64,000 nt of DNA from Neoroseomonas eburnea (GTDB lineage: Bacteria > Pseudomonadota > Alphaproteobacteria > Acetobacterales > Acetobacteraceae): the NCBI RefSeq assembly GCF_018129005.1, contig NZ_JAAEDL010000015.1, positions 1-64,000 on the forward strand, written 5' to 3'. Below are positions 1-64,000 of this stretch, piece by piece. The number at the start of each line of letters is the position of its first letter. The stretch's first letter is position 1. Made by a program: the position numbers and the translations under genes. Below the pieces are notes generated by a model, which worked only from the letters and a program-made list of their open reading frames with translations, was not told the origin of the DNA and made no database searches.

Positions 1-78
1 ACGAAGCGCGGGTTATCAGCGCCCTGGAATCCTGAGGGAAGCGGACCAGCAGCGGTGCTTGTCTCGTGCCGAGCCGTC

Positions 79-133
79 CTTAAAATCCGCAGACCGCAAG
101 GTCATGCCGGTTCGAGTCCGGCGGCGGGCACCA
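79..133 (+). pseudogene. tRNA-Leu(UAA) 3' fragment, integration scar
   Basis: The segment reads as the 3' half of a class II tRNA: anticodon loop CTTAAAA, 3' anticodon stem TCCGC, long variable arm (GACC, GCAA loop, GGTC), T arm (GCCGG, TTCGAGT, CCGGC), acceptor strand GGCGGGC, discriminator A and CCA. The required 5' acceptor strand GCCCGCC and a D arm are absent upstream, and the bases before the loop do not pair with TCCGC. Integrases of the tyrosine family often recombine at an anticodon loop and leave such a 3' copy at one end of the element. I infer that an integrated element lies to the left of the window. Confidence 0.75.
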
Positions 134-333
134 GCTTCTCCCGCAGGCAGCCGTCACACCAACCCTGCCTGCCCGTGCGGTTCGCGGATGCTCCGCTGAT
201 CCGCACTTTCAGAGCCCCAGCGGCGGTGCCCGGCCCGCGCCGGACACGCCATCTTCTTGCACCACGCTTCGCCGAAGCGGCGGCGGACCACGACGGTGCC
301 GCCCCGTCCTCCGCCCACACCGAAACCGCGCGT

Positions 334-789
334 TCAGAACCGGAAGTTCAGGCTGATCCCCGGCGCCGGCGCGTAGTAAACGGGCGGAGGCGGCGCGTAG
401 TACACCGGCGGCGGCGCGTAGTACGCCCGCGGCGGGGGTGCGTAGTACGCCGGCGGGGGCCGGTAACGCGGCGGCGGCGCGTAGTAGTACCCCGGCGGCG
501 GTCCCCAGCCGTAGTAGTAGCCCGGCGCATAGCCGTGCCGCCGCCAGCGTCCGCGACCGCCTTCCCCGCCCTCGCCCACCGGCAGCAGCGCGGGGCTCCG
601 CGCCTCCGGCACCGCCAGGAAGGGGCTCGCGCCGGCGCGGACCAGGGTCGCCCCGGCGCCGCCATCGGCCCCCTCGCCGACCGCCACGCGCAGCATGCCG
701 GGCGCCGCAGGTGCGGCCGCGGCGGCCGTCAGACCAAGCGTCACATGGGCCACGCCCAGGATCACCGCGCTGATCGCGACCGGTCGCAT
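334..789 (-). CDS. secreted Tyr/Pro-repeat (YYAPPP) protein
   Basis: A protein of 151 residues with an N-terminal signal peptide (MRPVAISAVILG followed by an Ala-rich stretch). After a Gly/Arg-rich middle, the last 60 or so residues are repeats of the type YYAPPP, ending in the aromatic LNFRF. Such Tyr/Pro-rich exported proteins are common in alphaproteobacteria; their role is unknown and envelope association is only a guess. The start at 789 is chosen because GAGGAG lies seven bases before it; an ATG at 795 abuts that site and is less likely. It is divergent from the ligase gene to its right. Confidence 0.65.
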   Translation of the reverse strand: MRPVAISAVILGVAHVTLGLTAAAAAPAAPGMLRVAVGEGADGGAGATLVRAGASPFLAVPEARSPALLPVGEGGEGGRGRWRRHGYAPGYYYGWGPPPGYYYAPPPRYRPPPAYYAPPPRAYYAPPPVYYAPPPPVYYAPAPGISLNFRF

Positions 790-931
790 CGACATCCTCC
801 TCGTTCCCGCTCGCGCGCCGGAACATGAACGCTTGTCCACAATCTGCCATGCTCGCATGGCGCAATCGCGGCAGGGACGGCCGCGACCATATCACGAAAT
901 GCGGAGCGGTGATCACAGGAGCTTCCCGCCC

Positions 932-2377
932 ATGGACCGCTGCTTGCCGCCGCTCGAACTCGCCTCGGCCGTGCCGGGCATCGCGTGGCCGGCCCTGCCC
1001 GGCCCGTCCGGCGCCGCGCTGCTCGCCATCCTGTTCCAGCTCGAACAGACGCAGTGGTGGCCGGCGGAGCGCCTGCGCCTCGCCCAGCGGCGCCAGCTCG
1101 CCGCGCTGCTCGCCCATGCGCGGGACCATGTGCCCTTCTGGCGCGGCCGATTGCCGCAGGATTGGCCTGACCCCGCCGACGAAGCGGCGTGGGAAGCCAC
1201 CTGGCAGGCCGTGCCGATCCTGCGGCGGGAGGACATCCAGGCGGCGGAGGCAAGCGAGGCCCTGCTCGCCGACGCCCTCCCGCCCGGCCATGGCGAGTAC
1301 CGGGAGATCTTCACCTCCGGCTCCACCGGGCGGCCGATCCGCGCCGTGCGCAGCCAGCTTTGGGAACTGGTCTGGAGCGCCTTCACGATCCGCGACCATC
1401 TCTGGCACCGCCGCGACCTGGCCGGCACGCTTGCGGTCATCCGCGAGAGCGGCGCCGGCAAGGCGATGTACCCCGAGGGCGACACCGCGGATGGCTGGGG
1501 CTTCTCCAGCGCCGCCCTGTTCGAGACCGGGCGGCTGGTCAGTCTCAACGTCACCACGCCGGTCGCGCAGCAGCTCGACTGGCTGGTGCGGCGGGATCCG
1601 GACTACCTGCTCTCCCACCCCAGCATCCTGGCACGGCTGGCAACGGCGTCGCGGGAGGCCGGGCTGCGCCTGCCGCGCCTGCGGCAGGTGGTCGCCATTT
1701 CCGAGACGCTGCGCCCGGAAGCCCGCGCCGCGATCGAAGCCGCCTGGGGCGTGCCGGTGGTCGATGTCTATTCCTCGCGGGAGGCCGGGTATCTCGCGCT
1801 GCAATGCCCCGACCACCCGCATTTCCACATCCAGTCCGAGGGGCTTCGCCTGGAGGTGGTGGACGAGGACGGCCAGCCCTGCGCGCCTGGCGAGACCGGC
1901 CGCGTGCTGGTCACGCCGCTGCACAACCTCGCCATGCCGCTGATCCGCTACGACATCGGCGATGCGGCGGAAGCCGGCGCCCCCTGCCCCTGCGGCCGCG
2001 GCCTGCCGGTGCTGAGGCGCATCCTCGGCCGCCGGCAGAACATGCTGCGCCTGCCCAACGGGGAGCGGCGCTGGCCGCTGCTCTCCTCCTCCGACATCGG
2101 CGCGCTGCTCGCCGCGGCGCCGCCCGTGCTGCAGCACCAGGTGATCCAGACGGCCGCCGACCGCTTGCACGTCAGGCTCGCGGTGGCGCGGCCGCTGGGG
2201 CCGGCCGAGGAGGAGGCGGTCGCCGCCTGGGCACGGGCCAAGTTCGGGGAGGCCTTCGCCGTGGCGGTGCAGGCGATGCCCGAGCTGCCGCGCACCGCCG
2301 CCGGGAAGTTCGAGGATTTCGTCTGCCAGGTGGCAGAGGACGCCGAGGCCGGATCCGGATCAGGCGGGCTCGCCTGA
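932..2377 (+). CDS. CapK/PaaK-family adenylate-forming CoA ligase
   Basis: A protein of 481 residues resembling phenylacetate-CoA ligase and CapK-type AMP-forming enzymes, which activate a carboxylic acid with ATP and may transfer it to CoA. The P-loop-like motif TSGSTGRP, the adenine-site motif YSSREAG, the ribose-binding YDIGD and a small Cys cluster (CPCGRG) are in the expected order. The ATG at 932 has AGGA ten bases upstream. Similarity starts close to this Met, so longer in-frame extensions were rejected. The substrate cannot be read from the sequence, and no paa pathway genes are adjacent. Confidence 0.8.
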   Translation: MDRCLPPLELASAVPGIAWPALPGPSGAALLAILFQLEQTQWWPAERLRLAQRRQLAALLAHARDHVPFWRGRLPQDWPDPADEAAWEATWQAVPILRREDIQAAEASEALLADALPPGHGEYREIFTSGSTGRPIRAVRSQLWELVWSAFTIRDHLWHRRDLAGTLAVIRESGAGKAMYPEGDTADGWGFSSAALFETGRLVSLNVTTPVAQQLDWLVRRDPDYLLSHPSILARLATASREAGLRLPRLRQVVAISETLRPEARAAIEAAWGVPVVDVYSSREAGYLALQCPDHPHFHIQSEGLRLEVVDEDGQPCAPGETGRVLVTPLHNLAMPLIRYDIGDAAEAGAPCPCGRGLPVLRRILGRRQNMLRLPNGERRWPLLSSSDIGALLAAAPPVLQHQVIQTAADRLHVRLAVARPLGPAEEEAVAAWARAKFGEAFAVAVQAMPELPRTAAGKFEDFVCQVAEDAEAGSGSGGLA

Positions 2378-2455
2378 TCGGGCGAAGATGCGCGCCAGAA
2401 GCAGGAGGCGGGTGCGGTGCAGCGAGCGAAGGCGAACGGAGGCCGCTCCAGCCCT

Positions 2456-3034
2456 TCAGGCCGCCGCGATCGTCGGCAGCGCGGCCGTGTCCGGGCGCGG
2501 CAGTTCGAACCACAGGCAGGATTCCTCCCGCCCGCGGGCGGGGCACCAGATGCGCCCTTCGCCCAGTGGACGCATGCCGAGCAGTTGCACGACCGAAAGC
2601 GATGCGGCGTTGTCCCCCTGCACGGCGGCCCGCAGCCGGGCGACGTTCATCATCGCGAAAGCGTGGTCGATCATGGCCCGGGCGGCCTCCCGCATGTAGC
2701 CGTGGCCCTGGTGGGCCTCCCCGAGCCAATAAGTGAGCAGCGCCGTCGTTTCGTCCCCCGGCGCCCGGGAGGCGCTGATCCAGCCGAGCACCGCGCCATC
2801 CGGCTTGCGCTCGACCACCAGCGGCAAGGACCGGCCCTGTGCCGCCGCCAGGCGCACGCCGGCGATGCGGTCCAGCGCCATCGGCCGCGTGTAGGGCACG
2901 GGCCAGGAAGCAAGGCGCCGGCTGACCGTCTCGCTCATCATCGCGACCAGCGCGTCGGCGTCGCGCGGCTCTGCGCAGCGCAGGCGGAGTCGTGGAGTCT
3001 CGATGACAGGAAGCGCAGGCGAGTCCACAACCAT
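2456..3034 (-). CDS. GNAT-family N-acetyltransferase (RimJ/RimL type)
   Basis: A protein of 192 residues with the RimJ-like opening ETPRLRLR, the central YWLGEAHQGHGYMREA segment that binds acetyl-CoA (motif A), and NAASLSVVQLLGMRPLGE near the end (motif B). These enzymes acetylate amino groups of proteins or small molecules using acetyl-CoA. The start at 3034 is the Met just before the family-like region; the upstream in-frame extension is Arg-rich shadow. It converges with the CoA ligase gene, with 78 bases between them. The substrate is unknown. Confidence 0.8.
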   Translation of the reverse strand: MVVDSPALPVIETPRLRLRCAEPRDADALVAMMSETVSRRLASWPVPYTRPMALDRIAGVRLAAAQGRSLPLVVERKPDGAVLGWISASRAPGDETTALLTYWLGEAHQGHGYMREAARAMIDHAFAMMNVARLRAAVQGDNAASLSVVQLLGMRPLGEGRIWCPARGREESCLWFELPRPDTAALPTIAAA

Positions 3035-3276
3035 GCCGGGAGCATAGCCGGGAATTGTTAACGTTCCAGACGTTTCGTCAGCGTCCGGCGCATGCCTCAC
3101 GGCGTCGTGCTCCGCGCAACGGTCCCGACGAGGTCGCCGCGAATGCCGGCACCGGCGCCGGTGCCGAGCGGTCGGATCCGCGCCAGCGGCGGCACGGCAC
3201 GCCGGGCCTCGAGCGGTCTCCGTTCGTCTTGGCTCACGGCAACCACTCCAGCCTTTTGCTTTCGCGAGCATCTTTA

Positions 3277-3304
3277 CCCGATCAGGTGATTCCACCTGAT
3301 CGGG
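3277..3304. repeat. perfect 12-bp inverted repeat in a 465-bp gene-free stretch
   Basis: CCCGATCAGGTG, a four-base loop ATTC, and its exact complement form a strong hairpin within 3035-3499, the gap between the acetyltransferase start and the acyl-CoA dehydrogenase stop. No T-tract follows on either strand, so a classical terminator is not clear. Hairpins with GATCAGGTG arms recur as dispersed repeats in other alphaproteobacteria, as far as I recall. I see no gene in the rest of this stretch. Confidence 0.6.
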
Positions 3305-3499
3305 ATCTGCTCTGGCGCATGCGCCGGCACGCCGACGTCCTCCACCGCGCCGCGGCCCGATGGAGGTGGGCCCCGCCGGCCGGTCTCAATTCCCCGCGAG
3401 CGCCGGATTGCGCGGCGGCGCCTATGGGCCGGCACCCCGCCCGCGCGGATCGACCCGATCCCGTCGGGCGGCCCGGTGTCGCGGCGAGGAGGGCCGCGA

Positions 3500-5116
3500 T
3501 CAGGCCGCCAGCGCGCCCTCGATCTCCGCCGCCCGTCCCGTCGCACGCGGCAACAGCCGGCGAAGGTAGAAATCGGCGATGGCGCCGTAGGTTTCCGGCG
3601 CCGCGGCGGCGGCACGGGCCAGCATCCAGCCGCCGAGCACCCAGCCCGCGGCATCGAGATAGGCCACCGCCACGGCCTGGCCGGCATCGGCATCCCGGCC
3701 CTGGGCCTCGAGCACCGTCGCGGTGGCGCGTTCCAGCGCCTCGGCCGCGGCGCGCAGCCGCGCATCCGGCAGGGCGCGCACCTCGGCGAGCAGGGCGCGC
3801 ATCTCCGCCCCGCCATCCTTCGCGACCTTGCGCACCAGCAGGTCGATCGCCTGGATCCCGTTGGTGCCTTCGTAGATCGGCGCGATGCGCGCGTCCCGCA
3901 GCACCTGGGCGGCGCCGGCATCCTCGATGAAGCCCATGCCGCCATGCACCTGCACGCCGGTCGAGGCGGTCTCCACGCCGCGATCCGTACCCCAGGCCTT
4001 GAGAATCGGCGTCAGCAGCGCGAGGCGCGTCTGCGCCGCCTCCTCGCCGAGCAGGACATGGCGGTCGACGCAGGACGCGGTCTCCAGTGCCAGCAGCCGC
4101 GCGGCGAGGGTGACGGCACGCATTTCCATCAGCATGCGCGCGACATCGGGGTGCTGCGCGATCGGCCGGCCGCCCTGCACGCGTTCCGCCGCATAGGCTT
4201 CCGCCAGGCGCAGCGCGGCGGCGCCGTGCGCGACGCCCTGCGTGCCGACGCCGAGGCGCGCATTGTTCATCATCGCGAACATCGCATGCAGGCCGCGGTG
4301 CGGCTCGCCGACCAGCTCGGCCTCCGCGCCCTCGAACAGCATGACGCAGGTGGGGCTGCCGTGGATGCCGAGCTTCTTCTCGATGCCGCCGCAGCGCAGC
4401 GCGTTGCGCGTGCCGTCCTCCTTCACCTTGGTGGCGGCGAAGAGGCTGATGCCCTTCGAGCCCGGCGGCGCATCGGGCAGCCGCGCCAGCACCAGGTAGA
4501 CGATGTTGTCGGTGCAGTCGTGCTCGCCCCAGGTGATGAAGATCTTCTGGCCGTGCAGCGCGTACCTGCCGCCGGGCAGCGGCTCGGCGCGCGTCTTCAG
4601 CGCACCGAGGTCGCTGCCGGCGCCGGGCTCGGTCAGGCACATCGCGCCGGTCCATTCGCCGCTCACCATGCGCGGCAGCCAGCGCGCCGCCTGGTCCGGC
4701 GTCGCGTAGTGATGGAGGCAGTCGATCGCGCCCGCGGTCAGCAGCGGGCCGAGCATGAAGGAGGCATCCGCCGCCATGCCGAGTTCGACCATCGCGGTCC
4801 ACAGCGCCGCCGGCAGGCCCTGCCCGCCGTGATCGACCGGGGCGGAGAGCGACTGCCAGCCGCCTTCCACCCATTTCGCGTAGGCGGCCGGATAGCTCGG
4901 CGGCGTGGTGACCGTGCCGTTCGCATAGACGGCGCCGGCGCGGTCGGCGGCCATGGCGTCGGGTTGCAGCACTTCGCGGCAGAACCGGTCGGCTTCCTCG
5001 ACGATCTGCGCGATGTCCTCGGCGGCCAGCGGCGCGCCGGCGCGCTCCGTCAGCGCGGGAAGGCCGACGACGCGCGTCAGGCCGAAGATGAGGTCGGTCG
5101 CAGCGGTGGTGCTCAT
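3500..5116 (-). CDS. acyl-CoA dehydrogenase with C-terminal extension
   Basis: A flavoprotein of 538 residues that would oxidise an acyl-CoA to the enoyl-CoA. Visible landmarks are the family signature MCLTEPGAGSDLGALKT in the FAD/substrate region, KIFITWGEHD, and IYEGTNGIQAIDLL, which carries the usual catalytic-base region. About 100 residues follow beyond the normal fold, as in the long DmdC/AcdA-type enzymes (about 590 residues), so this one is slightly short. The ATG at 5116 overlaps the stop of the upstream flavoenzyme gene (ATGA), so the two are translationally coupled. The acyl substrate is unknown; DmdC acts on methylmercaptopropionyl-CoA, but that is not shown here. Confidence 0.88.
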   Translation of the reverse strand: MSTTAATDLIFGLTRVVGLPALTERAGAPLAAEDIAQIVEEADRFCREVLQPDAMAADRAGAVYANGTVTTPPSYPAAYAKWVEGGWQSLSAPVDHGGQGLPAALWTAMVELGMAADASFMLGPLLTAGAIDCLHHYATPDQAARWLPRMVSGEWTGAMCLTEPGAGSDLGALKTRAEPLPGGRYALHGQKIFITWGEHDCTDNIVYLVLARLPDAPPGSKGISLFAATKVKEDGTRNALRCGGIEKKLGIHGSPTCVMLFEGAEAELVGEPHRGLHAMFAMMNNARLGVGTQGVAHGAAALRLAEAYAAERVQGGRPIAQHPDVARMLMEMRAVTLAARLLALETASCVDRHVLLGEEAAQTRLALLTPILKAWGTDRGVETASTGVQVHGGMGFIEDAGAAQVLRDARIAPIYEGTNGIQAIDLLVRKVAKDGGAEMRALLAEVRALPDARLRAAAEALERATATVLEAQGRDADAGQAVAVAYLDAAGWVLGGWMLARAAAAAPETYGAIADFYLRRLLPRATGRAAEIEGALAA

Positions 5117-6276
5117 GCGGGAACGCCTTCGAGGGCAGCGATGAAACCAGGGGCAGGCGGCGCTTCGCCCGCCGCCCAGCCGGGCAGCGCGGGCATCAGC
5201 GCCGGATCGGCCGCGGCGGCGGCGACCGCGAGGCCGAGCAGCGGCCCGAACTTGAAGCCATGGCCGGAGAAGCCGGACATCACCAGGCAGCGCGGCGCGA
5301 GCGGTTCGACCACGAAGCGCTCGCCATCCTCCACGTCGTAGTAGCAGGCGCGCGCGCCGACGACGCGGTATTCCGAGACATCGCGCAGGCGCGGCCGGGC
5401 GTAAGAGAGGATTTCCTCCGCTTCCGCCGCCGTCGCCTCGCGCGCATCCGCCTCGGCGTCGCCGCTGCGGGAGAAGCGGTGGTCGCCGATCTTGAGCGGT
5501 GTGCTGGCGACCGGCGGCACGGCGTAGAAGCCGCCATCCTCGGCGAGGTCGAGCAGCATCGGGCCGTTCACCCAGCGCTCGCGGTGCTGCGGCGGCGTTT
5601 CCAGCATGACGATGATCTGGCGCGACGCCACCACGCGCGGTGCGATGGACGCGGGCAGCAGGCGCGGCGTCCACGGACCGGCCGCGACGACCAGCAGGTC
5701 GGCGGAATGCTCGCGGCCATCGGCCAGCCGCAAGGCCCCGCGCGCCGGGTCCACCGCCACGGCGCGCCCGCGCTCGATCGTCACTCCCCGTGTAGCCAGG
5801 TGCCGCGTCATCCCTTCCACGATCCGCCCGGCGAGAAGCACGCCGCCCGGGGCCATGTGGAAGGCGGCGCCGATCCCGGCCTCGGTCAGCATCGGGAAGC
5901 GCGCGGCGACATCGGCGGCCGTGAGGTCGGTGAAGGCGTGACCGCCGGCGGCGAGCGCCGCGCGGCTTGCGCCCAGCCAGCCGGCCGCGCTGCCGGAGAC
6001 GGCGAGCACGCCGGTCGGCACGTACAGCGCCTCGCCGAGGTCGCGCCAGACCATGCCCCACGCCGCATAGGCCGGATCGACCATGCGCATGTAGCCGGCC
6101 TGCGCCCCGTAGGCGTGGCGGATCAGTCGGTGATGGTCGACCGAGGCGCCGCGCGGGTTCGGTACCTCGTCCTGCTCGACGATCCGGACGGAAAAGCCCT
6201 GCCGCGCCAGACCCCAGGCGGCGGACAGGCCCATGATCCCGGCGCCGAGCACCAGGGCGGTGGGGGTGGAAGCCAT
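5113..6276 (-). CDS. sarcosine oxidase/N-methyl amino acid oxidase-like flavoenzyme (DAO family)
   Basis: A protein of 387 residues with an N-terminal FAD-binding GAGIMGLSAAW (residues 11-21). The segment around Cys311 (RACYYDV) matches the place where monomeric sarcosine oxidase and N-methyltryptophan oxidase link FAD covalently, and GFSGHGFKFGP near the C terminus is the flavin-contact motif of the same group. It probably oxidises a secondary or N-methylated amine with O2. It is the first gene of a two-gene unit with the acyl-CoA dehydrogenase, and lies close to the aldose epimerase stop (9 bases). Confidence 0.85.
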   Translation of the reverse strand: MASTPTALVLGAGIMGLSAAWGLARQGFSVRIVEQDEVPNPRGASVDHHRLIRHAYGAQAGYMRMVDPAYAAWGMVWRDLGEALYVPTGVLAVSGSAAGWLGASRAALAAGGHAFTDLTAADVAARFPMLTEAGIGAAFHMAPGGVLLAGRIVEGMTRHLATRGVTIERGRAVAVDPARGALRLADGREHSADLLVVAAGPWTPRLLPASIAPRVVASRQIIVMLETPPQHRERWVNGPMLLDLAEDGGFYAVPPVASTPLKIGDHRFSRSGDAEADAREATAAEAEEILSYARPRLRDVSEYRVVGARACYYDVEDGERFVVEPLAPRCLVMSGFSGHGFKFGPLLGLAVAAAAADPALMPALPGWAAGEAPPAPGFIAALEGVPA

Positions 6277-6285
6277 GCGGGCATC

Positions 6286-7143
6286 CTATGCCCCGGCGCC
6301 GGCCCCGTGTGAACAGTCGAGGCGGATGCGGCCGGTGAGGGTCTCCCCCGGCGCCAGCGCCTGCATCGGCCCGAGCGGGGCCAGTTCCGGCCGGTTCACC
6401 GCATCGGGCAGGTGGGAGGAAGGCTCCACGCAGAGCACCGGGCGGTCCCGCGGCGCATAGACCTGCAGATTGGTGGCCAGCGCGCCCGTGGCCGTCATCG
6501 TCAGCGTCCGGCCCGGCCAGGCGATCCGTGCCACCCCGTCCCAGCCGGCGAAATGGGTGTCGAGACCGAGAAGGGCCTCCTCCCCGCCGTCGAGCCCCGG
6601 GCTCGGCGCGGCGGCGACCGGAAGGCAGCGCGAATCGTGCGTACAGCGATGGGTGGCGCGGAAGGCGATCCGCGTGCCCGGCGGCCGCACGAACCACGGA
6701 TGCCAGCCGGCGCCGAAGGGCAGCGGCACATCGCCGGCATTGGTGACGGCGAGGTCCAGGGTGAAATCCCCCGCCCCCGCCGCGATGACCAGACCGGCGG
6801 CGTAGCTGTAGGGCGCGACGTCGATGTCCTGCACCAGGATCACCCGGTCCTCCAGGCGCTGCGCGACGCGCCAGGGCTGGTCCCGCGACAGGCCGTGGAT
6901 GGCGGTGCCGTCCTGCGGCCGGTTCACCGGCAGCCGATGCGGGCCGAGCCGGCCGGCGTCGAGCCGGTTCGCCCAGGGGATCATCCAGAAGGCCCCGAAG
7001 GGGCCGCCGAGCCGGGCGCCCGCGGGCGCGGCCACCAGCACATCCTGCCCGCCATGGCGCAGCGCGATCAAGCCGCCGCCATCAGCCGGCGCGATCCGTG
7101 CATCCCAGGCGCCGCCGGCGATCGCGATCGTCAACCCGTCCAT
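6286..7143 (-). CDS. aldose 1-epimerase (mutarotase) family protein
   Basis: A protein of 285 residues. WANRLDAGR, a typical sugar-ring contact, HGLSRDQPW with the family His, FGAGWHPWF with a second conserved His, and CVEPSSHLPDAVN near the end with the catalytic Glu are all present in family order. Such enzymes interconvert alpha and beta anomers of free aldoses. The Met at 7143 starts at the usual N-terminal beta strand. The 187 bases before the kinase stop contain no gene. Confidence 0.85.
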   Translation of the reverse strand: MDGLTIAIAGGAWDARIAPADGGGLIALRHGGQDVLVAAPAGARLGGPFGAFWMIPWANRLDAGRLGPHRLPVNRPQDGTAIHGLSRDQPWRVAQRLEDRVILVQDIDVAPYSYAAGLVIAAGAGDFTLDLAVTNAGDVPLPFGAGWHPWFVRPPGTRIAFRATHRCTHDSRCLPVAAAPSPGLDGGEEALLGLDTHFAGWDGVARIAWPGRTLTMTATGALATNLQVYAPRDRPVLCVEPSSHLPDAVNRPELAPLGPMQALAPGETLTGRIRLDCSHGAGAGA

Positions 7144-7330
7144 GCCGGCATTGCACCGCAACCGCGGCCGCGCGCCCAGCACGGAAGTGCGGGTGAGCCC
7201 CCGGCGGAGCCTCGGCCGGCTGGCGGATCGGCCGGCGGGTGCCCCCCTTCCTCGTGCCGCCACGACGGACGCCGGATCCACCCGGGCCGATCCTCCGGTG
7301 CCGGGCTCATGCCGCCGAGGCCGGCCGGCA

Positions 7331-8668
7331 TCAGACCGGCAGCCGCACCCGCGCGCGCAACCCGCCGAGCGGGCTTGCCTCCAGCACGATGTCGCCGCCA
7401 TGCGCCCGCGCGATATCCCGCGCGATGGCAAGGCCAAGCCCGGTGCCGCCGGCGGAGAAGGACGCGAAGGGCTTGAAGGCTTCCTCCCGCTGCTCCTCCG
7501 GGATCCCCGGGCCGTCGTCATCCACCGTGACCACCGCCCAGGCCCCGGCCTCCCCGCGCGGCACGCGGGACAGCGCGACCGCGATCCGCCGCGCATGCTT
7601 GCGGGCATTGTCCAGCAGGTTGCCGATGCACCGCCGCAGCGCGTCCGCGCGCACCGGCAGCACGAAACCGCCCTCCGGCAGGTCGAGATCGACCTGGGCG
7701 CCGTCGCGGCGCGCCTTGGCGGCGGCTTCCTCCACCAGTTCCGCGAGGTCGGCCGGCGCCGCCTGCTCCGTGCCCTCGCCACGCGCGAAGGCGAGGTAGG
7801 CGGCGATCAGCCGGTCCATCTCCTCCACGTCCTGCGTCATCGCCGCCGCGTCGTCATGCACCGAGGCCGGCAGCATCGCGAGGCCGAGGCGCAGCCGCGT
7901 GAGCGGCGTGCGCAGGTCGTGGCTGATGCCGGCCAGCATCTCCGTGCGGCTTTCGACGAAGCGGCGGATGCGGCCCTGCATGGAGTTGAAGGCGATGGCG
8001 GCCTGGCGCGCCTCCGCCGCCCCTTCCGGCTTCATCGGACCGAGGTCCCGTCCGCGGCCGAAGGCTTCCGCCGCTTCGGCGAGCCGCCGGATGGCGCGCA
8101 CCTGGTTCTTCATGAACAGCGCCGCGACGCTGAAGAGCAGCAGGGAGGAACCGACCACCCAGAAGACGAAGAGATAGAGCGTGCCGCTGAACAGCCGCTT
8201 GCGTGCGGCCTCCGCATGCAGCACGCCATCGGGAAGCTGCACGCGGATGATGACGCTGCGCGGGTCGGACTGCCAGTCGGTGTCGAAGGGCAGGCGTACG
8301 CGTTCACGCAACGCGTCGGCCAGGTCTTCCTCCAGCGGCAGCAGCGGCAGGGAGGCACCCCGATGCGCCGCCGGCCCAAGCACCGCGCCCTGTTCGAAAG
8401 CGAGGGAGAGATCGAGCCGCCAGGCGGCCTCGCGAAAGATCCAGCCGCGCTCCTCCTCCCGCGGGTGGCGCGACAGCAACTCCACCACCATGGCCACGTC
8501 GCCCGCCACCGCGCCGGCGAGGCGGCGGGAGATGACGTCGAGATGGCTGCCGTAGAAGAGGTAGAGCGCGATGACCTGGAGAACGACCAGCGGCACCAGG
8601 ATGATGAGCAGCGCACGGCCGAGCAGGCCACGGGGGACCAGACGGCGAAGCACGGTGATGGGGGTCAT
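7331..8668 (-). CDS. EnvZ-type sensor histidine kinase, separated from its regulator by the prophage
   Basis: A protein of 445 residues with a membrane segment at about 18-39, a periplasmic domain, a second membrane segment at about 162-185, a HAMP linker, a phosphoacceptor His250 in ISHDLRTPLTRL, an N box (NLLDNARKHA), a DDDGPGIP G1 box and GTGLGLAI. It would phosphorylate an OmpR-type regulator. The same-strand regulator gene at 48150-48860 is its natural partner, but a 39-kb prophage now lies between. The Met at 8668 is the likely native start. A longer in-frame reading beginning at 8767 runs across the prophage junction and is probably fortuitous. Confidence 0.88.
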   Translation of the reverse strand: MTPITVLRRLVPRGLLGRALLIILVPLVVLQVIALYLFYGSHLDVISRRLAGAVAGDVAMVVELLSRHPREEERGWIFREAAWRLDLSLAFEQGAVLGPAAHRGASLPLLPLEEDLADALRERVRLPFDTDWQSDPRSVIIRVQLPDGVLHAEAARKRLFSGTLYLFVFWVVGSSLLLFSVAALFMKNQVRAIRRLAEAAEAFGRGRDLGPMKPEGAAEARQAAIAFNSMQGRIRRFVESRTEMLAGISHDLRTPLTRLRLGLAMLPASVHDDAAAMTQDVEEMDRLIAAYLAFARGEGTEQAAPADLAELVEEAAAKARRDGAQVDLDLPEGGFVLPVRADALRRCIGNLLDNARKHARRIAVALSRVPRGEAGAWAVVTVDDDGPGIPEEQREEAFKPFASFSAGGTGLGLAIARDIARAHGGDIVLEASPLGGLRARVRLPV

Positions 8669-8679
8669 GGGTTTATGGT

Positions 8680-8718
8680 GGGGGGGAGGGAACTCCCCCC
8701 GACCCCCCCTCCTTCCTT
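8680..8718. repeat. GC-rich inverted repeat beside the left prophage junction
   Basis: GGGGGAG and CTCCCCC form a hairpin with a GGAA loop, followed by a C-rich run and TTTGTGACC. A near mirror image of the whole arrangement occurs at 48091-48135 on the other side of the prophage (rc: TTCTTTGGCACC). I infer that these are the two arms of one palindromic intergenic repeat of the host, into whose centre the phage transposed. Confidence 0.45.
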
Positions 8719-8753
8719 TGTGACCTTGGCTGTAGCCGGCCACAACGTTCCGG

Positions 8754-8778
8754 ACATTCTGCCACATGGTTCCGGACC
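8754..8778. repeat. left prophage end with candidate target duplication ACATT
   Basis: ACATT (8754-8758) is repeated exactly at 48059-48063. Just inside lies CTGCCACATGGTTCCGGACC, which matches the inverted right end (TTGACACATCCTTCCGGACA). TTCCGGAC also occurs at 8748-8755, partly outside this boundary. The exact first base is therefore uncertain by a few to about ten bases. Mu-type transposition duplicates five bases, which fits. Confidence 0.55.
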
Positions 8779-8839
8779 CCTGTCATGATGGCCATAGACC
8801 CCCAACGCGAGCGGTTGATCGGCTCTCCGAAGCGGCACC

Positions 8840-8867
8840 CTAAGAGAGCTCTCAGAGCCGTCTGAGG
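8840..8867. repeat. left iteron cluster (CTAAGAG-type repeats at about 11-bp steps)
   Basis: CTAAGAG at 8840, CTCAGAG at 8851 and CTGAG at 8862 repeat with about one helical turn between them. Similar triplets occur at 26914-26940 (inverted) and 47848-47873. Positions near both ends and near the middle suggest binding sites for a phage protein, such as the transposase N-terminal domain; this is inference. Confidence 0.4.
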
Positions 8868-8872
8868 CCCCC

Positions 8873-9097
8873 CTAATCACGATCCACCATCACCAGATGG
8901 ACCGCCCCACGGACGCCGCAGCCCGTGCATCGAAGGATCGCTCCGAGCCGGCCCAGAGGACGGGAGGCCGCAACTCCATACCGCCCCGGCGCAATCAAGG
9001 CATGGTGACGGCAACGCTTGCACGTCGCCTCTAGCCACTGACCCGCCCTCGCAGCTGCGATCGCTGGCGTCTCGATCGTGATGCGCGGCCGGGCCAT
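8873..9097 (-). CDS. Com-like zinc-finger protein
   Basis: A protein of 74 residues with CKRC and CTGC pairs spaced like the four-Cys finger of Mu Com, which in Mu binds mRNA and switches on translation of the DNA-modification gene mom. Here it is the last gene of the phage and follows the DNA methylase gene by 40 bases, whereas Com precedes mom in Mu. The ATG at 9097 is chosen; a GTG at 9148 would overlap the methylase stop. A role in controlling the methylase is plausible but not shown. Confidence 0.65.
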   Translation of the reverse strand: MARPRITIETPAIAAARAGQWLEATCKRCRHHALIAPGRYGVAASRPLGRLGAILRCTGCGVRGAVHLVMVDRD

Positions 9098-9137
9098 GAC
9101 GCCGCACCCTACGGCTGGCGACGGGCCCGCGCGAGGG

Positions 9138-9959
9138 CTACCCTCCACCGCCCGTGATCAGCAGCTCCCGCACCCGTTGGGTCTCCCTGCCGGTCCGGTA
9201 GCCCATGGCATAGGTGGTCTCGACGACCTCCATCGCGAACCCGGCGAAGACCTCCCGCACCCCGGGGTGGTCATTCAGGCTCATGACGAATCGGCCGCGG
9301 ATGCCGCGGAGCACCCCCGCCAGGCGGGTGAAGTCGTCGCGGCTGAACAGCTCCTGTCCATAGACGCTCTCGCAGCCCCAATAGGGCGGGTCGAGATAGA
9401 ACAGCGTCCCCGGCCGATCGTAGCGGGGGATCAGCTCCTGGTAGGGCAGGCGCTCAATGACCACGCCAGCCAGGCGCTCATGGACCTCCTCCAGCACCGT
9501 CGCGAGGCGAGTGATGTTGAACTTGCCAGGGTGCGTCAGGGAAACCTGAAAGACCCTCCCCGTCACCTTTCCACCCCAAGAGACCCGCTGGAGGTAGATG
9601 AACCGGGCCGCGCGCTCGAGGTCCGTCAGCGTCTCAGGCCGTTGAGCCAGGAGGCGCTGGAACTCGTCGCGGCTGGTCAGGCGCCAGCGCAGCATGTCGA
9701 GGAAGGGCTCGTAGTGGCGCTGCAGGACCCGGAACAGGGTCGCGACGTCCCCCGACAGGTCGTTGATGACCTCCGCCTTCGCGCGGAAGGGTCGACGGAG
9801 GAACACTCCCCCCATGCCAATGAACGGCTCGACATAGGCGGTGTGGGGGATGGCCGCGAGGCGCTCGATGATGCGCTTCGCGAGCAGCTTCTTGCCTCCC
9901 ATCCATGCCGCTACGGGCACGGCAGGGCGGGCGGGGATCAGATTAGACGGTAACTCCAC
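9138..9959 (-). CDS. phage DNA adenine methylase (D12/Dam class)
   Basis: A protein of 273 residues. WMGGKKLLAKRI near the start and FIGMGGVF are the S-adenosylmethionine-binding parts, DLSGDV lies close by, and DPPYWG is the catalytic motif IV of N6-adenine methyltransferases of the D12 class. It would methylate phage DNA, probably as protection against restriction, taking the place that mom holds in Mu. The start is a GTG. It is the first gene of a two-gene modification unit, separated from the glycine-rich fibre gene by 144 bases. Confidence 0.88.
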   Translation of the reverse strand: MELPSNLIPARPAVPVAAWMGGKKLLAKRIIERLAAIPHTAYVEPFIGMGGVFLRRPFRAKAEVINDLSGDVATLFRVLQRHYEPFLDMLRWRLTSRDEFQRLLAQRPETLTDLERAARFIYLQRVSWGGKVTGRVFQVSLTHPGKFNITRLATVLEEVHERLAGVVIERLPYQELIPRYDRPGTLFYLDPPYWGCESVYGQELFSRDDFTRLAGVLRGIRGRFVMSLNDHPGVREVFAGFAMEVVETTYAMGYRTGRETQRVRELLITGGGG

Positions 9960-10103
9960 GGCAATCTCACACGGTCTATCCCGGTCGCGCCGGCCGGCGC
10001 GGGCGGGGCGGGTTTCCGTGCGAGGGTCTGGCCCTCGCGGCTTGGGCCGTTGGCGCGGCCCATCCCCCGCCTGTCGGCGGGGTGTGGCGGGCTCAAGCCC
10101 CCG

Positions 10104-10889
10104 TCACCACTCCACCACTGCCAGCCCGTTGCCGCCGGGCGCGGTCGAGTTCGTGCAACCGGACGCGCCGCCGCCCGGAAACTGCCCGGCATTGCCGTTG
10201 AAGCCGACCGAGTTCGACCCGACCGCGCGCGTGATGCTGGTGCCGAACCCCGAGGCGCCGCTGCCACCTTCGACCACGCCGGTCGCGCCATACACGATGC
10301 CGCTGCTGGCATAGCTTCCGGTGATCGCCAGATCGGCGCCGGCCACGCTGCCCCCGGCACCGCCCGCGCCGACGAGGCCGGCGGAGCCCTCGCCCCCCTT
10401 CCCGCCGCCGTTGCAGACCAGGGTGCCGAAGGTGGTGGCGCCGCCGTTCGCGCCGGCGGTGCCATGGCCAACCACCACGGGAATGACCTGGCCCGGCGTC
10501 ACGCCGAGCACCACCTCCCCATAGCCGCCGGCACCGCCGCCGCCGCCGGGCCAGCCGAGATCGGACGATCCGCCGCCGGACCCGCCCGCCCCCCAGGCCC
10601 GCACTTTCAGGCGCGTGACGTGCGCCGGAACCGTGAAACTCCCGCTGGCCAAGAACACCTGCATGCGTGGCGCTGTCAGCAGCATGATCGCCTGCAGCAC
10701 CTGCCCCCAGTCATTCTCGTCGGGCGTGAGGCCAGCCGCCTCGATCAGGCCAATGAGTTCCTCCTGGGAAGCATTCTGATAGCCGGCCGTGAACTCCGTG
10801 CCGGCGATCCCGGCGAGGAGATTGCGCATGCGCCAACCGCGGCGGCCGCTGCCGATGTCGACGGTGTTGGCGCCGTTGATCCGATCCAT
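10104..10889 (-). CDS. glycine-rich tail fibre/tip protein
   Basis: A protein of 261 residues. The first 75 residues form a helical phage-type domain (MDRINGANTV, ending LLTAPRMQVF), followed by a beta segment and about 150 residues rich in Gly with runs such as GGGGGAGGYG. Poly-Gly receptor-binding tips of this kind are known from tail fibres of other phages. It begins directly after the gp48 stop. A likely host-recognition protein at the distal tail. Confidence 0.75.
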   Translation of the reverse strand: MDRINGANTVDIGSGRRGWRMRNLLAGIAGTEFTAGYQNASQEELIGLIEAAGLTPDENDWGQVLQAIMLLTAPRMQVFLASGSFTVPAHVTRLKVRAWGAGGSGGGSSDLGWPGGGGGAGGYGEVVLGVTPGQVIPVVVGHGTAGANGGATTFGTLVCNGGGKGGEGSAGLVGAGGAGGSVAGADLAITGSYASSGIVYGATGVVEGGSGASGFGTSITRAVGSNSVGFNGNAGQFPGGGASGCTNSTAPGGNGLAVVEW

Positions 10890-11594
10890 TCAGGAAGCCT
10901 CCGCATAGGAGAAGACGGGCGTGGTGTGCGCCGGCGCAAGCTGGCGGATCACGCATTCCACCAGGCTCGGGACCAGCTCTCCGAGGAAGCCGCCGCATTC
11001 GAGAACGCCGAGCTCAGGCTCGATGACGCGGGTTTCCGGCAGGCTGACGACCCAGACGAAGCGCTCGGCGGCCGGCGCCAGCTCCATCCCGCATTCCAGA
11101 ACGCCGAGCACGGCGGGCGTGGTCTCGGCGATGGTGATCTCGACGCCGAGCGCGCCGGCGAGCGCGATGTAGTAGGCGGGCGTCTGGTAGCCCTGCTGCG
11201 TCCATCGCACATGCGCGGCCCTGCGCCGGTCATCGAGGCCGCCGGCGCTGTCCACCAGGTCCCGGCCGCACGGGTCGGGGCCGAGGACGCGCTCGAAATC
11301 CTCCAGCAGTTCCAGCCCGACCCGCGGGTCCACCTGCGGCAGCATGGCCTCGGCCGAGACCTCGAAGCGCTCGATCTCCTGCGCGAGGGCCAGCAGCAGC
11401 GAGGCGAGGGTCGTATCGAGGTCGCGCGACCACGCCCAGCCGGTAGGCAGCAGGTCGAGCAACTCTGCCTGGATGGCGGACACGCTGCGGGCCGCGCGCG
11501 GACCCTCCGGAAGAACGATGACGGCCGGCAGCGGCGGGATGCCATCGGGCGCGACAGCGACCGGCAGCTCGGCGAAGGCGGAGCCGGAGATCAT
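10890..11594 (-). CDS. Mu gp48/YmfQ-like baseplate protein
   Basis: A protein of 234 residues with the LLPTGWAWSRDLDTTLASLL opening characteristic of the YmfQ/DUF2313 family and the TP(A)YYIALAGALGVEITI segment. Mu gp48 is a baseplate wedge component next to gp47. Here two fibre-like genes are inserted between gp47 and gp48. The ATG at 11594 overlaps the previous stop by four bases (ATGA). The C-terminal half carries two LGVLECG repeats and may be adapted for binding fibres. Confidence 0.78.
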   Translation of the reverse strand: MISGSAFAELPVAVAPDGIPPLPAVIVLPEGPRAARSVSAIQAELLDLLPTGWAWSRDLDTTLASLLLALAQEIERFEVSAEAMLPQVDPRVGLELLEDFERVLGPDPCGRDLVDSAGGLDDRRRAAHVRWTQQGYQTPAYYIALAGALGVEITIAETTPAVLGVLECGMELAPAAERFVWVVSLPETRVIEPELGVLECGGFLGELVPSLVECVIRQLAPAHTTPVFSYAEAS

Positions 11595-12571
11595 GGCAGC
11601 GCCCACTCCCGGATTTCGTCCACCGACCACCCGGTCGCGCCGGTCACGGTGAGAACCGGGACACGCACGAGGCCATTGAGCGAATATCCGATCTCGAAAT
11701 CCCGCGGCATGCGGTTCGGGATGTCGGCACACATCATCGCGACATGCGTCGGGTTCGGCGCCGAGGGAAAAAGATAGGTGAGGCGCGGCGAGAGGGCCGC
11801 ACCGCCTGCGGCCGTGTTCCAGCGACCGGAGTTGCCTGCGCCGTCGAAGCCGCCCCAGGCGGTTTCATCACCATCAAAGCCCGCATACGCATTCGTCGTG
11901 CCCGGCACGCCGCCGATGCATAGGGAAGGACCGCCGGACGCGCCTCGGAACATGAGCTCCTTCACGCCGGCCGACGTGTTGCCGTTGTTCGCTGTGACCC
12001 GCAGGTACCAGATGCGCGCTGTCGATCGATCCGTCGCCAGGACGTTGCCCGTCACCGGCCAGGCGCGCTGTTCCCCCGGGATCCAGAGATCCGGGCTGAC
12101 CACGGCGAGATAGGGGATGAGCGTCACGCCGTCGTCCGAACCGCACAGGATGCCGCCGGCGGGCGAGGCCTTGACGATGCTGCTGAAGCTCGATGGCAGC
12201 GCCCTGATGCGCAGTTCCCCCGCGTAGACCGGGCTGCCGAAGTCGATGGCAATGGTCAGGCAGTCCTGCACCGACGTGTTGATCCAGTCGTGGATCGCAA
12301 AGGTGTCAGCGTTGTTGTCGATGGCATAGCCAAGGCCACGGCCAAGATAGGTCGCGGTCACGCCCCAGTGGCTCTCATTGGACGTGATGGTCTTCCCCGC
12401 CGTCTGATCGGCGCCGCCAACGGTCGCCGCCAGCTCCAGTTCCGCCAGTGCCAGGTATCGCTCGCGCGACCCGACCGTGACGAATACCCAATGGCGATGC
12501 GGCCCTGCGGGACCTGTCGCGACCCGCTGCATCGACGCGATGATGCCGTGGCTCGGCTGCATGAGAGGCAT
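11591..12571 (-). CDS. phage tail protein with discoidin-like middle domain
   Basis: A protein of 326 residues. I see no catalytic motif. Residues 60-200 (ESHWGVTATYLGRG, FAIHDWINTS, LTIAIDFGSPVYAGELRIRA, WYLRVTANNG) resemble the beta-sandwich pattern of F5/8-type C (discoidin) carbohydrate-binding domains, judged by eye only. It sits between a collar-like fibre gene and gp48 with one-base TGATG coupling to the upstream gene. A role in surface-sugar recognition is inferred. Confidence 0.6.
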   Translation of the reverse strand: MPLMQPSHGIIASMQRVATGPAGPHRHWVFVTVGSRERYLALAELELAATVGGADQTAGKTITSNESHWGVTATYLGRGLGYAIDNNADTFAIHDWINTSVQDCLTIAIDFGSPVYAGELRIRALPSSFSSIVKASPAGGILCGSDDGVTLIPYLAVVSPDLWIPGEQRAWPVTGNVLATDRSTARIWYLRVTANNGNTSAGVKELMFRGASGGPSLCIGGVPGTTNAYAGFDGDETAWGGFDGAGNSGRWNTAAGGAALSPRLTYLFPSAPNPTHVAMMCADIPNRMPRDFEIGYSLNGLVRVPVLTVTGATGWSVDEIREWALP

Positions 12572-13350
12572 CAGGCGGCCTCCAGGTTGCCGCAGATGGT
12601 CCAGGTGTCGGCCGCGACAAGCACGAGCTGCACGACGGCATGCTGGTCCACCGTCGCTGCCAGGTGGGTGGCGGCGACGTTGATGGCCACGCCGCTGTCG
12701 CCGGCGAATGTGAGCGGCCCGACGCCGGCCTGCTCGTAGGCGAGCATCGTGCCGATCGGGAAAGCGACGTCCTCGCCCGCAGGGATGGTCACGGCGCAAC
12801 CTGCCGCATTGGTGCAGCGGAAATAGGCGCCACCCTGCGCCAGCGCCGGTGCATGGGTGGTGCCGGACACGGTGACGACATTCGCCGCCCGCGCCGCGAC
12901 CAGGGCCGCCTGAACCGCCGCCATGGTCGCGATCTGCGCCGTGTCGGTACCGGGCGCCGCCGTGGGCGCGGTCGGCGTGCCGGTCAGCACGGGCGAAGCG
13001 AGAGGTGCCTTGGCGGCGAGCGCCGCCTCGATCTCCGTCCTGCGCATCGTCTCGATCGCAGGCAGGCAGCAGAAGATCTCCTTCTCCCCGGCCGCAAAGG
13101 AGATGCGGCTGCCCGTGCTGCTGTCGAGGAAGGCGCCGCGGGACAGGCTGGTCGCGCCCAGCACCTCGGTGCGGAAGGTCTCCCACTCGCCCGTCGTCTT
13201 GTCCCGCATGCAGACATCGGTGGTGTTGCCCACGCCGATGCGTGCGGCGAAGGTCACGAAGTCGGCGCCAGCCGGCCCGGTGGTGGTGATGCTGCCCGGC
13301 CCGGTGCTGGTGGTCAGCTCCTTGACGCGGTCGGCGTAGAGATGGGCCAT
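12571..13350 (-). CDS. tail fibre/collar-like protein
   Basis: A protein of 259 residues. The N-terminal part (MAHLYADRVKEL, FRTEVLGATSLSRGAFLDSS) is typical of baseplate-attached phage proteins. The middle has LASPVLTGTPTAPTAAPGTD, the repeat that links fibre shafts in many tail-fibre proteins, followed by an all-beta C terminus. It overlaps the gp47 stop by one base (TGATG). It probably joins the fibre to the baseplate. Confidence 0.75.
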   Translation of the reverse strand: MAHLYADRVKELTTSTGPGSITTTGPAGADFVTFAARIGVGNTTDVCMRDKTTGEWETFRTEVLGATSLSRGAFLDSSTGSRISFAAGEKEIFCCLPAIETMRRTEIEAALAAKAPLASPVLTGTPTAPTAAPGTDTAQIATMAAVQAALVAARAANVVTVSGTTHAPALAQGGAYFRCTNAAGCAVTIPAGEDVAFPIGTMLAYEQAGVGPLTFAGDSGVAINVAATHLAATVDQHAVVQLVLVAADTWTICGNLEAA

Positions 13351-14420
13351 CAGGGCGCCTCGAATGTGATGGTGCCGAGGATCGGCAGCTCGGTGGCCTC
13401 CGGCTCCACGTCGGCCGCGGGCAGCGTGAGCGAGTGCGAGTACTCCCCGGCCGCGCTGCTGATCGCCTCGGAGATCCGCGATCGCGCCAGCCGCTGGCCG
13501 ATGCGGGCGTCGGCGGCGAAGTAGGTCGCCAGCGCCGCTTCGACCGCGGCGCGCGTCTGCACGGTGTCGGGGCTCAGCGTCAGGGTGATGTCCACCTCGA
13601 CCGGCACCGCGGCGAGCACCTGCACATCCGCCGTCACCGGCCGCAGCGGCGCGATGTGGGCGGCGACGGCGGCCAGTTCCTCGGTCTCCGGCGCCCGCGG
13701 GCCGCGCATGCCGATGACGACGGCCACGGTGCCGAGGCCGGCCCAATTCCCATAGACCGCGACATGCGCGACGTCCGGCGATGCGGCGCGCGCCCATTCC
13801 TCGTAGTCGTATGCCGCGCCGCCATGCGGGCGCTGGCGGATGCGGGCGAGCAGACGGGAGCGCAAGGCTTCATCGGCCTCGAGGTCCGCCCCGCCGGTCA
13901 GGCCGCCGGCGGCGACAACGGCGGATTGCGGCAGGACGCCGGCGATCGGCGCGACCAGCTGCAGCACCGCGCCGGCGACCTGGTTGCCGGCGGCGCCGGC
14001 CTCCGTCGCCAGCACGGCCACGGTCGCGGTGCCGCCGGAGATCTCCGCCACCGAATCGGTGGTGTAGATCTGGCCGGAGGCGGCGCGCAGTTCGAGCCCT
14101 GCGGGCAGCAGGGTGCCGTCGCTGCCGGTGAAGGTGGCGCTGCCGATCGCCGGGGAGGCCGGCAGGCGCGTGACACCCCAGATGTCCGCGTGCCGTTCCA
14201 GCGCCTCGGCCGCCGCGGTGTCCGGCATCAGGTCGTCGGCGATGCGGCGCTGGTACAGCCAAAGATCGAATTGCCCCATGGCGACGACGCGTGCCAGCAC
14301 ACCCAGCACGGTGTTCGGACTGCGCGCGTCGACGCGACGATCCGCGGTTTCGAGCGCGGTCTCCATCCCGCCAGCGAGGCGTTCGGCGATCGCGTCGGGG
14401 GTGGGCAACGGCCAGGTCAT
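13350..14420 (-). CDS. baseplate J-like protein (Mu gp47)
   Basis: A protein of 356 residues with the gpJ/gp47 pattern: a helical N terminus (ARSPNTVLGVLARVVA, ALERHADIWGVTRLPA), a beta domain (GSATFTGSDGTLLPAG), GGADLEADEALRSRLLARIR, then a C-terminal wedge domain. In Mu-type myophages it forms the baseplate wedge that drives sheath contraction. The start overlaps the gp46 stop (ATGA). Confidence 0.9.
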   Translation of the reverse strand: MTWPLPTPDAIAERLAGGMETALETADRRVDARSPNTVLGVLARVVAMGQFDLWLYQRRIADDLMPDTAAAEALERHADIWGVTRLPASPAIGSATFTGSDGTLLPAGLELRAASGQIYTTDSVAEISGGTATVAVLATEAGAAGNQVAGAVLQLVAPIAGVLPQSAVVAAGGLTGGADLEADEALRSRLLARIRQRPHGGAAYDYEEWARAASPDVAHVAVYGNWAGLGTVAVVIGMRGPRAPETEELAAVAAHIAPLRPVTADVQVLAAVPVEVDITLTLSPDTVQTRAAVEAALATYFAADARIGQRLARSRISEAISSAAGEYSHSLTLPAADVEPEATELPILGTITFEAP

Positions 14421-14911
14421 GCGGCGCCGCCGCCGATGGTCCGGCGCACGGAGACCTGCGCCACGCCAGCGCGGGCGAGCAGCCCGAGCAGGCCGCGGCG
14501 CACCCATTCCGCCGAGACCTCGACCAGGTAGCCGCGGGTGGTGGCGAGCCAGTCCAGCGCCTCTGTCGCCATGGCCTCGGCCCGGCGGCGCGTTTCCTCG
14601 CTCTCCTTCGCCCGTTCGAGCAGCCAAAGGCGGGAGCCGATGCGCCGTCCTTGGCTGTCGAGAGCATCGCCGACCCAGCCCCGGCGCGGGTTCAATTCGG
14701 CGGGGGCGCCCGGATCCTCCGGCACGGCGGAGGGCTGAGAAGGCAGCAGGTCATCGGCGCGCGCGAATCGGTCGGAGCCGAGGGAGACGACCATGGCCGT
14801 CGCCGGCGTGGTGTCGAGCGCCAGGTCCGCGCCGGCGATGGCGAGATCGAAGCGGCGCTTCGCGACGTCGAAGCGCAGCGCGAGATCGGCAACGGGGGCG
14901 GGGCCGGGCAT
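14417..14911 (-). CDS. baseplate protein, Mu gp46 family
   Basis: A protein of 164 residues with DLALDTTPATAMVVSLGSDRF, RGWVGDALDSQGRRIGSRLW (the family signature) and a C-terminal helix-strand region. Mu gp46 is a gp25-like wedge component that nucleates sheath assembly. The start at 14911 lies 31 bases after the late-promoter-like repeat at 14943-14968, so it is probably the first gene of a transcript. No clear ribosome-binding site is visible. Confidence 0.85.
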   Translation of the reverse strand: MPGPAPVADLALRFDVAKRRFDLAIAGADLALDTTPATAMVVSLGSDRFARADDLLPSQPSAVPEDPGAPAELNPRRGWVGDALDSQGRRIGSRLWLLERAKESEETRRRAEAMATEALDWLATTRGYLVEVSAEWVRRGLLGLLARAGVAQVSVRRTIGGGAA

Positions 14912-14942
14912 ACCCGGACCATCGCGCGCGCGGGAGGTGCAG

Positions 14943-14968
14943 GTTAATGCCCGCGGGCGCGGGCGGGC
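14943..14968 (-). promoter_or_regulatory. late-promoter-like repeat, copy A (before gp46)
   Basis: Plus-strand GTTAATGCCCGCGGG continues into GC-rich sequence, identical over 26 bases to copy C at 36077-36102. On the coding strand it is a GC palindrome followed by GGCATTAAC. The distance to the gp46 start is 31 bases. It may be a -10-like box with an activator-binding palindrome upstream, as in Mu late promoters controlled by C. Confidence 0.6.
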
Positions 14969-14980
14969 CTGCACTTGGCC

Positions 14981-15520
14981 TCAGTCCATCAGAGGGCCGG
15001 GCGGCGCCGACGCGCCCGGATGCCCGTGCGCATTGTAGCGGTCCCGCATCTCCTGCATGGAGCCGTTGCCGTCGCTGACCTGGCCGCTGACGACCAGGTC
15101 GCCGGTGATGGCGACGCCCGTGGCCGTCACCTCCAGCACCGTGCCGCCGACCTGCACGGCGATGCCGTTCTGCGCCCGCACTTCGACCAGCCCGCCATTG
15201 CGGAAATGCAGGCGGTTGCCGGCCGCGTCGTGGATCACCGTCTCCCCGGGCTCGAGCGCGCCGTAGCGAGCCGAAGGACACGCGAGCGGCAGCGCGACCA
15301 TGTCCCCCTGGTCGCCGCCGACAGCGAGCAGGATCGTGTACCCGCCATCGGCCGGCGGGCGGGAAGCGAGGCCGAAGGGCTGCAGCACCTCGACGCCCGA
15401 CCGCAGCACGCCGTCATGCGTCTCCGCCTCGGCAGTCTGCGTTTCCCCGGCATCGTCGGTGCCGCGCAGCACGGCGCGCACCACCAGGCCGCGCAGGGCC
15501 ATCGCCGTCGCCTCGTCCAT
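14981..15520 (-). CDS. baseplate assembly protein V/Mu gp45 (tail spike)
   Basis: A protein of 179 residues. A beta-barrel N-terminal part (YTILLAVGGDQGDMVALPL, GETVIHDAAGNRLHFRNG) is followed by a beta-helix-like repeat and a C terminus NAHGHPGASAPPGP. The HGH-type motif at the tip of gp45/gpV spikes binds iron. It would form the membrane-piercing spike under the tube. One-base TGATG overlap with the P gene. Confidence 0.85.
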   Translation of the reverse strand: MDEATAMALRGLVVRAVLRGTDDAGETQTAEAETHDGVLRSGVEVLQPFGLASRPPADGGYTILLAVGGDQGDMVALPLACPSARYGALEPGETVIHDAAGNRLHFRNGGLVEVRAQNGIAVQVGGTVLEVTATGVAITGDLVVSGQVSDGNGSMQEMRDRYNAHGHPGASAPPGPLMD

Positions 15521-16782
15521 CAGCCTGCCCCCGACGTTCCGCCAGCCAGCGGCCGCGCCACATTGTCTCCGCGCGCCGTCGTGCCGCGGCTGCGCCCGCG
15601 GGCGCGGTTGCCGTCGGCCGGCGCCTCCCGCAGCACGTCGAACGCCGCCGGACCGACCAGGGAGAGCACGGTACGGTGCGCCGTGCCCTCCCCGTAGGTG
15701 AAGGTCACGCCGCCGATCAGCATGTCGCCGTTGATGCCGGCGTAGAGATCCTCGACCAGCACGAGCTCGTTGGGCCGCCAGAGCATCCGATCCTCCCCGG
15801 CGCGCCAGTCGAGGACGGTGTGCTTGACCTGCTCGGCTTTGGCGCGCGCAACCCGCATCATCCATTCCGCCTGTTCCTGGACGCTGACGCCGCCGCTCTG
15901 CGTCTTGGCCTGCACCACCTTGGGGCGATAGCGGGTGACGGCGGCATCGCGCGCATGGCCGGTCATCACGATGCCGCGCCGTTCCTGGGTCGCGGGGCGG
16001 GCGGGCGCCGGCGGCGTCGGGCCCGGGGTCAGCTCCGTCGCGCGCGACAGCGCGGGGTTGGTGGCGCGGCCGCCGGCGGCGCGTTCGGTCTGGCCCTTGA
16101 CGTAGTAGTCGCGGAACCGATCGCGCCAGCTCAGCGTCGCGGCGCTGGCCTGCACATTGCCCGGCATGCGCAGCGGCTCCGGCCCGCGCCGGCTGCCGCC
16201 GCGCGTCAGCACGATGCCGCCGACGCCGTCGCTGACGACCAGCACGGCACGCTGCCGTGCCGCCTTTTCGAGCGCCGACATGGCGGTCTCGGACACGTCC
16301 AGCGAGAACCGCGGAAACGGCGCGCCGACATCCACCTCCGCCCGCACCGGGATCCCGAACGGCGCGCAGATGCGATGGGCGATCTCGGTGAGCGTGAGGT
16401 TGCGGTATTCCGCCGGGCCATTCGGCGCGGCCGCGCAGTCCACCAGGTCCCCGGCGCGGTCGCGGCCGGAGACGGTGGCGTGCAGCGTGTCGCCGGCGAT
16501 CTCGAGCACCACCTCGTCGATCCAGCCGAGCAGGACTGTCTCCCCGTCGATCGCCAGCTTGGCCTCCGGGCCGGGGGCGAGCTCGTCCTCGATCGCACGC
16601 GCGATGCCGCGCAGCGCCGGCAGGGCGCGGCTCGCGCGGGCGCTGTCGTGATACCGCAGGGTATAGCTGCCGCTGATGTCCGCGAGGTCGCGCACGATCT
16701 CGACCTCGGTCCAGAGGTCATGGACCTGGCCGGCGACCGTGAGGCTGACCCGCCGCGTCGGCTGCGCGCGGCGGCCGCTCAT
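15520..16782 (-). CDS. baseplate hub protein, Mu gpP (gp44)
   Basis: A protein of 420 residues with the gpD/P-type hub fold: N-terminal beta domain (VSLTVAGQVHDLWTEVEIVRDL, LRYHD), the family-typical LTLTEIAHRICAPFGIPVRAEV, and a C-terminal LVLVEDLYAGINGDMLIGGVTFTYG. The hub joins tube, spike and wedges. A Pro-rich spacer sits near residue 250. It overlaps the circulation-protein stop by four bases. Confidence 0.88.
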   Translation of the reverse strand: MSGRRAQPTRRVSLTVAGQVHDLWTEVEIVRDLADISGSYTLRYHDSARASRALPALRGIARAIEDELAPGPEAKLAIDGETVLLGWIDEVVLEIAGDTLHATVSGRDRAGDLVDCAAAPNGPAEYRNLTLTEIAHRICAPFGIPVRAEVDVGAPFPRFSLDVSETAMSALEKAARQRAVLVVSDGVGGIVLTRGGSRRGPEPLRMPGNVQASAATLSWRDRFRDYYVKGQTERAAGGRATNPALSRATELTPGPTPPAPARPATQERRGIVMTGHARDAAVTRYRPKVVQAKTQSGGVSVQEQAEWMMRVARAKAEQVKHTVLDWRAGEDRMLWRPNELVLVEDLYAGINGDMLIGGVTFTYGEGTAHRTVLSLVGPAAFDVLREAPADGNRARGRSRGTTARGDNVARPLAGGTSGAG

Positions 16783-18116
16783 TGCCGCAGCACGTCGAGC
16801 GCGACGCCGGCATCGAGGATGGCGGGGTGGCGCAGCCGGTTGCGGCGCACCAGGTCCTCATACTGCGACACGACGCGGCCAGGATCGGCGCCGGCGATGT
16901 GCTGCGCCAGGAGCCACAGCGGCACCGCGCGCGGCGGGGCGATGCGCTCCAGCGATGGCAGGCGGCCGATGCGCTCATTCATGTCGCGCGCCCAGGCGGC
17001 GCGGAGATCCGTGACGGCGCGCCACATCGCCCCAGGCCCGGCGGAGGTCTGCCCGCCGCTGGCGGCGGAGGCCACGCTGGCGGCGCTGCCCGCCAGCGCA
17101 GCGAGAGCGCCGTCGATCCGTGCCCGCCAGGCGACGGCATCCTGGCGGGTCTCGTAGCTGATGCCCGTCGCCGTGCCCACCGCCGCCGCCAGCGCCTGCG
17201 CGCGGCCGACGAGCGCGAGCGCCGGGCCGGGCGCCGGATTGGCCGCCGAAAGGCCGAGGCCATCAAGGGCGGAGAGCAGGATATCCGTCGCCGCGACAGG
17301 ATCGACTGTGGCGACCGTGCCGATCGACGCCGCTTCCGCCGCCGGCCCGATGGCGGGCGCGTCGCCGGCGACGGCGGCGGCCGAGATACCATCCGGCACC
17401 GCCTGCAGCGCGTCCGTGACAGCATCGCCGTAGGCCTCGTCGATGGGCAGGCCGCCCACGGCGGACAGGCCAGGCAGGGCGGTGCCGGGCAGCAGCGTGA
17501 GGATCGCCCCAGCGCCACGGCCGCCGGAGAGCAGGCCCGTCCACAGGCTCCGCGCCTCATTGGCATAGCTGTTGACGGCGCCGATCGCCGCGAGCGGCAG
17601 CAGCAGAGGCGCCAGCACGCGGCGCAGCAGCGCGCGCGCCTCGGCCTTGAGGCTGTCGATCTCCGCGAGCACCTGGCCGAGCGTGTCGAGCGGTGCGGTG
17701 GCGCGCTCCACCCAAGGTTCGAACTGCGCCTCGAACCGCGCGACGCGCAGCTCGCGCTCGCTGAAACTGATCGTCGCCGGCCTGGCGAGCACCACCTCCA
17801 ACTCGCCGAGCCAGGGATGGACCAGCGTGCCCGGACCGGGCTCGCGGAATGCAGCCTCCATCGCGCGCGCACGGCGGGCATAGTCGTCGCCGAGGATCAG
17901 GCCGGAGACGGAAATGGTGCCGTCGTGCGCGCCGAGATCCTCGTGGGCCGTGGCGTCGCGGCCGGGGAAGAAGATGCGCACGACACGGCGGCCGACCTCA
18001 TGCCGGGCGTCCGGCATGTGAAACGACACGCCGCGCCAGGAAGCGCCGAACAGGCCCTCGAACAGGTCCGCGAGGCCGGCCGGCAGCAGGCCGGCGGGGA
18101 TCAGCGCGCCTGACAT
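16779..18116 (-). CDS. DNA circulation/tail protein N (Mu gp43)
   Basis: A protein of 445 residues whose N-terminal 130 residues (ASWRGVSFHMPDARHEVGRRV, HPWLGELEVVLARPATISFSE) match the DNA-circularisation N-terminal domain found in Mu N. The rest is Ala-rich helix. Despite the family name it is thought to be a tail component near the baseplate. Coupled by TGATG to the tape measure gene upstream. Confidence 0.85.
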   Translation of the reverse strand: MSGALIPAGLLPAGLADLFEGLFGASWRGVSFHMPDARHEVGRRVVRIFFPGRDATAHEDLGAHDGTISVSGLILGDDYARRARAMEAAFREPGPGTLVHPWLGELEVVLARPATISFSERELRVARFEAQFEPWVERATAPLDTLGQVLAEIDSLKAEARALLRRVLAPLLLPLAAIGAVNSYANEARSLWTGLLSGGRGAGAILTLLPGTALPGLSAVGGLPIDEAYGDAVTDALQAVPDGISAAAVAGDAPAIGPAAEAASIGTVATVDPVAATDILLSALDGLGLSAANPAPGPALALVGRAQALAAAVGTATGISYETRQDAVAWRARIDGALAALAGSAASVASAASGGQTSAGPGAMWRAVTDLRAAWARDMNERIGRLPSLERIAPPRAVPLWLLAQHIAGADPGRVVSQYEDLVRRNRLRHPAILDAGVALDVLRQ

Positions 18117-19981
18117 CAGGGCGTCGCCAGCATCGGGCCGCGGTTGGGCGTGATCGGGACATTCGGGTTGCGGCTGGTGGTGTCCACGATCTCGGTGCCC
18201 GGCGCGGCGCGCACGACGATCTCGCCGGCGACGCGGGCCTCACGCCCGCCCCCGCCCGGCACGGCATCCTCGGGTGCGTAGAAGCCGCTCGCGACGCCTG
18301 GCCGGCGCAGGCCCTGGCCTTGCGGCGCGAGCGGGCCGCTGCCGCCGGCGGTGCGGCCATTGCCGCGTGCGCCCTCGGCCCAGGCCATGGCGGCCTGGAT
18401 CGCCTCGACGATTGGGCGGATGGTCTCCCAGGCGGCGCTGAACGCGCCCGCAATGTTCGCCCACAGGCTGGCGAAGAAGTCGGCAACGCCCTCCCAGGCG
18501 GTGGTGAGGAGGCTGGCGGCGCCGGCCAGCACGGCGACCACGCTGTTCCGCAGCCAGGCGACCTGCTCGCTGTTCCAGAACCGGGTGATGCCTGCCCAGA
18601 TGCGGGCGAAGAAATCCGCGATGTCGTCCCAGTGCTCGTAGATCAGCAGCGCGGCGGCGGCGATCGCGGCGACGAGCAGCAGGAACGGCGCCATGCTGAT
18701 GCCGAGCAGGCCGGCCAGGCCTGCGGCGACGGCGCCGATCGGCCCGAGGATGAAGCCGAGCACGGTGCCGAGAACGGCAAAGACGGCCGAGGCCCCGCCG
18801 ATCACTGCGGCCGCGGTCACCAGCGTGTCGAGCAGGCCCGGGAACTGCCGATCCATGCGCTCGAGGAAGCCGAGCACCGCGGCCATCGACTGGTTGACCG
18901 GCGCAAGCCCGCGCGAGAGGGACGCGCCGAGGCGCCGGCCGAGCTGATCCAGGCGCTCATAAAACACCTCCAGCCCACGGAACGGCCCCTCCATCTGCGC
19001 GGCGAAATCCTGGCCGATGACCCCGGTGGTGGCGCCGGCGGCGAGATCCCGGATGCGGAGGTACTCCTCGACGTTCTGCATCATGGGGCGCAGGAAGTTC
19101 AGCACCTGCATGTCCCCGAACAGCTCGCCGACGCGGAACATGTTCCCGCCGGTCACCTCGCGCACCTTCTGGACGATGGCCTCGATCGGGTTGATCCCGC
19201 GGCGCGTGGCATCGGCCATCACCTCCTCCAGGTTCACGCCCATCTGGCGGAAGTTCCGCACCGTCTCGGGGCTGCTGAGCTTCTGGAGGAAGTTCTGCAG
19301 ATTGTTCGCGGCCTCACTACTGCTCGCCGCGCCGCGGCGCGCCACCTGCAGCGCGGCCGAGAGGGAATTGACCGCCCGTTCCCCGGTCAGTCCCAGCGCC
19401 GCGGCTGCGGCCGTCAGGCCCGGGAATTCCCGCGCCATGTCGCGGAATTCGAAGCGCCCCTCCTTGCCGGCGGTGACCATCGCCGCAAGAGCACGCTCCA
19501 TCTGATCCGGCCCGACGCGCAACGTGTCGGAGAGCGTGAACGCCGCCTGCGCCACATCGCTGATCGAGGCGTTGGTCGCCGTCGCCACGCGGGCGATCGT
19601 CGGCATCAGCCGATCCACCAGCGAGCGCTCCATGCCGGCGGAGATGAGCACCGCGGCACCCTGCGCGATGTCCGTGCTGCGGCGGCCAGTTTCGATGGCG
19701 AGGCGATTGAACTCGCCCTCCAGCCGACGGATCATGGCGCCCACATCGGCGCCGGTCTGCCCCGCGGTCAGGGCGATGTCGCGCAGGGACTGGTCGAACG
19801 CCGCGGCCTGCTGGATCGGCCCGACCAGGCTCAGCCCGGCGGCGATGCCCGTGATGGCGCCGAGGCGCCGCATCGACCCGAAGATGCCATCCAGCCGCGC
19901 CCGCAGGCGGCCGAGGCCCGCGCTGAAGCGGTCCTGCAGGCGGACGATCAGGCGGGCATTCATGTCGCGGCCGGCGGTCAT
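18116..19981 (-). CDS. tail tape measure protein
   Basis: A protein of 621 residues. Residues 60-330 form the TP901-type tape-measure core (FDQSLRDIALTAGQTGADVG, LISAGMERSLVDRLMPTIARVA). Then come several hydrophobic segments (about 375-455) and amphipathic W-rich helices (YEHWDDIADFFARIWAGI). It sets tail length and is ejected with DNA. Length suggests a shorter tail than Mu. It begins five bases after the stop of the frameshifted chaperone. Confidence 0.88.
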   Translation of the reverse strand: MTAGRDMNARLIVRLQDRFSAGLGRLRARLDGIFGSMRRLGAITGIAAGLSLVGPIQQAAAFDQSLRDIALTAGQTGADVGAMIRRLEGEFNRLAIETGRRSTDIAQGAAVLISAGMERSLVDRLMPTIARVATATNASISDVAQAAFTLSDTLRVGPDQMERALAAMVTAGKEGRFEFRDMAREFPGLTAAAAALGLTGERAVNSLSAALQVARRGAASSSEAANNLQNFLQKLSSPETVRNFRQMGVNLEEVMADATRRGINPIEAIVQKVREVTGGNMFRVGELFGDMQVLNFLRPMMQNVEEYLRIRDLAAGATTGVIGQDFAAQMEGPFRGLEVFYERLDQLGRRLGASLSRGLAPVNQSMAAVLGFLERMDRQFPGLLDTLVTAAAVIGGASAVFAVLGTVLGFILGPIGAVAAGLAGLLGISMAPFLLLVAAIAAAALLIYEHWDDIADFFARIWAGITRFWNSEQVAWLRNSVVAVLAGAASLLTTAWEGVADFFASLWANIAGAFSAAWETIRPIVEAIQAAMAWAEGARGNGRTAGGSGPLAPQGQGLRRPGVASGFYAPEDAVPGGGGREARVAGEIVVRAAPGTEIVDTTSRNPNVPITPNRGPMLATP

Positions 19982-19985
19982 CGGC

Positions 19986-20572
19986 TCAGCTCCTGTTGCG
20001 GATCCGCTCGTGCAGGGCGACGGCGGCGCCGTGCCAGAACTGCGCCTCGGCCGCGGTCAGGGCCTCAAGCTCGGCCCGAGGCCAGTGGTAGTGGCCGCCG
20101 ATGGCGGCGAGGATCAGGTGCCAGTCCTCGGGCCACTCGACAAAAAATGCTCGACCACCCGGGCCGCGAAGCCGACGTCGGCGCCGTCCATCTTGTCGAA
20201 GATGGCGCCGAACTTCGCCTCGTTGATCCGGGCGCAGCGGGCGATCATCACCGTGATCTGCGCATCCTTGCTCGCCGCCGAGATGGCCCGCATGTCGGCG
20301 CCGGTGAGGCGATGCAGGACCAGGCGATCCAGGCTTTCCTCCCGCACCGGCCCGTCCTGGCCGCGGCGGTAGCGCAGCGTGACAGGCACGCTGAGGGGCA
20401 GTTCGATCGTGCCGTCGCGGCGACGCACCGCGTGCTTCGGCAGACCCTTGCCGTCGTCATCCTCATCGATGACGACGACGTCCGGATCGGCCGGCGAGCT
20501 CGCAGCCGCGACCGCGGCGCCCTCCTCCTCGATCTCGACAATCACGTCTTCGGCCGGGGCGATGTCAGCCAT
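19986..20572 (-). CDS. tail assembly chaperone, -1 frameshift product (gp41 fused to extension)
   Basis: At 20147-20141 the coding strand reads T TTT TTG in the zero frame of gp41. A -1 slip continues for 51 further codons (VEWPEDWHLIL, GGHYHWPRAELE) to a stop at 19986, just before the tape measure start, giving a protein of about 195 residues. Nearly all long-tailed phages make a G/GT-type pair by such slippage at this place. The Trp-rich extension matches what the T part usually looks like. Not annotated by simple gene finding. Confidence 0.75.
20114..20572 (-). CDS. tail assembly chaperone, Mu gp41 type
   Basis: A protein of 152 residues: acidic N terminus (EDVIVEIEEEG, VVVIDEDDDG), then RRRDGTIELPLSVPVTL and LVLHRLTGADMRAI, typical of the Mu-type tail assembly protein, ending shortly after the slippery site (FLSSGPRTGT). 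It overlaps the tube gene by eight bases. It keeps the tape measure soluble and recruits tube subunits during assembly. Confidence 0.85.
   Translation of the reverse strand: MADIAPAEDVIVEIEEEGAAVAAASSPADPDVVVIDEDDDGKGLPKHAVRRRDGTIELPLSVPVTLRYRRGQDGPVREESLDRLVLHRLTGADMRAISAASKDAQITVMIARCARINEAKFGAIFDKMDGADVGFAARVVEHFLSSGPRTGT
20141..20147 (-). promoter_or_regulatory. -1 ribosomal frameshift heptamer T TTT TTG
   Basis: The heptamer fits the X XXY YYZ rule in the zero frame of gp41 (codons CAT TTT TTG). The zero frame stops 27 bases downstream, while the -1 frame stays open up to the tape measure gene. Confidence 0.75.
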
Positions 20573-20927
20573 GGAGCAGTTCCTCCGGCTCGCCGGCGGC
20601 GAACGTCAGTTCGATCTTGCCGCCTTCGCCCGAGGTCATCTCCGGCCGGTTGGTCAGGAACGCGTCCGGGAAGACATAGGTCTGCCCGGTATCGCAGCGG
20701 ACGGTGAGCGGCTTCTCGCCGCCGGTCAGGAGATCCTTCAGCTTCTGCCCACGCATCAGGTTGGTCGTGAGCGTGATCTCCGACGCCTCCATCTCCTGCG
20801 CGCGATGCACCTGACGGCCCATGATGACCGGGTTGTTCTTGAGCCCGCCGAGCTTGAGCTTGGAGCCCTTCTCACAGGGGATCGGGGTCTCGCCCCAGCT
20901 CGCGTCGATGATACCGAGGGTCTGCAT
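20565..20927 (-). CDS. tail tube protein (Mu gpM)
   Basis: A protein of 120 residues of the usual size for Mu-type tube subunits: GSKLKLGGLKNNPVIMGRQ, SEITLTTNLMRGQKLKDLL and GEGGKIELTFAAGEPEELLH are family-typical. It polymerises into the inner tail tube. It lies nine bases after the sheath stop. Confidence 0.88.
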   Translation of the reverse strand: MQTLGIIDASWGETPIPCEKGSKLKLGGLKNNPVIMGRQVHRAQEMEASEITLTTNLMRGQKLKDLLTGGEKPLTVRCDTGQTYVFPDAFLTNRPEMTSGEGGKIELTFAAGEPEELLHG

Positions 20928-20936
20928 GGGGCCTCC

Positions 20937-22412
20937 TCACACCTCGAACTGCAGGCTGCCGGCGAGCACCATGAGGTTGCCGACAACGCGCACGAGCTGC
21001 CGCGCATTCATCCGATTCCGATCGTCGGCGTCGCGCAGGAAGCTGCTCTCCGCCACGGTGCGGGTCGCGCTTTCGATCCAGCCCTCGCGCTCGTAGAGCG
21101 TGCACCGGGCGGACCAGGCGGCGTGCATCAGGCGCGGCGTGACGAAGGCCGCTCCGTATTCCGCGACCGGGCTGCCATCGTCCGCGAGCTTCGAACGCGG
21201 GAAGGTCAGACCGACGTAGCTCGCCCAGTCGTAGCGGATGCGAGACATGGTCTTCGGGACCATGATGTCCAGCCAGGCCACGTCATCCACGTCCAGTGCG
21301 GACTTCTGGTAGGTCGTCAGCACCCGATCCAGCCGCACCGTGCCGTCGTTGGAGACCTCGAAGGTCGAGATCCCATCGCGCAGCAGCAGGTCCTGTTCCG
21401 TCATCGTGAAGCGGAGCGCGGGCTCGGGCGGCTGGATCCCCGGAAGCGCCAGGCTGCGCAGCTGGCGCGCGGGGTCGTTGGTCAGATGGAAGGCCGCGAC
21501 GCCAGCCAGGCTCGCCGCCCAGGCCCATGGCGAGGTGGGCGAGGCATTGGCGCCGATGATGGTCAGATGCGGACTGTTGCGTGCCGCGCCCGCTGCCGAG
21601 AGCGCGCCGAAGGTGCCGCGCAGGCCGGCATAGGCATGCGCGTCCATCGCGCCCATCGCCTGATACCGGGTGGCCAGATCGGCGACGAGCGCATTGAGGT
21701 TCGCCGTGTCGGTCCAGGCCACGGCGATGTCGGTGAACCATTCGGCCGCGATGGCGTCGAGCGCATCCTGCAGGTCCGGATCGCCGGTGCCGCCCGACAT
21801 GGCGGTGATGGTCACGGTGAGCCCGGGCGGCGTCGCCTCGCCGGCCAAGCGGTTGAGCCGCAGGTCGATCAGGTTGCCGACCGTGCCCTTCTGCTTCGCG
21901 GTCAGCGTGACGCTGCCGGCAGCGCCGCCGCTGGTCACCGGCAGGCCGGTCTTGGCCGTGATCGCAGCGCGCACCGCCGTGGCAATATCCGCGACCGTGG
22001 CACCGGCGGCGACCGGCACTGCGATGCGCTGGCCGCCGATGTAGAGCGCCAGCGTGCCCGACGCGGTGGGCGATCCGGCCAGCACGACGCTGCCCGCCGC
22101 CGCCACCGCAGCCGCGGCATCGTTCAGCCCCATGACGTAGAGGTCGGTCGTCTGGTTGGCCGCGCGGAACGCCTCCGCCATCTCGGCGCAGACGGACCCG
22201 GCGCCGAACAGCGCCGGCGCCTGGTCGGCGCGTGTGATGCGCTGCGGGAACGCCTCGGCCGCCGTGCCGGTCGCGAGCATCTGCCCGATCAGCAGCACCC
22301 GCGCCGGATAACCGAGCACGCCGAGGTTCTGGTAGCTCGGGCGGATCTCGACATAGGTTCCGGGCTTCCGCCAGTCGTAGGGGATCTCCTCGAAGGAGAT
22401 GGTCTCGGACAT
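20937..22412 (-). CDS. tail sheath protein (Mu gpL)
   Basis: A protein of 491 residues beginning MSETISFEEIPYDWRKPGTY, the usual opening of Mu-type sheath subunits. Later come RVLLIGQMLATGTA, TDLYVMGLND, and a C-terminal domain (YVGLTFPRSKLADDG, MNARQLVRVVGNLMVLAG). It is the contractile sheath, so the virion is a myophage. Confidence 0.92.
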   Translation of the reverse strand: MSETISFEEIPYDWRKPGTYVEIRPSYQNLGVLGYPARVLLIGQMLATGTAAEAFPQRITRADQAPALFGAGSVCAEMAEAFRAANQTTDLYVMGLNDAAAAVAAAGSVVLAGSPTASGTLALYIGGQRIAVPVAAGATVADIATAVRAAITAKTGLPVTSGGAAGSVTLTAKQKGTVGNLIDLRLNRLAGEATPPGLTVTITAMSGGTGDPDLQDALDAIAAEWFTDIAVAWTDTANLNALVADLATRYQAMGAMDAHAYAGLRGTFGALSAAGAARNSPHLTIIGANASPTSPWAWAASLAGVAAFHLTNDPARQLRSLALPGIQPPEPALRFTMTEQDLLLRDGISTFEVSNDGTVRLDRVLTTYQKSALDVDDVAWLDIMVPKTMSRIRYDWASYVGLTFPRSKLADDGSPVAEYGAAFVTPRLMHAAWSARCTLYEREGWIESATRTVAESSFLRDADDRNRMNARQLVRVVGNLMVLAGSLQFEV

Positions 22413-22415
22413 GGA

Positions 22416-22607
22416 TCAGCCCTTCTTCTTCGGGGTTGCGGGCTCGGCCGGGGTGGTCGCCGGCGGCGGGACCAGGTCGCCCGCGGCGATGCGGCGCCGG
22501 ACGAAGGGCGTGCGATCGAGCACCAGGTCCTCGTCGTGCGGCAGCACCTTGCCGTCCGGCAGGCGCACGCGCCGGCCCTCGGCGACGCGCAGGGTGACGC
22601 GCTCCAT
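22416..22607 (-). CDS. small phage protein, Mu gp38/DUF2635 family
   Basis: A protein of 63 residues with RVAEGRRVRLPDGKVLP and LVLDRTPFVRRRIAAGDLV, as in the small protein always found before the sheath gene in Mu-like phages, and a Lys-rich tail. Function unknown. TGATG overlap with the Acb2-like gene. Confidence 0.8.
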   Translation of the reverse strand: MERVTLRVAEGRRVRLPDGKVLPHDEDLVLDRTPFVRRRIAAGDLVPPPATTPAEPATPKKKG

Positions 22608-22852
22608 CACTTGGCCTCCCAGGGGCTGACAGGGCGGGCGACCGCGCGCACGAGACGCATGAAGCCCTCCTCAAAGGCGGTGACTGCGATCGCGACCTGG
22701 CGCTGCGGCTCGCCCGCCGGAGCGGTGTTGCGGACCAGGGCCGCCAGTTCGGCGATGCCTGCCTCCTTCGCCTTGATGTGGTTCATCATGGCGATCTCGC
22801 TCTCGGTGAGCGTGCGGTAGCCCGCGATCTTGCTCGGCTGGTCGTCGGCCAT
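22607..22852 (-). CDS. Acb2/Tad1-like cyclic-nucleotide sponge (anti-CBASS) homolog
   Basis: A protein of 81 residues with GYRTLTESEIAMMNHIKAKEA in the first third and VAIAVTAFEEGFMRLVRAVARP in the last, the two helices of the Acb2/Tad1 hairpin domain. In phage PaMx33, Acb2 binds cGAMP and other cyclic nucleotides and blocks CBASS; Tyr11 and Lys26 there are important, as I recall, and Tyr12 and Lys27 occupy the same spacing here. It sits in the tail block between gp37 and gp38, as in related transposable phages. Binding is predicted, not shown. Confidence 0.78.
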   Translation of the reverse strand: MADDQPSKIAGYRTLTESEIAMMNHIKAKEAGIAELAALVRNTAPAGEPQRQVAIAVTAFEEGFMRLVRAVARPVSPWEAK

Positions 22853-23421
22853 CAGATGCCTGCCTCAATGGTGTCTGCGGGGCCTTCGCTCGGCGGCGGC
22901 TCGAACTGCCACTGCACGGCGAGGCGGAGGAAATCGGGCAGCTCACGCGGATCGGTGAGCGAGAGATTGACCGTGATGCTGAGCGCGGCGATCTCGGCCG
23001 CCTCATCCTTCCAGCCCTCGGCCTGGAGATTGGCGATGCCCACCACCTCGACATGGCCGATGTCCCGCAGCTCGTGCGCATGCAGGCAGAGCGCCGCGAC
23101 CTGGATCATGCCGAGCTGGGCCGGACCCATCGCATCGCCGAGCAGCCGCGCGCGCGGGCTGTGCGCGTTCTTCACCACGACGAAGACCGTCCACTCGGCC
23201 TTGCCCTTGAGGATGCGGCCGCTCGCCGCATCGGGCTTCACGCCGCGGAAGCCGAGACCGACCCACGGTGTGCGCTGCGTCAGGCGCGCCCACATCGCCG
23301 GCGTCAGCCCCGCCGGCACGATCCCGAAGCCGAAGTGAGAGGGCGGAAAGAACGCCTTGAGACGGGCCTCAAGCCCGGCCGCCATGCCGAACAGCGGGCC
23401 GGAGGTGTGCAGGTCCGGCAT
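22852..23421 (-). CDS. Mu gp37-family tail completion protein
   Basis: A protein of 189 residues of the gp37/DUF1834 type, with LRDIGHVEVVGIANLQAEGW and ALSITVNLSLTDPRELPDFL. Likely a tail terminator or head-tail connector. An ATG at 23421 overlaps the gp36 stop by one base; a GTG at 23427 is an alternative start. Confidence 0.78.
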   Translation of the reverse strand: MPDLHTSGPLFGMAAGLEARLKAFFPPSHFGFGIVPAGLTPAMWARLTQRTPWVGLGFRGVKPDAASGRILKGKAEWTVFVVVKNAHSPRARLLGDAMGPAQLGMIQVAALCLHAHELRDIGHVEVVGIANLQAEGWKDEAAEIAALSITVNLSLTDPRELPDFLRLAVQWQFEPPPSEGPADTIEAGI

Positions 23422-23855
23422 CACCACCCCCGCAGCGCATCGCGCGCGAAATCGCGCGGGCGGTCGCTCACCATCGCGCCGGCGCCGGAGCTGCCCGCGG
23501 CCGGCACGGCGCCGGGCAGGACGGCGCTGCCCTCGGCGAGGCGCTCCAGCCAGGCGATGGTGTCCTTGCGCTCCAGGCGCATCTGCTCGGTGGGCTCGCG
23601 CTGCTCACCATGCGCGAGCTGGTAACGCGCCAGCACGGCGCAGGCACGCACGATGGCGGGCGGGATCGGCGCGACCAGCGGCACGGCGTAGCGGCGCGCC
23701 AGATAGCTGTCGATCAGGTCCGTCGCGTCGGTCAGCGCGCGGGTGACCTTCGCCTCCACCACCGGCCCGTCGAGATCGCCCTCGGGCGCGGTGAGGCGGG
23801 TCGCCTCGCTCTCGCCGAAGCTTTCCGTCAGGTCGGCGATGGTGGCGTAGGGCAT
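23421..23855 (-). CDS. Mu gp36-family (DUF1320) head-tail protein
   Basis: A protein of 144 residues with the family opening YATIADLTESFGESEATRL and the helical VTRALTDATDLIDSYLARRYAVPL. It is a head-tail connector-type protein in Mu-like phages. The C-terminal 25 residues are Gly/Ala-rich. Confidence 0.85.
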   Translation of the reverse strand: MPYATIADLTESFGESEATRLTAPEGDLDGPVVEAKVTRALTDATDLIDSYLARRYAVPLVAPIPPAIVRACAVLARYQLAHGEQREPTEQMRLERKDTIAWLERLAEGSAVLPGAVPAAGSSGAGAMVSDRPRDFARDALRGW

Positions 23856-23858
23856 GGA

Positions 23859-24407
23859 TCAGGCGCCCCTGCGCCGGCCGGAGGTGCGCGCCGCCGCGGC
23901 CGGTGCCGCGGAGCCATCCCCCGACGACGCCGCAACGGGCGGCTGCGGCGGCGCGGTCTGGGTGTCCCCATCCGTACTGGCGGGCGCGGGGGTGGAAGCC
24001 GCGCCCGCCGCCGGTCCATCGGTGGAAGCGCCGGCGCCGCCGGAGCCCCCTTCGTTGCGGGGTGCATCGGTGGAGGGAGCGGAGGCAGCGCCGATCGCCG
24101 GATCCCCGTGATCGGCCGTGGCAGCCGGCAGGCTCCCGCCCCCCGCTGGTGCGACCGCTTGCGCGCCGGGCTCGAGCTTCCCGGGCAGCGCGGGCAACGG
24201 GACCGGCCCGCCGGGGGAGGCTGTGCCGCCCCCGTCGCCCTCGGATCCTGGTTCGATCGGAACGAGCCGCAGCATCGGCTCGGCAGCCAACACGGCGAGC
24301 TGCTCGGCCGTGAAGGCGCCCGCCGCATATTCCGCCCGCGCCGGGTGCGCGATGCCGGCCCGGCGGAAACCAGGCCGGCGGCAGAGGATGACGAGCGCGG
24401 GGCTCAC
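23859..24407 (-). CDS. Mu gp35/HI1506-like protein with long Pro/Ala tail
   Basis: A protein of 182 residues. The first 45 residues (LCRRPGFRRAGIAHPARAEY, FTAEQLAVLAAEPMLRLVPI) match the FluMu N-terminal domain of HI1506/gp35. The remaining 130 residues are low-complexity Gly/Ala/Pro/Ser. The start is a GTG overlapping the major head stop (GTGA). The tail's role is unknown. Confidence 0.75.
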   Translation of the reverse strand: MSPALVILCRRPGFRRAGIAHPARAEYAAGAFTAEQLAVLAAEPMLRLVPIEPGSEGDGGGTASPGGPVPLPALPGKLEPGAQAVAPAGGGSLPAATADHGDPAIGAASAPSTDAPRNEGGSGGAGASTDGPAAGAASTPAPASTDGDTQTAPPQPPVAASSGDGSAAPAAAARTSGRRRGA

Positions 24408-25297
24408 GCCAGCCACGGCACCACCAGCAGCTCGGCCGTGCCGCGCCACACGTTGGTGGCGCCGGCGGCATCGCGCTCGGCGTTGAGGATCTCGAGACCG
24501 GCCGCCTCCAGGGAGGGCGGCACGACCAGTAGGCGCGGCGTGAGGCCGAGCGGCTTCCCGTAGTCGCCCTTCATGCCCTGCATGGCCGCGCGCGCCGCAC
24601 CATAGGCCGCGGCATCGAGGGTCTGCTTCGACCCGTAGGCCATCTGCCAGAACCCATAGCCGACATTGCAGCGACCATCGACGCCGTAGCGGTACTCGTT
24701 GCGGTCGAACACGACCTCGTCGGTCGCCGCGTCCATGCGGCGAAACTCGAAGGAGCGGCGGTTCTGGAAGATCAGCGGCTTCAGCGCGCGCGAGACGTCG
24801 AGCAGGAACCACGGCGTTCCGGCACCGCCACCGGAGTTGCTGACGGACTGCGGCACTCCGCCCGCATCGAGCACCGGATGATCGGTGTCGAAGAAGTTCT
24901 GGCCGTCGTAGCAGAGCTGCGAGAAACCGCTCTTGAGCAGCGGCCAGATCAGCTCGTCCGGGAAGGTCGCGGTCTCGCGACCCATATCGGTGAAGAGCGG
25001 CGTGTAGATGCCGAGATTGTCGTCGTCGAGGTCATCCCGATCGACGCCGACGGTCATCTCCCACCGCTTGTTCTTGATGGCGTAGGCGTGCGCGGCCAGG
25101 CCATGCACGACACGGTCGCCGATCCATTCCCGGATGCGCGGGAACTTGCCCAGCCAGCCGTATTCATTCTGGCTGGTGCTGCTCGGCACCGTGGTGGCCA
25201 CGCGCTCGAACTGCCGTGGCGCACCAGCGAAGCCGCCCTGATAGGCGGCCGAGAAGCCGGTGTAGAGGGTGCGCAGATTGGCGCTGTTCAGGATCAC
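24404..25297 (-). CDS. major head protein (Mu gpT)
   Basis: A protein of 297 residues of normal gpT length: LRTLYTGFSAAYQGGF, GWLGKFPRIREWIGDRVV, MTVGVDRDDLDDDNLGIYTP and the C-terminal RLLVVPPSLEAAGLEILNA are the expected HK97-fold landmarks of this family. The start is GTG 25297 with GAGGAG nine bases upstream; longer in-frame extensions are shadow. Confidence 0.92.
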   Translation of the reverse strand: MILNSANLRTLYTGFSAAYQGGFAGAPRQFERVATTVPSSTSQNEYGWLGKFPRIREWIGDRVVHGLAAHAYAIKNKRWEMTVGVDRDDLDDDNLGIYTPLFTDMGRETATFPDELIWPLLKSGFSQLCYDGQNFFDTDHPVLDAGGVPQSVSNSGGGAGTPWFLLDVSRALKPLIFQNRRSFEFRRMDAATDEVVFDRNEYRYGVDGRCNVGYGFWQMAYGSKQTLDAAAYGAARAAMQGMKGDYGKPLGLTPRLLVVPPSLEAAGLEILNAERDAAGATNVWRGTAELLVVPWLA

Positions 25298-25310
25298 GGG
25301 CGGGCGCTCC

Positions 25311-25706
25311 TCAGGTCTCGACCCAGACGCCCTGGGCGTCCACGCCGCGGCAGATGCCGGCGGCGCTGCGGGTGTTGGTGCCGTTGGTCTTCGCGACCGT
25401 CTCGTCGTCGACGATGTAGACGGTCGCGCCATAATCGGCGTTCGTGATGGCGTCGCCGGCCGCGCTGTTCTTCCAGCGGAAGCAGCCGCGACGGCCGCGG
25501 ATCACGCCGTCATAGCCGGCATCCTCCGTGCTGTTGTCGGCGCGGCCGAGCGCCTTCAGCGTCGTGGCGACGGCGCCCTTCACCAGCTCCCCCGAGGCGT
25601 CCAGCGCGACGAGCGCGCCACGGAAGATCTGCTGGCCGGCCGCGGGCGCGAAGGCAAAATCCTTCGCGCCACGCTCCGGCGTGTTGCGGTCGGCGGCGAG
25701 GGCCAT
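25311..25706 (-). CDS. probable capsid cement/decoration protein
   Basis: A protein of 131 residues with QQIFRGALVALDASGELVKG and AGDAITNADYGATVYIVDD, the small beta-barrel pattern of phage decoration proteins found between protease/scaffold and major head genes. No enzymatic motif. It begins right after the protease stop. Confidence 0.65.
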   Translation of the reverse strand: MALAADRNTPERGAKDFAFAPAAGQQIFRGALVALDASGELVKGAVATTLKALGRADNSTEDAGYDGVIRGRRGCFRWKNSAAGDAITNADYGATVYIVDDETVAKTNGTNTRSAAGICRGVDAQGVWVET

Positions 25707-26276
25707 TTACGCGACCTCCTGGTTCGCCGCCTTCGCGGCCTTCTTGAACGCCTCCGGGTCGACGCCCATCAGCGCGACGATGCGCGCCTCCTCACCGACC
25801 AGGCCGGCCGCGTCCGCAGCGGCGCCGGGCTTGCGCTCGCCGATGCCGCCGGCGTGCAGCGACGGCAGCGCCGCCAGCTCCTTCTCGACCTGCGCGGCGT
25901 CAACGCAATGGCGGGCGATGTAGTCCTCGCGCAGCGCCTTGATCGGCTTGCCGGCGCGGATGGCCTCGTCGACCACGGCGGTCGCGCGGGCCTTCTTCGT
26001 CTCGCCTTCCAGCGTGGTGACCTGCGCCTGCAGGGAGACGACAGTTTCGCGCAGCTTCGCCGGATCGTCCCCCGCGCCGCGGGCCTGCAGCGCGGTGACG
26101 ATGGCATCGGCGGCCGGCGTGCCGGCGGTCTCGATGCCCGCCGCCTTGCCGATCGCCGCGAGCTGCTGCGCATGGGTCGCGACGGCAGTCCGGCTCGTCT
26201 CGGCCGCGGCGAGGATCGCCGCCTCGTCCGCGTCCTCGGCCAGGCCGAGCGCGGCACGCAGCTTCTTCAGGTCCAC
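25707..26276 (-). CDS. nested scaffold protein (Mu gpZ-like), internal in-frame start
   Basis: Inside the protease gene a GTG at 26276 is preceded at six bases by AGGAG (26283-26287) and starts just before LKKLRAALGLAEDADEAAIL, where the helical scaffold region begins. The product would have 189 residues. In Mu, protein Z is made in this way from within gene I. Confidence 0.6.
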   Translation of the reverse strand: MDLKKLRAALGLAEDADEAAILAAAETSRTAVATHAQQLAAIGKAAGIETAGTPAADAIVTALQARGAGDDPAKLRETVVSLQAQVTTLEGETKKARATAVVDEAIRAGKPIKALREDYIARHCVDAAQVEKELAALPSLHAGGIGERKPGAAADAAGLVGEEARIVALMGVDPEAFKKAAKAANQEVA

Positions 26277-26756
26277 GGTGGGCTCCTGTGCGGTGTGCAG
26301 GGTTGCGAGGGATAGGTTGGGGTTGTTCGTCAGCGCGGCGCGCATCACCTGCAGCACCTCGCCGGTCTTCTCGTTGCAAACGAAGCTCGGGGAGATGCCG
26401 CGATAGGCCTTCTCCTCCACGAGCGTGCGCCCCGTCGGCGTCCATTCGACGCGGCCCCAGAGCGCGCCGTCGCGCGCCTGCAGATCGACGATCCAGCCGC
26501 GCGCCGGCGCGGGCGCACCCGCCTTCAGGCCGGTGTCGATCTGGTGATTCTCGTCGATCGGAAGCCGCCCGCCAGCGGCCTGTAGCGACTTCGTCGCCAG
26601 CGCCGCCACGTCCTTCATGTGATAGGGGCCGCGGCCATCGAGCCCCGAGAAGGTGCCGGCGGGCAGCAGCTGGATCCATTCGGGCACGGGCGCAGCACCG
26701 CCGGAGGCGGAGGCCTCGGCGACGGGCAGCAGGGAATGGATGGCGGCGACGTGCAT
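25707..26756 (-). CDS. phage protease I with C-terminal scaffold (Mu gpI/Z)
   Basis: A protein of 349 residues. The protease part (GRLPIDENHQIDTG, ARGWIVDLQARDGALWGRVEW, RGISPSFVCNEKTGEV) has the His and Ser regions expected for the Mu protease. The second half is helical and charged, the scaffold. Its start lies 32 bases after late-promoter-like copy B. It cleaves scaffold during head maturation. Confidence 0.88.
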   Translation of the reverse strand: MHVAAIHSLLPVAEASASGGAAPVPEWIQLLPAGTFSGLDGRGPYHMKDVAALATKSLQAAGGRLPIDENHQIDTGLKAGAPAPARGWIVDLQARDGALWGRVEWTPTGRTLVEEKAYRGISPSFVCNEKTGEVLQVMRAALTNNPNLSLATLHTAQEPTVDLKKLRAALGLAEDADEAAILAAAETSRTAVATHAQQLAAIGKAAGIETAGTPAADAIVTALQARGAGDDPAKLRETVVSLQAQVTTLEGETKKARATAVVDEAIRAGKPIKALREDYIARHCVDAAQVEKELAALPSLHAGGIGERKPGAAADAAGLVGEEARIVALMGVDPEAFKKAAKAANQEVA

Positions 26757-26788
26757 CGGCGACAGACTGGCCGCACGGCACCGCGCCG

Positions 26789-26810
26789 GTTAATGCCCGC
26801 GGGTGCGGGC
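26789..26810 (-). promoter_or_regulatory. late-promoter-like repeat, copy B (before protease I)
   Basis: GTTAATGCCCGCGGG then TGCGGGC on the plus strand: one mismatch to copies A and C over 22 bases. It lies 32 bases before the protease start, where Mu has the late promoter for gene I. Confidence 0.6.
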
Positions 26811-26913
26811 CGAAACGCCCCTCGGGCACGCGCGACGAGGATGGCCGTACAGGGGCCTGCGGCCTCCTCCGCCCCCATCGGGCGTCGGGATGCCGAAAAG
26901 CCGCCTGTCCCCC

Positions 26914-26940
26914 CTCTTAGACGCTCTTAATCGCTCTTAA
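26914..26940. repeat. central iteron triplet (CTCTTAA-type repeats at 10-bp steps)
   Basis: CTCTTAG (26914), CTCTTAA (26924) and CTCTTAA (26934) repeat at exactly ten-base steps in the gap between gpG and the protease gene. The complement resembles the CTAAGAG/CAGAG clusters at both prophage ends. It may be a binding array for a phage or host protein. Confidence 0.45.
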
Positions 26941-26964
26941 TTTTGGAGGTTGGATCCGCAGGGG

Positions 26965-27477
26965 CTACGGGCGGCGCATGAGGAAGAATTCCACCGCGTC
27001 GAGGATGTCCTCCTGGTCCCGAGAGGACAAGCCCAGATAGGGTCGCGCGGGGATCGTCACTTCCTCGGCGCGACCGAACACCTGGCCGTCCGGCGTGCGG
27101 AAGACCAGGAAGGGGCTCCGCTTCGCGCGGATGACCGCGCCGAACTGGTGGACGGCCGCGTAGATCTTGTTGCTGCCCACGGCGAGCTCGCCGCCGGCGA
27201 CGTCGAAGGTGATGCTGCCCTGCAGGCCGCCGCGCATGCCGCTCTCGCGCAGGATGCCTGGCCCCTTCTTCAGCGCGGCCCAGGCGGTGGTCAGCGGCTC
27301 CCAGGGCGCGCCGTCCGGATCGACCTCCTCGTCGAAGCGGTCCTGGGTATTGCTGACCAGGCGCGCGCCGACCGCGCGCAGGATGGGCGCGGGATCTCGG
27401 CCGGTCGCGATCCAGCCGCCGATCAGCGCGCGGGCCTGCTCGGCTTCGACGGTGACGGTGATGTGGGCGCCGCTCAT
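26965..27477 (-). CDS. virion morphogenesis protein (Mu gpG)
   Basis: A protein of 170 residues with TQDRFDEEVDPDGAPWEPLT, KIYAAVHQFGAVIRAK and the C-terminal ARPYLGLSSRDQEDILDAV, the usual pattern of the gpG family (tail completion/head-tail joining). Four-base overlap with the small upstream gene. Confidence 0.9.
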   Translation of the reverse strand: MSGAHITVTVEAEQARALIGGWIATGRDPAPILRAVGARLVSNTQDRFDEEVDPDGAPWEPLTTAWAALKKGPGILRESGMRGGLQGSITFDVAGGELAVGSNKIYAAVHQFGAVIRAKRSPFLVFRTPDGQVFGRAEEVTIPARPYLGLSSRDQEDILDAVEFFLMRRP

Positions 27478-27677
27478 TCGCGGGGCGCGGCCTCGGTCTC
27501 CGGGTCGTCCACCTCGAAGCCCAGCGACAGATAGAGCTCGCGCTGCGCATCCGCCTTCGCGAGCAGCCGGCGAAGCATTTCGACGGGCTGGTTCCGCAGG
27601 CTCTCCAGTGGCTCTCGGAACACCACCGCGTAACGGCGGCGGATCGCCTCAGCCTCCGCTTCCCTGGTGTCCGACAT
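27474..27677 (-). CDS. small helical phage protein of unknown function
   Basis: A protein of 67 residues, strongly charged and helical (REAEAEAIRRRYAVVF, VEMLRRLLAKADAQREL). It overlaps the minor head gene by 29 bases and gpG by four. No family recognised. Confidence 0.6.
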   Translation of the reverse strand: MSDTREAEAEAIRRRYAVVFREPLESLRNQPVEMLRRLLAKADAQRELYLSLGFEVDDPETEAAPRE

Positions 27678-29121
27678 CGGTGATCTCCAGCACAATACGC
27701 CGGCTCGTCCGGCTCAGCACACGATACCGCGTCCCTGGCGCGAGCAGAACCTCGTACTGGGCAGGCCTGCCGACCGGCCACGGATGAACATAGGCGATGC
27801 CGCGCGTCCCCGGGGCAATGCGGATCTCGATCGTCCGGCCGCCATGCCGCCGCGCGAAGTCGCGCGCGATGTCGGGATCCAGCGAGGTCGAGGTGAAGGC
27901 GCGGAAATGGCTCTCTGTGCCGACACGGCCCAGGGCCTTGACCTCGGCGGCGCTGGCGCCGCGCTGCACCGTGATGGAGCGTGGTGCGGCCGCCCGAGAA
28001 AGGGCGCCTCGCAGGGCGGCGATCGCCTGGCGCAGACCGGGCGAGCCCGCCTCGGCACCGACCACGATGTCGTTCAGGGCCTGGCCAACGCGGCGATAAA
28101 GGCGCAGCGCTTCGAGTTCCTCCGCCGACAGCGATGCCCCCCAGGCCGCATAGCCCTCCCGCAGCGCTTCGTCGGCCGCGCGGACCGCAGGGGTCGCCGG
28201 GTCGCGCCGGACCACCGGCCTGGCGGCGAGCGGCCGTGCCGGCGGCAGCGGTATGTCCGGCCGGCCGGGCTCGACCGGCCGCACCGGCACGACGTCACGG
28301 TCGATCGCGGGTGCCGGCCGCGTCGCGGGCCGGCGGACAGGCGCGGAGGAACCGCCCGGCACGGGTGGCGGCCAGTTCCCAGGCGGCGGCCGGGGCACGG
28401 CGTCGCCGGGGATCTGCGGCCGGCCGCGCCACGCCTCGCCCGGGTTGTAGTCGAAGCCCGGGTCGATCCCCACGGGCACCTGGTGCTCCTCGCCGGTGCG
28501 GGGGTTGGTCCAGGGGCGGGTCTCGATCCGCGGTGATGCATCGGGACCGGATTTTCCCTGGCGCGCCAGGTCGCGCGCCGACAGGATCCGCACGCGGCAG
28601 CCGCAGCGCCAGCCATTGGGCGGATAGTGTGTACGCCAGAAGGCATCGTCCGCGCGAAGCGTCAGGCCGTTCCATGCCAGGTGCTGCTGCCGGGGGTGTC
28701 GCGCCCCCGAATGCACGTACTGCCAGTACGGGTAGAGAGCGAGCGTGTCCGGCTGCGTCTGCTGCGCATAGCGGCCCGCGGCATAGGCAGTTGAGAGGTT
28801 CGTCTCGTAGATGATCCGCGATCGCCAGGCTGGCGCGCCGTTATGGACCCAGCCGTGGCGCGCCACGATGTCATCGAAGGCCAGGCGGAAATCCCGCAGC
28901 GTGGTGCCCTGCTCGAGCGCGCGGGAGATCTCGGCGCGGAAGTCGTTCAGCAGGGCGTCGGCCGCCGCGCCGGCGACCATGAAACTGCGGGAATGCGCTG
29001 CCTGCCAGACGTCGGTCCAGTGCTGCGTCGGCTCGTTCACCTTCTGCCGGAAGAAGGCGATGGCTTCCTGGAACGGCAGCCCGATGCCGGACGCCGTGCT
29101 GCGCGCGGCCGTACCGGACAT
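27649..29121 (-). CDS. minor head protein (Mu gp30/SPP1 gp7 type) fused to an ADP-ribosyltransferase domain
   Basis: A protein of 490 residues. Residues 1-190 are the head-morphogenesis domain (RIIYETNLSTAYAAGRYAQQ, NGWRCGCRVRI). A Pro-rich linker follows to about 310. Residues 330-485 look like an R-S-E-type ADP-ribosyltransferase: Arg387 in ITVQRG, FTSTS at 409-413, and QYE at 455-457 giving a QxE turn. Minor head proteins of this family enter the virion, so the enzyme could be delivered with the DNA, as with T4 Alt. Target and activity are unknown. Confidence 0.85.
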   Translation of the reverse strand: MSGTAARSTASGIGLPFQEAIAFFRQKVNEPTQHWTDVWQAAHSRSFMVAGAAADALLNDFRAEISRALEQGTTLRDFRLAFDDIVARHGWVHNGAPAWRSRIIYETNLSTAYAAGRYAQQTQPDTLALYPYWQYVHSGARHPRQQHLAWNGLTLRADDAFWRTHYPPNGWRCGCRVRILSARDLARQGKSGPDASPRIETRPWTNPRTGEEHQVPVGIDPGFDYNPGEAWRGRPQIPGDAVPRPPPGNWPPPVPGGSSAPVRRPATRPAPAIDRDVVPVRPVEPGRPDIPLPPARPLAARPVVRRDPATPAVRAADEALREGYAAWGASLSAEELEALRLYRRVGQALNDIVVGAEAGSPGLRQAIAALRGALSRAAAPRSITVQRGASAAEVKALGRVGTESHFRAFTSTSLDPDIARDFARRHGGRTIEIRIAPGTRGIAYVHPWPVGRPAQYEVLLAPGTRYRVLSRTSRRIVLEITDVGHQGSGG

Positions 29122-29124
29122 GCC

Positions 29125-30714
29125 TCAGCCCCGCCGCAGCTCGTCGATCAGCGATGCCTCGCCCACCAGGTGCGCAAGAGCCAGGCCGCGGCCGATGGCC
29201 TCGGCCAGCTGCGTGGGATCCAGCTGCAGGCGCGCGATGCGTTCCGCCAGGTCCCGCATGCTGGTCGCGGCCTGGATCTCCGCGCGGATCTCCGACGTCA
29301 GGCCCACCAGGGCACCCTGCGCGTCCCGCGCCAGGCGCTCGGTCAGCGCATCCACATGCTCGGGATCGGGCTGGGAGGCGTGGAGGGACAGCAGCAGCCG
29401 CGCGAAGGACTGCATCTCCGGGGCCGGCGGCTGCGTGCCAGGCGGCTGCGGCGCGGGCGCCGGTGCGCGGCCGCCGATGACCTCCACGTCCTCGCCTTCG
29501 GCCGGTTCGGAGAGCCCGAGGCGATCACGGATCTGGCTCGCCTCCACGCGCAGGCCGAGCGGGCCGAGCTTGTGGATGGTGTCCACCACATCCTTCAGCG
29601 GCACCTCATCCGGCCGGCCGATGCGAATGGTCGGGTACTTGTCCTGCGGGCCAAAGTTGAAGGCGATGATGGTCTGCGCGAGCTGCCGCGTGACCGACAT
29701 GGAGAGCATGCGGGCGTCGGCACGTTCGATGTCCTCCTGCACCAGGCGGTGTTCCTTCGCCACCGCATGGCCGCCGGAGACGGCATCTGTCGTCGTCGTC
29801 TGGCCGAGCACGAGCTTGCTGGTCTGGCGGTCGAGCCAGTCGGCGCGCCTTTCGTAGAGTGCCGAGCCGTCGGCGGCGTTCTTCACCTCGACGAAGTCGA
29901 TCTCCATGCCACGCGGCACGATCGCGGCGCAGTCGCCGGCGATGTTCGCGACCGCCTGCCACAGGACACGGCGGTCCTCCGCGCTGGCCTCCGGCCCATA
30001 GCGGCCGAGGCGCAGCGGCTGGCCGTAGTTCTGGCAGAACACCGCCCAGTCCTTCATGGTGAAGGACTTGAACATCCACGCCCACGACGCCACGCGGGCG
30101 AGGCCCGACCGCATGATCAGGCCTGACTTCGACGGGTGGCGGTGCACGAGGAACTTGTGCGGCGCCAGCGCTTCGAGCGTCGCCGCTTCGCGCAGCATGA
30201 TGGTGTCGCCATCGTCGGGGGAGACGTCGAACCAGCGCTGCGGGCGGTAGATCAGGCGCTCCGGCACGAATGCGCCGGGATCGGTGCGCCACATGATCTC
30301 CAGCACCGAGAACCCCTTGCCGACCGCATCCAGGATGTCCGGCAGGGCTTCCTCCAGCGTGCCGGAGGTCAGCCAATCCCGCAGGAAGTCCGCGTGCCGC
30401 ACATGCTCCGCATCGTCGGACGCGGCCTCGACAGCGATCGGGAGCTGCGCCACCGCGCGCTTCCGGGTTCCGAGGACCGCGGCATAGTGGAGGTCGCGCT
30501 CCTCGATGTCCTCGGCGAGCTCCAGGTATCGCAGGGCGTCGCCCTGCGCGGCCGCACGATGGATGCTGGCGAGGCGCGCCGGCGTCAGGCCCTCGGCCGG
30601 ATGGCCGGACCAGGTGGGGCGCACACCCGCGAGCGTGGGTGCGGCGACCTCCTCGCGCAGGCGCCGGATGTCGGCGGCCGGGATCGCGTTGCCGAACTGG
30701 TCGAGGATGCTCAT
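29125..30714 (-). CDS. portal protein (Mu gp29, DUF935)
   Basis: A protein of 529 residues with DALRYLELAEDIEERDLHYA, GKGFSVLEIMWRTDPGAFVP, FCQNYGQPLRLGRYG and KLVLGQTTTTDAVSGGHAVA, all characteristic of Mu-type portals. It forms the dodecameric DNA gate of the head. Its start overlaps a small upstream gene by four bases. Confidence 0.92.
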   Translation of the reverse strand: MSILDQFGNAIPAADIRRLREEVAAPTLAGVRPTWSGHPAEGLTPARLASIHRAAAQGDALRYLELAEDIEERDLHYAAVLGTRKRAVAQLPIAVEAASDDAEHVRHADFLRDWLTSGTLEEALPDILDAVGKGFSVLEIMWRTDPGAFVPERLIYRPQRWFDVSPDDGDTIMLREAATLEALAPHKFLVHRHPSKSGLIMRSGLARVASWAWMFKSFTMKDWAVFCQNYGQPLRLGRYGPEASAEDRRVLWQAVANIAGDCAAIVPRGMEIDFVEVKNAADGSALYERRADWLDRQTSKLVLGQTTTTDAVSGGHAVAKEHRLVQEDIERADARMLSMSVTRQLAQTIIAFNFGPQDKYPTIRIGRPDEVPLKDVVDTIHKLGPLGLRVEASQIRDRLGLSEPAEGEDVEVIGGRAPAPAPQPPGTQPPAPEMQSFARLLLSLHASQPDPEHVDALTERLARDAQGALVGLTSEIRAEIQAATSMRDLAERIARLQLDPTQLAEAIGRGLALAHLVGEASLIDELRRG

Positions 30715-30875
30715 GGCCGGCAGGGCTCCGGGCGAAGGATGCCGTCGCGAACCTGCTCCCAGGCCTCGGCGACGTCGTGGACGGCGAGCCAGTCCGCGAG
30801 GCGGGGGCGGCGCGTGTCGCGGGGCGGCAGCAGGGTCTGCATGACAGCAAGAACGGCGTGCTGATCCCCGGTCAC
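30711..30875 (-). CDS. small protein between terminase and portal
   Basis: A protein of 54 residues (GDQHAVLAVMQTLLPPRDTR, VHDVAEAWEQVRDGI) starting at a GTG that overlaps the terminase stop and ending on the portal start (four-base overlaps at both sides). The tight coupling argues for a real gene. Function unknown. Confidence 0.5.
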   Translation of the reverse strand: MTGDQHAVLAVMQTLLPPRDTRRPRLADWLAVHDVAEAWEQVRDGILRPEPCRP

Positions 30876-32404
30876 AGCGCGCCGCGCAGTTCCCGGCGGC
30901 GCCGCCAGGCGTCCTCGGCGTCGTCCGGCGCGCGGCCGGAGCGCGCGGCCTGGCTGACGGCCTCGTAGCCGTACTCCTCCGGCTCTGCCCGGCTCGCCGC
31001 ATAGGCGAGCGCGCCGGCGATCGCCGCGTCCCCGTGGCGCTGGCCGGCGCCTTCGCCGGTGTCGCGGTCCACCAGGCGGATCACGCCGCGCACCATCTTC
31101 AGGGCGCGGATGTCGCCGAGGATCTCGCGGTCCTTCGGCACGGTGATCCCGGCGTCCTCGAAGGCCGCCCGGAAGGGCGGCATGTTGTCCCGGTACCAGC
31201 CCTCGGACAGCATCACCGGCTCGAAGCGCGTGGCGCCGTAACGCTGCATCGCGACCTCGGCCAGGTACTGGCCATTGCCGCGGGCATCGAGCTTCCCGGC
31301 GCGCAGCTTCGGCAGCCGGTCCGCCAGGTAGAACAGGATCTGGCGCTGCTGATCGAAGGGCACGTTGCGCAGCTCGACCACGAAGGGGGTGCGGCGCACC
31401 AGGTCCTTCCCGATCGCCAGCGGCCAGAAGACCGAAAGGTCCCCGCTGCGGCCGAAGTCCCCGCCCAGCGCGTGCGGCGTGGCGGGATCCAGCGCGCGCA
31501 GGGCGGGCAGCAGCTGCGCCTCGCACCAGGCCAGCGCCTCGGCCTCGCGCAGATGCGCCGCCCAGTGGACGAAGTCCGGCTTGCATTCCCAGCGCAGCAC
31601 CGGGGCCGCGGCGTCCATGCGCGCTTCGATCAGCGGGGCCGGGATGGCGCTGCCGCTGCTGGCCGAGGGGATGCAGTGCAGTTCCTCATCCGCCGCTTCG
31701 GCATTGATCGCGATGATCTCGGCGCGCCAGGCGGCCTCGGCCTCGGGCGACCAGGGCGTGCCCTTGGTCATGCAGATGCGGCGATAGAGGCCATCGCGCA
31801 GCGCGTCGTCGAAGGTGCAGCGGAGCAGGTGGTACGGCTTGCGGCCCGCCCGGATGTCGTTGACCAGGATGTTGAACGGGTTCGTATCCCCGTTATGCGT
31901 GCTGATCACCACGACCTTGCCGCCCCAGATCAGCAGCGCGAAGGCAGCCTTGAGCAGCTCGTCGAGATCGTCGTGGAACGCGGCCTCGTCGATGATGACC
32001 AGGCCCTGCATGCCGCGCAGCGCGCGCGGGACGGACGGCAGCGCCAGCACCTTGTGGCCGGATGCGAATTCCACCCGGAAGGCCTTGATCTCCTTCTCGG
32101 GCTTCTCGGGGTCGGTGAAGAAGAACTCCTTCACCTCGGCGGCGGCGGGGGAGATCTGCTTCGCCCAGTCGGCGACGTAGTCGATGAACTCCCGCGCCAT
32201 CTCCAGGTTGTAGCCCATGTAGAGCACGTCCGACCCGCCGGCGGCGCGCGTGGCGGCGGCGGTCAGCGCGGCGATCGCGCCGGCGGCCCAGGAGTAGCCG
32301 GTGCGGCGCGACTTCTCGACCACGGTCACCGGATGCGCGCCGACCGAGGCCATGAGGGCCTGCTGGTAGGGCAGGAAGACGTCGGGGAGGGCGATGGCGG
32401 TCAT
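30872..32404 (-). CDS. terminase large subunit (Mu gp28)
   Basis: A protein of 510 residues. The atypical Walker A is EKSRRTGYSW (residues 30-39), Walker B is LVIIDEAAF with Asp139 and Glu140, coupling motif VVISTHNG follows, and GGDFGRSGDLS begins the RNase H-like nuclease domain. It pumps DNA into heads and cuts it by the headful mechanism used by Mu. Confidence 0.92.
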   Translation of the reverse strand: MTAIALPDVFLPYQQALMASVGAHPVTVVEKSRRTGYSWAAGAIAALTAAATRAAGGSDVLYMGYNLEMAREFIDYVADWAKQISPAAAEVKEFFFTDPEKPEKEIKAFRVEFASGHKVLALPSVPRALRGMQGLVIIDEAAFHDDLDELLKAAFALLIWGGKVVVISTHNGDTNPFNILVNDIRAGRKPYHLLRCTFDDALRDGLYRRICMTKGTPWSPEAEAAWRAEIIAINAEAADEELHCIPSASSGSAIPAPLIEARMDAAAPVLRWECKPDFVHWAAHLREAEALAWCEAQLLPALRALDPATPHALGGDFGRSGDLSVFWPLAIGKDLVRRTPFVVELRNVPFDQQRQILFYLADRLPKLRAGKLDARGNGQYLAEVAMQRYGATRFEPVMLSEGWYRDNMPPFRAAFEDAGITVPKDREILGDIRALKMVRGVIRLVDRDTGEGAGQRHGDAAIAGALAYAASRAEPEEYGYEAVSQAARSGRAPDDAEDAWRRRRELRGAL

Positions 32405-32664
32405 GCGCGAGCCGTCTCCGCCTGCAGCAGCTTGCGCAGAGCCCGGCCGATGCGCGTGAAGTGCAGGCGCCAGTTGTCCTGCCCAACGCGGATGCTGGAG
32501 GACGAGACGAGGCCGTAGCCTGCCAGCGACGAGATCTGCTCGAACGTCTCCGCGCGGCCCTGGCGAACCACGTCGCTCAGCCGCTCCTGGTCGAGACGGT
32601 CCATGAACTCCCGCAGTGAAGGGGCGTAGCGCCGACGGTCGGGCGGGGAGACTGGCTCGCTCAC
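32401..32664 (-). CDS. small phage protein upstream of terminase
   Basis: A protein of 87 residues with a helical N-terminal half (LREFMDRLDQERLSDVVR) and a winged-helix-like second half (QISSLAGYGLVSSSSIRVG, LHFTRIGRALRKLL). It starts with a GTG overlapping the preceding stop. No family recognised; DNA binding is possible. Confidence 0.5.
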   Translation of the reverse strand: MSEPVSPPDRRRYAPSLREFMDRLDQERLSDVVRQGRAETFEQISSLAGYGLVSSSSIRVGQDNWRLHFTRIGRALRKLLQAETARA

Positions 32665-32843
32665 CGGAAGGTCTCGACGCCCGTCGTCACCTCGACGGAG
32701 ATCGCAGCATAGCAATCTACCGTAGCGTAATGCACACGCGGCACGACGCGGATCTTCTCGCCATGCCGGCGATACAACTCCGCGAGCACATCATTCAGGA
32801 TCGAAACCGCGCCTTGCAGCGCGCACCGCTCTTCCTCGGTCAC
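32661..32843 (-). CDS. small phage protein of unknown function
   Basis: A protein of 60 residues (GAVSILNDVLAELYRRHGEK then a beta-rich end). GTG start overlapping the small terminase stop (GTGA). No family recognised. Confidence 0.5.
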   Translation of the reverse strand: MTEEERCALQGAVSILNDVLAELYRRHGEKIRVVPRVHYATVDCYAAISVEVTTGVETFR

Positions 32844-33412
32844 GACGCCTTCACCCCGAAGATCCCCGCCTTGATCGCCGCCAGCGTGTCCGCGCTGAGC
32901 CCCTTCTCCTTCGCCACCGCGTCCATCGCCTTCGCGGCCTCGGTCTTCGCCCGCGTGGCGGCGCGCTTCTCCACCTGCTCGACGAAGTCGGCATTGTGCC
33001 GGCTGGCCTTGGTCAGCCGCTCCACGCTTTCCGAGAAAAGCTTGAGCGCCAGCGGGTTGCGCATCAGCGCCTGCGCGGCGACGCCAGTGTCGCCCTCGCC
33101 CTCCTCGGCCGAGGCCAGGAAGTCGAAGACGAAGCTGTGCATCATCTCGATGTTCAGCCGCGCGGTCTTGCTCTCCGGCGCGTCGCCGAGCTGGCGCACC
33201 AGCGCCTCCGACACCGCGCGCGACCGGCGCAGCCGCTCGCCCACCTTCTCCATCGCCTGCACATGGCGGCCGAGCGCGCTGCGGCTGACCTCGATCTCCA
33301 GGCCGCGCAGGTGGTCGAGGATCTCGTCGAGCGTCTTGCCGTGGTCGCGCAGACGGCCGATGGCCTCGCGGATCTCGGCGGGCAGACGGTCGATGGAGGA
33401 AGGGCGGGCCAT
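32840..33412 (-). CDS. terminase small subunit (Mu gp27, DUF3486)
   Basis: A protein of 190 residues opening MARPSSIDRLPAEIREAIGR, the signature of this family. A helix-turn-helix (KTLDEILDHLRGL, SRSALGRHVQAMEKV) and a long coiled helix region follow. It recognises phage DNA for packaging. Confidence 0.9.
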   Translation of the reverse strand: MARPSSIDRLPAEIREAIGRLRDHGKTLDEILDHLRGLEIEVSRSALGRHVQAMEKVGERLRRSRAVSEALVRQLGDAPESKTARLNIEMMHSFVFDFLASAEEGEGDTGVAAQALMRNPLALKLFSESVERLTKASRHNADFVEQVEKRAATRAKTEAAKAMDAVAKEKGLSADTLAAIKAGIFGVKAS

Positions 33413-33422
33413 CGCCGCACGC

Positions 33423-33722
33423 TCAGCGCGGCGCCGGGCGCGCGACGCCCGGATGCGGGCGGCCGCCGGCGACGTCCACGCCGTCCTCCGTCGCGGTCGC
33501 GACCCAGATGGCGTCGTTCTCCATACGCCGGACCGTGATCAGGCGCTGGTCCTCCAGCCACTTGAGGTCCGCCCGCAGCATGTCGCGGGACACATCGTGC
33601 CCGAGCTGTGCCAGCGCGCGCTTCAGCACGAAGTCGTTCACGCTGTAGTCGTGATCCTCCGCCAGCGTGCGGAGGATCGTCAGGCGCCGGTCCTCCGCCA
33701 GCAGGGCCGCAAAGCCGGACAT
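33423..33722 (-). CDS. winged-helix phage protein (Mu gp26 position)
   Basis: A protein of 99 residues with LTILRTLAEDHDYSVNDFVL, LGHDVSRDMLRADLKWLEDQ and a beta wing (RLITVRRMENDAIWVATATE), an ArsR-like winged helix of the kind always found before gp27 in Mu-like phages. Its role is unknown. It ends with a Pro/Arg tail. Confidence 0.75.
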   Translation of the reverse strand: MSGFAALLAEDRRLTILRTLAEDHDYSVNDFVLKRALAQLGHDVSRDMLRADLKWLEDQRLITVRRMENDAIWVATATEDGVDVAGGRPHPGVARPAPR

Positions 33723-34063
33723 CAGCCGCCACTCCCTTCGCGCAGCTGGTGATGCACCAGCAGGTTGGTCTGGTGCTCGACGCGCTTCATGATCTCGGCG
33801 ACGCCCGACACTTTCTCGGCGACCACGGCGACCCCTCGCTCGAGATCCCCGACGCGCGATTGCAGGGCGCGCAGATCCTCGTGGTTCGGCATCTGCGCGA
33901 CGCGCTGCTCGATCATGCCAACCCTCCCTGTCAGCGCCGCGAGGTCCGGCGCCTTCGCGAAATCTCCCGCCAGCTTGAACCGCAGGAACGCGAGCAGCAG
34001 CCCGCCGACTGCCGCGGCCACCGCGACGATCCAGACCAGGTCCCGCCACTCGAACTGGATCAC
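33722..34063 (-). CDS. membrane-anchored coiled-coil protein (Mu gp25, DUF2730)
   Basis: A protein of 113 residues: one N-terminal membrane segment (WIVAVAAAVGGLLLAFLRF), then a helix with heptad character (LQSRVGDLERGVAVVAEKV). It starts with a GTG overlapping the preceding stop. Function unknown, conserved in Mu-like phages. Confidence 0.72.
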   Translation of the reverse strand: MIQFEWRDLVWIVAVAAAVGGLLLAFLRFKLAGDFAKAPDLAALTGRVGMIEQRVAQMPNHEDLRALQSRVGDLERGVAVVAEKVSGVAEIMKRVEHQTNLLVHHQLREGSGG

Positions 34064-34200
34064 GCGTCGTCTTCCTGCTGGGCAGCCGGCCGCGCCGGCG
34101 GCGCGGGCGTGGTGGCGGCGATGCGGGCGCGGATGCGGGCCAGCGCGGATGCGCGCTCGGCCTCCTCCAGTTCCTGGACGCGATCGACGACATCGACCAT
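34060..34200 (-). CDS. TraR/DksA-like N-terminal helix without zinc finger
   Basis: A protein of 46 residues. VDVVDRVQELEEAERASALA resembles the start of phage TraR/DksA-type proteins, but the following C4 zinc finger is replaced by Ala/Pro and an acidic end. It may be a degenerate or minimal form; the full family binds RNA polymerase. Confidence 0.5.
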   Translation of the reverse strand: MVDVVDRVQELEEAERASALARIRARIAATTPAPPARPAAQQEDDA

Positions 34201-34463
34201 CAGCGGCGGTCCTCCGGGCCAACGATCTCCCGGATGCGATCCAGGCGGGACCGGCAATCCTGGCCGGCGTCGATCACGTCGAGCACGTACAGCATCAGCT
34301 CCCCATCCGTGGTCATGTCAGGAACGGCCGGCTCCGCCCGACACGTCAGGAGCGACGGCGCGAGGCTGAGCGCCGGCGGCGGCGGGGCGGCTGGCGCGCA
34401 GGCGCTCAAGGCCGCGAGCAACGGCAGGGCTGGCAAGGCACGCCGATGTGCGAGGCGCGGCAT
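34200..34463 (-). CDS. Rz1-like outer-membrane spanin lipoprotein, nested
   Basis: A protein of 87 residues with an N-terminal signal and lipobox-like LSAC, then a Pro-rich stretch. It begins inside the upstream spanin gene in another frame (146-base overlap), the classic Rz/Rz1 layout. It would join inner and outer membrane during lysis. The C-terminal part is longer than in lambda Rz1. Confidence 0.7.
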   Translation of the reverse strand: MPRLAHRRALPALPLLAALSACAPAAPPPPALSLAPSLLTCRAEPAVPDMTTDGELMLYVLDVIDAGQDCRSRLDRIREIVGPEDRR

Positions 34464-34737
34464 TCACGTCCCTCCTGATCGGTTCCAGCCGCGCGGCGGC
34501 GGCGGCGACGGCGTCGGCCTGGCGCTGCAGCGCGCCGATCACCGTGTCCCGCGCGCGCATGGCGTCGCGCGCCTCCGCGAGATCCGCGGTCAGCGCGGTG
34601 ACGCGCGCCTGCGCGGCGTCCAGCCGCCAGGTCTGCACCTGCCACGCGCCACCCAGCACGAGCAGCAGCGCCACCACCGCGCCCGCCGCATACGGCAGCA
34701 GCGGCCCGGCGAGCGCGCTGAGCGCCTTCGCGATCAC
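34318..34737 (-). CDS. Rz-like inner-membrane spanin
   Basis: A protein of 139 residues: N-terminal membrane anchor (AAGAVVALLLVLGGAWQVQT), then a long periplasmic coiled coil (ARVTALTADLAEARDAMRAR). With the nested lipoprotein gene it forms the spanin pair. GTG start overlapping the previous gene by four bases. Confidence 0.75.
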   Translation of the reverse strand: MIAKALSALAGPLLPYAAGAVVALLLVLGGAWQVQTWRLDAAQARVTALTADLAEARDAMRARDTVIGALQRQADAVAAAAARLEPIRRDVNAAPRTSACLASPAVARGLERLRASRPAAAGAQPRAVAPDVSGGAGRS

Positions 34738-35252
34738 GGCAGCGCCACCCACAGCGCCGCGCCCAGCAGCGCGCCGCACGCGACCTCCGCCCATTCGGTC
34801 GGGCCCGACGCGAAACCTCGGAGCCGAGGCTGCGGCAGCCGCTCCATGTCGCCCCACCACCACGTGAATGCGTAGCTCGGACCGAACAGCACACCGGCGA
34901 CGAACAGCGGCCACGCCTGGCCGCCGAGAGCGCCCGCGACAAGGGCGCCCGGCAGGATGGCGACGACACCCCAGGCGGACATGACGATGGCATCGCCCCA
35001 GCGGCTGCCTGCTCGGCGGCCGATATCCATCGCATCGCCCCAGCCGGCCAGTACCATGCCAAGATACAGTGCAGGCGCGATGGCGGCGGCCGGCAGGCCG
35101 AAGGCGGGCAGCAGCGGCAGCGTCATGATCACGGCGGTCGCCAACCGCGCCGTCGTGGTGCCCGGCGGCAGGTGCAGCAAGGTCTCCCACGCGCCGCCGC
35201 GCACGCGCCAGAGGGCGCCGCACCACGCGGCGTAGAGCGCCATCGCGATCAC
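34734..35252 (-). CDS. polytopic membrane protein in lysis cassette
   Basis: A protein of 172 residues with about four hydrophobic segments (LATAVIMTLPLLPAFGLPAA, IVMSAWGVVAILPGALVAGA, WPLFVAGVLFGPSYAFTWWW). Lies between the holin candidate and Rz. It could be a holin or antiholin. The GTG at 35252 overlaps the preceding stop; an ATG at 35243 is possible. Confidence 0.6.
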   Translation of the reverse strand: MIAMALYAAWCGALWRVRGGAWETLLHLPPGTTTARLATAVIMTLPLLPAFGLPAAAIAPALYLGMVLAGWGDAMDIGRRAGSRWGDAIVMSAWGVVAILPGALVAGALGGQAWPLFVAGVLFGPSYAFTWWWGDMERLPQPRLRGFASGPTEWAEVACGALLGAALWVALP

Positions 35253-35497
35253 GGCCTCGGGGCCTCCTCGGGCCTGCGCGCGGCGCTGACGGCCGTGCGG
35301 AAATCGACCGCGCCGACCCCCATGTATCCGGCGACGAGCCATGCGATCAGCGTCATCGCCGCCGGCACCACGATGCCGGCGACGCCCTCGCCGCGCAGGA
35401 TGGCGACAACGACGACAATCCACGCCGCGGCGCAGTTGGCGATCACCGTGGCGCGGGAGAAGGTGCGGCCCGATTTGGGGAGCATCGTCACGCTCAT
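35249..35497 (-). CDS. holin candidate
   Basis: A protein of 82 residues with two membrane segments (ANCAAAWIVVVVAIL and IVVPAAMTLIAWLVAGYMGV) and charged ends, next to the endolysin gene. The size and position fit a class II holin, which would open the inner membrane to release endolysin. Confidence 0.65.
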   Translation of the reverse strand: MSVTMLPKSGRTFSRATVIANCAAAWIVVVVAILRGEGVAGIVVPAAMTLIAWLVAGYMGVGAVDFRTAVSAARRPEEAPRP

Positions 35498-36045
35498 TGG
35501 CCCCCCGCCAGCCGCATCGCCACCGCGCACACACGGTCCACGCGCGACGTCCAGCCGCGGCCGAACGTGCTCCAGGTCGGCAGCTCGCGCAGAAAGACCA
35601 TGCGCGCCGCACAGATGCGCTCGATCAGCGACCCGCGATCATTGGTTGCCCACGTCGCGCGCAGCGTAACCGGGCCGATCGCGCCGTCCTCCTCCACGCC
35701 GACTGCCGCCTGCAGCCACTCCGCAGCCCTTCGCCGGCCGCTGTTCACGGCCGCATCGAACAGCACCAGGTCGATGCCGGCCGGCAGGTCGTCCGCGCGT
35801 ATCGCGTTCCAGTAATGCGTGCGGTAGATGGCGCGGGCCTCCGCCACATCCATCGCTCGCACGTCGGCGCAGGTCACCCGCGCGCGGCGCCACGCCTGCA
35901 ATGTCGCGCGGGTGATGCCGAAATTGGTGCAGCCGCCGGGGTCGCGCGGATGGTCGACGTAGCCGCCTTCGTGCGTCAGCACCTCTGCCACGCAGGCGCG
36001 GAAGCGGATGGTCGCCTGGTCGGGCGTGTCGGGCGGCTGGGTCAT
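35494..36045 (-). CDS. endolysin, GH108 N-acetylmuramidase
   Basis: A protein of 183 residues with HEGGYVDHPRDPGGCTNFGI at its start, in which Glu26 is the expected catalytic residue, then IYRTHYWNAI and DAAVNSGRRRAAEWLQ, as in glycosyl hydrolase 108 lysozymes. It cuts peptidoglycan. The start is 31 bases after late-promoter-like copy C, corresponding to the lys position in Mu. Confidence 0.92.
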   Translation of the reverse strand: MTQPPDTPDQATIRFRACVAEVLTHEGGYVDHPRDPGGCTNFGITRATLQAWRRARVTCADVRAMDVAEARAIYRTHYWNAIRADDLPAGIDLVLFDAAVNSGRRRAAEWLQAAVGVEEDGAIGPVTLRATWATNDRGSLIERICAARMVFLRELPTWSTFGRGWTSRVDRVCAVAMRLAGGQ

Positions 36046-36076
36046 GGCGCGACATTGCGCGCGCGCGATGCGCCCC

Positions 36077-36102
36077 GTTAATGCCCGCGGGCGCGGGCGG
36101 GC
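36077..36102 (-). promoter_or_regulatory. late-promoter-like repeat, copy C (before endolysin)
   Basis: Identical over 26 bases to copy A. On the coding strand a GC palindrome leads into GGCATTAAC, 31 bases before the endolysin ATG. It lies just downstream of the activator gene stop, as Plys does relative to C in Mu. Confidence 0.6.
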
Positions 36103-36103
36103 G

Positions 36104-36460
36104 TCAGGCGAACAGGTCCAGCTGTGCCCTGGTCTGGCCCGCCTGTGCGAGCAGTTTGCCGACCGTGCTCTCGGTGATGCCGAGACGGCGCGCGATGGTC
36201 GAATAGCTCTCGCCCCGGCTGCGGTACAGGCGGACGCGCCATTCGCGCGCGAGCGGCACCTTGAGCGCCGCCCCGGGGCGGATCTTCGCGAGCGCGCGCG
36301 CGGCGTCGAGGCCGATCAGGCGCGCGAGGGGTGAGCCCTGGTTGGGCTCGATCGGCACGTAGACCCGCGTGCCGGCGTGCGCCTCGATCAGCCGCAGCAG
36401 CGCATCGGCGCCGATTGCCCGCGTGAGCGTGTCGAGTTCGGCGGGCGGCGGGGGCGTCAT
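36104..36460 (-). CDS. Mor/C-type activator of middle or late transcription
   Basis: A protein of 118 residues. The N-terminal part (ALLRLIEAHAGTRVYVPIEP, ALKVPLAREWRV) is the Mor-type dimerisation region, followed by a C-terminal helix-turn-helix (GESYSTIARRLGITESTVGKLLAQAG). In Mu, Mor and C turn on middle and late promoters. Only one such gene is visible, so it may serve the late promoters directly. Divergent from the plus-strand gene at 36529. Confidence 0.85.
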   Translation of the reverse strand: MTPPPPAELDTLTRAIGADALLRLIEAHAGTRVYVPIEPNQGSPLARLIGLDAARALAKIRPGAALKVPLAREWRVRLYRSRGESYSTIARRLGITESTVGKLLAQAGQTRAQLDLFA

Positions 36461-36528
36461 AGCGGCCGGCTTGCCAGCACGGGTGACGGTGCGGGCATGA
36501 TGGCGGCGGCAACATCAGGACCGACGCC

Positions 36529-37062
36529 ATGCGTGCGATGCCTATCACCCTCTCCTGTCTCATGCTCGCCGCGCCCGCGCTCGGGCAGTCCGGCGACGCC
36601 GCGGCCCGAGTGCGGCAGGAGGCGGAATCCTACCTGCGGCCATGCGCCGGCGTTTCGGGTGATGATGCGAGGTGGTGCGACCTTTCTCGCAGCGCCTTCG
36701 TCGCGGACTACCTTCGGGCGCGTGCCGGCCAGTACTACGGCCAGCGCAACGTGGCATACATGCTGCGCGGCTCGACCCCCGGCATCGCGGCGGACCACAC
36801 ACAGAGCTGCGCCTGGCGGCTGGTGATCATGGCGCAGGGCCACTCGCAGACCGACGCCAGCGACACGGCGAATGTCCGCTTCGACTGTGGCCGGATCTCC
36901 GAACAGGACCAGGCCGCGGCGCGAGCACGCGCCATGGCGTTGGCGCAGCAGATCGCCACGGACCCGGTGCGCAACCCGCCACGCACGAACCCCGCCCCGC
37001 GCCCATCGGGCGCGGTGGACAGCACGGCACGTCCGCTCGGGGCGGATCTGCCGCGCCGGTGA
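36529..37062 (+). CDS. secreted protein on the opposite strand (moron candidate)
   Basis: A protein of 177 residues with a signal peptide (ITLSCLMLAAPALGQ) and four Cys in the mature part (LRPCAGVSGDD, DLSRSAFVADYLRA, QSCAWRLVIMAQGHS). It lies on the plus strand among minus-strand phage genes, with its own CAGGA site eight bases before the ATG. It is probably expressed from the prophage and exported. Family not recognised. Confidence 0.72.
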   Translation: MRAMPITLSCLMLAAPALGQSGDAAARVRQEAESYLRPCAGVSGDDARWCDLSRSAFVADYLRARAGQYYGQRNVAYMLRGSTPGIAADHTQSCAWRLVIMAQGHSQTDASDTANVRFDCGRISEQDQAAARARAMALAQQIATDPVRNPPRTNPAPRPSGAVDSTARPLGADLPRR

Positions 37063-37064
37063 CC

Positions 37065-37181
37065 TCACCGCTCGGCCCTCAGCACCATGACGATGAACAC
37101 CCGCATGTCGGGGGGCAGCGCCGCCAGCAGGCGGCGCCACTGCCGATGCCGCCGCCGGTGGCGCCAGGCGCGGTAGCTCAT
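37065..37181 (-). CDS. very small basic protein
   Basis: A protein of 38 residues (RAWRHRRRHRQWRRLLAALP then MRVFIVMVLRAER). Its ATG overlaps the GemA stop in the TGATG form used by many neighbours. Highly basic; function unknown. Confidence 0.4.
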   Translation of the reverse strand: MSYRAWRHRRRHRQWRRLLAALPPDMRVFIVMVLRAER

Positions 37182-37618
37182 CACGCGGCCGCCTGGCGCC
37201 GCAGCCGCGCGCGCCAGGCCTTCAGGCCCTCGGCCACGCGGTTGCCCATCTCGGCGTCGAGGAATTCGGGGCTGCTGATGCCGTCAGGATGCGCGTCGGT
37301 CCGCGTCTGGCGGCGCACGAAGCTGCGCAGGGCCGCGTCGTCGCCATGGCCCTGCAGGGCCACGATGTCGCGCCAGATCGCCCAGATCATGCGCACCTGC
37401 GGTTTCTCGCTGCGCTTCTTCGCGGGCTTGGCCTTCCAGCCGAGCCGTGCGAACTCCCGCAGCACGGCGTCGAGCTGGTCGACGCGCATCACGGCCGCGC
37501 TGTCGAGCTGCGTCACGCGCCGCAGGATGTCGCGGTAGCTGTCTTCGGTCAGCGCGAGCTGCTTCTTCGCCAGGTGGATCTTCGCGATCATCGCGCGGCG
37601 GTCGGGGACGGCGCTCAC
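37181..37618 (-). CDS. gemA: GemA regulatory protein (DUF1018)
   Basis: A protein of 145 residues with IAKIHLAKKQLALTEDSYRD and the C-terminal region (MIWAIWRDIVALQ, RSFVRRQTRTD), the GemA signature. In Mu GemA affects host gene expression and DNA supercoiling. GTG start overlapping the upstream stop (GTGA). Confidence 0.88.
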   Translation of the reverse strand: MSAVPDRRAMIAKIHLAKKQLALTEDSYRDILRRVTQLDSAAVMRVDQLDAVLREFARLGWKAKPAKKRSEKPQVRMIWAIWRDIVALQGHGDDAALRSFVRRQTRTDAHPDGISSPEFLDAEMGNRVAEGLKAWRARLRRQAAA

Positions 37619-37887
37619 AGCGGGTCGATCCCAAGCTCGACGGCATCCGCGATCCAGGCATCAATCGCGGCGCGGCTGGTCAGGCCATCCACGGCGGTGC
37701 GCAGTCTTTGGAGATCGGCCTCGTCGTCGGCCATCCACTCGGGCGAGGCGATCCATTGCCGCAGATAGGCGCGAAGCGCCACGATGTGCGTCTCCGTCAA
37801 CGGTTCGTGCCGCAGGTACGCTTCAACGGCCGGACGCAGCACGCCCGAGGTCTCGTTCGTCCAATAGCCCGGCGTCGTTCCGCTCAT
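37615..37887 (-). CDS. small phage protein of unknown function
   Basis: A protein of 90 residues, helical (LTETHIVALRAYLRQWIASP, EADLQRLRTAVDGLTSRAAI). Coupled to both neighbours by four-base overlaps. Its arrangement resembles hypothetical genes before gemA in other alphaproteobacterial Mu-like phages. Confidence 0.65.
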   Translation of the reverse strand: MSGTTPGYWTNETSGVLRPAVEAYLRHEPLTETHIVALRAYLRQWIASPEWMADDEADLQRLRTAVDGLTSRAAIDAWIADAVELGIDPL

Positions 37888-38438
37888 GCCCGAAGGTCCT
37901 CCGCGATCTCGATGTCCAGGATCCGCACGCCGAGCCCGGCCTTCAGCGCCAGGTCGAAGTGCTGGCGCACCCAATCCCGGTAAAACCGGTTCGGCGCCAT
38001 CAGCACGGCATGGGCGCCGGCGACGATCGAGACGCACCGAAGCGGCTCGATCCAGTGGCGGAAGTCCGTCTCGGACAGGCGCCCGCGCAGGAGCGGCCAC
38101 AACGGGTGATCGATGTCGGCAGCCGGCGCGGCGCGGGCTGGTGCCTCGGCGATCGGCGCGCGCAGATAGTCCTCGTACCGCCGCTGACGCAGGAATGTGG
38201 AGGCGTGGACGATGAACTCCGATCCGATGCCGCGCTCGCGCAGTTCCGCCGCATAGGCCTCGGCGGCACGCACCAGGTCGCCGGGCGCGGCGCCGTCCCG
38301 GACGGCCCGCGCGAATGCCATCTCGGCCATCGCCCGCGGGTTCGGGCGCCGCGGCGGGTAGGCGGCCCAGAACGCGTCGAAACCGGCCTGCAAGCCACGC
38401 GGCAGGGCGCCCTTGGGGAACAGGTTGCGCTGGCTCAT
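37884..38438 (-). CDS. phage replication-type protein with a DnaA domain I-like C terminus
   Basis: A protein of 184 residues. Residues 18-92 (GFDAFWAAYPPRRPNPRAMA, FIVHASTFLRQRRYEDY) look like the helical part of phage replication initiators. Residues 112-170 (LWPLLRGRLSETDFRHWIEP, LMAPNRFYRDWV) match DnaA domain I, the part that binds DnaB or its loader. A separate gene at 41103 carries a DnaA domain IV-like fold. Possible recruitment of host replisome. Confidence 0.75.
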   Translation of the reverse strand: MSQRNLFPKGALPRGLQAGFDAFWAAYPPRRPNPRAMAEMAFARAVRDGAAPGDLVRAAEAYAAELRERGIGSEFIVHASTFLRQRRYEDYLRAPIAEAPARAAPAADIDHPLWPLLRGRLSETDFRHWIEPLRCVSIVAGAHAVLMAPNRFYRDWVRQHFDLALKAGLGVRILDIEIAEDLRA

Positions 38439-38974
38439 GCGGCGGCCTCATGGATCTGGCGGCGGCAATCGGGGCAGGCGTCGGCACGGGCGGCGTCGCG
38501 GGGGCCGACCCAGCCGCAGTCGCAGGTCCAGCGATCGGCAGGCAGGCAGCAGCCGGCCTCGCTCTCCCGCAGCAGCAGGGCGCGCCGCGCATGCAGGCCG
38601 GCCTTCAACAGCGCGAGCGCCGGCACGGCCGGGGAGATCGCCTCGAACCACAGTAGGTCGGGATGCCCCTCCGGGTGCTCGCTGCGGCACCAGGCGAAGG
38701 CGCGGCCACTGCGCATGCCGGCTGACCAATCCCAGCGCGGCGGCAGCACGAGGGCCGCGCAATCGGAGCGCCGGCTGGCAGACGGAAGCGGCAATGCGGT
38801 GCGTGAGAGCGGGCTGAGAGCCATCCAGCGATCGCGCAGGACGCGCCAGCCGAGGGCCTCGAACACATCGGCGTCGAGGTCGCGCGAGGCGCGCTCGCCC
38901 TCCTCCAGCCGCATCAGCACGCGATAGAGCGCGGCGAGGTCGGGCACGAAGCGGAGCTGCAGCGGCCAGGTCAC
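38435..38974 (-). CDS. phage protein with C-terminal zinc ribbon
   Basis: A protein of 179 residues. A helical first part (LAALYRVLMRLEEGERASRD) and a middle beta region are followed by CDCGW and CPDCRR, a four-Cys zinc ribbon near residues 150-173. GTG start overlapping a small upstream gene. Function unknown; nucleic-acid binding is possible. Confidence 0.6.
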   Translation of the reverse strand: MTWPLQLRFVPDLAALYRVLMRLEEGERASRDLDADVFEALGWRVLRDRWMALSPLSRTALPLPSASRRSDCAALVLPPRWDWSAGMRSGRAFAWCRSEHPEGHPDLLWFEAISPAVPALALLKAGLHARRALLLRESEAGCCLPADRWTCDCGWVGPRDAARADACPDCRRQIHEAAA

Positions 38975-39084
38975 GGCAGCACCTGCCAAAGCAGGTAGAT
39001 GATGCCGGCCCACAGCAGCAGGCTGGGACCGATCGCCCAGCGGACACCGGCCCAGAAGCCGGGACCAGGGGACGGCGCGGGCAT
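38971..39084 (-). CDS. very small membrane protein
   Basis: A protein of 37 residues with one membrane segment (AIGPSLLLWAGIIYLLWQVL) and a Pro-rich N terminus. One-base and four-base overlaps with neighbours support it. Function unknown. Confidence 0.55.
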   Translation of the reverse strand: MPAPSPGPGFWAGVRWAIGPSLLLWAGIIYLLWQVLP

Positions 39085-39323
39085 CAGGCTTCGTCCCGCC
39101 GCCTGGAAGACTGCGTCCGAACGAAGTGCGCCACGCTGTCCCGGACGATGCCGAGATCGTCGTTGCTGGAGATCATCGCTTCGCATGGGAGTGCTTCGGG
39201 GGCGCGAACGATGATCGTGACCTTGACGTCCGGCCGGCTGAGCGGCGCGAGCACGGCCGCCATGCAGCGCTCCATGTGCGCCACCCAGGATGCGGCGAGG
39301 TCTGCTTCGCTGTCCTCGGCCAT
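39084..39323 (-). CDS. small phage protein of unknown function
   Basis: A protein of 79 residues (SWVAHMERCMAAVLAPLSRP, KVTIIVRAPEALPCEAMISS). No family recognised. TGATG overlaps on both sides. Confidence 0.55.
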   Translation of the reverse strand: MAEDSEADLAASWVAHMERCMAAVLAPLSRPDVKVTIIVRAPEALPCEAMISSNDDLGIVRDSVAHFVRTQSSRRRDEA

Positions 39324-39520
39324 CAGCGGACACTCCTGTCGGGCATCTCCTCCCGCAGCGCCTTGAGCGTGGCGATCGCCGCGTCCAGGCGGTCCAGCCG
39401 GCGGTTGTGGTAGTGCAGGCTGAAGCCCCGCTGGCCCGCACGCCGATCCGCGGAGCGCGCCAGGTAGTCGCGCTGCTCCTGCACCTCGGCGATCTGCTCG
39501 TCGAGCGTCGGCGTGTCCAT
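39323..39520 (-). CDS. small coiled-coil phage protein
   Basis: A protein of 65 residues with two charged helices (LDEQIAEVQEQRDYLARSAD, RLDRLDAAIATLKALREEMP). It overlaps the nuclease stop by one base. Function unknown. Confidence 0.55.
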   Translation of the reverse strand: MDTPTLDEQIAEVQEQRDYLARSADRRAGQRGFSLHYHNRRLDRLDAAIATLKALREEMPDRSVR

Positions 39521-39888
39521 CAGCACCACCCGGCGCGGCGGCCGCGCCCGTCATAGGGCCGCGCCAGGCCCTCGCTGATCATCACCTGCGCGACGTCGCG
39601 GCCCTCCGCGTCCTGCACGATGGCGAGGCCGCGCCCATACCGATCTCGACCGCGGCGCGTGATGGTGGCGCCGCCGGCCAGCAGCTCGGCGAGGCGCGCC
39701 TGCGCCTGCCGCGCGAGGCGGCTCTCCGCCGGGCAGCGCCCGTGGATCTCCGGTGCGTCCAGGCCGACGATGCGCACGGCCTCCCCGCGCACCGAGACGG
39801 TGTCGCCATCGATCACGCGCAGGGACTGCGCGCATGCGGAGGCACCCAGGGCCAGCAGCAGGCCGAGGGCGGTGAGCGCGCGCGTCAT
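39520..39888 (-). CDS. secreted thermonuclease-family (SNase) protein
   Basis: A protein of 122 residues: signal peptide with a possible lipobox (LLLALGASAC), then the SNase landmarks IDGDT at 27-31, VRIVGLDAPE at 38-47 and RDRYGRGLA near 81. It is shorter than staphylococcal nuclease but keeps the active-site Asp, Arg and Glu-type positions. It might degrade DNA in the periplasm, for instance of competing phages. Placed in the early block, which is unusual. Confidence 0.82.
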   Translation of the reverse strand: MTRALTALGLLLALGASACAQSLRVIDGDTVSVRGEAVRIVGLDAPEIHGRCPAESRLARQAQARLAELLAGGATITRRGRDRYGRGLAIVQDAEGRDVAQVMISEGLARPYDGRGRRAGWC

Positions 39889-40082
39889 GCCGCACCCCCG
39901 GCGGCGAGGCGGCGTTCGACCTCTCCATCGATGTGACTGGCGAGCATGTCCTGCAGCATGCCCTGGGTGTTGGTGCGGGACCGATCGAGCTCGGCACGCG
40001 GTTGTTTCGCCGCCTGCACGCCGGCATCGAATGCCAGCCGCGCGAAGCGGCCGATCATCTCGCGGGATGCCTCGGTCGCCAT
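39885..40082 (-). CDS. small helical phage protein
   Basis: A protein of 65 residues (REMIGRFARLAFDAGVQAAK, GMLQDMLASHIDGEVERRLA). Four-base overlap with the nuclease gene. Function unknown. Confidence 0.55.
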   Translation of the reverse strand: MATEASREMIGRFARLAFDAGVQAAKQPRAELDRSRTNTQGMLQDMLASHIDGEVERRLAAGGAA

Positions 40083-40582
40083 CAGCGTCGCGCCCCCGCG
40101 CCACGAAGGGTCGCCGCCGGATCGGGCACGCGATCGGAGATGGAGTGGGGCGGCCGCGCCGGCGCGGGCGAGACGCCCGCAGGCGCTGACGGCCTGGCCC
40201 ACTCGGGCAGCGTGATCTCGATCCAGTCGTCGGCGTGGTCGTATTCGACCGTCTCCGGCTTGCGGTTCTCCGGAGCCACGCCGTGCGGCAGGTCGATGCG
40301 CAGCTTCAGCGTGCCGGACGCCACCGCCTTACCGGACGGCCAATGGGGTTCGAACGGACCATCCGGCTCGATCCTCAGCATGCCGGCATGCGGGCCGCCA
40401 CCGGCCAGGATCTTCACCCGCGCTCTATGCGACATGAAGGTGCCACCTTCCAGCTTGCGCGTGCGAATGATGATGACGATCGCGGCCGGTAGCCGCCCGC
40501 CACCGGCGGAGGAGGCCACGGTGATGGCCGCGCGGTCGGGCCGCGCTCGTGTCGCCTGCGGCGCCAGCGGGGACCAGCTCAC
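40082..40582 (-). CDS. phage protein of unknown function
   Basis: A protein of 166 residues beginning at a GTG overlapping the Gam stop (GTGA). The core (KILAGGGPHAGMLRIEPDGP, ASGTLKLRIDLPHGVAPENR, DDWIEITLPEWARP) is beta-rich. A second possible start is the Met at 40435, which would remove 49 residues. No family recognised. Confidence 0.55.
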   Translation of the reverse strand: MSWSPLAPQATRARPDRAAITVASSAGGGRLPAAIVIIIRTRKLEGGTFMSHRARVKILAGGGPHAGMLRIEPDGPFEPHWPSGKAVASGTLKLRIDLPHGVAPENRKPETVEYDHADDWIEITLPEWARPSAPAGVSPAPARPPHSISDRVPDPAATLRGAGARR

Positions 40583-41106
40583 GGCGCCACCTCGCGCGCC
40601 CCGGTGGCCTCGATGACGAATTCCTCGCCGGCGGAGGCGATCGTCACGCCCGGGATCTCGGCGGCGCGCTCGGGCATGGACAGCATCGCCGCCTTGTCGA
40701 TCTCGACCTTGCGGCGGAGGAACTCCTCCATTCCGCGTTCGAGCAGGTACTGCAGCACGTCCACCGCTTGCGCCACGCGCACCGCTGGCGGCGCCAGGCG
40801 CCAGGAGATGGTGCCGGCTGCCAGCGAGACCGATTTCCGCTTGCCGCCATCCGTCAGGGCGTGGCGGTTCGCCTCGGCCCACAGCTGCAGGCCGCGGGTA
40901 AGGCGATCGGCCTCGGCATTCAGGGCGGCGACGGCGTTGCCCATCGCTTCCTTGGCCTTGGCGATCGTCTCGGCGAGCGCGGTCTGCTCGATCAGGACGG
41001 CGCGCTGCAGTTCGCCGATGCGGGCGAGGAAGACGTTCGCTTCCTCGTGGTCGCGGGCGGCCGGCACGGCCTCCGCCCGTCGTTTGGTGCGGGTGGTCGC
41101 GCTCAT
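40579..41106 (-). CDS. Gam-like DNA end-binding protein
   Basis: A protein of 175 residues with a long N-terminal coiled coil (IGELQRAVLIEQTALAETIA, ALNAEADRLTRGLQLWAEAN) and the Ku-like core (GTISWRLAPPAVRVA, YLLERGMEEFLRRKVEIDK, IPGVTIASAGEEFVIE), as in Mu Gam. It shields linear DNA ends from host exonucleases. ATGA overlap with the DnaA-C-like gene. Confidence 0.88.
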   Translation of the reverse strand: MSATTRTKRRAEAVPAARDHEEANVFLARIGELQRAVLIEQTALAETIAKAKEAMGNAVAALNAEADRLTRGLQLWAEANRHALTDGGKRKSVSLAAGTISWRLAPPAVRVAQAVDVLQYLLERGMEEFLRRKVEIDKAAMLSMPERAAEIPGVTIASAGEEFVIEATGAREVAP

Positions 41107-41525
41107 GCGGTGGTCTCCGTGGGGTTCGAGGTGATCGCGGCCGCCACGCGCGCCACGCGCGCGGCGAGATCGGGATCCGTCGCGATGCGCTCGGCGATCG
41201 CGCGGGAACCGTGCAGCACCGTGGTGTGGTGCCGCGCCAGGCTGCGGCCGACCTGCGGCAAGGATCGGTCGAAGCGGGTAACCGCCAGGTGCATGACGAC
41301 CTGCCGGGCCAGGGCGATCGGCGCGGAGCGCTGAGGGCCATAGATCGCCCCGCCGTGCACGCCGAATTCGGCGGCGGCCGCCTCGACGAGGCGGGCGACG
41401 ACCGGCGCCGGCGCATGCGGAGCCGCGGCGGCCAGGCGGCGGCGGAGGAGGCGACACTCCGCCTGCAGTTCGTCGATCCGCGCGAGCATCGCCCGGTCGC
41501 GCCGGGTGCGCAGTTCGGGGGTCAT
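41103..41525 (-). CDS. DnaA domain IV-like DNA-binding protein
   Basis: A protein of 140 residues. After an N-terminal coiled coil, residues 45-110 (EFGVHGGAIYGPQRSAPIAL, ARQVVMHLA, SLPQVGRSLARHHTTVLHG) closely follow the DnaA C-terminal domain that reads DnaA boxes, including the HHTTV segment (99-103). No ATPase domain is present. It could bind DnaA boxes of phage or host. Confidence 0.8.
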   Translation of the reverse strand: MTPELRTRRDRAMLARIDELQAECRLLRRRLAAAAPHAPAPVVARLVEAAAAEFGVHGGAIYGPQRSAPIALARQVVMHLAVTRFDRSLPQVGRSLARHHTTVLHGSRAIAERIATDPDLAARVARVAAAITSNPTETTA

Positions 41526-41779
41526 GCCCGACCTCCCGGCAGCACCGTGAACGGGGCGAGGACGACCGTGACGCCATCCTCGACCGGGCGCCCGGCGATC
41601 TGCAGGGCCGCGATGCGCTGGCGATCGCCGAGGCGTGCGAGCTCGGCGAAGGCCTTCAGTGCCTCCTTGATGGCCCGCGCCTGGCCGGCAGAGATCGTGC
41701 CGCCGTGGCGCTGCTTGCCCTCGAAGATGGCGGAGAGGTCTTCGAGGCCATCGGCGAGTTCGACGAAGGGGGCGGGCAT
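41522..41779 (-). CDS. small phage protein of unknown function
   Basis: A protein of 85 residues, helical in the middle (ISAGQARAIKEALKAFAELA). Four-base overlap with the DnaA-like gene and one base from the next. Not recognised. Confidence 0.6.
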   Translation of the reverse strand: MPAPFVELADGLEDLSAIFEGKQRHGGTISAGQARAIKEALKAFAELARLGDRQRIAALQIAGRPVEDGVTVVLAPFTVLPGGRA

Positions 41780-41780
41780 G

Positions 41781-42149
41781 TCAGCGGCCCTCCTGGTCCA
41801 GCAGGACGCGGATCAACTGCCATGCCTCGACCTGCCAGGCGGGGTAGAACAGGGCCATGGTCTCGGGGGTCTCGCGCCCGTTGCGCGACCAATGCATGTC
41901 GATGACCCGCATCGCCGTGATCGCCGGGTCGTGCATGGCGCAGCGGCGGGCGATCTCGGCCGCTGTCGTCTCGTTCTGGGCCTCGGCAATGGCGCCGCCG
42001 AGGGTGAGGGCGTTCCCCGATCTCCTCGGCCGCACGCAGATCAGCGCGCCCTCGGCGTAGATGCCGCCATCGTCGATCTCGGCAGGCGTCACGGGGCCGC
42101 GGATTGTGGCGCCGCGACCGTCGAGCGGATTGTCTGGCTGCTCGGGCAT
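41781..42149 (-). CDS. phage protein of unknown function downstream of transposition gene B
   Basis: A protein of 122 residues with GATIRGPVTPAEIDDGGIYA, RSGNALTLGGAIAEAQNETT and YPAWQVEAWQLIRVLLDQEG. TGATG overlap with gene B. No family recognised. Confidence 0.6.
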   Translation of the reverse strand: MPEQPDNPLDGRGATIRGPVTPAEIDDGGIYAEGALICVRPRRSGNALTLGGAIAEAQNETTAAEIARRCAMHDPAITAMRVIDMHWSRNGRETPETMALFYPAWQVEAWQLIRVLLDQEGR

Positions 42150-43135
42150 CACGCCGCCTCCGCCGTCAGGGTGGCGCCGCTGCTCAGCCGTTCCCACGCC
42201 ATGCGGATGTGGTTCTCGCCCATCGCCTCGGCGCCCTCGGCGCCCGCCAGCATGTGCGCCATCCGCAGGGCCTTCGTCAGGTTGCGCAGCGCCCCCGGCC
42301 TCTTTGCGATGGTCTGCAGCAGGGTGCGTTCCTCCTTCCCGGCGACACCCCACGCGTCCAGCAGCTTCTCGACATCGCCCTTCAGCGCGCGTGGCCGCTG
42401 CAGCCGCATGCCGACGCGGGAGTAGAGCTGGGCGAACTGTGCGGCGCGCGTGCCGCCTTCGAGGCGCGCATAGACGCTCTCATTGCCGAGCAGCGCGATG
42501 CCGATGCCGGCCTGGTCGTGGAACATCCGTAGCTGATCCAGCGTCTGGCTCGTCAGGTGCTGCGCCTCGTCGATCAGGATGAGACCCTGGCTGCCCGTCA
42601 TGCGCTTGCCGAGCGAGCGGCTGAGCTTCTGCGAGGAGAGGCCGCGCTCCGTCACGCCAATGGCCTCCGCCAGCTCGTCCAGCAGCGCGCGCGGGGATGA
42701 CATCGTCGGTTCCGCGGTGATCATCCAGACATTGGCGTTCCGCGCGGCATACCAGCGGGCCGAGGAGGTCTTCCCGACCCCCGGCGCGCCGGTGACGACG
42801 ACCATCTCCGGCATGTACTGCGCGTGTTCCAGCGTCGCGAGGATCGCATCCGCCGTTGGTGTGGCGACGAAGGCCGGCGCGCGCGGCGCCAGCGCGCGGG
42901 TACGGTCCGCGGCTTCGAGCCCGTTGAGCCAATGCATCACCTGTTCGGCGATCGACGCGTTGCGGCCTTTGTAGGTGCCGCCCATCCAGGAACTGAAGGT
43001 GCCGTAGGGGATGCCGACCTGGCGGGACACGTCGGTCATCGCCATCTTGCGCTCGGCCATGGTGGCGCGGATGCGCACGCGGACGGCCTCGATCTCCTCG
43101 GGGCTCATCTGTGGTTCGAATGCGTCGCTGGGCAT
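42149..43135 (-). CDS. transposition protein B (MuB-like AAA+ ATPase)
   Basis: A protein of 328 residues. An N-terminal Cro-like helix-turn-helix (MAMTDVSRQVGIPYGTFSSW) precedes the AAA+ part with Walker A GAPGVGKT at 116-123 and Walker B LILIDEAQ with Asp189 and Glu190. The C-terminal helices resemble MuB. It selects target DNA, activates the transposase and gives target immunity. Confidence 0.93.
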   Translation of the reverse strand: MPSDAFEPQMSPEEIEAVRVRIRATMAERKMAMTDVSRQVGIPYGTFSSWMGGTYKGRNASIAEQVMHWLNGLEAADRTRALAPRAPAFVATPTADAILATLEHAQYMPEMVVVTGAPGVGKTSSARWYAARNANVWMITAEPTMSSPRALLDELAEAIGVTERGLSSQKLSRSLGKRMTGSQGLILIDEAQHLTSQTLDQLRMFHDQAGIGIALLGNESVYARLEGGTRAAQFAQLYSRVGMRLQRPRALKGDVEKLLDAWGVAGKEERTLLQTIAKRPGALRNLTKALRMAHMLAGAEGAEAMGENHIRMAWERLSSGATLTAEAA

Positions 43136-43181
43136 GATAGGTCTCTCGATGCGTGGGGGATGCCGAGGCCGCCTGCTGGGC

Positions 43182-45173
43182 TCAGTCCTCGGTGTCGTCT
43201 TCGTCCGGCACCAGCCGGAGCTGCGGGGCGGTTCCAGCGCCCCGCAGCGCTCGGCGGGCGGCGACGAACAGGCGCTCGGATCGTTCGGCCGAGCTTTCTT
43301 CCTCCTGGTCGATGACGGGCTTCAGCGCGGCCGTGCCGCGGAAGAGCGGGCGCACCACGCGGGGCGCCGGCGTTTCCGGGTCCGGGCGGCGCAGATCGGC
43401 GAGGTCGCGCGCGAGCTGTTCGGCGCTGATGCGCGCCTCGGCATCGGCGAGCAGCCTCAGCCCCTTGCGGCGCATCTTGTTGGCCCGCGCGGTGCGGCGC
43501 GCGGCGTCGACATCGCCGAAGCCCACATCGGCGATGCAGTCGGCGGTGACGAAGAATTCGCCGGACGCGAGGAAGATGTGGATCGGCGCGTGAAGCCGTT
43601 CGGGATCGAAGCGCACCGTCACGGGCCGGCCGCGCAGCTCTACCAGGCGCGCATCGTGATAGCGGTTGCCCAGGAGGTGGACCGTCGCGTCGCGGCGGAC
43701 CTTTACCTCCTCGGCGGCGAGCAGGAAGACGCGGCGCTGCGCGTCCGTCGGGCGAACGATCAGGTGCGCCGAGGCCTCGTAGCTCTCGGCGAACGTGTCG
43801 TCGAAGGACCGCCCGCGGCAGTTCCCGGCGGTGCGGCCGGGTCGGGCGTTGTGCTCGGCGATGCCGGCTTCCAGCACCTGCAGGAAGGTCGCCAGCGGAA
43901 CCGCCTTCGACCCGTAGTCATGCGGCTTGGTCGACGTGCTGTTGCCGGTCCACGCACCGACGAAGGCGGGGTGGCGCGCGATGTCGCGCGCGACGTCGCC
44001 GAATGCGCGCTCGATCGGCTTGGAGCGGCCGCTGTAGGGCTTGGCCCAATGCACCTCGACGCCGAGGGTCGGGAAGATGCCGAGCGGCTCCTCGGCGCGG
44101 ACCTTGAAGCGGAAGCGGCGCTTGAGGCCGCCCGACATCGTCTTGTTCGCCGCAGCCAGCGTGTTGTCGATCGTGCATTTGCGGGGAATGCCGTACTTCT
44201 CGACGACGTCCCCGAAGGCGAGGCGGAACGTGTCGCCGGTCTCGTCGGGTCCGACGCGGTAGCCGAGGAATTTCCCGCTGTAGAGGTCCTGGAAGAAGAC
44301 CACCATCGGGCGCGCCTTCTCGCCGTCCGGCCACAACACGAAATTGTCGAAGCGATGGCCATCGGCGTTCAGCCATTCCATCGCGTGGAGCGCGGAACGA
44401 TCGCGCCGTTGCGTCGGGAACATGGCGTCCGCCGCTTCGGGGCCGTGGCGATGCCAGGTCTTCACGACCTCGGGCAACGCATCGATGCGGCGACGCATGG
44501 TGCGCTGCGATGGCAGTTTCCAGCCGCGCTGCGCGGCGACCTGCTGCAGGTCGCGCCAGCACTGCTCGAACGTCGGCCTGTTGGAGAGCAGGTAGCGCGA
44601 GCGCATCCACTCCCAGGCGTCGTCGTCGCAGGCCGCGCGCGGGCCGCCGGCACCGGCATATTGAGGGACCAGGCGCGCCAGCCAGTTCGCACGCGGCACG
44701 CCGTCCACCAGCTTCGCCCATTCGTACAGCTGCGCGCGAGAGACACCGTGCGAGGCCGCGACCTCCATCATCGCGAGGGTTCGCGGCCGGCCCTGGTTGA
44801 TGAGCGTCGCAACCGCGTCGAGTGCACCGACGCGCGAGCGCGCGCGGGCCTTGTGCTTCTCGGGCTGGCGTTCGTAGGCCTCCCAGGCGGCCTCGTCGGA
44901 CAGGCGCTGGAGGGCGGCTTCCTTCTCCGCCGGCTTCGCGGTGCTCCCGCTGCGAGCGAGGATCTTCGCCTGGACGTAGCTGGGCAGGACCGCGAGGGCG
45001 TACTCGACGCCGCCGCCGCGCCCCTGGCGGCGGCGCCAGAGGCGGCCCTCCGCATCGGGGTGGTTCCAATCCTCGCGCTCGGCCAGCATGGCCAGGCCGC
45101 GGCGGGTGTCGGGCATGCCGGGCAGCGACATTGCGGCGAGCTCGGTGAGGGTGAGCCACATGTCGGGCGTCAC
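43182..45173 (-). CDS. transposase A (MuA-like, DDE)
   Basis: A protein of 663 residues, the same length as MuA. Order: N-terminal winged helix (LTLTELAAMSLPGMPDTRRG), end-binding helix-turn-helix domains (about 120-240), catalytic RNase H fold with Asp271 (NADGHRF), Asp336 (TIDNTLAA) and Glu388 (SKPIERAF), then a Mu-type beta barrel and C terminus that contacts B. The GTG at 45173 overlaps the upstream stop (GTGA). It cuts and joins the phage ends. Confidence 0.94.
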   Translation of the reverse strand: MTPDMWLTLTELAAMSLPGMPDTRRGLAMLAEREDWNHPDAEGRLWRRRQGRGGGVEYALAVLPSYVQAKILARSGSTAKPAEKEAALQRLSDEAAWEAYERQPEKHKARARSRVGALDAVATLINQGRPRTLAMMEVAASHGVSRAQLYEWAKLVDGVPRANWLARLVPQYAGAGGPRAACDDDAWEWMRSRYLLSNRPTFEQCWRDLQQVAAQRGWKLPSQRTMRRRIDALPEVVKTWHRHGPEAADAMFPTQRRDRSALHAMEWLNADGHRFDNFVLWPDGEKARPMVVFFQDLYSGKFLGYRVGPDETGDTFRLAFGDVVEKYGIPRKCTIDNTLAAANKTMSGGLKRRFRFKVRAEEPLGIFPTLGVEVHWAKPYSGRSKPIERAFGDVARDIARHPAFVGAWTGNSTSTKPHDYGSKAVPLATFLQVLEAGIAEHNARPGRTAGNCRGRSFDDTFAESYEASAHLIVRPTDAQRRVFLLAAEEVKVRRDATVHLLGNRYHDARLVELRGRPVTVRFDPERLHAPIHIFLASGEFFVTADCIADVGFGDVDAARRTARANKMRRKGLRLLADAEARISAEQLARDLADLRRPDPETPAPRVVRPLFRGTAALKPVIDQEEESSAERSERLFVAARRALRGAGTAPQLRLVPDEDDTED

Positions 45174-45628
45174 GCGCCACCTGCCTTGCGCGCTTCGCGC
45201 ATAAGCTGCTCGCGCGTGCGGCGCAGCTCGTCTTCCTTTTCGCGGATGGCGGCGACCTCGATCAGCGGCAGGTGGCGGCGCTCGATCACGGCCCAGCCCA
45301 TGGGCTCGGCCAGCAGCTGCAGGAGGCGGCGGTCCCCGGTCGCGTGCATCAGCGCGATCAGGCGGGTGACCGGGATGGCGTGCTCGCGCCGCGCCTCGGA
45401 GGCATAGGCGTCGAGCATCGGCTTCGAGACGCGTTCCCCGAGATAGGCGGACATCCGCTCGGCGACCTCGTCGCGAGGCTGGCCGCAGTCGCGGAGCGTG
45501 GCGGCGACGGCCCGGGCGATGGAGGCGGCGACGGTCGCGGCGCGCACATGCGCCGGCTCGAAGGCGACCACCGTCGCGGGCGGCTGCCATTCCAGCAGGT
45601 CGGGCTGTGCGGGGTGCCGCGGCGCCAT
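45170..45628 (-). CDS. conserved early phage protein before the transposase
   Basis: A protein of 152 residues: LLEWQPPATVVAFEPAHVRA, GQPRDEVAERMSAYLGERVS, RREHAIPVTRLIALMHATGD and a charged C-terminal helix. Similar genes precede the transposase in B3-like and alphaproteobacterial Mu-like phages, so a role in transposition or its control is possible. Confidence 0.65.
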   Translation of the reverse strand: MAPRHPAQPDLLEWQPPATVVAFEPAHVRAATVAASIARAVAATLRDCGQPRDEVAERMSAYLGERVSKPMLDAYASEARREHAIPVTRLIALMHATGDRRLLQLLAEPMGWAVIERRHLPLIEVAAIREKEDELRRTREQLMREARKAGGA

Positions 45629-45630
45629 GG

Positions 45631-45759
45631 TCAGGAGCAGGCCTTCCAGACGACGGCAGCGATGAAGGCGGCGACAATGGTCAGGGCGGTCGCGCCGAGC
45701 AGGCGGATGAACCAGTCCCCGCGGCAGCTGCTGTTGGGGCGGGACGCGCTCACGGTCAC
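45631..45759 (-). CDS. very small membrane protein
   Basis: A protein of 42 residues with one membrane segment (LLGATALTIVAAFIAAVVW). GTG start overlapping the preceding stop by four bases. Function unknown. Confidence 0.5.
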   Translation of the reverse strand: MTVSASRPNSSCRGDWFIRLLGATALTIVAAFIAAVVWKACS

Positions 45760-45929
45760 GGCCGCACCGCCTGGGCGATCTGACGACCGGCCTCGGCCAG
45801 CGGGTGCCACCCGGCACCCACCGCGACCAGTTGGCCGACCCAGAACCAGCCGACGATCAGGGCGGCGAAGAAGGCACCGCCGAACAGGGTGCTCAGGGTG
45901 ACGCGCGGGGCGCGGGGCCGGCGCGGCAT
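45756..45929 (-). CDS. small membrane protein
   Basis: A protein of 57 residues with a hydrophobic segment (LFGGAFFAALIVGWFWVGQL) after a basic N terminus. It overlaps the ParB-like stop by one base. Function unknown; two membrane proteins in series in the early block are unusual and might affect superinfection. Confidence 0.55.
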   Translation of the reverse strand: MPRRPRAPRVTLSTLFGGAFFAALIVGWFWVGQLVAVGAGWHPLAEAGRQIAQAVRP

Positions 45930-46801
45930 CACGCGGCCTCCGTCTCGTCGGAGGGGCTGCGCGACAGCGCCTTCTCGGCCATCTTCCGGCCGCCGCGCGT
46001 CGCGCAGATCACGTCCAGGAACTGCTGCTGCGCCCTGACGTAGGAGGCCTTGCCCCAGGCGCTCATGATGGCCCGGTACTGGCGGTCGATCTCCACGGCA
46101 TCGCTGACGCGGGGCTTGCCGACGATCTCGACCAGGGCGCTCGCCACGGTGCGGGCGGTCGCTCCCTCGCGCACCAGGCGCTCGGCGATCTCGCGCTGGC
46201 GCTCCGGCGTCTGCCCGGCGAGCTGGTCGAGCTCGGCACCGCTGTCCGCGATCGGGTGGCTCGCGATCAGCGCGCGCACCTCGGGGATGATGGCGGCGCG
46301 GGCGACGGCGCGGCGGATCGTCCGCTCGTCGACGCCGAGCTTGGTCGCGGTCGCCTTGCTGAAGCGCTCGGCAAAAGTGGACAAGCTTGTCCACTTTTCC
46401 AAACCCTTGTTTTTCTTGGCTTTTCCGTGTGCGGTTTCGGGGTTGAGCGCTTCATAGATGCGCTTGCGCTCGGCGAGGAACACCGCGCGGTCCAGGGCGG
46501 ACAGCTCGCGGCGGATCAGGTTCTCGTCGATCTCGATCAGCTTGGCCTGGAGCTCGTCGACCTCGACGACCTTGGCCGGGATCTCGGACCAGCCGGCCAG
46601 GCGGGCCGCGGCGACACGGTGCCCGCCCGCGATCAGGGTGTGGCGGCCATTCGCCCCAGGCCCGGAGACGATGATGGGGGTGTCGAGACCGCGCTCGGCC
46701 AGGCTCTCGGCGATCAGGGCGACGTAGTCGTTGTCGACCGCGCGCAGGCGTTCCCCGACGTCAATCTGGTCGAGCGGGATGGACAGGACGGGCGTGTTCA
46801 C
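45929..46801 (-). CDS. ParB/Spo0J-like nuclease/partition protein
   Basis: A protein of 290 residues. ParB N-terminal fold (IDVGERLRAVDNDYVALIAE, LIAGGHRVAAARLAGW with the GGHR CTP-binding motif, IEIDENLIRRELSALDRAVF) then a helix-turn-helix region (FSKATATKLGVDERTIRRAV) and helical C terminus. Such proteins occur in the early region of Mu-like phages without ParA. Role: DNA binding or regulation. Its coding region contains a perfect 26-bp palindrome. Confidence 0.85.
   Translation of the reverse strand: MNTPVLSIPLDQIDVGERLRAVDNDYVALIAESLAERGLDTPIIVSGPGANGRHTLIAGGHRVAAARLAGWSEIPAKVVEVDELQAKLIEIDENLIRRELSALDRAVFLAERKRIYEALNPETAHGKAKKNKGLEKWTSLSTFAERFSKATATKLGVDERTIRRAVARAAIIPEVRALIASHPIADSGAELDQLAGQTPERQREIAERLVREGATARTVASALVEIVGKPRVSDAVEIDRQYRAIMSAWGKASYVRAQQQFLDVICATRGGRKMAEKALSRSPSDETEAA
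46373..46398. promoter_or_regulatory. perfect 26-bp palindrome inside the ParB-like gene
   Basis: AAAAGTGGACAAG and its exact complement meet without a spacer. It encodes the segment EKWTSLSTF between the two ParB domains. It is AT-richer than its surroundings. It may be a ParB binding site (parS-like) or an operator. Confidence 0.55.
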
Positions 46802-47106
46802 GCGGCCTCCGATTTCTGACGGTGCGGGGTGGGGGCCGAGCGGCTACGATCAGCGGTGACTGAAACGGGACGCCCCTTGAGGGGCAGGCCGTTGCGGTCG
46901 TAGCGGCTGGGCCAGATGTCCTGGGGCTCGACGCCGAGGCGGGCAGCGATGATCGCCTCCGCTCGGGGCCAGGGGACGTCGAGGGCTCGCTTGGCGGCGC
47001 CGACCGAAAGGCCGGCCGCCCGAGACAGGGCAGACATGGTGGTGCCGGATTTCCGGACCGCCGCCTTGATGTCCTCCGGGTGCCAGTCTTCGGGGCGCTG
47101 CTGCAT
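46798..47106 (-). CDS. ner: Ner-like early regulator
   Basis: A protein of 102 residues with DWHPEDIKAAVRKSGTTMSA, LSRAAGLS, PWPRAEAIIAARLGVEPQDI and WPSRYDRNG, the standard Ner/Nlp pattern. It is the first gene of the lytic operon and represses both it and the repressor gene in Mu. CAGGAG lies seven bases before the ATG. Confidence 0.92.
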   Translation of the reverse strand: MQQRPEDWHPEDIKAAVRKSGTTMSALSRAAGLSVGAAKRALDVPWPRAEAIIAARLGVEPQDIWPSRYDRNGLPLKGRPVSVTADRSRSAPTPHRQKSEAA

Positions 47107-47171
47107 CGTGTCTCCTGAGCGCGCGGCGGGCAGGCCGCGTGCTCGGGTTTGTGGTTTGGCAAACGGAGATT

Positions 47172-47291
47172 GGCCGAAAATGGATGATCGCTCAAGGCTG
47201 AAATCGGCTAACTCGGCACTTCCATGTTTCAGAATCTGCGGTCAATGCGCTGATATCAGCCAAATCATTGATGTGGCTGGCTGATTTCGGA
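47172..47291. promoter_or_regulatory. operator cluster between ner and the repressor
   Basis: Four related sites lie in the divergent gap: GGCCGAAAATGGA (47172), GGCTGAAATCGGCT (47196), GCTGATATCAGC (47249, exact palindrome) and GGCTGATTTCGGA (47279). The last overlaps the repressor start. The consensus GGCTGAWWTCRGCC is typical of dimeric helix-turn-helix repressors. They would set the lysis-lysogeny switch. Confidence 0.65.
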
Positions 47292-47851
47292 TGATGGAAG
47301 CGAAATCCGAAGCTGGAAATCGGCTTCCAGGTTCGAAGGCGAAACCTGGAAGCCTGGATCGAGCGCGTGGCGCGCGTGTGAAGGAGGCGATCGCGCGCGT
47401 CGGCACCCAGAAGGATGCGGCTCGCCTCTCCGGCGTGGCCTACGGGACCATCACGAATTACGCCGATGGGGGCGAAATGAAGCTGTCCAACGCCGCCGCG
47501 CTCGCGCGCGCAACCGGCGTGCGGCTCGATTGGCTGGCGACGGGGGAAGGCCCGATGCGCGCGTCGGATCCGCCGCGGGAGCAGTTCCATCCGTCGCAAA
47601 TCCCGGCGCAAGCTGGCTTTCTGCCTGGCCGTGGCGTCGCGGAGCCAAGCCCTGGCGGACGGGCGTCCGGCGGCACTGGCATCGCCTGGCAGGTCAACCC
47701 CGAGCGGCTGGCCCGCGCCTACGAGATGGCCTCCGAGCGGATCGCCGGCTCCTCCGTCACACCCACCCTGATCATGCGGATCGCGTTGGTGCTGTACGAC
47801 CACCTGACCGAGGTGGAGGATGCCGCGCCGCCGCCCTCGAGCGCCCCCTAA
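47291..47851 (+). CDS. CI/c-like lysogeny repressor
   Basis: A protein of 186 residues on the opposite strand to the lytic genes. Residues 30-80 form a helix-turn-helix (VGTQKDAARLSGVAYGTITN, NAAALARATGVRLDWLATGE). The C-terminal part (NPERLARAYEMASERIAG, TPTLIMRIALVLYDHLTE) is helical and lacks the S24 peptidase of lambda-type repressors, so cleavage by RecA is unlikely. It would bind the adjacent operators. Confidence 0.85.
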   Translation: MMEAKSEAGNRLPGSKAKPGSLDRARGARVKEAIARVGTQKDAARLSGVAYGTITNYADGGEMKLSNAAALARATGVRLDWLATGEGPMRASDPPREQFHPSQIPAQAGFLPGRGVAEPSPGGRASGGTGIAWQVNPERLARAYEMASERIAGSSVTPTLIMRIALVLYDHLTEVEDAAPPPSSAP

Positions 47852-47873
47852 GAGCCTCTTCAGAGCGTCAGAG
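47848..47873. repeat. right iteron cluster (CTAAGAG/TCAGAG repeats)
   Basis: CTAAGAG at 47848, TTCAGAG at 47859 and TCAGAG at 47868 follow the repressor stop. The block matches the one near the left end in the same orientation. Confidence 0.4.
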
Positions 47874-47887
47874 CGCGACCCGAAATT

Positions 47888-48063
47888 TTCCGGAACCCAA
47901 TGTCAAAACACAGCCGAGATGCCCGATTTCCGGAACCTGGCACCGCCGCCTGCAGCGTCGGCGCAATCGAGCGAAAACCCAATTTTTCTGGGGGTTTATC
48001 CCGCACTATCCCCGACAATCCCGCGTGATCCCGGATGTCCGGAAGGATGTGTCAAGGAACATT
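47888..48063. repeat. right prophage end with TTCCGGA sites and ACATT duplication
   Basis: TTCCGGAA at 47888-47895 and 47928-47935, and a third related site at 48037-48045, probably bind the transposase. The terminal segment GGAAGGATGTGTCA mirrors the left end, and ACATT at 48059-48063 repeats the left flank. Confidence 0.55.
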
Positions 48064-48090
48064 GGCGTCGGTCGCCGGGGTCAGGTCCCA

Positions 48091-48135
48091 GGTGCCAAAG
48101 AAGGGAGGGGGAGCGGGGGAGGCTCCCCTCCCCCG
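48091..48135. repeat. GC-rich inverted repeat beside the right prophage junction
   Basis: Read on the minus strand, this is GGGGAGCCTCCCCC, a C-rich run and TTCTTTGGCACC, closely parallel to the left-junction repeat. It follows the response regulator stop. Probably one arm of a palindromic host repeat. Confidence 0.45.
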
Positions 48136-48149
48136 CCCTTCCTTCCCGC

Positions 48150-48860
48150 TCACGGCCCCGGCCTCAGCACATAGCCGCGATGCCGGATCGTCTGGATGAA
48201 GCGCGGCTCGCGCGGGTCCGCTTCCACCTTGCGGCGCAGGCGGGTGACCTGCACGTCGATCGCACGCTCGCCGGCCTCGGGCGTGCCGAGGGCAGTGCCG
48301 ATCTCCTCCCGGCTCAGCACCTCACCGACGCGGCGCGCAAGCGCCTGCAACAGTGAAGCCTCCCCGCCCGTGAGCCGCACCACGCCATCGGGCCCGCGCA
48401 GCTCCGCGCGCTCGATGTCGAACCATCGATGGCCGAGCTGCACCGGCGCATTCGCGAGCGGCTGCACCGTCGGCGCCTGCGCCGCACGGCGCAGGATGGT
48501 GCGGATGCGCAGCGCGAGCTCGCGCGGATCGAAGGGCTTGGGCAGGTAGTCGTCCACCCCGTGCTCGAAGCCCGCGATGCGGTCCTCCGGCGCGCCGCGC
48601 GCCGTCAGCATCAGGATGGGCACCTCATTGCCTTCGCGGCGCAGCGATTCGGCGAGCGCCAGGCCGGATTCCCCCGGCATCATGACGTCGAGCACCAGCA
48701 GGTCGAACATCATGGCGGAGATCGATCGCCGCGCCGCCGCCGCATCGGCGACCGCGGTCACGCGGAAGCCCTGCTCCGTCAGGAAACGCTGCAGCAGGTC
48801 GCGCAACCGCGCATCGTCGTCGACGACGAGCAGATGCGCGGTCTCGGCCATTCCATTCAT
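48150..48860 (-). CDS. petR: OmpR/PetR-like response regulator
   Basis: A protein of 236 residues. Receiver domain with Asp14-Asp16, phosphoacceptor Asp58 in LVLDVMMPGESG, a conserved Thr in LMLTARG and Lys in YLPKPF; C-terminal winged helix (LTGGEASLLQALARRVGEVL, AIDVQVTRLRRKVE, IQTIRHRGYVL). Four-base overlap with the MarR gene gives the petP-petR arrangement known from Rhodobacter. Its kinase partner is now 39 kb away behind the prophage. Confidence 0.92.
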   Translation of the reverse strand: MNGMAETAHLLVVDDDARLRDLLQRFLTEQGFRVTAVADAAAARRSISAMMFDLLVLDVMMPGESGLALAESLRREGNEVPILMLTARGAPEDRIAGFEHGVDDYLPKPFDPRELALRIRTILRRAAQAPTVQPLANAPVQLGHRWFDIERAELRGPDGVVRLTGGEASLLQALARRVGEVLSREEIGTALGTPEAGERAIDVQVTRLRRKVEADPREPRFIQTIRHRGYVLRPGP

Positions 48861-49414
48861 CGTGGCTTGCCCGGCGCGGCGGCCGGCCCCTCCAGAAGCT
48901 CACATGCGGTGCGGGCCTGGTCGCCCATCAGGCCGCGCATGACGCGGCGGAAGCCTTCCACCGCGGCAGGGCCGGCCTCCCGGTAGGCGCGCATCACTGT
49001 CTCGCGCTGCCGCTCGAACAGGCGGCGTTCGAGGGCGGCGCCCTTCTCCGTCAGGGTCAGCAGGCGCTGGCGGCGGTCGTTGCGGCCGGGCGTCTGGGTC
49101 ACGTAGCCTTCCTCGACCAGCGGTTGCAGCACGCGGCCGAGGCTCTGCTTGGTGATCGCCAGGATGCCGAGCAGGTCGCCCACCGTGATCCCCGGCCGCC
49201 GGCCGACGAAGTGCAGCACGCGGTGATGCGCGCGGCCCATGCCGAGCTCGGCGAGGATCTCGTCGGCGCCCGCGGTGAAGTCGCGATAGCCGAAGAAGAG
49301 CAGGTCCTGGGCGAGTCGCAGCTCCTCCTCCCGCAGGAACAGCAGGTTGCGCCCGGCGGGCAGCGAGCTGCGTTCCGGCGCATCCGCGATCTGCGCGCTG
49401 CTCTTGGCTGGCAT
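48857..49414 (-). CDS. petP: MarR-family regulator (PetP-like)
   Basis: A protein of 185 residues with a winged helix (ITVGDLLGILAITKQSLGRV, LVEEGYVTQTPGRNDRRQRL) and helices for dimerisation at both ends. It is cotranscribed with the response regulator. In Rhodobacter petP/petR are needed for growth; here the same role is inferred. Divergent from ilvE. Confidence 0.85.
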   Translation of the reverse strand: MPAKSSAQIADAPERSSLPAGRNLLFLREEELRLAQDLLFFGYRDFTAGADEILAELGMGRAHHRVLHFVGRRPGITVGDLLGILAITKQSLGRVLQPLVEEGYVTQTPGRNDRRQRLLTLTEKGAALERRLFERQRETVMRAYREAGPAAVEGFRRVMRGLMGDQARTACELLEGPAAAPGKPR

Positions 49415-49448
49415 GTGCTGGCGTGGACCTCCGCTTGGGTCAGTATCA

Positions 49449-49477
49449 TTGACCGATTAGACATGTCATTCTAACTT
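49449..49477 (+). promoter_or_regulatory. sigma-70-like promoter for ilvE, with overlapping palindrome
   Basis: TTGACC (49449-49454), 17 bases, TAACTT (49472-49477). Between them GACATGTC is an exact palindrome within a larger imperfect one, a likely binding site for the divergently encoded MarR protein. The region 49415-49658 has no gene. Confidence 0.55.
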
Positions 49478-49658
49478 AAGTGGCGTTGAAGCAACATTCT
49501 TTCGTCACATGCGGCCTTCGCTTTGCCGGCCGACAGGGGGATGCGCCATGGGCCCAGTGCCGTCCGACAGCCGGGCCGATTCCTTGGCGCTTTCCGCCTC
49601 TGCCGCGCCAAGCTCATCGCCAGCCCGCACGCATGAATAATCAGGAAGGATACGCAGC

Positions 49659-50738
49659 ATGGGCCAGTTCCCGATCACCCGCACCACCTCGCCCAAACAG
49701 AAGCCGGCGGACGATTCGCTCTCCTTCGGCAAGGTCACGACCGACCACATGTTCCTGATGAACTACGAGGAGGGGAAGGGCTGGTTCAATCCGCGGATCG
49801 AGCCTTACGGTCCGCTGAGCCTCGATCCGGCGACCTCGGTGCTGCACTACGGCCAGGCGATCTTCGACGGGCTCAAGGCCTTCCGCGGCAGCGACGGCCA
49901 GATCCGGCTGTTCCGCGCCCAGCGCCATGCGGAACGCTTCAACCGCTCGGCCCAGCTCATGTGCATGCCGGACCTGCCGGTGGACATCATCCGCCAGAGC
50001 TTCGACGCCCTGGTCGGCCTCGACGCAGACTGGGTGCCGCGCAAGCCGGGCACCGCGCTCTACCTGCGCCCGACCATCATCGCGACGGATGTGATGCTCG
50101 GCGTGCATCCGGCGCACAACTACCTGTATTTCCTCATCCTCTCGCCGGTCGGCAGCTACTACAAGGAAGGCGTGAAGCCGGTGCGCATCCTCGCCACCGA
50201 CAAGCATGTGCGCGCCGTGAAGGGCGGCACCGGGGAAGCCAAGACGGCGGCGAACTACGCGCAGTCCCTCGCCGGCCAGCGGGACGCGGAGGCGCACGGC
50301 TACACCCAGGTGCTCTACCTGGACGGCGTGCACCGCAAGTACCTCGACGAGGTCGGCACCATGAACATCATGGTCCGCATCGGCGACGAGGTGATCACGC
50401 CGCCGCTCGCCGGCACCATCCTCGATGGCGTGACGCGCGCCTCCACGCTGCAGCTCATGCGCGACTGGGGGCTGAAGGTCAGCGAGCGGCCGATCACCAT
50501 CGACGAGGTGATGCAGGCCGGCCGCGACGGCACGTTGAAGGAGATGTGGGGCACCGGCACCGCCGCCGTGGTCTCGCCCGTGGGCACGCTCGGCTACAAG
50601 GGCGAGGACGTGCTCATCAACGGCGGCCAGACCGGCGAGCTGACGCAGAAGCTCTACGACGCGATCGTCGGCATCCAGTACGGCCGCAGCAACGACCCGC
50701 ACGGCTGGACCAGCATCGTGCCGGTGGATGCGGCCTGA
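49659..50738 (+). CDS. ilvE: branched-chain amino acid aminotransferase
   Basis: A protein of 359 residues of the long (BCAT type II) class. HYGQAIFDGLKAFR, LYLRPTIIATD, Lys195 in GEAKTAANYAQS for pyridoxal phosphate, and WGTGTAAVVSPVG near the C terminus. It transfers amino groups between Leu/Ile/Val and 2-oxoglutarate. AGGAAGGA precedes the ATG. Confidence 0.93.
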   Translation: MGQFPITRTTSPKQKPADDSLSFGKVTTDHMFLMNYEEGKGWFNPRIEPYGPLSLDPATSVLHYGQAIFDGLKAFRGSDGQIRLFRAQRHAERFNRSAQLMCMPDLPVDIIRQSFDALVGLDADWVPRKPGTALYLRPTIIATDVMLGVHPAHNYLYFLILSPVGSYYKEGVKPVRILATDKHVRAVKGGTGEAKTAANYAQSLAGQRDAEAHGYTQVLYLDGVHRKYLDEVGTMNIMVRIGDEVITPPLAGTILDGVTRASTLQLMRDWGLKVSERPITIDEVMQAGRDGTLKEMWGTGTAAVVSPVGTLGYKGEDVLINGGQTGELTQKLYDAIVGIQYGRSNDPHGWTSIVPVDAA

Positions 50739-50751
50739 GCGGCCGGCCCCG

Positions 50752-51282
50752 ATGGCGACCGTCCGCTTCCGCGTCGCGGAGGCGGAGGATGCCGTCGCCG
50801 TCGCGGCGCTGCTGACGGCGTCCTGGCAGGAATCCTATGCCGGGCTGCTGCCGGCGCCGCTGCTGCGGGACCGCCTGCCGGCGCTGCACGCGGCGATGTG
50901 GCGGGATCATTTCGCCGCGCCGCGCCCCGGCATCGTGCTGCTGGCGGAAGGCGAGGACGGGCTGCGCGGCTTCTGCGCCGCCTGGCTCGAGGGGACGGAG
51001 GCCTATGTGGACAACCTCCACCTCCGTCCGGGCCTGCGTGGCGGCGGGACCGGGCCGCAACTGCTCGGCCGCGCCGTGGCGGCGCTGATGGCGCGAGGCG
51101 CGACTCGGGCGGCGCTGACCATCATCGAGGGCAATGACGGGGCGCTGCGCTTCTACCACCGCCTCGGCGGCATGGCGGGCCAGCCCTACGATGCCGAACT
51201 GCACGGGGAACGCGTGCGCTACCGGCCGATCACCTGGGCTCGGGCGGACGAGCTGGTGCGCGCCTGCGGGGCCGGCGGGTAG
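50752..51282 (+). CDS. GNAT-family N-acetyltransferase
   Basis: A protein of 176 residues with VRFRVAEAEDAVAVAALLTA, AYVDNLHLRPGLRGGGTGPQ (acetyl-CoA site, motif A) and ALTIIEGNDGALRFYHRLGG (motif B). It follows ilvE by 13 bases and is probably cotranscribed. Substrate unknown. Confidence 0.82.
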   Translation: MATVRFRVAEAEDAVAVAALLTASWQESYAGLLPAPLLRDRLPALHAAMWRDHFAAPRPGIVLLAEGEDGLRGFCAAWLEGTEAYVDNLHLRPGLRGGGTGPQLLGRAVAALMARGATRAALTIIEGNDGALRFYHRLGGMAGQPYDAELHGERVRYRPITWARADELVRACGAGG

Positions 51283-51310
51283 CGCGACCGCCCAGGCGCC
51301 GCCCCGGCGA

Positions 51311-52153
51311 TCATTCCTCCAGCGAGAAGGCGTCCCGCGGCGATGGCGTGTGGCGCGAATACTCCATCGCGGTGAAGCCGCCGCCCTGGTAGCGCTCGGT
51401 CACCGGATCGGCGGTGACGTGCTCGACCTCCGCCCGCCAGGGTTCGGCGGAATCCCGCGGCGCCCAGCCGAGGCGCTCACGGTGGTCGCGGCCCCAGTAG
51501 GAGGCCGGGTTGTCCGAGCAGGCCCAGATCACCGCATGCCCGGCGCGTTCGGCGAGCACGCAGCGCTCGACCAGCCGCGTCAGGTCGCCATAGGACAGCC
51601 AGGTCGAGAGCATCCGCCGGTCGACCGGCTTCGGGAAGCAGGAGCCGATGCGCAGGTTGACGTTCTCGATGCCGTGCTTGTCCCAGTACATCCGGCCCAT
51701 CAGCTCGCCATAGGCCTTGGACAGGCCGTAGTAGCCGTCCGGACGGAAGGCGCAGTCGAAGTCGAGGCGCTCCGCATTGCCGGTGGGCCGCTCGTGGAAT
51801 CCGATCGAGTGGTTGGAACTCGCGAAGACGACCCGCGCGCCTTCACGCCGCGCCGCCTCATAGACGTGGTAGAGGCCGCGGAGGTTCGGGCCGAGCACCT
51901 CCTCGAAGGGACGTTCCACCGAGACGCCGCCGAAGTGGAGGATGGCGCCGCAGCCCTCCGCCTGGCGGATCAGCGCGACGCCGTCGTTGAGGTCCGCCTT
52001 CACGAAGCTCGCGCCGGCCGGCAGCGGGTCCGGGAAGGGCACGATGTCGGTCAGGCGCAGCCGCCAGCCGTGCTCGGCCAGCGCCTTCGCGAGATGGCGG
52101 CCGAGCGCGCCGGAGGCGCCGGTGAGCAGGACGGGTCTGGCAGGTGCGGTCAT
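51311..52153 (-). CDS. udh: uronate dehydrogenase
   Basis: A protein of 280 residues of the short-chain/epimerase fold: TGASGALGRHLAKAL for NAD, ILHFGGVSVERPFEEVL, FASSNHSIGFHERP, and the catalytic Tyr-Lys in YYGLSKAYGELMGRMY, all close to Agrobacterium Udh. That enzyme oxidises glucuronate or galacturonate to the aldarolactone. It is the last gene of the TRAP operon (four bases after DctM), so imported hexuronate is the likely substrate. Confidence 0.85.
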   Translation of the reverse strand: MTAPARPVLLTGASGALGRHLAKALAEHGWRLRLTDIVPFPDPLPAGASFVKADLNDGVALIRQAEGCGAILHFGGVSVERPFEEVLGPNLRGLYHVYEAARREGARVVFASSNHSIGFHERPTGNAERLDFDCAFRPDGYYGLSKAYGELMGRMYWDKHGIENVNLRIGSCFPKPVDRRMLSTWLSYGDLTRLVERCVLAERAGHAVIWACSDNPASYWGRDHRERLGWAPRDSAEPWRAEVEHVTADPVTERYQGGGFTAMEYSRHTPSPRDAFSLEE

Positions 52154-52157
52154 GGCG

Positions 52158-53456
52158 TCAGGTTCCGTAGCCGAGCAGCAGGCGCGGCAGCGTCAGGGAC
52201 ATCGCCGGCCAATAGGTGGTGAACGCGAGCGCGACCATGATCGCACCCCAGAAGGGGATGATGGTGCGCATGATGTGCTCGATGCGGATCTGCCCGATGG
52301 CGCAGCCGACGAACAGCACCGCGCCCACCGGCGGCGTGGTCAGGCCGAGGCCCAGGTTCATCATCATCACCATGCCGAACTGCACCGGGTCCATGCCGAT
52401 GGCCATGACCACTGGCAGGAAGATCGGCGTGGTGATCAGGATCAGCGCCGCCATGTCCATCACGCAGCCGAGGATCAGCAGGCAGAGGTTGATCAGCAGC
52501 AGGATGACGATCGGGTTGTCGCTGATGGCGAGCATGCCGTCGGTCAGGATCTCCGGCAGGCGGTACATGGCCAGCAGCCAGGCGAAGGCCGTGGCCGTGC
52601 CGACCAGCAGGAAGACGACCGAGGTGGTGCGCACGCTCGCCTTCGCCGCGATGACGAAATCCTTCCAGGGCAGCGCGCGATAGACAGTGATCGTCACCAG
52701 CAGCGCCCAGATGGCGCCGAAGGCGGCGCTCTCCGTCACGGTGAAGATCCCGCTCAGCACGCCGCCCAGGATGATGACGGCCGTGAGCAGCCCCGGCAGC
52801 GCATCCACGAAGGTGCAGGCCAGGTGCCGGAAGCCCTTCCAGTCATCGGCCGGATAGCCGCGGCGCACCGCCATGACATAGGCGGCGATGCCGAGGAAGA
52901 GGCACATCATGATCCCCGGCACGATGCCCGCGATGAACAGCGCCGAGACCGAGATGCCGCCCCCCGCCGCCAGCGAATAGAGGATCATGTTGTGCGAGGG
53001 CGGAATGAGGATGCCGGCGATCGACGACGTCACGGTCAGCGACACCGCATAGTCCACCCCGTACCCCTTCGCCTTCATCGCCGGGATCAGGATGGTGCCG
53101 GTCGCCGAGGTGTCGGCGACGGCAGAGCCCGAGATGCCGCCGAACAGCATGGAGGTGGAGACATCCACCATGCCGAGCCCGCCGCGCATCCAGCCCACCG
53201 TCGCGCTGGCGAGCGCCACCAGCCGCCGGGCGATGCCGCCATGCAGCATGATCTCGCCGGCGAAGATGAAGAAGGGAATGGCGAGCAGGGCGAAGATGCT
53301 CATGCCGCTCGCCATCTGCTGGAAGGCGACGGCGGGGTTCAGCCCCTCGTAGATGAAGCCCGCGACGGCGGCGATGCCGAGGCAGAAGGCCACCGGCACG
53401 CCGGCGACGACGCCGACGGCGAAGACCGAGAAGATCAGAAGCAGGCCAGGTTCCAC
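52158..53456 (-). CDS. dctM: TRAP transporter large permease (DctM)
   Basis: A protein of 432 residues with about 12 membrane segments, including AIPFFIFAGEIMLHGGIARR, FGGISGSAVADTSATGTILI and GLTTPPVGAVLFVGCAIG, diagnostic of DctM. It uses the sodium gradient to import an acid captured by DctP. Seven bases after DctQ. Confidence 0.93.
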   Translation of the reverse strand: MEPGLLLIFSVFAVGVVAGVPVAFCLGIAAVAGFIYEGLNPAVAFQQMASGMSIFALLAIPFFIFAGEIMLHGGIARRLVALASATVGWMRGGLGMVDVSTSMLFGGISGSAVADTSATGTILIPAMKAKGYGVDYAVSLTVTSSIAGILIPPSHNMILYSLAAGGGISVSALFIAGIVPGIMMCLFLGIAAYVMAVRRGYPADDWKGFRHLACTFVDALPGLLTAVIILGGVLSGIFTVTESAAFGAIWALLVTITVYRALPWKDFVIAAKASVRTTSVVFLLVGTATAFAWLLAMYRLPEILTDGMLAISDNPIVILLLINLCLLILGCVMDMAALILITTPIFLPVVMAIGMDPVQFGMVMMMNLGLGLTTPPVGAVLFVGCAIGQIRIEHIMRTIIPFWGAIMVALAFTTYWPAMSLTLPRLLLGYGT

Positions 53457-53463
53457 GCGCGCG

Positions 53464-53979
53464 TCACTCCAGGAAGGCGGCGGCGACGCCGCGCTGTTCC
53501 GGCGCTTCCTTCGACAGGAAGTCCTTCAGCACCTGCTCGATGGCATAGAGCACCATCAGCGCGCCGCCGGCGGTCATCGGCACGTAGGTCCAGCCCTGGC
53601 TGATGCCGAGCAGCGGGATCCTGAAGGCCGCCACCATGTCCACCAGTTCCCACGACCACCAGGCCATGGCCGCGCCGAACAGGCCCATGAGCGCATCGCA
53701 GCCCAGCGCGATCCAGCGCTGCGCCGTGCGCGGCAACGCTTCCCGCACGCCGAGGACCGACAGGTGGAAGCGCTCCCGCACCCCCACCGCGGCCACCGGC
53801 ATGGCGATGGCGAGGATGGCGAGCGTCGCCGCGCGCTCGATCCAGGTCGGCGTGTCGTTGAGCACGTAGCGGCCGAAGACCAGCCAGCCCATCATGGCGA
53901 TGAGGCCGACGAGCGCGATGCTCGCCAGCCCCACCGTCAGCGCCGACAGGATGTCGAGCGCGCGGGAGAAGGCCCTCAC
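53464..53979 (-). CDS. dctQ: TRAP transporter small permease (DctQ)
   Basis: A protein of 171 residues with four membrane segments (LASIALVGLIAMMGWLVFGR, AATLAILAIAMPVAAVGVRE and two later) and RYVLNDTPTWIERAATLAIL, typical of DctQ. It overlaps the DctP stop by four bases. Confidence 0.9.
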   Translation of the reverse strand: MRAFSRALDILSALTVGLASIALVGLIAMMGWLVFGRYVLNDTPTWIERAATLAILAIAMPVAAVGVRERFHLSVLGVREALPRTAQRWIALGCDALMGLFGAAMAWWSWELVDMVAAFRIPLLGISQGWTYVPMTAGGALMVLYAIEQVLKDFLSKEAPEQRGVAAAFLE

Positions 53980-54977
53980 TGCAGCTCGCGGATCTGCCGG
54001 ACCAGCGCCGCGAGCCGCGCATCGGCGGCGTACTTCGCGTAGACCGGCTCCATCATCGCGGCCCAGGGCGTGCGGTCGCTGATCTCGATGACCGTCACGC
54101 CGGCGGCGACCACGCGCTCGCGGGAGACGCGCTCGCGCTCCGCCCAGGCGCGGCGCTGGATGGCGGCGGATTCGCGCGCGGCGTCACGCAGGATGGCGCG
54201 TTCCTGCTCGTTCAGCCGGCGCCAGCGCTGGGCGGAGACCGCCAGGACTTCCGGCACGTTGGAGTGTTCGGTGGTGGAGTAGTAGCGCGCGACCTCGAAG
54301 TGGCGCGTGGACTCGTAGGATGGCCAGTTGTTCTCCGCCCCGTCGATCACGCCGGATTGCAGGGAGGTGAAGACCTCGCCGAAGGGCAGCGGCGTCGGGT
54401 TGGCGCCGAGCGCGCGCATCAGGTCGATCCAAAGGTCGGAGGTTTGCACGCGGATCTTCATGCCGCGCAGGTCGGCGGGCGTGCGCACCGGGCGCGTGGT
54501 ATAGAGGCTGCGCGCCCCCGCGTCGTACCAGGACAGGGCGACGATGCCGATCCGTTCGAGATCCTGCGCGATCGCCTCGCCCGCCGGGCCGTCGATGGCG
54601 CGCTGCATGTGGCCGACGTCGCGGAACAGGAAGGGCAGCGTCACGACATTCGTCGTCGGCGCCAGGTTGTTGAAGGGCGAGAGGTTGAAGTTGGCGAAAT
54701 CGATGGTCCCCAGCCGCATCTGCTGGATCGCCTCGTCCTGCTGGCCGAGCTGCGCCGAATGGAAGGTGCGCATGCGGATGCGGTTGCTGGTGCGTTCGCC
54801 CACCATGCGGGTGAAGGCATCCATGCCGATGCCGTTCGGATAGTCGGCGGCATGGATGTTCCAGCCGCGCCATTCCTGCGCGGCGGCAGGCGTGGCGCCG
54901 AGGCCGATCGCACCGAGGGCGGCCGTCGCCAGCGCGGCCAGCAGGAGGCGGCCACGCCGCCGGGGGGTGGGGTGCAT
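53976..54977 (-). CDS. dctP: TRAP transporter solute-binding protein (DctP)
   Basis: A protein of 333 residues with a signal peptide, SAQLGQQDEAIQQMRLGTID and DLRGMKIRVQTSDLWIDLMR carrying the conserved Arg that pairs with substrate carboxylate, and QSGVIDGAENNWPSY. Periplasmic capture of a sugar acid. The ATG at 54977 has GAGGAG at the proper distance; an ATG at 54983 abuts it. Confidence 0.9.
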   Translation of the reverse strand: MHPTPRRRGRLLLAALATAALGAIGLGATPAAAQEWRGWNIHAADYPNGIGMDAFTRMVGERTSNRIRMRTFHSAQLGQQDEAIQQMRLGTIDFANFNLSPFNNLAPTTNVVTLPFLFRDVGHMQRAIDGPAGEAIAQDLERIGIVALSWYDAGARSLYTTRPVRTPADLRGMKIRVQTSDLWIDLMRALGANPTPLPFGEVFTSLQSGVIDGAENNWPSYESTRHFEVARYYSTTEHSNVPEVLAVSAQRWRRLNEQERAILRDAARESAAIQRRAWAERERVSRERVVAAGVTVIEISDRTPWAAMMEPVYAKYAADARLAALVRQIRELQ

Positions 54978-55031
54978 GAACATCTCCTCGCGTGTCGGGG
55001 GCGGGTCGGGCCACCCCTCGGTCTTGGTTAA

Positions 55032-55050
55032 CTGCAATAGCAGATGGCAG
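55032..55050. promoter_or_regulatory. GntR operator 1, before the TRAP operon
   Basis: CTGCAATAGCAGATGGCAG matches operator 2 at 17 of 19 positions. It lies 55 bases before the DctP start, between that gene and the stop of the DapA-family gene. Confidence 0.65.
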
Positions 55051-55086
55051 TCTGATGCGGCGACGCGGCGGGCGTCAACGCCCGCG

Positions 55087-55974
55087 TCAGCCTGCCCGCC
55101 AGCCTGCCACGAGCTCGCGCAGCCGCGCGAGGGAATCCGGCGCCAGCGGCCAGGAGGCCGGCGGGCGGGCATGGCCCACATCCTCGCCGATGAGTGCCAG
55201 CGCGGCCTTCACGACCGAGACATTGGCGCCGTTCTGCTCTTCGGCACGCAGCGCCTCGAAGGCGCCGATCTCGGCGATCAGGGCATTGGCGCGCGGCATG
55301 TCGCCGGCGCGCAGCGCGGTGAGGATGGCGACGGAGCGTTCGGGCGCGAGGTTGATCAGCCCCGAGGTGAAGCCCTGCGCGCCGAGCGCCGTCATCGGCG
55401 GCGCCCAGGGTTCGGCCAGGCCGCAGACGAAGCGGATGTGCGGTGCGGCGCGGATGGCACGCGCCAGCGCCATGAGGTCCGGGTTCGCCCATTTCACCGC
55501 CACCACGCCCGGAAGGCCGCAGAGCGCCGCGACCGCATCCGGCCCGATGGCGGCGTTGCGCAGGTAGAGCACGACCGGCAGCGCGGCGGCCTCGGCGACA
55601 CGCCGGACATAGTCCGCCACGCCGCGCGGGCTGGCAAAGGGGTCGGGCGGCTGGTGGATCATGACGGCATCCGCGCCATCGGCCTTGGCGCGCGCGGCGA
55701 GGCGGACCGCCTCCGTCACGCTGCGCCCGATGCCGGCGATGATCCGCGCGCGGCCGGCGACCAGGGCGGGAACCTCCGCCTGCATGCGCTCGGCCTCGGT
55801 GACGGTGAGGCCGTAGAACTCGGAGGTGTTGCCGTTGACGGTCAGCGCGTCCACGCCCGCCCCGACGCAGCGCGCGATGATGGGGCCGAGGCGGGCCGGG
55901 AGGATCTGGTCATGCGCATCGAAGGGCGTGACCAGGATGCCGGAAATGCCGGACAGCGCCTCGATCAGCGTCAT
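55087..55974 (-). CDS. DapA-family aldolase/dehydratase for sugar acids
   Basis: A protein of 295 residues with the DHDPS/NAL fold: GILVTPFDAHD, VNGNTSEFYGLTVTEAERM, VVLYLRNAAIG with the conserved Tyr, and VVAVKWANPD with the Schiff-base Lys. In sugar-acid clusters such enzymes act as 5-dehydro-4-deoxyglucarate or 2-keto-3-deoxyarabonate dehydratases or as aldolases. ATGA overlap with the gntR stop. Confidence 0.82.
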   Translation of the reverse strand: MTLIEALSGISGILVTPFDAHDQILPARLGPIIARCVGAGVDALTVNGNTSEFYGLTVTEAERMQAEVPALVAGRARIIAGIGRSVTEAVRLAARAKADGADAVMIHQPPDPFASPRGVADYVRRVAEAAALPVVLYLRNAAIGPDAVAALCGLPGVVAVKWANPDLMALARAIRAAPHIRFVCGLAEPWAPPMTALGAQGFTSGLINLAPERSVAILTALRAGDMPRANALIAEIGAFEALRAEEQNGANVSVVKAALALIGEDVGHARPPASWPLAPDSLARLRELVAGWRAG

Positions 55975-56684
55975 GGCGGCCGCTTCCCCCGTGGTGGTGG
56001 CGACAATACGCCGTTGGTGACGAGCGAGCGCAGCACATGCGCGCGCATCCGCGCCTCGGCGAGCGCGGGGTCGCGCCGCCTTAGCGCGGCGACGATGCCC
56101 TGGTGCTCGCGCAGCGCCTTGGGCAGGTCCCGCGGCGTGCTGCCCACGGCGCGCCGGCGCCCGAGATGGTCGTAGGCGCGCAGCGAAGCGAGGGAGCGCA
56201 TCAGGAACAGGTTGCCGGTCGCGCGATGGATCAGCGCGTGGAATTCCTCGTTCGCTTCGTCGAGTATGTCGTGGTCGGCGGCGTCCGTGCCGGCCTTCAT
56301 GCGCGCGAGGATGGAGGTGAAGGTCGCCAGCGCCGCCGCGTCGAGCCGTTCCGCCGCCAGCGCGGCCGCAACCCCTTCGAGGGCGGCGCGGATGCGCCCC
56401 AGCTCCCCGAGTTGCGCCGGGCCCATCTCCGCCACCACCGTGCCGCGGCGCGGCAGCGTGATGACCATGCCGTCCTGCTCGAGGCGTTGCAGCGCCTCGC
56501 GCACCGGCTGGGCGGAGATGCCGAGCTGCGTCGCCAGGCTGCGTTCGGAGATCTTGCGCCCGGCCGGCAGCATGCCCTGCACGATCGACTCGCGCAGTCG
56601 CCGATAGGCGCGTTCGCCGAGGGAGAGCGTGTCCTCCTCGGCCAGCGGCGCGATCCTCCCGCGGGCTGTCTCTGCAGCGGCCAT
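55971..56684 (-). CDS. GntR/FadR-family regulator
   Basis: A protein of 237 residues: winged helix (SLGERAYRRLRESIVQGMLP, ERSLATQLGISAQPVREALQ, DGMVITLPRRGTVVAEM), then an FCD ligand-binding domain (HDILDEANEEFHALIHRATG, LREHQGIVAALRRRDPALAE). It probably represses the island until a sugar acid binds. The operator starts almost at the start codon, with no ribosome site visible, so the mRNA may be leaderless. Confidence 0.88.
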   Translation of the reverse strand: MAAAETARGRIAPLAEEDTLSLGERAYRRLRESIVQGMLPAGRKISERSLATQLGISAQPVREALQRLEQDGMVITLPRRGTVVAEMGPAQLGELGRIRAALEGVAAALAAERLDAAALATFTSILARMKAGTDAADHDILDEANEEFHALIHRATGNLFLMRSLASLRAYDHLGRRRAVGSTPRDLPKALREHQGIVAALRRRDPALAEARMRAHVLRSLVTNGVLSPPPRGKRPP

Positions 56685-56690
56685 GGACAT

Positions 56691-56709
56691 CTGCCATAGC
56701 AGTTGGCAG
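56691..56709. promoter_or_regulatory. GntR operator 2, in the gntR/dehydratase divergent gap
   Basis: CTGCCATAGCAGTTGGCAG contains CTGCCA and TGGCAG as inverted arms. It differs from operator 1 at two positions. Confidence 0.7.
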
Positions 56710-56739
56710 CCTTCGCGGGAAGAACGAGGAGGACCCGCC

Positions 56740-58467
56740 ATGTCCCGCAAGCGCCCCGAGGAATTGCGCAGCCACCGCTGGTTCGGCGTGGACGACCTGC
56801 GCGCCTTCGGCCATCGCAGCCGCATGCTGCAGGCCGGCTTCGCGGAGGCCGATTTCCGCGGCAAGCCGGTGATCGGCATCATCAACACCTGGTCGGAGCT
56901 CAGCCCCTGCCATTTCCACTTCCGCACGCGGGCGGAGGAGGTGAAACGCGGCGTCTGGCAGGCCGGCGGCTTCCCGGTCGAATTGCCGGCGCATCCGGTG
57001 ACGGAGCAGTACCAGAAGCCGACCTCGATGCTCTATCGCAACCTGCTGGCGATGGAGACGGAGGAACTTGCGCGCAGCCATCCCTGCGACGGGCTGGTGC
57101 TGCTCGGCGGCTGCGACAAGACGCCGCCGGGACTGATGATGGGGGCGATCAGTTCCGGGCTGCCGTCGATCTTCGTCCCGGCGGGGCCGATGCTGCGCGG
57201 CAACTGGCGCGGCAAGACGCTCGGCTCCGGCTCCGATGTGTGGAAGTACCATGCCGAACTCCGCGCGGGGAACATCACGCCGGCGCAGTGGAAGGACATG
57301 GAAGGCGGCATCGCGCGGTCCTTCGGCACCTGCATGACCGCCGGCACCGCGGCGACGATGATGCTGGCGGTCGAGGCGCTGGGCTTCACGCTGCCCGGCG
57401 CCAGCAGCATTCCGGCGGCGGATTCCGCCCATCCGCGCATGGCCACCGATGCCGGCCGGCGCATCGTCGAGATGGTGTGGGAAGACCTCACGCCGCAGGC
57501 ACTGATTACCGAGGGCAGCGTGGACAATGCCGTCACCGCGGCGATGGCCTTCGGCGGATCGACCAACGCCATCCCGCACCTGATCGCCATGGCGCGGCGC
57601 GCGGGCGTGATGCTGGATCTCGAGCGCTTCGACGCGCTGTCGCAGCGCGTGCCGCTGGTGGCGAACCTCCGCCCCAATGCCGGCGAGAACCTGATGGAGG
57701 ATTTCTTCTACGCCGGCGGCACGCGGGCCTTCCTCAACCGCATCCGCGACTTCCTCGACCTCTCCGCGCGCACCGTCACCGGGCACACGATGGGCGAGAA
57801 CATCGAGGGTGCGGAGGTGTTCGACGACACGGTGATCCTGCCGCTCGACAGGCCGCTGCAATCGGAGGGCGGGCTCGCGGTGCTGAAGGGCTCGCTCGCG
57901 CCGCAGGGCGCGGTGATCAAGACCTCCGCTGCCGAACCGCGCCTGTTGCAGCACACCGGCCCGGCCATCGTCTTCGAGGACTACGCCGACCTGAAGAAGC
58001 GGCTCGACGATCCCGACCTGCCGGTCACGCCGGACTCCGTGCTGGTGCTGAAGCAGGCCGGGCCGCAGGGCGGGCCGGGCATGCCGGAATGGGGCATGCT
58101 GCCGCTGCCGAAGAAGATGCTGCAGCAGGGCGTGCGCGACATGGTGCGGCTGTCGGATGCGCGCATGTCCGGCACCTCCTACGGCACCTGCGTGCTGCAC
58201 GTTGCGCCGGAAAGCCATGTCGGCGGGCCGCTCGCCTTCGTGCGGGACGGCGACCTGATCCGGCTGGACGTGGCGGGGCGGCGACTCGACCTGCTGGTGG
58301 ACGATGCAGAGATGGAGCGCCGCCGCGCCGCCTGGACGCCGCCGCCGCGGCGCTACGCGCGCGGCTGGACGTCGCTGTACCTCGACAACGTGACGCAGGC
58401 CGACGAGGGCTGCGACCTGCGGTTCCTGGAAGGCACGCTGCCGACGCCGGAGCCGGACATCTACTGA
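56740..58467 (+). CDS. IlvD/Edd-family sugar-acid dehydratase
   Basis: A protein of 575 residues with IGIINTWSELSPCHFHFRTR, LLGGCDKTPPGLMMG and SFGTCMTAGTAATMM carrying the iron-sulphur Cys, AFGGSTNAIPHLIAMARRAG and RMSGTSYGTCVLHVAPES. This is the pattern of L-arabonate/D-xylonate-type dehydratases rather than housekeeping IlvD. GAGGAG lies eight bases before the ATG. It dehydrates an aldonate, giving a 2-keto-3-deoxy acid that the DapA-family enzyme could use. Confidence 0.88.
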   Translation: MSRKRPEELRSHRWFGVDDLRAFGHRSRMLQAGFAEADFRGKPVIGIINTWSELSPCHFHFRTRAEEVKRGVWQAGGFPVELPAHPVTEQYQKPTSMLYRNLLAMETEELARSHPCDGLVLLGGCDKTPPGLMMGAISSGLPSIFVPAGPMLRGNWRGKTLGSGSDVWKYHAELRAGNITPAQWKDMEGGIARSFGTCMTAGTAATMMLAVEALGFTLPGASSIPAADSAHPRMATDAGRRIVEMVWEDLTPQALITEGSVDNAVTAAMAFGGSTNAIPHLIAMARRAGVMLDLERFDALSQRVPLVANLRPNAGENLMEDFFYAGGTRAFLNRIRDFLDLSARTVTGHTMGENIEGAEVFDDTVILPLDRPLQSEGGLAVLKGSLAPQGAVIKTSAAEPRLLQHTGPAIVFEDYADLKKRLDDPDLPVTPDSVLVLKQAGPQGGPGMPEWGMLPLPKKMLQQGVRDMVRLSDARMSGTSYGTCVLHVAPESHVGGPLAFVRDGDLIRLDVAGRRLDLLVDDAEMERRRAAWTPPPRRYARGWTSLYLDNVTQADEGCDLRFLEGTLPTPEPDIY

Positions 58468-59021
58468 CCGCGGTTGGGCGCGGCGTTCGAATCCTCGAAG
58501 CGCCGCGCCGCCGCCTCCACGTCGAAGCGGCGTTCGTCCAGGGTTTCCGGGTCCCACTCGCTGCGCTCGGCGGCGAAGAAGTCGCCGCCGTAGACGTGCA
58601 GAGCCGCTGTCAGGCGCGAGATCGGGTTGGTGACGGAATGGATCACGTCGCGCCCCAGCACCGCGCAGTCGCGCGCGGCGAGCGCCATGGCGCCCGCGGC
58701 CTCGATATGGTGGCCGTCGCCGGTCTCGATCCGGCGCCAGAAGATGTTGTCCTCCCGACCCGTATAGATGCCGATCACGGCCCACATGCGATGGTCGTGC
58801 GGCAGCAGCGTCATGTACGGCCCCCAGACCAGGTTGAGGATGGTCAACTCGGTCGAGCGGTAGATGGGGAAGAGGCCCGCATGCTTCGGCTCGCCCATCG
58901 CGGCGAGGACGGCTCCGGGGTCCGAGACGGCGCGTGCGATCACCTCCCGTACCGACTTGTGGGTGCGGTCCCGCTGGATCGCCTGGCGGCAATCCTCGAC
59001 GAGCCGATCGATGTCGAACAT
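58461..59021 (-). CDS. cysteine-dioxygenase-like cupin
   Basis: A protein of 186 residues with the cupin metal motif LLPHDHRMWAVIGIYTGRED, then HVYGGDFFAAERSEWDPET with a third His. Relatives oxidise thiols such as cysteine or 3-mercaptopropionate, but the substrate is unknown here. Its end overlaps the convergent dehydratase gene by seven bases. Confidence 0.7.
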   Translation of the reverse strand: MFDIDRLVEDCRQAIQRDRTHKSVREVIARAVSDPGAVLAAMGEPKHAGLFPIYRSTELTILNLVWGPYMTLLPHDHRMWAVIGIYTGREDNIFWRRIETGDGHHIEAAGAMALAARDCAVLGRDVIHSVTNPISRLTAALHVYGGDFFAAERSEWDPETLDERRFDVEAAARRFEDSNAAPNRGQ

Positions 59022-59153
59022 GGCCTCCCTTCCCGGTCACCGCGAATGTTACGCCCCCGGGCCATCGAAGCGCACGGGGATTGCGCGGCGGGACGCCTTG
59101 CCGAGCCCGCGCAGCCCGGGGAACATGACGCGACACGGAGGAGCCGCGCCGAG

Positions 59154-60500
59154 ATGAAGACGATCGCCGATGCCGCCGCCGCGCTGGGCGCGGGCCGCAC
59201 CACCGCCGCCGCGCTGACCGAGGCCGCGCTCGCGCGCATCGCCGACCCGTCGGGTGAGGGCGCGCGCGCCTTCACCGCCGTCCATGCGCAGACGGCGCGC
59301 GCCGCCGCGGCCGCGATGGACGCGCTGCGCGCGGCGGGCCGCGCGCCGAGCCCCTTCGCCGGCATCCCGATCAGCATCAAGGACCTGTATGACGAGGCCG
59401 GCGTCACGACGAAGGCCGGCTCGGTCGTGCTCAACGGGGCGCCGGCGGCCAAGGCGACCGCGCCCAGCGTGCAGCGGCTGATCCGCGCCGGCTTCGTCAT
59501 ACTCGGCCGGACCAACATGACCGAGTTCGCCTTCTCCGGCCTCGGCGTGAACCCGCACTACGGCACACCGCGGAGCCCGTGGGACCGCGCCTCGGGCCGG
59601 CTGCCCGGCGGATCCTCGGCCGGCGCAGGCGTGGCGGTCGCAGATGGCATGGGCTTCGCGGGCCTCGGCACCGACACCGGCGGGTCCTGCCGCATCCCGG
59701 CGGCGCTGTGCGGCGTGGTCGGCTGGAAGCCCACGGCGAGGCGCGTGCCGATCGCCGGCATCCTGCCACTCGCGCCCTCGCTCGATTCCGCCGGGCCGCT
59801 CGCGCGCAGCGTCGCCGATTGTGCGATCATCGACGGCTTCATGGCCGGGGCGGAGGATCCCCTGCCGCCGGCGTCTATCCCGCTGAAGGGCCTGCGCCTC
59901 GGCCTGCCGCGCGGCACCTTTCTGACCGACGGCATGGACGGCACCGTCGCGGCGGTCTTCGGGCGCACGCTGACGCGGCTTTCCGCCGCCGGCGCACACA
60001 TCGTCGAATTCGATCTGCCGGAACTCGAACAGATCCCCGCCGCCAATGCCGCGGGGGGCTTCGCGGCCAGCGAGGCCTGGGCGTGGCACCACCGCCTGAT
60101 CGCCGAAGGCGCCGACCGCTACGACCCGCGCATCCTCAAGCGCATCCGCCGCGGCGAGCAGATGTCCGCCGCCGACTACGTGGAGCTGGTGGAGGCGCGC
60201 GCGCGCATCATCGCAGCCGTGGCGCCGCGCACCGCACCCTTCGATGCGGTGATCTGCCCGACCGTCCCGCTGGTGCCGCCGCGCATCGCCGAGGTGGAGG
60301 AGGAGGCCGCCTACAACCGCATCAACATGGCCCTGCTGCGCAATACCAGCGTCGGGAATTTCCTCGACCGCTGCTCGATCAGCATTCCCTGCCATGCGGA
60401 AGGCGAGGCGCCGGTCGGGCTGATGCTGACCGGCGAACACATGGGCGATGCGCGGCTCTTCGCCGTCGCGGCGGCGGCGGAGGTGGCGCTCGCGGCGTGA
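59154..60500 (+). CDS. amidase-signature family hydrolase
   Basis: A protein of 448 residues with the Ser-cisSer-Lys triad: Lys76 in PISIKDLYDE, Ser154 in LPGGSSAGAGVAVADG and Ser178 in GTDTGGSCRIPA. Such enzymes hydrolyse amides; the substrate is unknown. GGAGGA is before the ATG. GTGA overlap with the cupin gene suggests joint function. Confidence 0.9.
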   Translation: MKTIADAAAALGAGRTTAAALTEAALARIADPSGEGARAFTAVHAQTARAAAAAMDALRAAGRAPSPFAGIPISIKDLYDEAGVTTKAGSVVLNGAPAAKATAPSVQRLIRAGFVILGRTNMTEFAFSGLGVNPHYGTPRSPWDRASGRLPGGSSAGAGVAVADGMGFAGLGTDTGGSCRIPAALCGVVGWKPTARRVPIAGILPLAPSLDSAGPLARSVADCAIIDGFMAGAEDPLPPASIPLKGLRLGLPRGTFLTDGMDGTVAAVFGRTLTRLSAAGAHIVEFDLPELEQIPAANAAGGFAASEAWAWHHRLIAEGADRYDPRILKRIRRGEQMSAADYVELVEARARIIAAVAPRTAPFDAVICPTVPLVPPRIAEVEEEAAYNRINMALLRNTSVGNFLDRCSISIPCHAEGEAPVGLMLTGEHMGDARLFAVAAAAEVALAA

Positions 60501-60835
60501 CGGCACCGCGCTTCGGTTCGCTGCGCGACGGCCCCTCGCCCGCCACGGAGGGGACCGAGACCTTCGTCGAACTCGCGCGCACGGGCGGCGCGCGGGTGGA
60601 GCGGATCGCATCGCGCGCCGTCAGCGGCGGCGCATGGTACGAACAGGGCTGGGCGGAATTCGTCCTGCTGGTAGCTGGCGGCGCCAGGCTGGCCTTCGCC
60701 GACGGCACCGAACATGCGCTTTCGCCTGGCGACTGGGTGCATCTGCCGGCAGGCTGCCGCCACCGCGTCGCCTGGACCGATCCGACCGCGGAGACGATCT
60801 GGCTCGCCTTTCACCTGCCCGCCGGACCGGGCTGA
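60497..60835 (+). CDS. small cupin protein
   Basis: A protein of 112 residues. WAEFVLLVAGGARLAFADG and LSPGDWVHLPAGCRHRVAWT form the two cupin motifs, with His residues at the metal site. It starts at a GTG overlapping the amidase stop. Function unknown; perhaps an isomerase or sensor for the amidase pathway. Confidence 0.78.
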   Translation: MTAPRFGSLRDGPSPATEGTETFVELARTGGARVERIASRAVSGGAWYEQGWAEFVLLVAGGARLAFADGTEHALSPGDWVHLPAGCRHRVAWTDPTAETIWLAFHLPAGPG

Positions 60836-60841
60836 GGGTCT

Positions 60842-60901
60842 GTTTGGAAAAGCGCCGTGCGGCGCATTTCCATGTCCGGCACCGGCCGGATATTTCAAAC
60901 G
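60842..60901. terminator. nested inverted repeats between convergent genes
   Basis: GTTTGGAAA and TTTCAAAC enclose two hairpins (GCGCCGTGCGGCGC and TCCGGCACCGGCCGGA). The position, between convergent stops at 60835 and 60943, suits a bidirectional terminator. No long T-run is seen. Confidence 0.45.
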
Positions 60902-60942
60902 GTCTCTGAGCGGCGCGCGCCGGGCCGGCGGGGCCGCCGGCA

Positions 60943-61836
60943 TCAGGCGTCGCCAGGCAGCTTGATCCCCGTCATCGCCTGCCAGACGCGGATGACGAAG
61001 CCATCGTCCTTGCCGCCCTGCCCCATCGCCCGCGCCGCGGTGAACAACTGCTGCGCCTGGGATGCGAGCGGCACCGGGAAGTCCAGCCCCCGCGCCATCT
61101 CCGTGACCAGGCCCAGATCCTTCACGAAGATGTCCACCGCGCTCCGCGGGGCGTCGTCACCCTCCAGCACGCGGGCCATGCGGTTCTCGAACATCCAGGA
61201 ATTGCCGGCCGCACTGGTGACGACATCATAGAGCGCCCGCGGATCCGCACCGGCACGGATGCCGAGCGCCATCGCCTCCGCCGCCACCGCGATGTGCACG
61301 CCGGCCAGAAGCTGGTGCACCACCTTCACCGTCGCGCCGATGCCGATCTCGCTGCCCAGCCGCCAGACCCTGGTGGCGATCGCGTCCAGCACCGGCTGCG
61401 CGGCGGAGAAGGCGGCGTCGCTGCCCGCCCCCATCACCGTCATCTCGCCGGCGCGGGCCTTCACCGCGCCGCCGGAGACCGGCGCGTCGAGATAGAGGAA
61501 GCCCCGCCCTTCGGCTTCCGCCGACAGCGCGCGCGCCGCATCGGGCGCCATCGTCGCCGAGGACACGATCACCGCGCCCGGCTTCAGCCGTCGCGCCGCG
61601 CCGCCTTCGCCGAACAGCGCGGCCTCGGTCTGCGCGGCGTTGACCACCAGCACGACGACCGCCTCCGTGTCTTCGGGCAGGTCGGCAGCGCGCGCCGCGG
61701 CGGCACCGCCGGCAGCGGCGAACTCGTCCCGCGCCGCCTGGCGCATGTCGCAGCCGGTGACGTCATGCCCGGCGCGCAGCAGGCTCAGCGCCGCACCCAT
61801 GCCCATGCTGCCCAGACCGATGACGCCGACCTTCAT
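60943..61836 (-). CDS. ltnD: L-threonate dehydrogenase-like (3-hydroxyacid dehydrogenase family)
   Basis: A protein of 297 residues: GLGSMGMGAALSLLRAGHDV for NAD(P), DAPVSGGAVKARAGEMTVM for substrate, catalytic Lys in GATVKVVHQLLAGVHIAVAA, and VTSAAGNSWMFENRM with SAVDIFVKDLGLV, closest to LtnD, which oxidises L-threonate or related four-carbon acids. Partner ltn genes are not in the window. Confidence 0.82.
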   Translation of the reverse strand: MKVGVIGLGSMGMGAALSLLRAGHDVTGCDMRQAARDEFAAAGGAAAARAADLPEDTEAVVVLVVNAAQTEAALFGEGGAARRLKPGAVIVSSATMAPDAARALSAEAEGRGFLYLDAPVSGGAVKARAGEMTVMGAGSDAAFSAAQPVLDAIATRVWRLGSEIGIGATVKVVHQLLAGVHIAVAAEAMALGIRAGADPRALYDVVTSAAGNSWMFENRMARVLEGDDAPRSAVDIFVKDLGLVTEMARGLDFPVPLASQAQQLFTAARAMGQGGKDDGFVIRVWQAMTGIKLPGDA

Positions 61837-61887
61837 GGCGATCCCCCTTCGCGATGCCCGGCACGCTGGCCGCGCCGCCGCGCCGCG

Positions 61888-61977
61888 TCAACGCGTGACC
61901 GCCACCAGCACCTGCACCAGGGCATAGACCACCATCAGCACGACCGCGACGCGCCCCAGCACCCGCACCGGTGGCAT
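61888..61977 (-). CDS. very small membrane peptide
   Basis: A protein of 29 residues with one membrane segment (VAVVLMVVYALVQVLVAV). It starts five bases after the MarR stop. Function unknown, modest support. Confidence 0.4.
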   Translation of the reverse strand: MPPVRVLGRVAVVLMVVYALVQVLVAVTR

Positions 61978-61981
61978 GGGA

Positions 61982-62440
61982 TCAGCCCCCGGGCGCGCGC
62001 CGTCGCTGTCCCTGCCGCGCGATCAGCGCGCGCAGCAGGTCCTTGATCGCGCCGGCATCGGGGTGGCGCGCCACCACCTCCGCCTCATGCGCCCGCGCGG
62101 CGGCCAGGAGGTCGCCCACCAGCGCCTCCCCCCGCGCCGCCAGGTGCACCCGCACCAGGCGGCGGTCCCGCGTGTCCTGCCGACGCGTCACCAGGCCCTC
62201 GCGCTCCATGCGGTCGAGAACCTTGGTCATGGTCGGCTGCTGCAGCAGGCAGGCCTCGGCGAGCGCGGTCACCGTCTCCGCCCCGCCCGAAAGTGTGGCG
62301 AGCACGCGCCACACCGGCACCGAAACCCCGCGCGCGCGCAACCTGTCGTGGAACTCCGAGGAGACGACGTAGGACGCGCGCGCGAGGAGCGAGAGCAAGT
62401 AGTCGTCGACAAAGCGAGGCGCAGCATTCTGCGTGTCCAT
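61982..62440 (-). CDS. MarR-family regulator
   Basis: A protein of 152 residues: FVDDYLLSLLARASYVVSSE, winged helix (VTALAEACLLQQPTMTKVLD, EREGLVTRRQDTRDRRLVRV) and C-terminal dimer helices. The Met at 62440 is chosen; upstream extension is shadow. The 107 bases up to the next stop show no gene. Confidence 0.85.
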   Translation of the reverse strand: MDTQNAAPRFVDDYLLSLLARASYVVSSEFHDRLRARGVSVPVWRVLATLSGGAETVTALAEACLLQQPTMTKVLDRMEREGLVTRRQDTRDRRLVRVHLAARGEALVGDLLAAARAHEAEVVARHPDAGAIKDLLRALIARQGQRRRAPGG

Positions 62441-62547
62441 GGCCGGCCACCCGACAGGAGACCGCAACATTAGACGCGCGGAACGTCGTGAGTCTTGCTT
62501 TGCGTGCAATCTACCTCACACAACACGATGCTGCACTGCAGCGATGC

Positions 62548-63492
62548 TCAACACGCGGGCAGCCGTCCGGCGTCGCGCCGCTGCTCATAGGCTTTCGCGT
62601 GCAAATACGCGGCTTCATGCAACTCATCCGGCAGTCCCGCGCGCCGCGCCCGTTCGAGCAGGAAGCCGAGGATATGGTCGGCCTCGATCCTCGCGCCGGA
62701 TTCGAGGTCGCGCAGCATCGAGGTGGCGTAGGCGCTTCGCGGATCGCCGAAAACCGCGCGGTACTCATCGAGGAAGCCGTCGCGCACCGGATGCCCCGCT
62801 GCCGCCGCGATGGCCAGGTTGCGTTCGAGCAGGCGCAGCAGGAAGGCGCCGCCGCCGGGGCTGCGCACGATCTCCCCGACATTGGCGCGCATCAGCACCG
62901 TGCCGATGGCACTGGTGCCGAGATGCACGAGCTTCTCCCACATGCGCGCCATCACGTCCGGCACCGCCTGCGCGACCACGCCCCTGGCCGGCGCGAAGGC
63001 AGCCTCCAGCGCGCGCACCCGGTCCGACATCGCGCCGTCGCGCTCGCCGAAGGTCAACCAGCGCCAGTCATTGAGCTGCCGCACCGTGCCGTCGGGCGCG
63101 AGCGTCGCCTGGATCTTCGCCAAGCCCCCGAGAAGGCGCGCCGCGCCGAATTCCGCCGCAAGGCGGTCGAGATGCGACAACCCGTTCAGCACCGGCAGGA
63201 CCGCCGTGCGCGCATCCACCGCCGGGCGGATCGCACCGATCGCATCCTCCAGGTCGTAGGCCTTGCAGGACAGCAGGATCACGTCCCAGCCGGGCTTCGC
63301 CTCCGCCGCCGTGAGGGTCGCGACCCGGCCTTCCCAGGCGCCGAAGGGGCTTTCGATGCGCAGGCCGTCACGGTGCAGCACGGCGCGGCGCGCGGGGCGG
63401 ACCATGAAGGCGACCTCCGCCGTCCCGGCCTCGGCCAGCCTTCCGCCGAAATAGCCGCCGAGGGCACCGGCACCCAGCACCAGCACGCGCAT
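62548..63492 (-). CDS. ketopantoate reductase (2-dehydropantoate 2-reductase) family protein
   Basis: A protein of 314 residues with VLVLGAGALGGYFGGRLAEA for NADPH, ILLSCKAYDLEDAIGAIRP with the catalytic-region Lys, VLNGLSHLDRLAAEFGAARL, and a C-terminal helical domain (KLVHLGTSAIGTVLMRANVG). Several paralogues of PanE with other substrates exist in alphaproteobacteria, so the pantothenate role is not certain. Confidence 0.82.
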   Translation of the reverse strand: MRVLVLGAGALGGYFGGRLAEAGTAEVAFMVRPARRAVLHRDGLRIESPFGAWEGRVATLTAAEAKPGWDVILLSCKAYDLEDAIGAIRPAVDARTAVLPVLNGLSHLDRLAAEFGAARLLGGLAKIQATLAPDGTVRQLNDWRWLTFGERDGAMSDRVRALEAAFAPARGVVAQAVPDVMARMWEKLVHLGTSAIGTVLMRANVGEIVRSPGGGAFLLRLLERNLAIAAAAGHPVRDGFLDEYRAVFGDPRSAYATSMLRDLESGARIEADHILGFLLERARRAGLPDELHEAAYLHAKAYEQRRDAGRLPAC

Positions 63493-63956
63493 GGATCGCA
63501 TCCCCCCTTCGATTGGCGCCGCCTGGCCGCGCAGTTCGGCTGCGTCGGCGGCAAACGGAGCGGACAGGCAGGACACCGCAAGCGATGCCCTGTGCCCTCG
63601 TCCCGAAGTCCGCAGCGCTTCGGAATCGGAAGACTAGGTGGCGATCGCGCCACGCGGAAGAGAGCGGGTGAGGAGCACCTCCTCCGCCCATCCCCTCCCT
63701 TGTCGCTTGGGGAATGACCGGGGAAGGCCGTTCGGGATGACAGGAGGTCGAGGGGGTGGGAGCCCATGCGAATCCACGACTTCCCAAGACTTCCTGAAGG
63801 CGGTCTCCAAGCCGCCTCCGCAGCGGCTGCGTAGGGTCCCGGTCACGTCCTCGAGGCAGCCCGGGCATCGCGCCACGGCCCAGCAGCAGGACGCGAACAC
63901 CGGCTGCAACCCGCCGCATGGCCGCGCGCCGTACGGCCAACCCCAGGAGGCCCATC
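63493..63956. other. gene-free stretch
   Basis: I see no credible gene in these 464 bases. It should hold the promoters of the divergent genes on either side; no clear -35/-10 pair or large repeat stands out. Confidence 0.4.
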
Positions 63957-64000
63957 ATGAACGTCGTCACCGCCCCCGCCGAAATGGCCGCTCCCGTCGC
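63957..64000 (+). CDS. start of a gene truncated by the window
   Basis: ATG at 63957 with CAGGAGG six bases upstream opens a reading frame (MNVVTAPAEMAAPV) that runs out of the window. Identity cannot be told. Confidence 0.6.
   Translation, partial: MNVVTAPAEMAAPV

What the first reader, a model, noticed from the sequence alone, without database searches (positions are those of the whole stretch)
22607..22852. Acb2-like cyclic-nucleotide sponge embedded in the tail operon
Seen: a protein of 81 residues with both helices of the Acb2/Tad1 hairpin domain and Tyr12/Lys27 at the spacing of the Tyr11/Lys26 pair described for PaMx33 Acb2 (from memory). Known: Acb2 sequesters signals of CBASS and related defences. 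Inference: this alphaproteobacterial phage carries an anti-CBASS gene, expressed with structural genes or earlier.
Basis: partly seen in the sequence, partly recalled or inferred. Interest (0 to 1): 0.75.

Follow-up and report, generated by a model that had tools for sequence, protein, structure and literature searches.

The report
Phage sponge against bacterial alarm signals
A Mu-like virus integrated in a bacterium carries, tucked between two tail genes, a small gene of a known family (Acb2) whose members soak up the alarm molecules bacteria use to stop infection; it looks like a new member of a known kind of counter-defence.

Summary
Window 22607-22852, minus strand, encodes 81 aa that match Pfam Acb2/Tad1 hairpin (E 2.7e-17, 63 bits, cut-off 27), Acb2 sequences in the PDB and, as an AlphaFold2 model (pLDDT 89.7), Acb2 structures as the first eight Foldseek hits. 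Tyr12 and Lys27 line up with Tyr11 and Lys26 of PaMx33 Acb2 and are nearly invariant in 191 aligned family members. The gene overlaps its neighbours in the structural operon of a transposable Mu-like myophage prophage, between gp37-like and DUF2635 (gp38-like) genes. Of 43 distinct loci, window included, 41 have nothing there, so it is accessory. Acb2 of phage JBD67, tested against CBASS in published work, also sits among structural genes, and acb2 occupies at least three joints of this block. Other species of the host genus carry CBASS cyclase-effector loci; this host shows only a cut-off cyclase. Best reading: a cyclic-oligonucleotide sponge made with virion genes. Binding, hexamer and function are untested. 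New member of a known kind.

The parts
22607..22852 (-). acb2-like gene, 81 aa; predicted helices at residues 17-43 and 48-72; near-invariant Y12, N24, K27, R51, T58, R69, P74
22852..23427 (-). gp37-like gene just upstream (Mu gp37 is the tail terminator); its stop overlaps the acb2 start
   Evidence: phrog_490 E 1.1e-14 (PHROG labels it 'portal protein'); no Pfam hit; named gp37-like from its place between gp36- and gp38-like genes and its homologues there in other loci; overlap read; Mu gp37 role from passages of PMC11915804
22416..22610 (-). DUF2635 (Mu gp38-like) gene just downstream; its start overlaps the acb2 stop
   Evidence: PF10948 E 6e-07, phrog_208
20937..22412 (-). tail sheath
   Evidence: phrog_165 E 1.8e-163
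20565..20927 (-). tail tube
   Evidence: phrog_185 E 2.6e-13
23421..23855 (-). head-tail adaptor (Mu gp36-like)
   Evidence: phrog_195 E 1.1e-38
24404..25432 (-). major head protein
   Evidence: phrog_371 E 3.3e-125
42149..43135 (-). MuB-like transposition protein
   Evidence: phrog_296 E 1.4e-84
43182..45677 (-). MuA-like transposase
   Evidence: phrog_310 E 6.9e-148

Best explanation
The gene encodes a phage Acb2: a small helical-hairpin protein that should assemble into a hexamer and bind, without cutting, the cyclic di- and trinucleotides made by CBASS cyclases, so that the CBASS effector is not switched on. It is a single-gene accessory insert in the structural operon of a transposable Mu-like phage. 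It would be translated with the connector and tail proteins during lytic growth and not in the quiet prophage. Shown here: family, predicted fold, conserved site residues, operon position, empty joints in relatives, and CBASS loci in other species of the host genus. Inferred: hexamer, ligands, timing and protection.
For: PF24729 63.1 bits against cut-off 27; PDB sequences of Acb2 at E 2.3e-07 with the single protein and 2.7e-32 with a 13-row family profile, T4 Vs.4 at 5.7e-12. AF2 model pLDDT 89.7, pTM 0.72; the first 8 of 128 Foldseek matches are Acb2 chains (8h2j, 8h2x, 7uq2), E 6e-04 to 5.8e-03, the ninth, unrelated, at E 0.94. Y12 in 179 of 182, K27 in 185 of 188, R51 in 185 of 191, T58 in 176 of 191, R69 in 186 of 191 aligned sequences that have a residue there (window included). 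By my hand count on the alignment, T4 Y8 and T68 fall on Y12 and T58; Y8A disrupts dinucleotide binding and T68M lowers affinity in T4 Acb2 (passages of PMC12657218, and PMC12657230). Precedent: JBD67 acb2 lies at 22985-23311 between head-side genes and the head-tail adaptor gene; supplying Acb2 partly rescues JBD67 delta-acb2 (Huiting et al. 2023 as cited in passages of PMC13083879). Presence/absence: 43 distinct loci, 2 with acb2 between gp37 and gp38 and 41 with 8-75 nt there. CBASS loci with cyclase and effector in two other species of the genus, G705 (two loci) and G692.
Against: No binding or protection data for this protein. The host shows only the first part of a CD-NTase (118 of 334 profile positions) and no SAVED match, so no working CBASS was seen in this strain. 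The short N-terminal helix described for Acb2 is not in the model (residues 1-16 coil; first ten residues at pLDDT 62). Foldseek rmsd is 3.1-4.4 A for the eight Acb2 matches. The gene is rare in the host's relatives: 4 of 299 family genomes over the cut-off, own genome included. Even in JBD67 the published rescue by Acb2 was only partial.
Confidence: 0.83

Rival explanations
1. A virion or assembly protein: the hairpin has been recruited as a connector or chaperone piece, which would explain its place between tail genes.
For: Position inside the connector/tail block with overlapping genes; head-tail adaptor is the commonest family just downstream of acb2 (8 of 114 neighbours scanned).
Against: Absent at this joint in 41 of 43 distinct loci (two of the 41, L026 and L019, have an acb2 elsewhere). 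At the JBD67 joint B3 and JBD18, with near-identical capsid proteins, have no gene. The same gene family sits at different joints. Nucleotide-site residues are kept.
Confidence: 0.04
2. A sponge tuned to another signal: gcADPR of Thoeris, cyclic oligoadenylates shared with type III CRISPR, or a housekeeping dinucleotide, rather than CBASS signals.
For: Pfam groups Acb2 with Tad1 in one hairpin family, Tad1 chains are weak profile hits (E 0.06-0.07), and a review describes sponges that take several signals (PMC12043709 passages). The host shows no working CBASS.
Against: No N-terminal beta-sheet domain of Tad1 (81 aa, two helices only); the Tyr/Lys site is that of Acb2. Thoeris, Pycsar, type III CRISPR and Panoptes were not searched for in the host.
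Confidence: 0.1
3. A decayed or drifting relic of an acb2 gene with no present function.
For: The host's own cyclase gene is cut off, so selection in this strain may be absent.
Against: Intact ORF, site residues kept, codon differences 9/14/33 against the nearest relative.
Confidence: 0.03

Closest known systems
Acb2 of Pseudomonas phages PaMx33 (ORF24) and PaP2 (p26; PDB 8H2J)
   Same: Same Pfam family and predicted hairpin; Tyr11, Lys26, Arg67 and Thr74 of PaMx33 in the same columns as Y12, K27, R51 and T58
   Different: 17 residues shorter between the conserved Tyr and Pro, and another C-terminus. In PaMx33 the gene closes a block with primase, polymerase and MazG-like genes and converges on structural genes, rather than lying inside them
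acb2 (gp34) of Beetrevirus JBD67
   Same: Beetrevirus, recalled as transposable B3-like phages; acb2 inside the structural gene block; accessory, with no gene at that joint in B3 and JBD18
   Different: Sits two genes earlier, before the head-tail adaptor; no sheath gene in the stretch seen; Pseudomonas host
L009, metagenome virus contig IMGVR_UViG_3300002461_001161
   Same: Same joint; acb2 65% identical, sheath 73%
   Different: 120 aa with the start chosen here, about 32 extra residues at the C-terminus
T4 Acb2 (Vs.4; PDB 7UQ2)
   Same: Fold and the tyrosine and threonine of the nucleotide site
   Different: The arginine at R51 is not kept in T4
Tad1 (Thoeris anti-defence 1)
   Same: Shares the Arg...Thr stretch of the second helix
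   Different: Has an N-terminal beta-sheet domain (PMC12043709 passage), missing here

Membership tests
Acb2 | Acb2/Tad1 hairpin sequence family above the curated cut-off | tested here: met
   PF24729 63.1 bits, cut-off 27
Acb2 | Two long antiparallel helices matching solved Acb2 | tested here: met
   Helices 17-43 and 48-72, pLDDT 89.7; first 8 Foldseek hits are Acb2, TM 0.66-0.71 by query length
Acb2 | Short N-terminal helix before the hairpin (PMC12043709 passage) | tested here: inconclusive
   Residues 1-16 modelled as coil, first block of ten at pLDDT 62; may form only in the hexamer
Acb2 | Cyclic dinucleotide site residues (Tyr11/Lys26 in PaMx33; Tyr8 in T4) | tested here: met
   Y12 and K27 in the same columns; role of Tyr from passages of PMC12657218 and PMC12657230, role of Lys26 recalled only
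Acb2 | Homo-hexamer with three dinucleotide and two trinucleotide sites | not testable with these tools
   Only monomer prediction was offered
Acb2 | Binds cyclic oligonucleotides without cutting them | not testable with these tools
   Needs purified protein
Acb2 | Protects phage against CBASS | not testable with these tools
   Needs a plating assay; other species of the host genus have CBASS loci
Tad1 | N-terminal beta-sheet domain plus hairpin | tested here: not met
   81 aa, no strand in the model; Tad1 chains only at E 0.06-0.07, over profile positions 38-71

The most novel reading that the evidence does not exclude
In transposable phages acb2 behaves as a roving single-gene cargo of the connector/tail block: it has entered at least three different gene joints (capsid side/adaptor, tail terminator/DUF2635, sheath/tube), in the cases read closely with spacers of a few tens of bases or less. 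The late timing would be selected because CBASS is roused by capsid or other late products, so the sponge arrives together with the trigger.
Probability: 0.35. Interest if true: 0.5.

Novelty: new member of a known kind. Interest (0 to 1): 0.33.

Why it matters
It extends a tested anti-CBASS family to a Mu-like myophage of an alphaproteobacterium, where the searches made here listed no described Acb2 (open-access library, listing capped at 20 of 1,089), and gives natural with/without pairs at one gene joint. It also shows that small counter-defence genes can hide in virion operons, and that many phage records call them 'NAD/FAD-utilizing enzyme'.

Tried and rejected
Rejected: a virion-part role (no gene at the joint in most relatives); Tad1 membership; chance similarity. 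The tree of 115 acb2 proteins joins window and L009 (100/99) but does not place the pair, L277 or L251; a single origin of the gp37/gp38 placement is not ruled out by well supported branches. Its 'other' label only means that my profiles saw no transposable-phage neighbour. An internal promoter was looked for and not found. The first megablast of 20000-26000 against phages gave no match.

Rows dropped: the structure alignment A2 used the window plus 73 of 126 non-redundant viral proteins. The neighbour scan used 114 of 120 downstream ORFs; six were left out, one wrongly picked (L009, its sheath) and five doubtful ORFs; the 115 upstream ORFs were not scanned. L277 and L251 are outside the 43-locus count because my gp37 profile missed their gp37; Pfam found it.

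Full report
What is there. Window 22607-22852 on the minus strand is an 81-aa ORF. It scores 63.1 bits to Pfam PF24729, Acb2/Tad1 hairpin, cut-off 27, and matches PHROG families without a stated function. A single-sequence search of the PDB finds Acb2 (p26, 8h2j) at E 2.3e-07; with a 13-row family profile Acb2 is at 2.7e-32 and T4 Vs.4 at 5.7e-12, with Tad1 chains at 0.06-0.07 over profile positions 38-71 only. tblastn finds 236 phage records at E <= 1, all below 60% identity.

Residues. In the 13-row alignment Y12, R13, N24, R51, T58, R69 and P74 are invariant; in the 74-row one Y12, K27 and P74. Among 191 aligned sequences, window included, Y12 is kept in 179 of 182, K27 in 185 of 188, N24 in 183 of 188, R51 in 185 of 191, T58 in 176 of 191 and R69 in 186 of 191 that have a residue there. 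These were fetched with Acb2 queries, so the sample leans to true Acb2. T4 Y8, whose change to alanine disrupts dinucleotide binding (passages of PMC12657218 and PMC12657230), and T68, where T68M is said to lower affinity, fall on Y12 and T58 in the alignment (my hand count, allowing one extra residue in the PDB chain). T4 F82, also named, falls on Ala72 here, as it does on Ala in PaMx33. That Lys26 contacts dinucleotides and Arg67 (= R51) trinucleotides is recalled; two look-ups of the primary papers found nothing held.

Fold. AlphaFold2 with a 74-row alignment gives pLDDT 89.7, pTM 0.72 and two helices, 17-43 and 48-72. Of 128 Foldseek matches in the PDB the first eight are Acb2 chains (E 6e-04 to 5.8e-03, one of them below 0.001; TM 0.66-0.71 by query length; rmsd 3.1-4.4 A); the ninth, unrelated, is at E 0.94. 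The N-terminal helix reported for Acb2 is not modelled.

Setting. The window holds a transposable Mu-like myophage prophage: MuA- and MuB-like genes, terminase, portal, gpF-like and tape-measure genes, protease, capsid, adaptor, sheath and tube. The gene lies between the gp37-like and DUF2635 genes with overlapping stop and start codons on both sides. In Mu gp36 is the adaptor and gp37 the tail terminator (passages of PMC11915804). No sigma-70-like site was seen on this strand in 20000-27000.

Accessory nature. Of 43 distinct loci in which gp37 and gp38 genes were both recognised, acb2 lies between them in two (window and L009) and the other 41 have 8-75 nt there (individual loci), including Caldovatus sediminis with a 71% identical sheath (L012). 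Two of the 41, L026 and L019, carry an acb2 elsewhere in the stretch; most stretches are too short to exclude that for the others. A further contig, L277, outside that count, has gp37 (PF08873), acb2 (PF24729), DUF2635 and sheath in that order; the tree does not set its acb2 beside the window's. In L251 acb2 sits between sheath and tube. In L026, L092, L133, L134, L136 and L140 it lies between a capsid-type gene and the head-tail adaptor, as in JBD67; SS2019XII and Lsp-JY19 show it in a like place after the capsid gene, where the following genes are annotated only as hypothetical or structural. In JBD67 the order is major head gp32, gp33, acb2 gp34, head-tail adaptor gp35. Of 26 records with a capsid protein at least 95% identical, 22 are among the 60 listed acb2 records (226 in all); the other four are B3 and JBD18, two records each, where capsid, one hypothetical gene and adaptor follow directly. 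A scan of 114 downstream neighbours of acb2 in virus contigs shows diverse settings; the head-tail adaptor family is the commonest, 8 of 114. So structural-operon placement is one recurrent setting, not a rule.

Host side. Pfam SMODS finds a CD-NTase over the cut-off in 3 of 35 genomes of the genus, the window's own included. The own copy (contig C48) is cut off: 172 aa covering 118 of 334 positions of the best PADLOC cyclase and 1-116 of 164 of SMODS, beside ArdC-like and weakly ParB-like genes; no effector was recognised among the few neighbouring ORFs scanned and no SAVED match at E <= 0.001 in the genome. G705 carries two loci with cyclase and effector (cyclase, TRIP13 and SAVED endonuclease; cyclase, E1-E2 and SAVED-2TM) and G692 a cyclase with a 2TM effector. 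Phages of this genus may thus meet CBASS of several types. PF24729 itself is rare: 4 of 299 family genomes and 6 of 385 class genomes over the cut-off, own genome included each time.

Mechanism. During lytic growth the structural operon is translated; the protein forms a hexamer and holds CBASS di- and trinucleotides, so effectors stay off until assembly is done. Passages seen say that Acb2 is active during induction rather than lysogenic maintenance (PMC12043709) and that phages with acb2 deletion that escape CBASS carry a capsid change (PMC10419184), which would fit a late trigger; the link to operon position is my inference. In JBD67 delta-acb2 supplied Acb2 rescued titres only partly (PMC13083879 passages).

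Novelty. Searches with Acb2, Mu-like, alphaproteobacteria, JBD67, prophage and capsid terms listed no paper on acb2 in Mu-like phages of alphaproteobacteria. The library is open-access only, the listings were capped (25 of 331, 20 of 1,089, 10 of 153), and the one paper was seen as a listing only. The find is a new member of a known family in a new phage group, at a joint shared here by L009 and L277; the mechanism is known.

Noticed in passing
window 27649-29121 (-): The gpF-like minor head protein carries a C-terminal ADP-ribosyltransferase domain (PF03496 E 3.3e-11, residues 322-473; phrog_3895), perhaps an enzyme carried with the virion.
   Followed up: partly
L319 9365-9883 (-) (own genome, contig C48): Cut-off CD-NTase beside an ArdC-like anti-restriction gene and a weakly ParB-like gene: perhaps remains of a CBASS locus on a plasmid- or island-like stretch.
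   Followed up: partly
L251 5001-5237: acb2 between sheath and tube genes of another Mu-like phage.
   Followed up: partly
L019 3-104: The cut start of this relative's stretch holds the end of an acb2-like gene, about 8 kb upstream of its sheath.
   Followed up: no
phage records H1-H7, H60, H64-H68 and others: acb2 homologues are annotated 'NAD/FAD-utilizing enzyme' in many deposited phages, which hides them.
   Followed up: no
   Followed up: no
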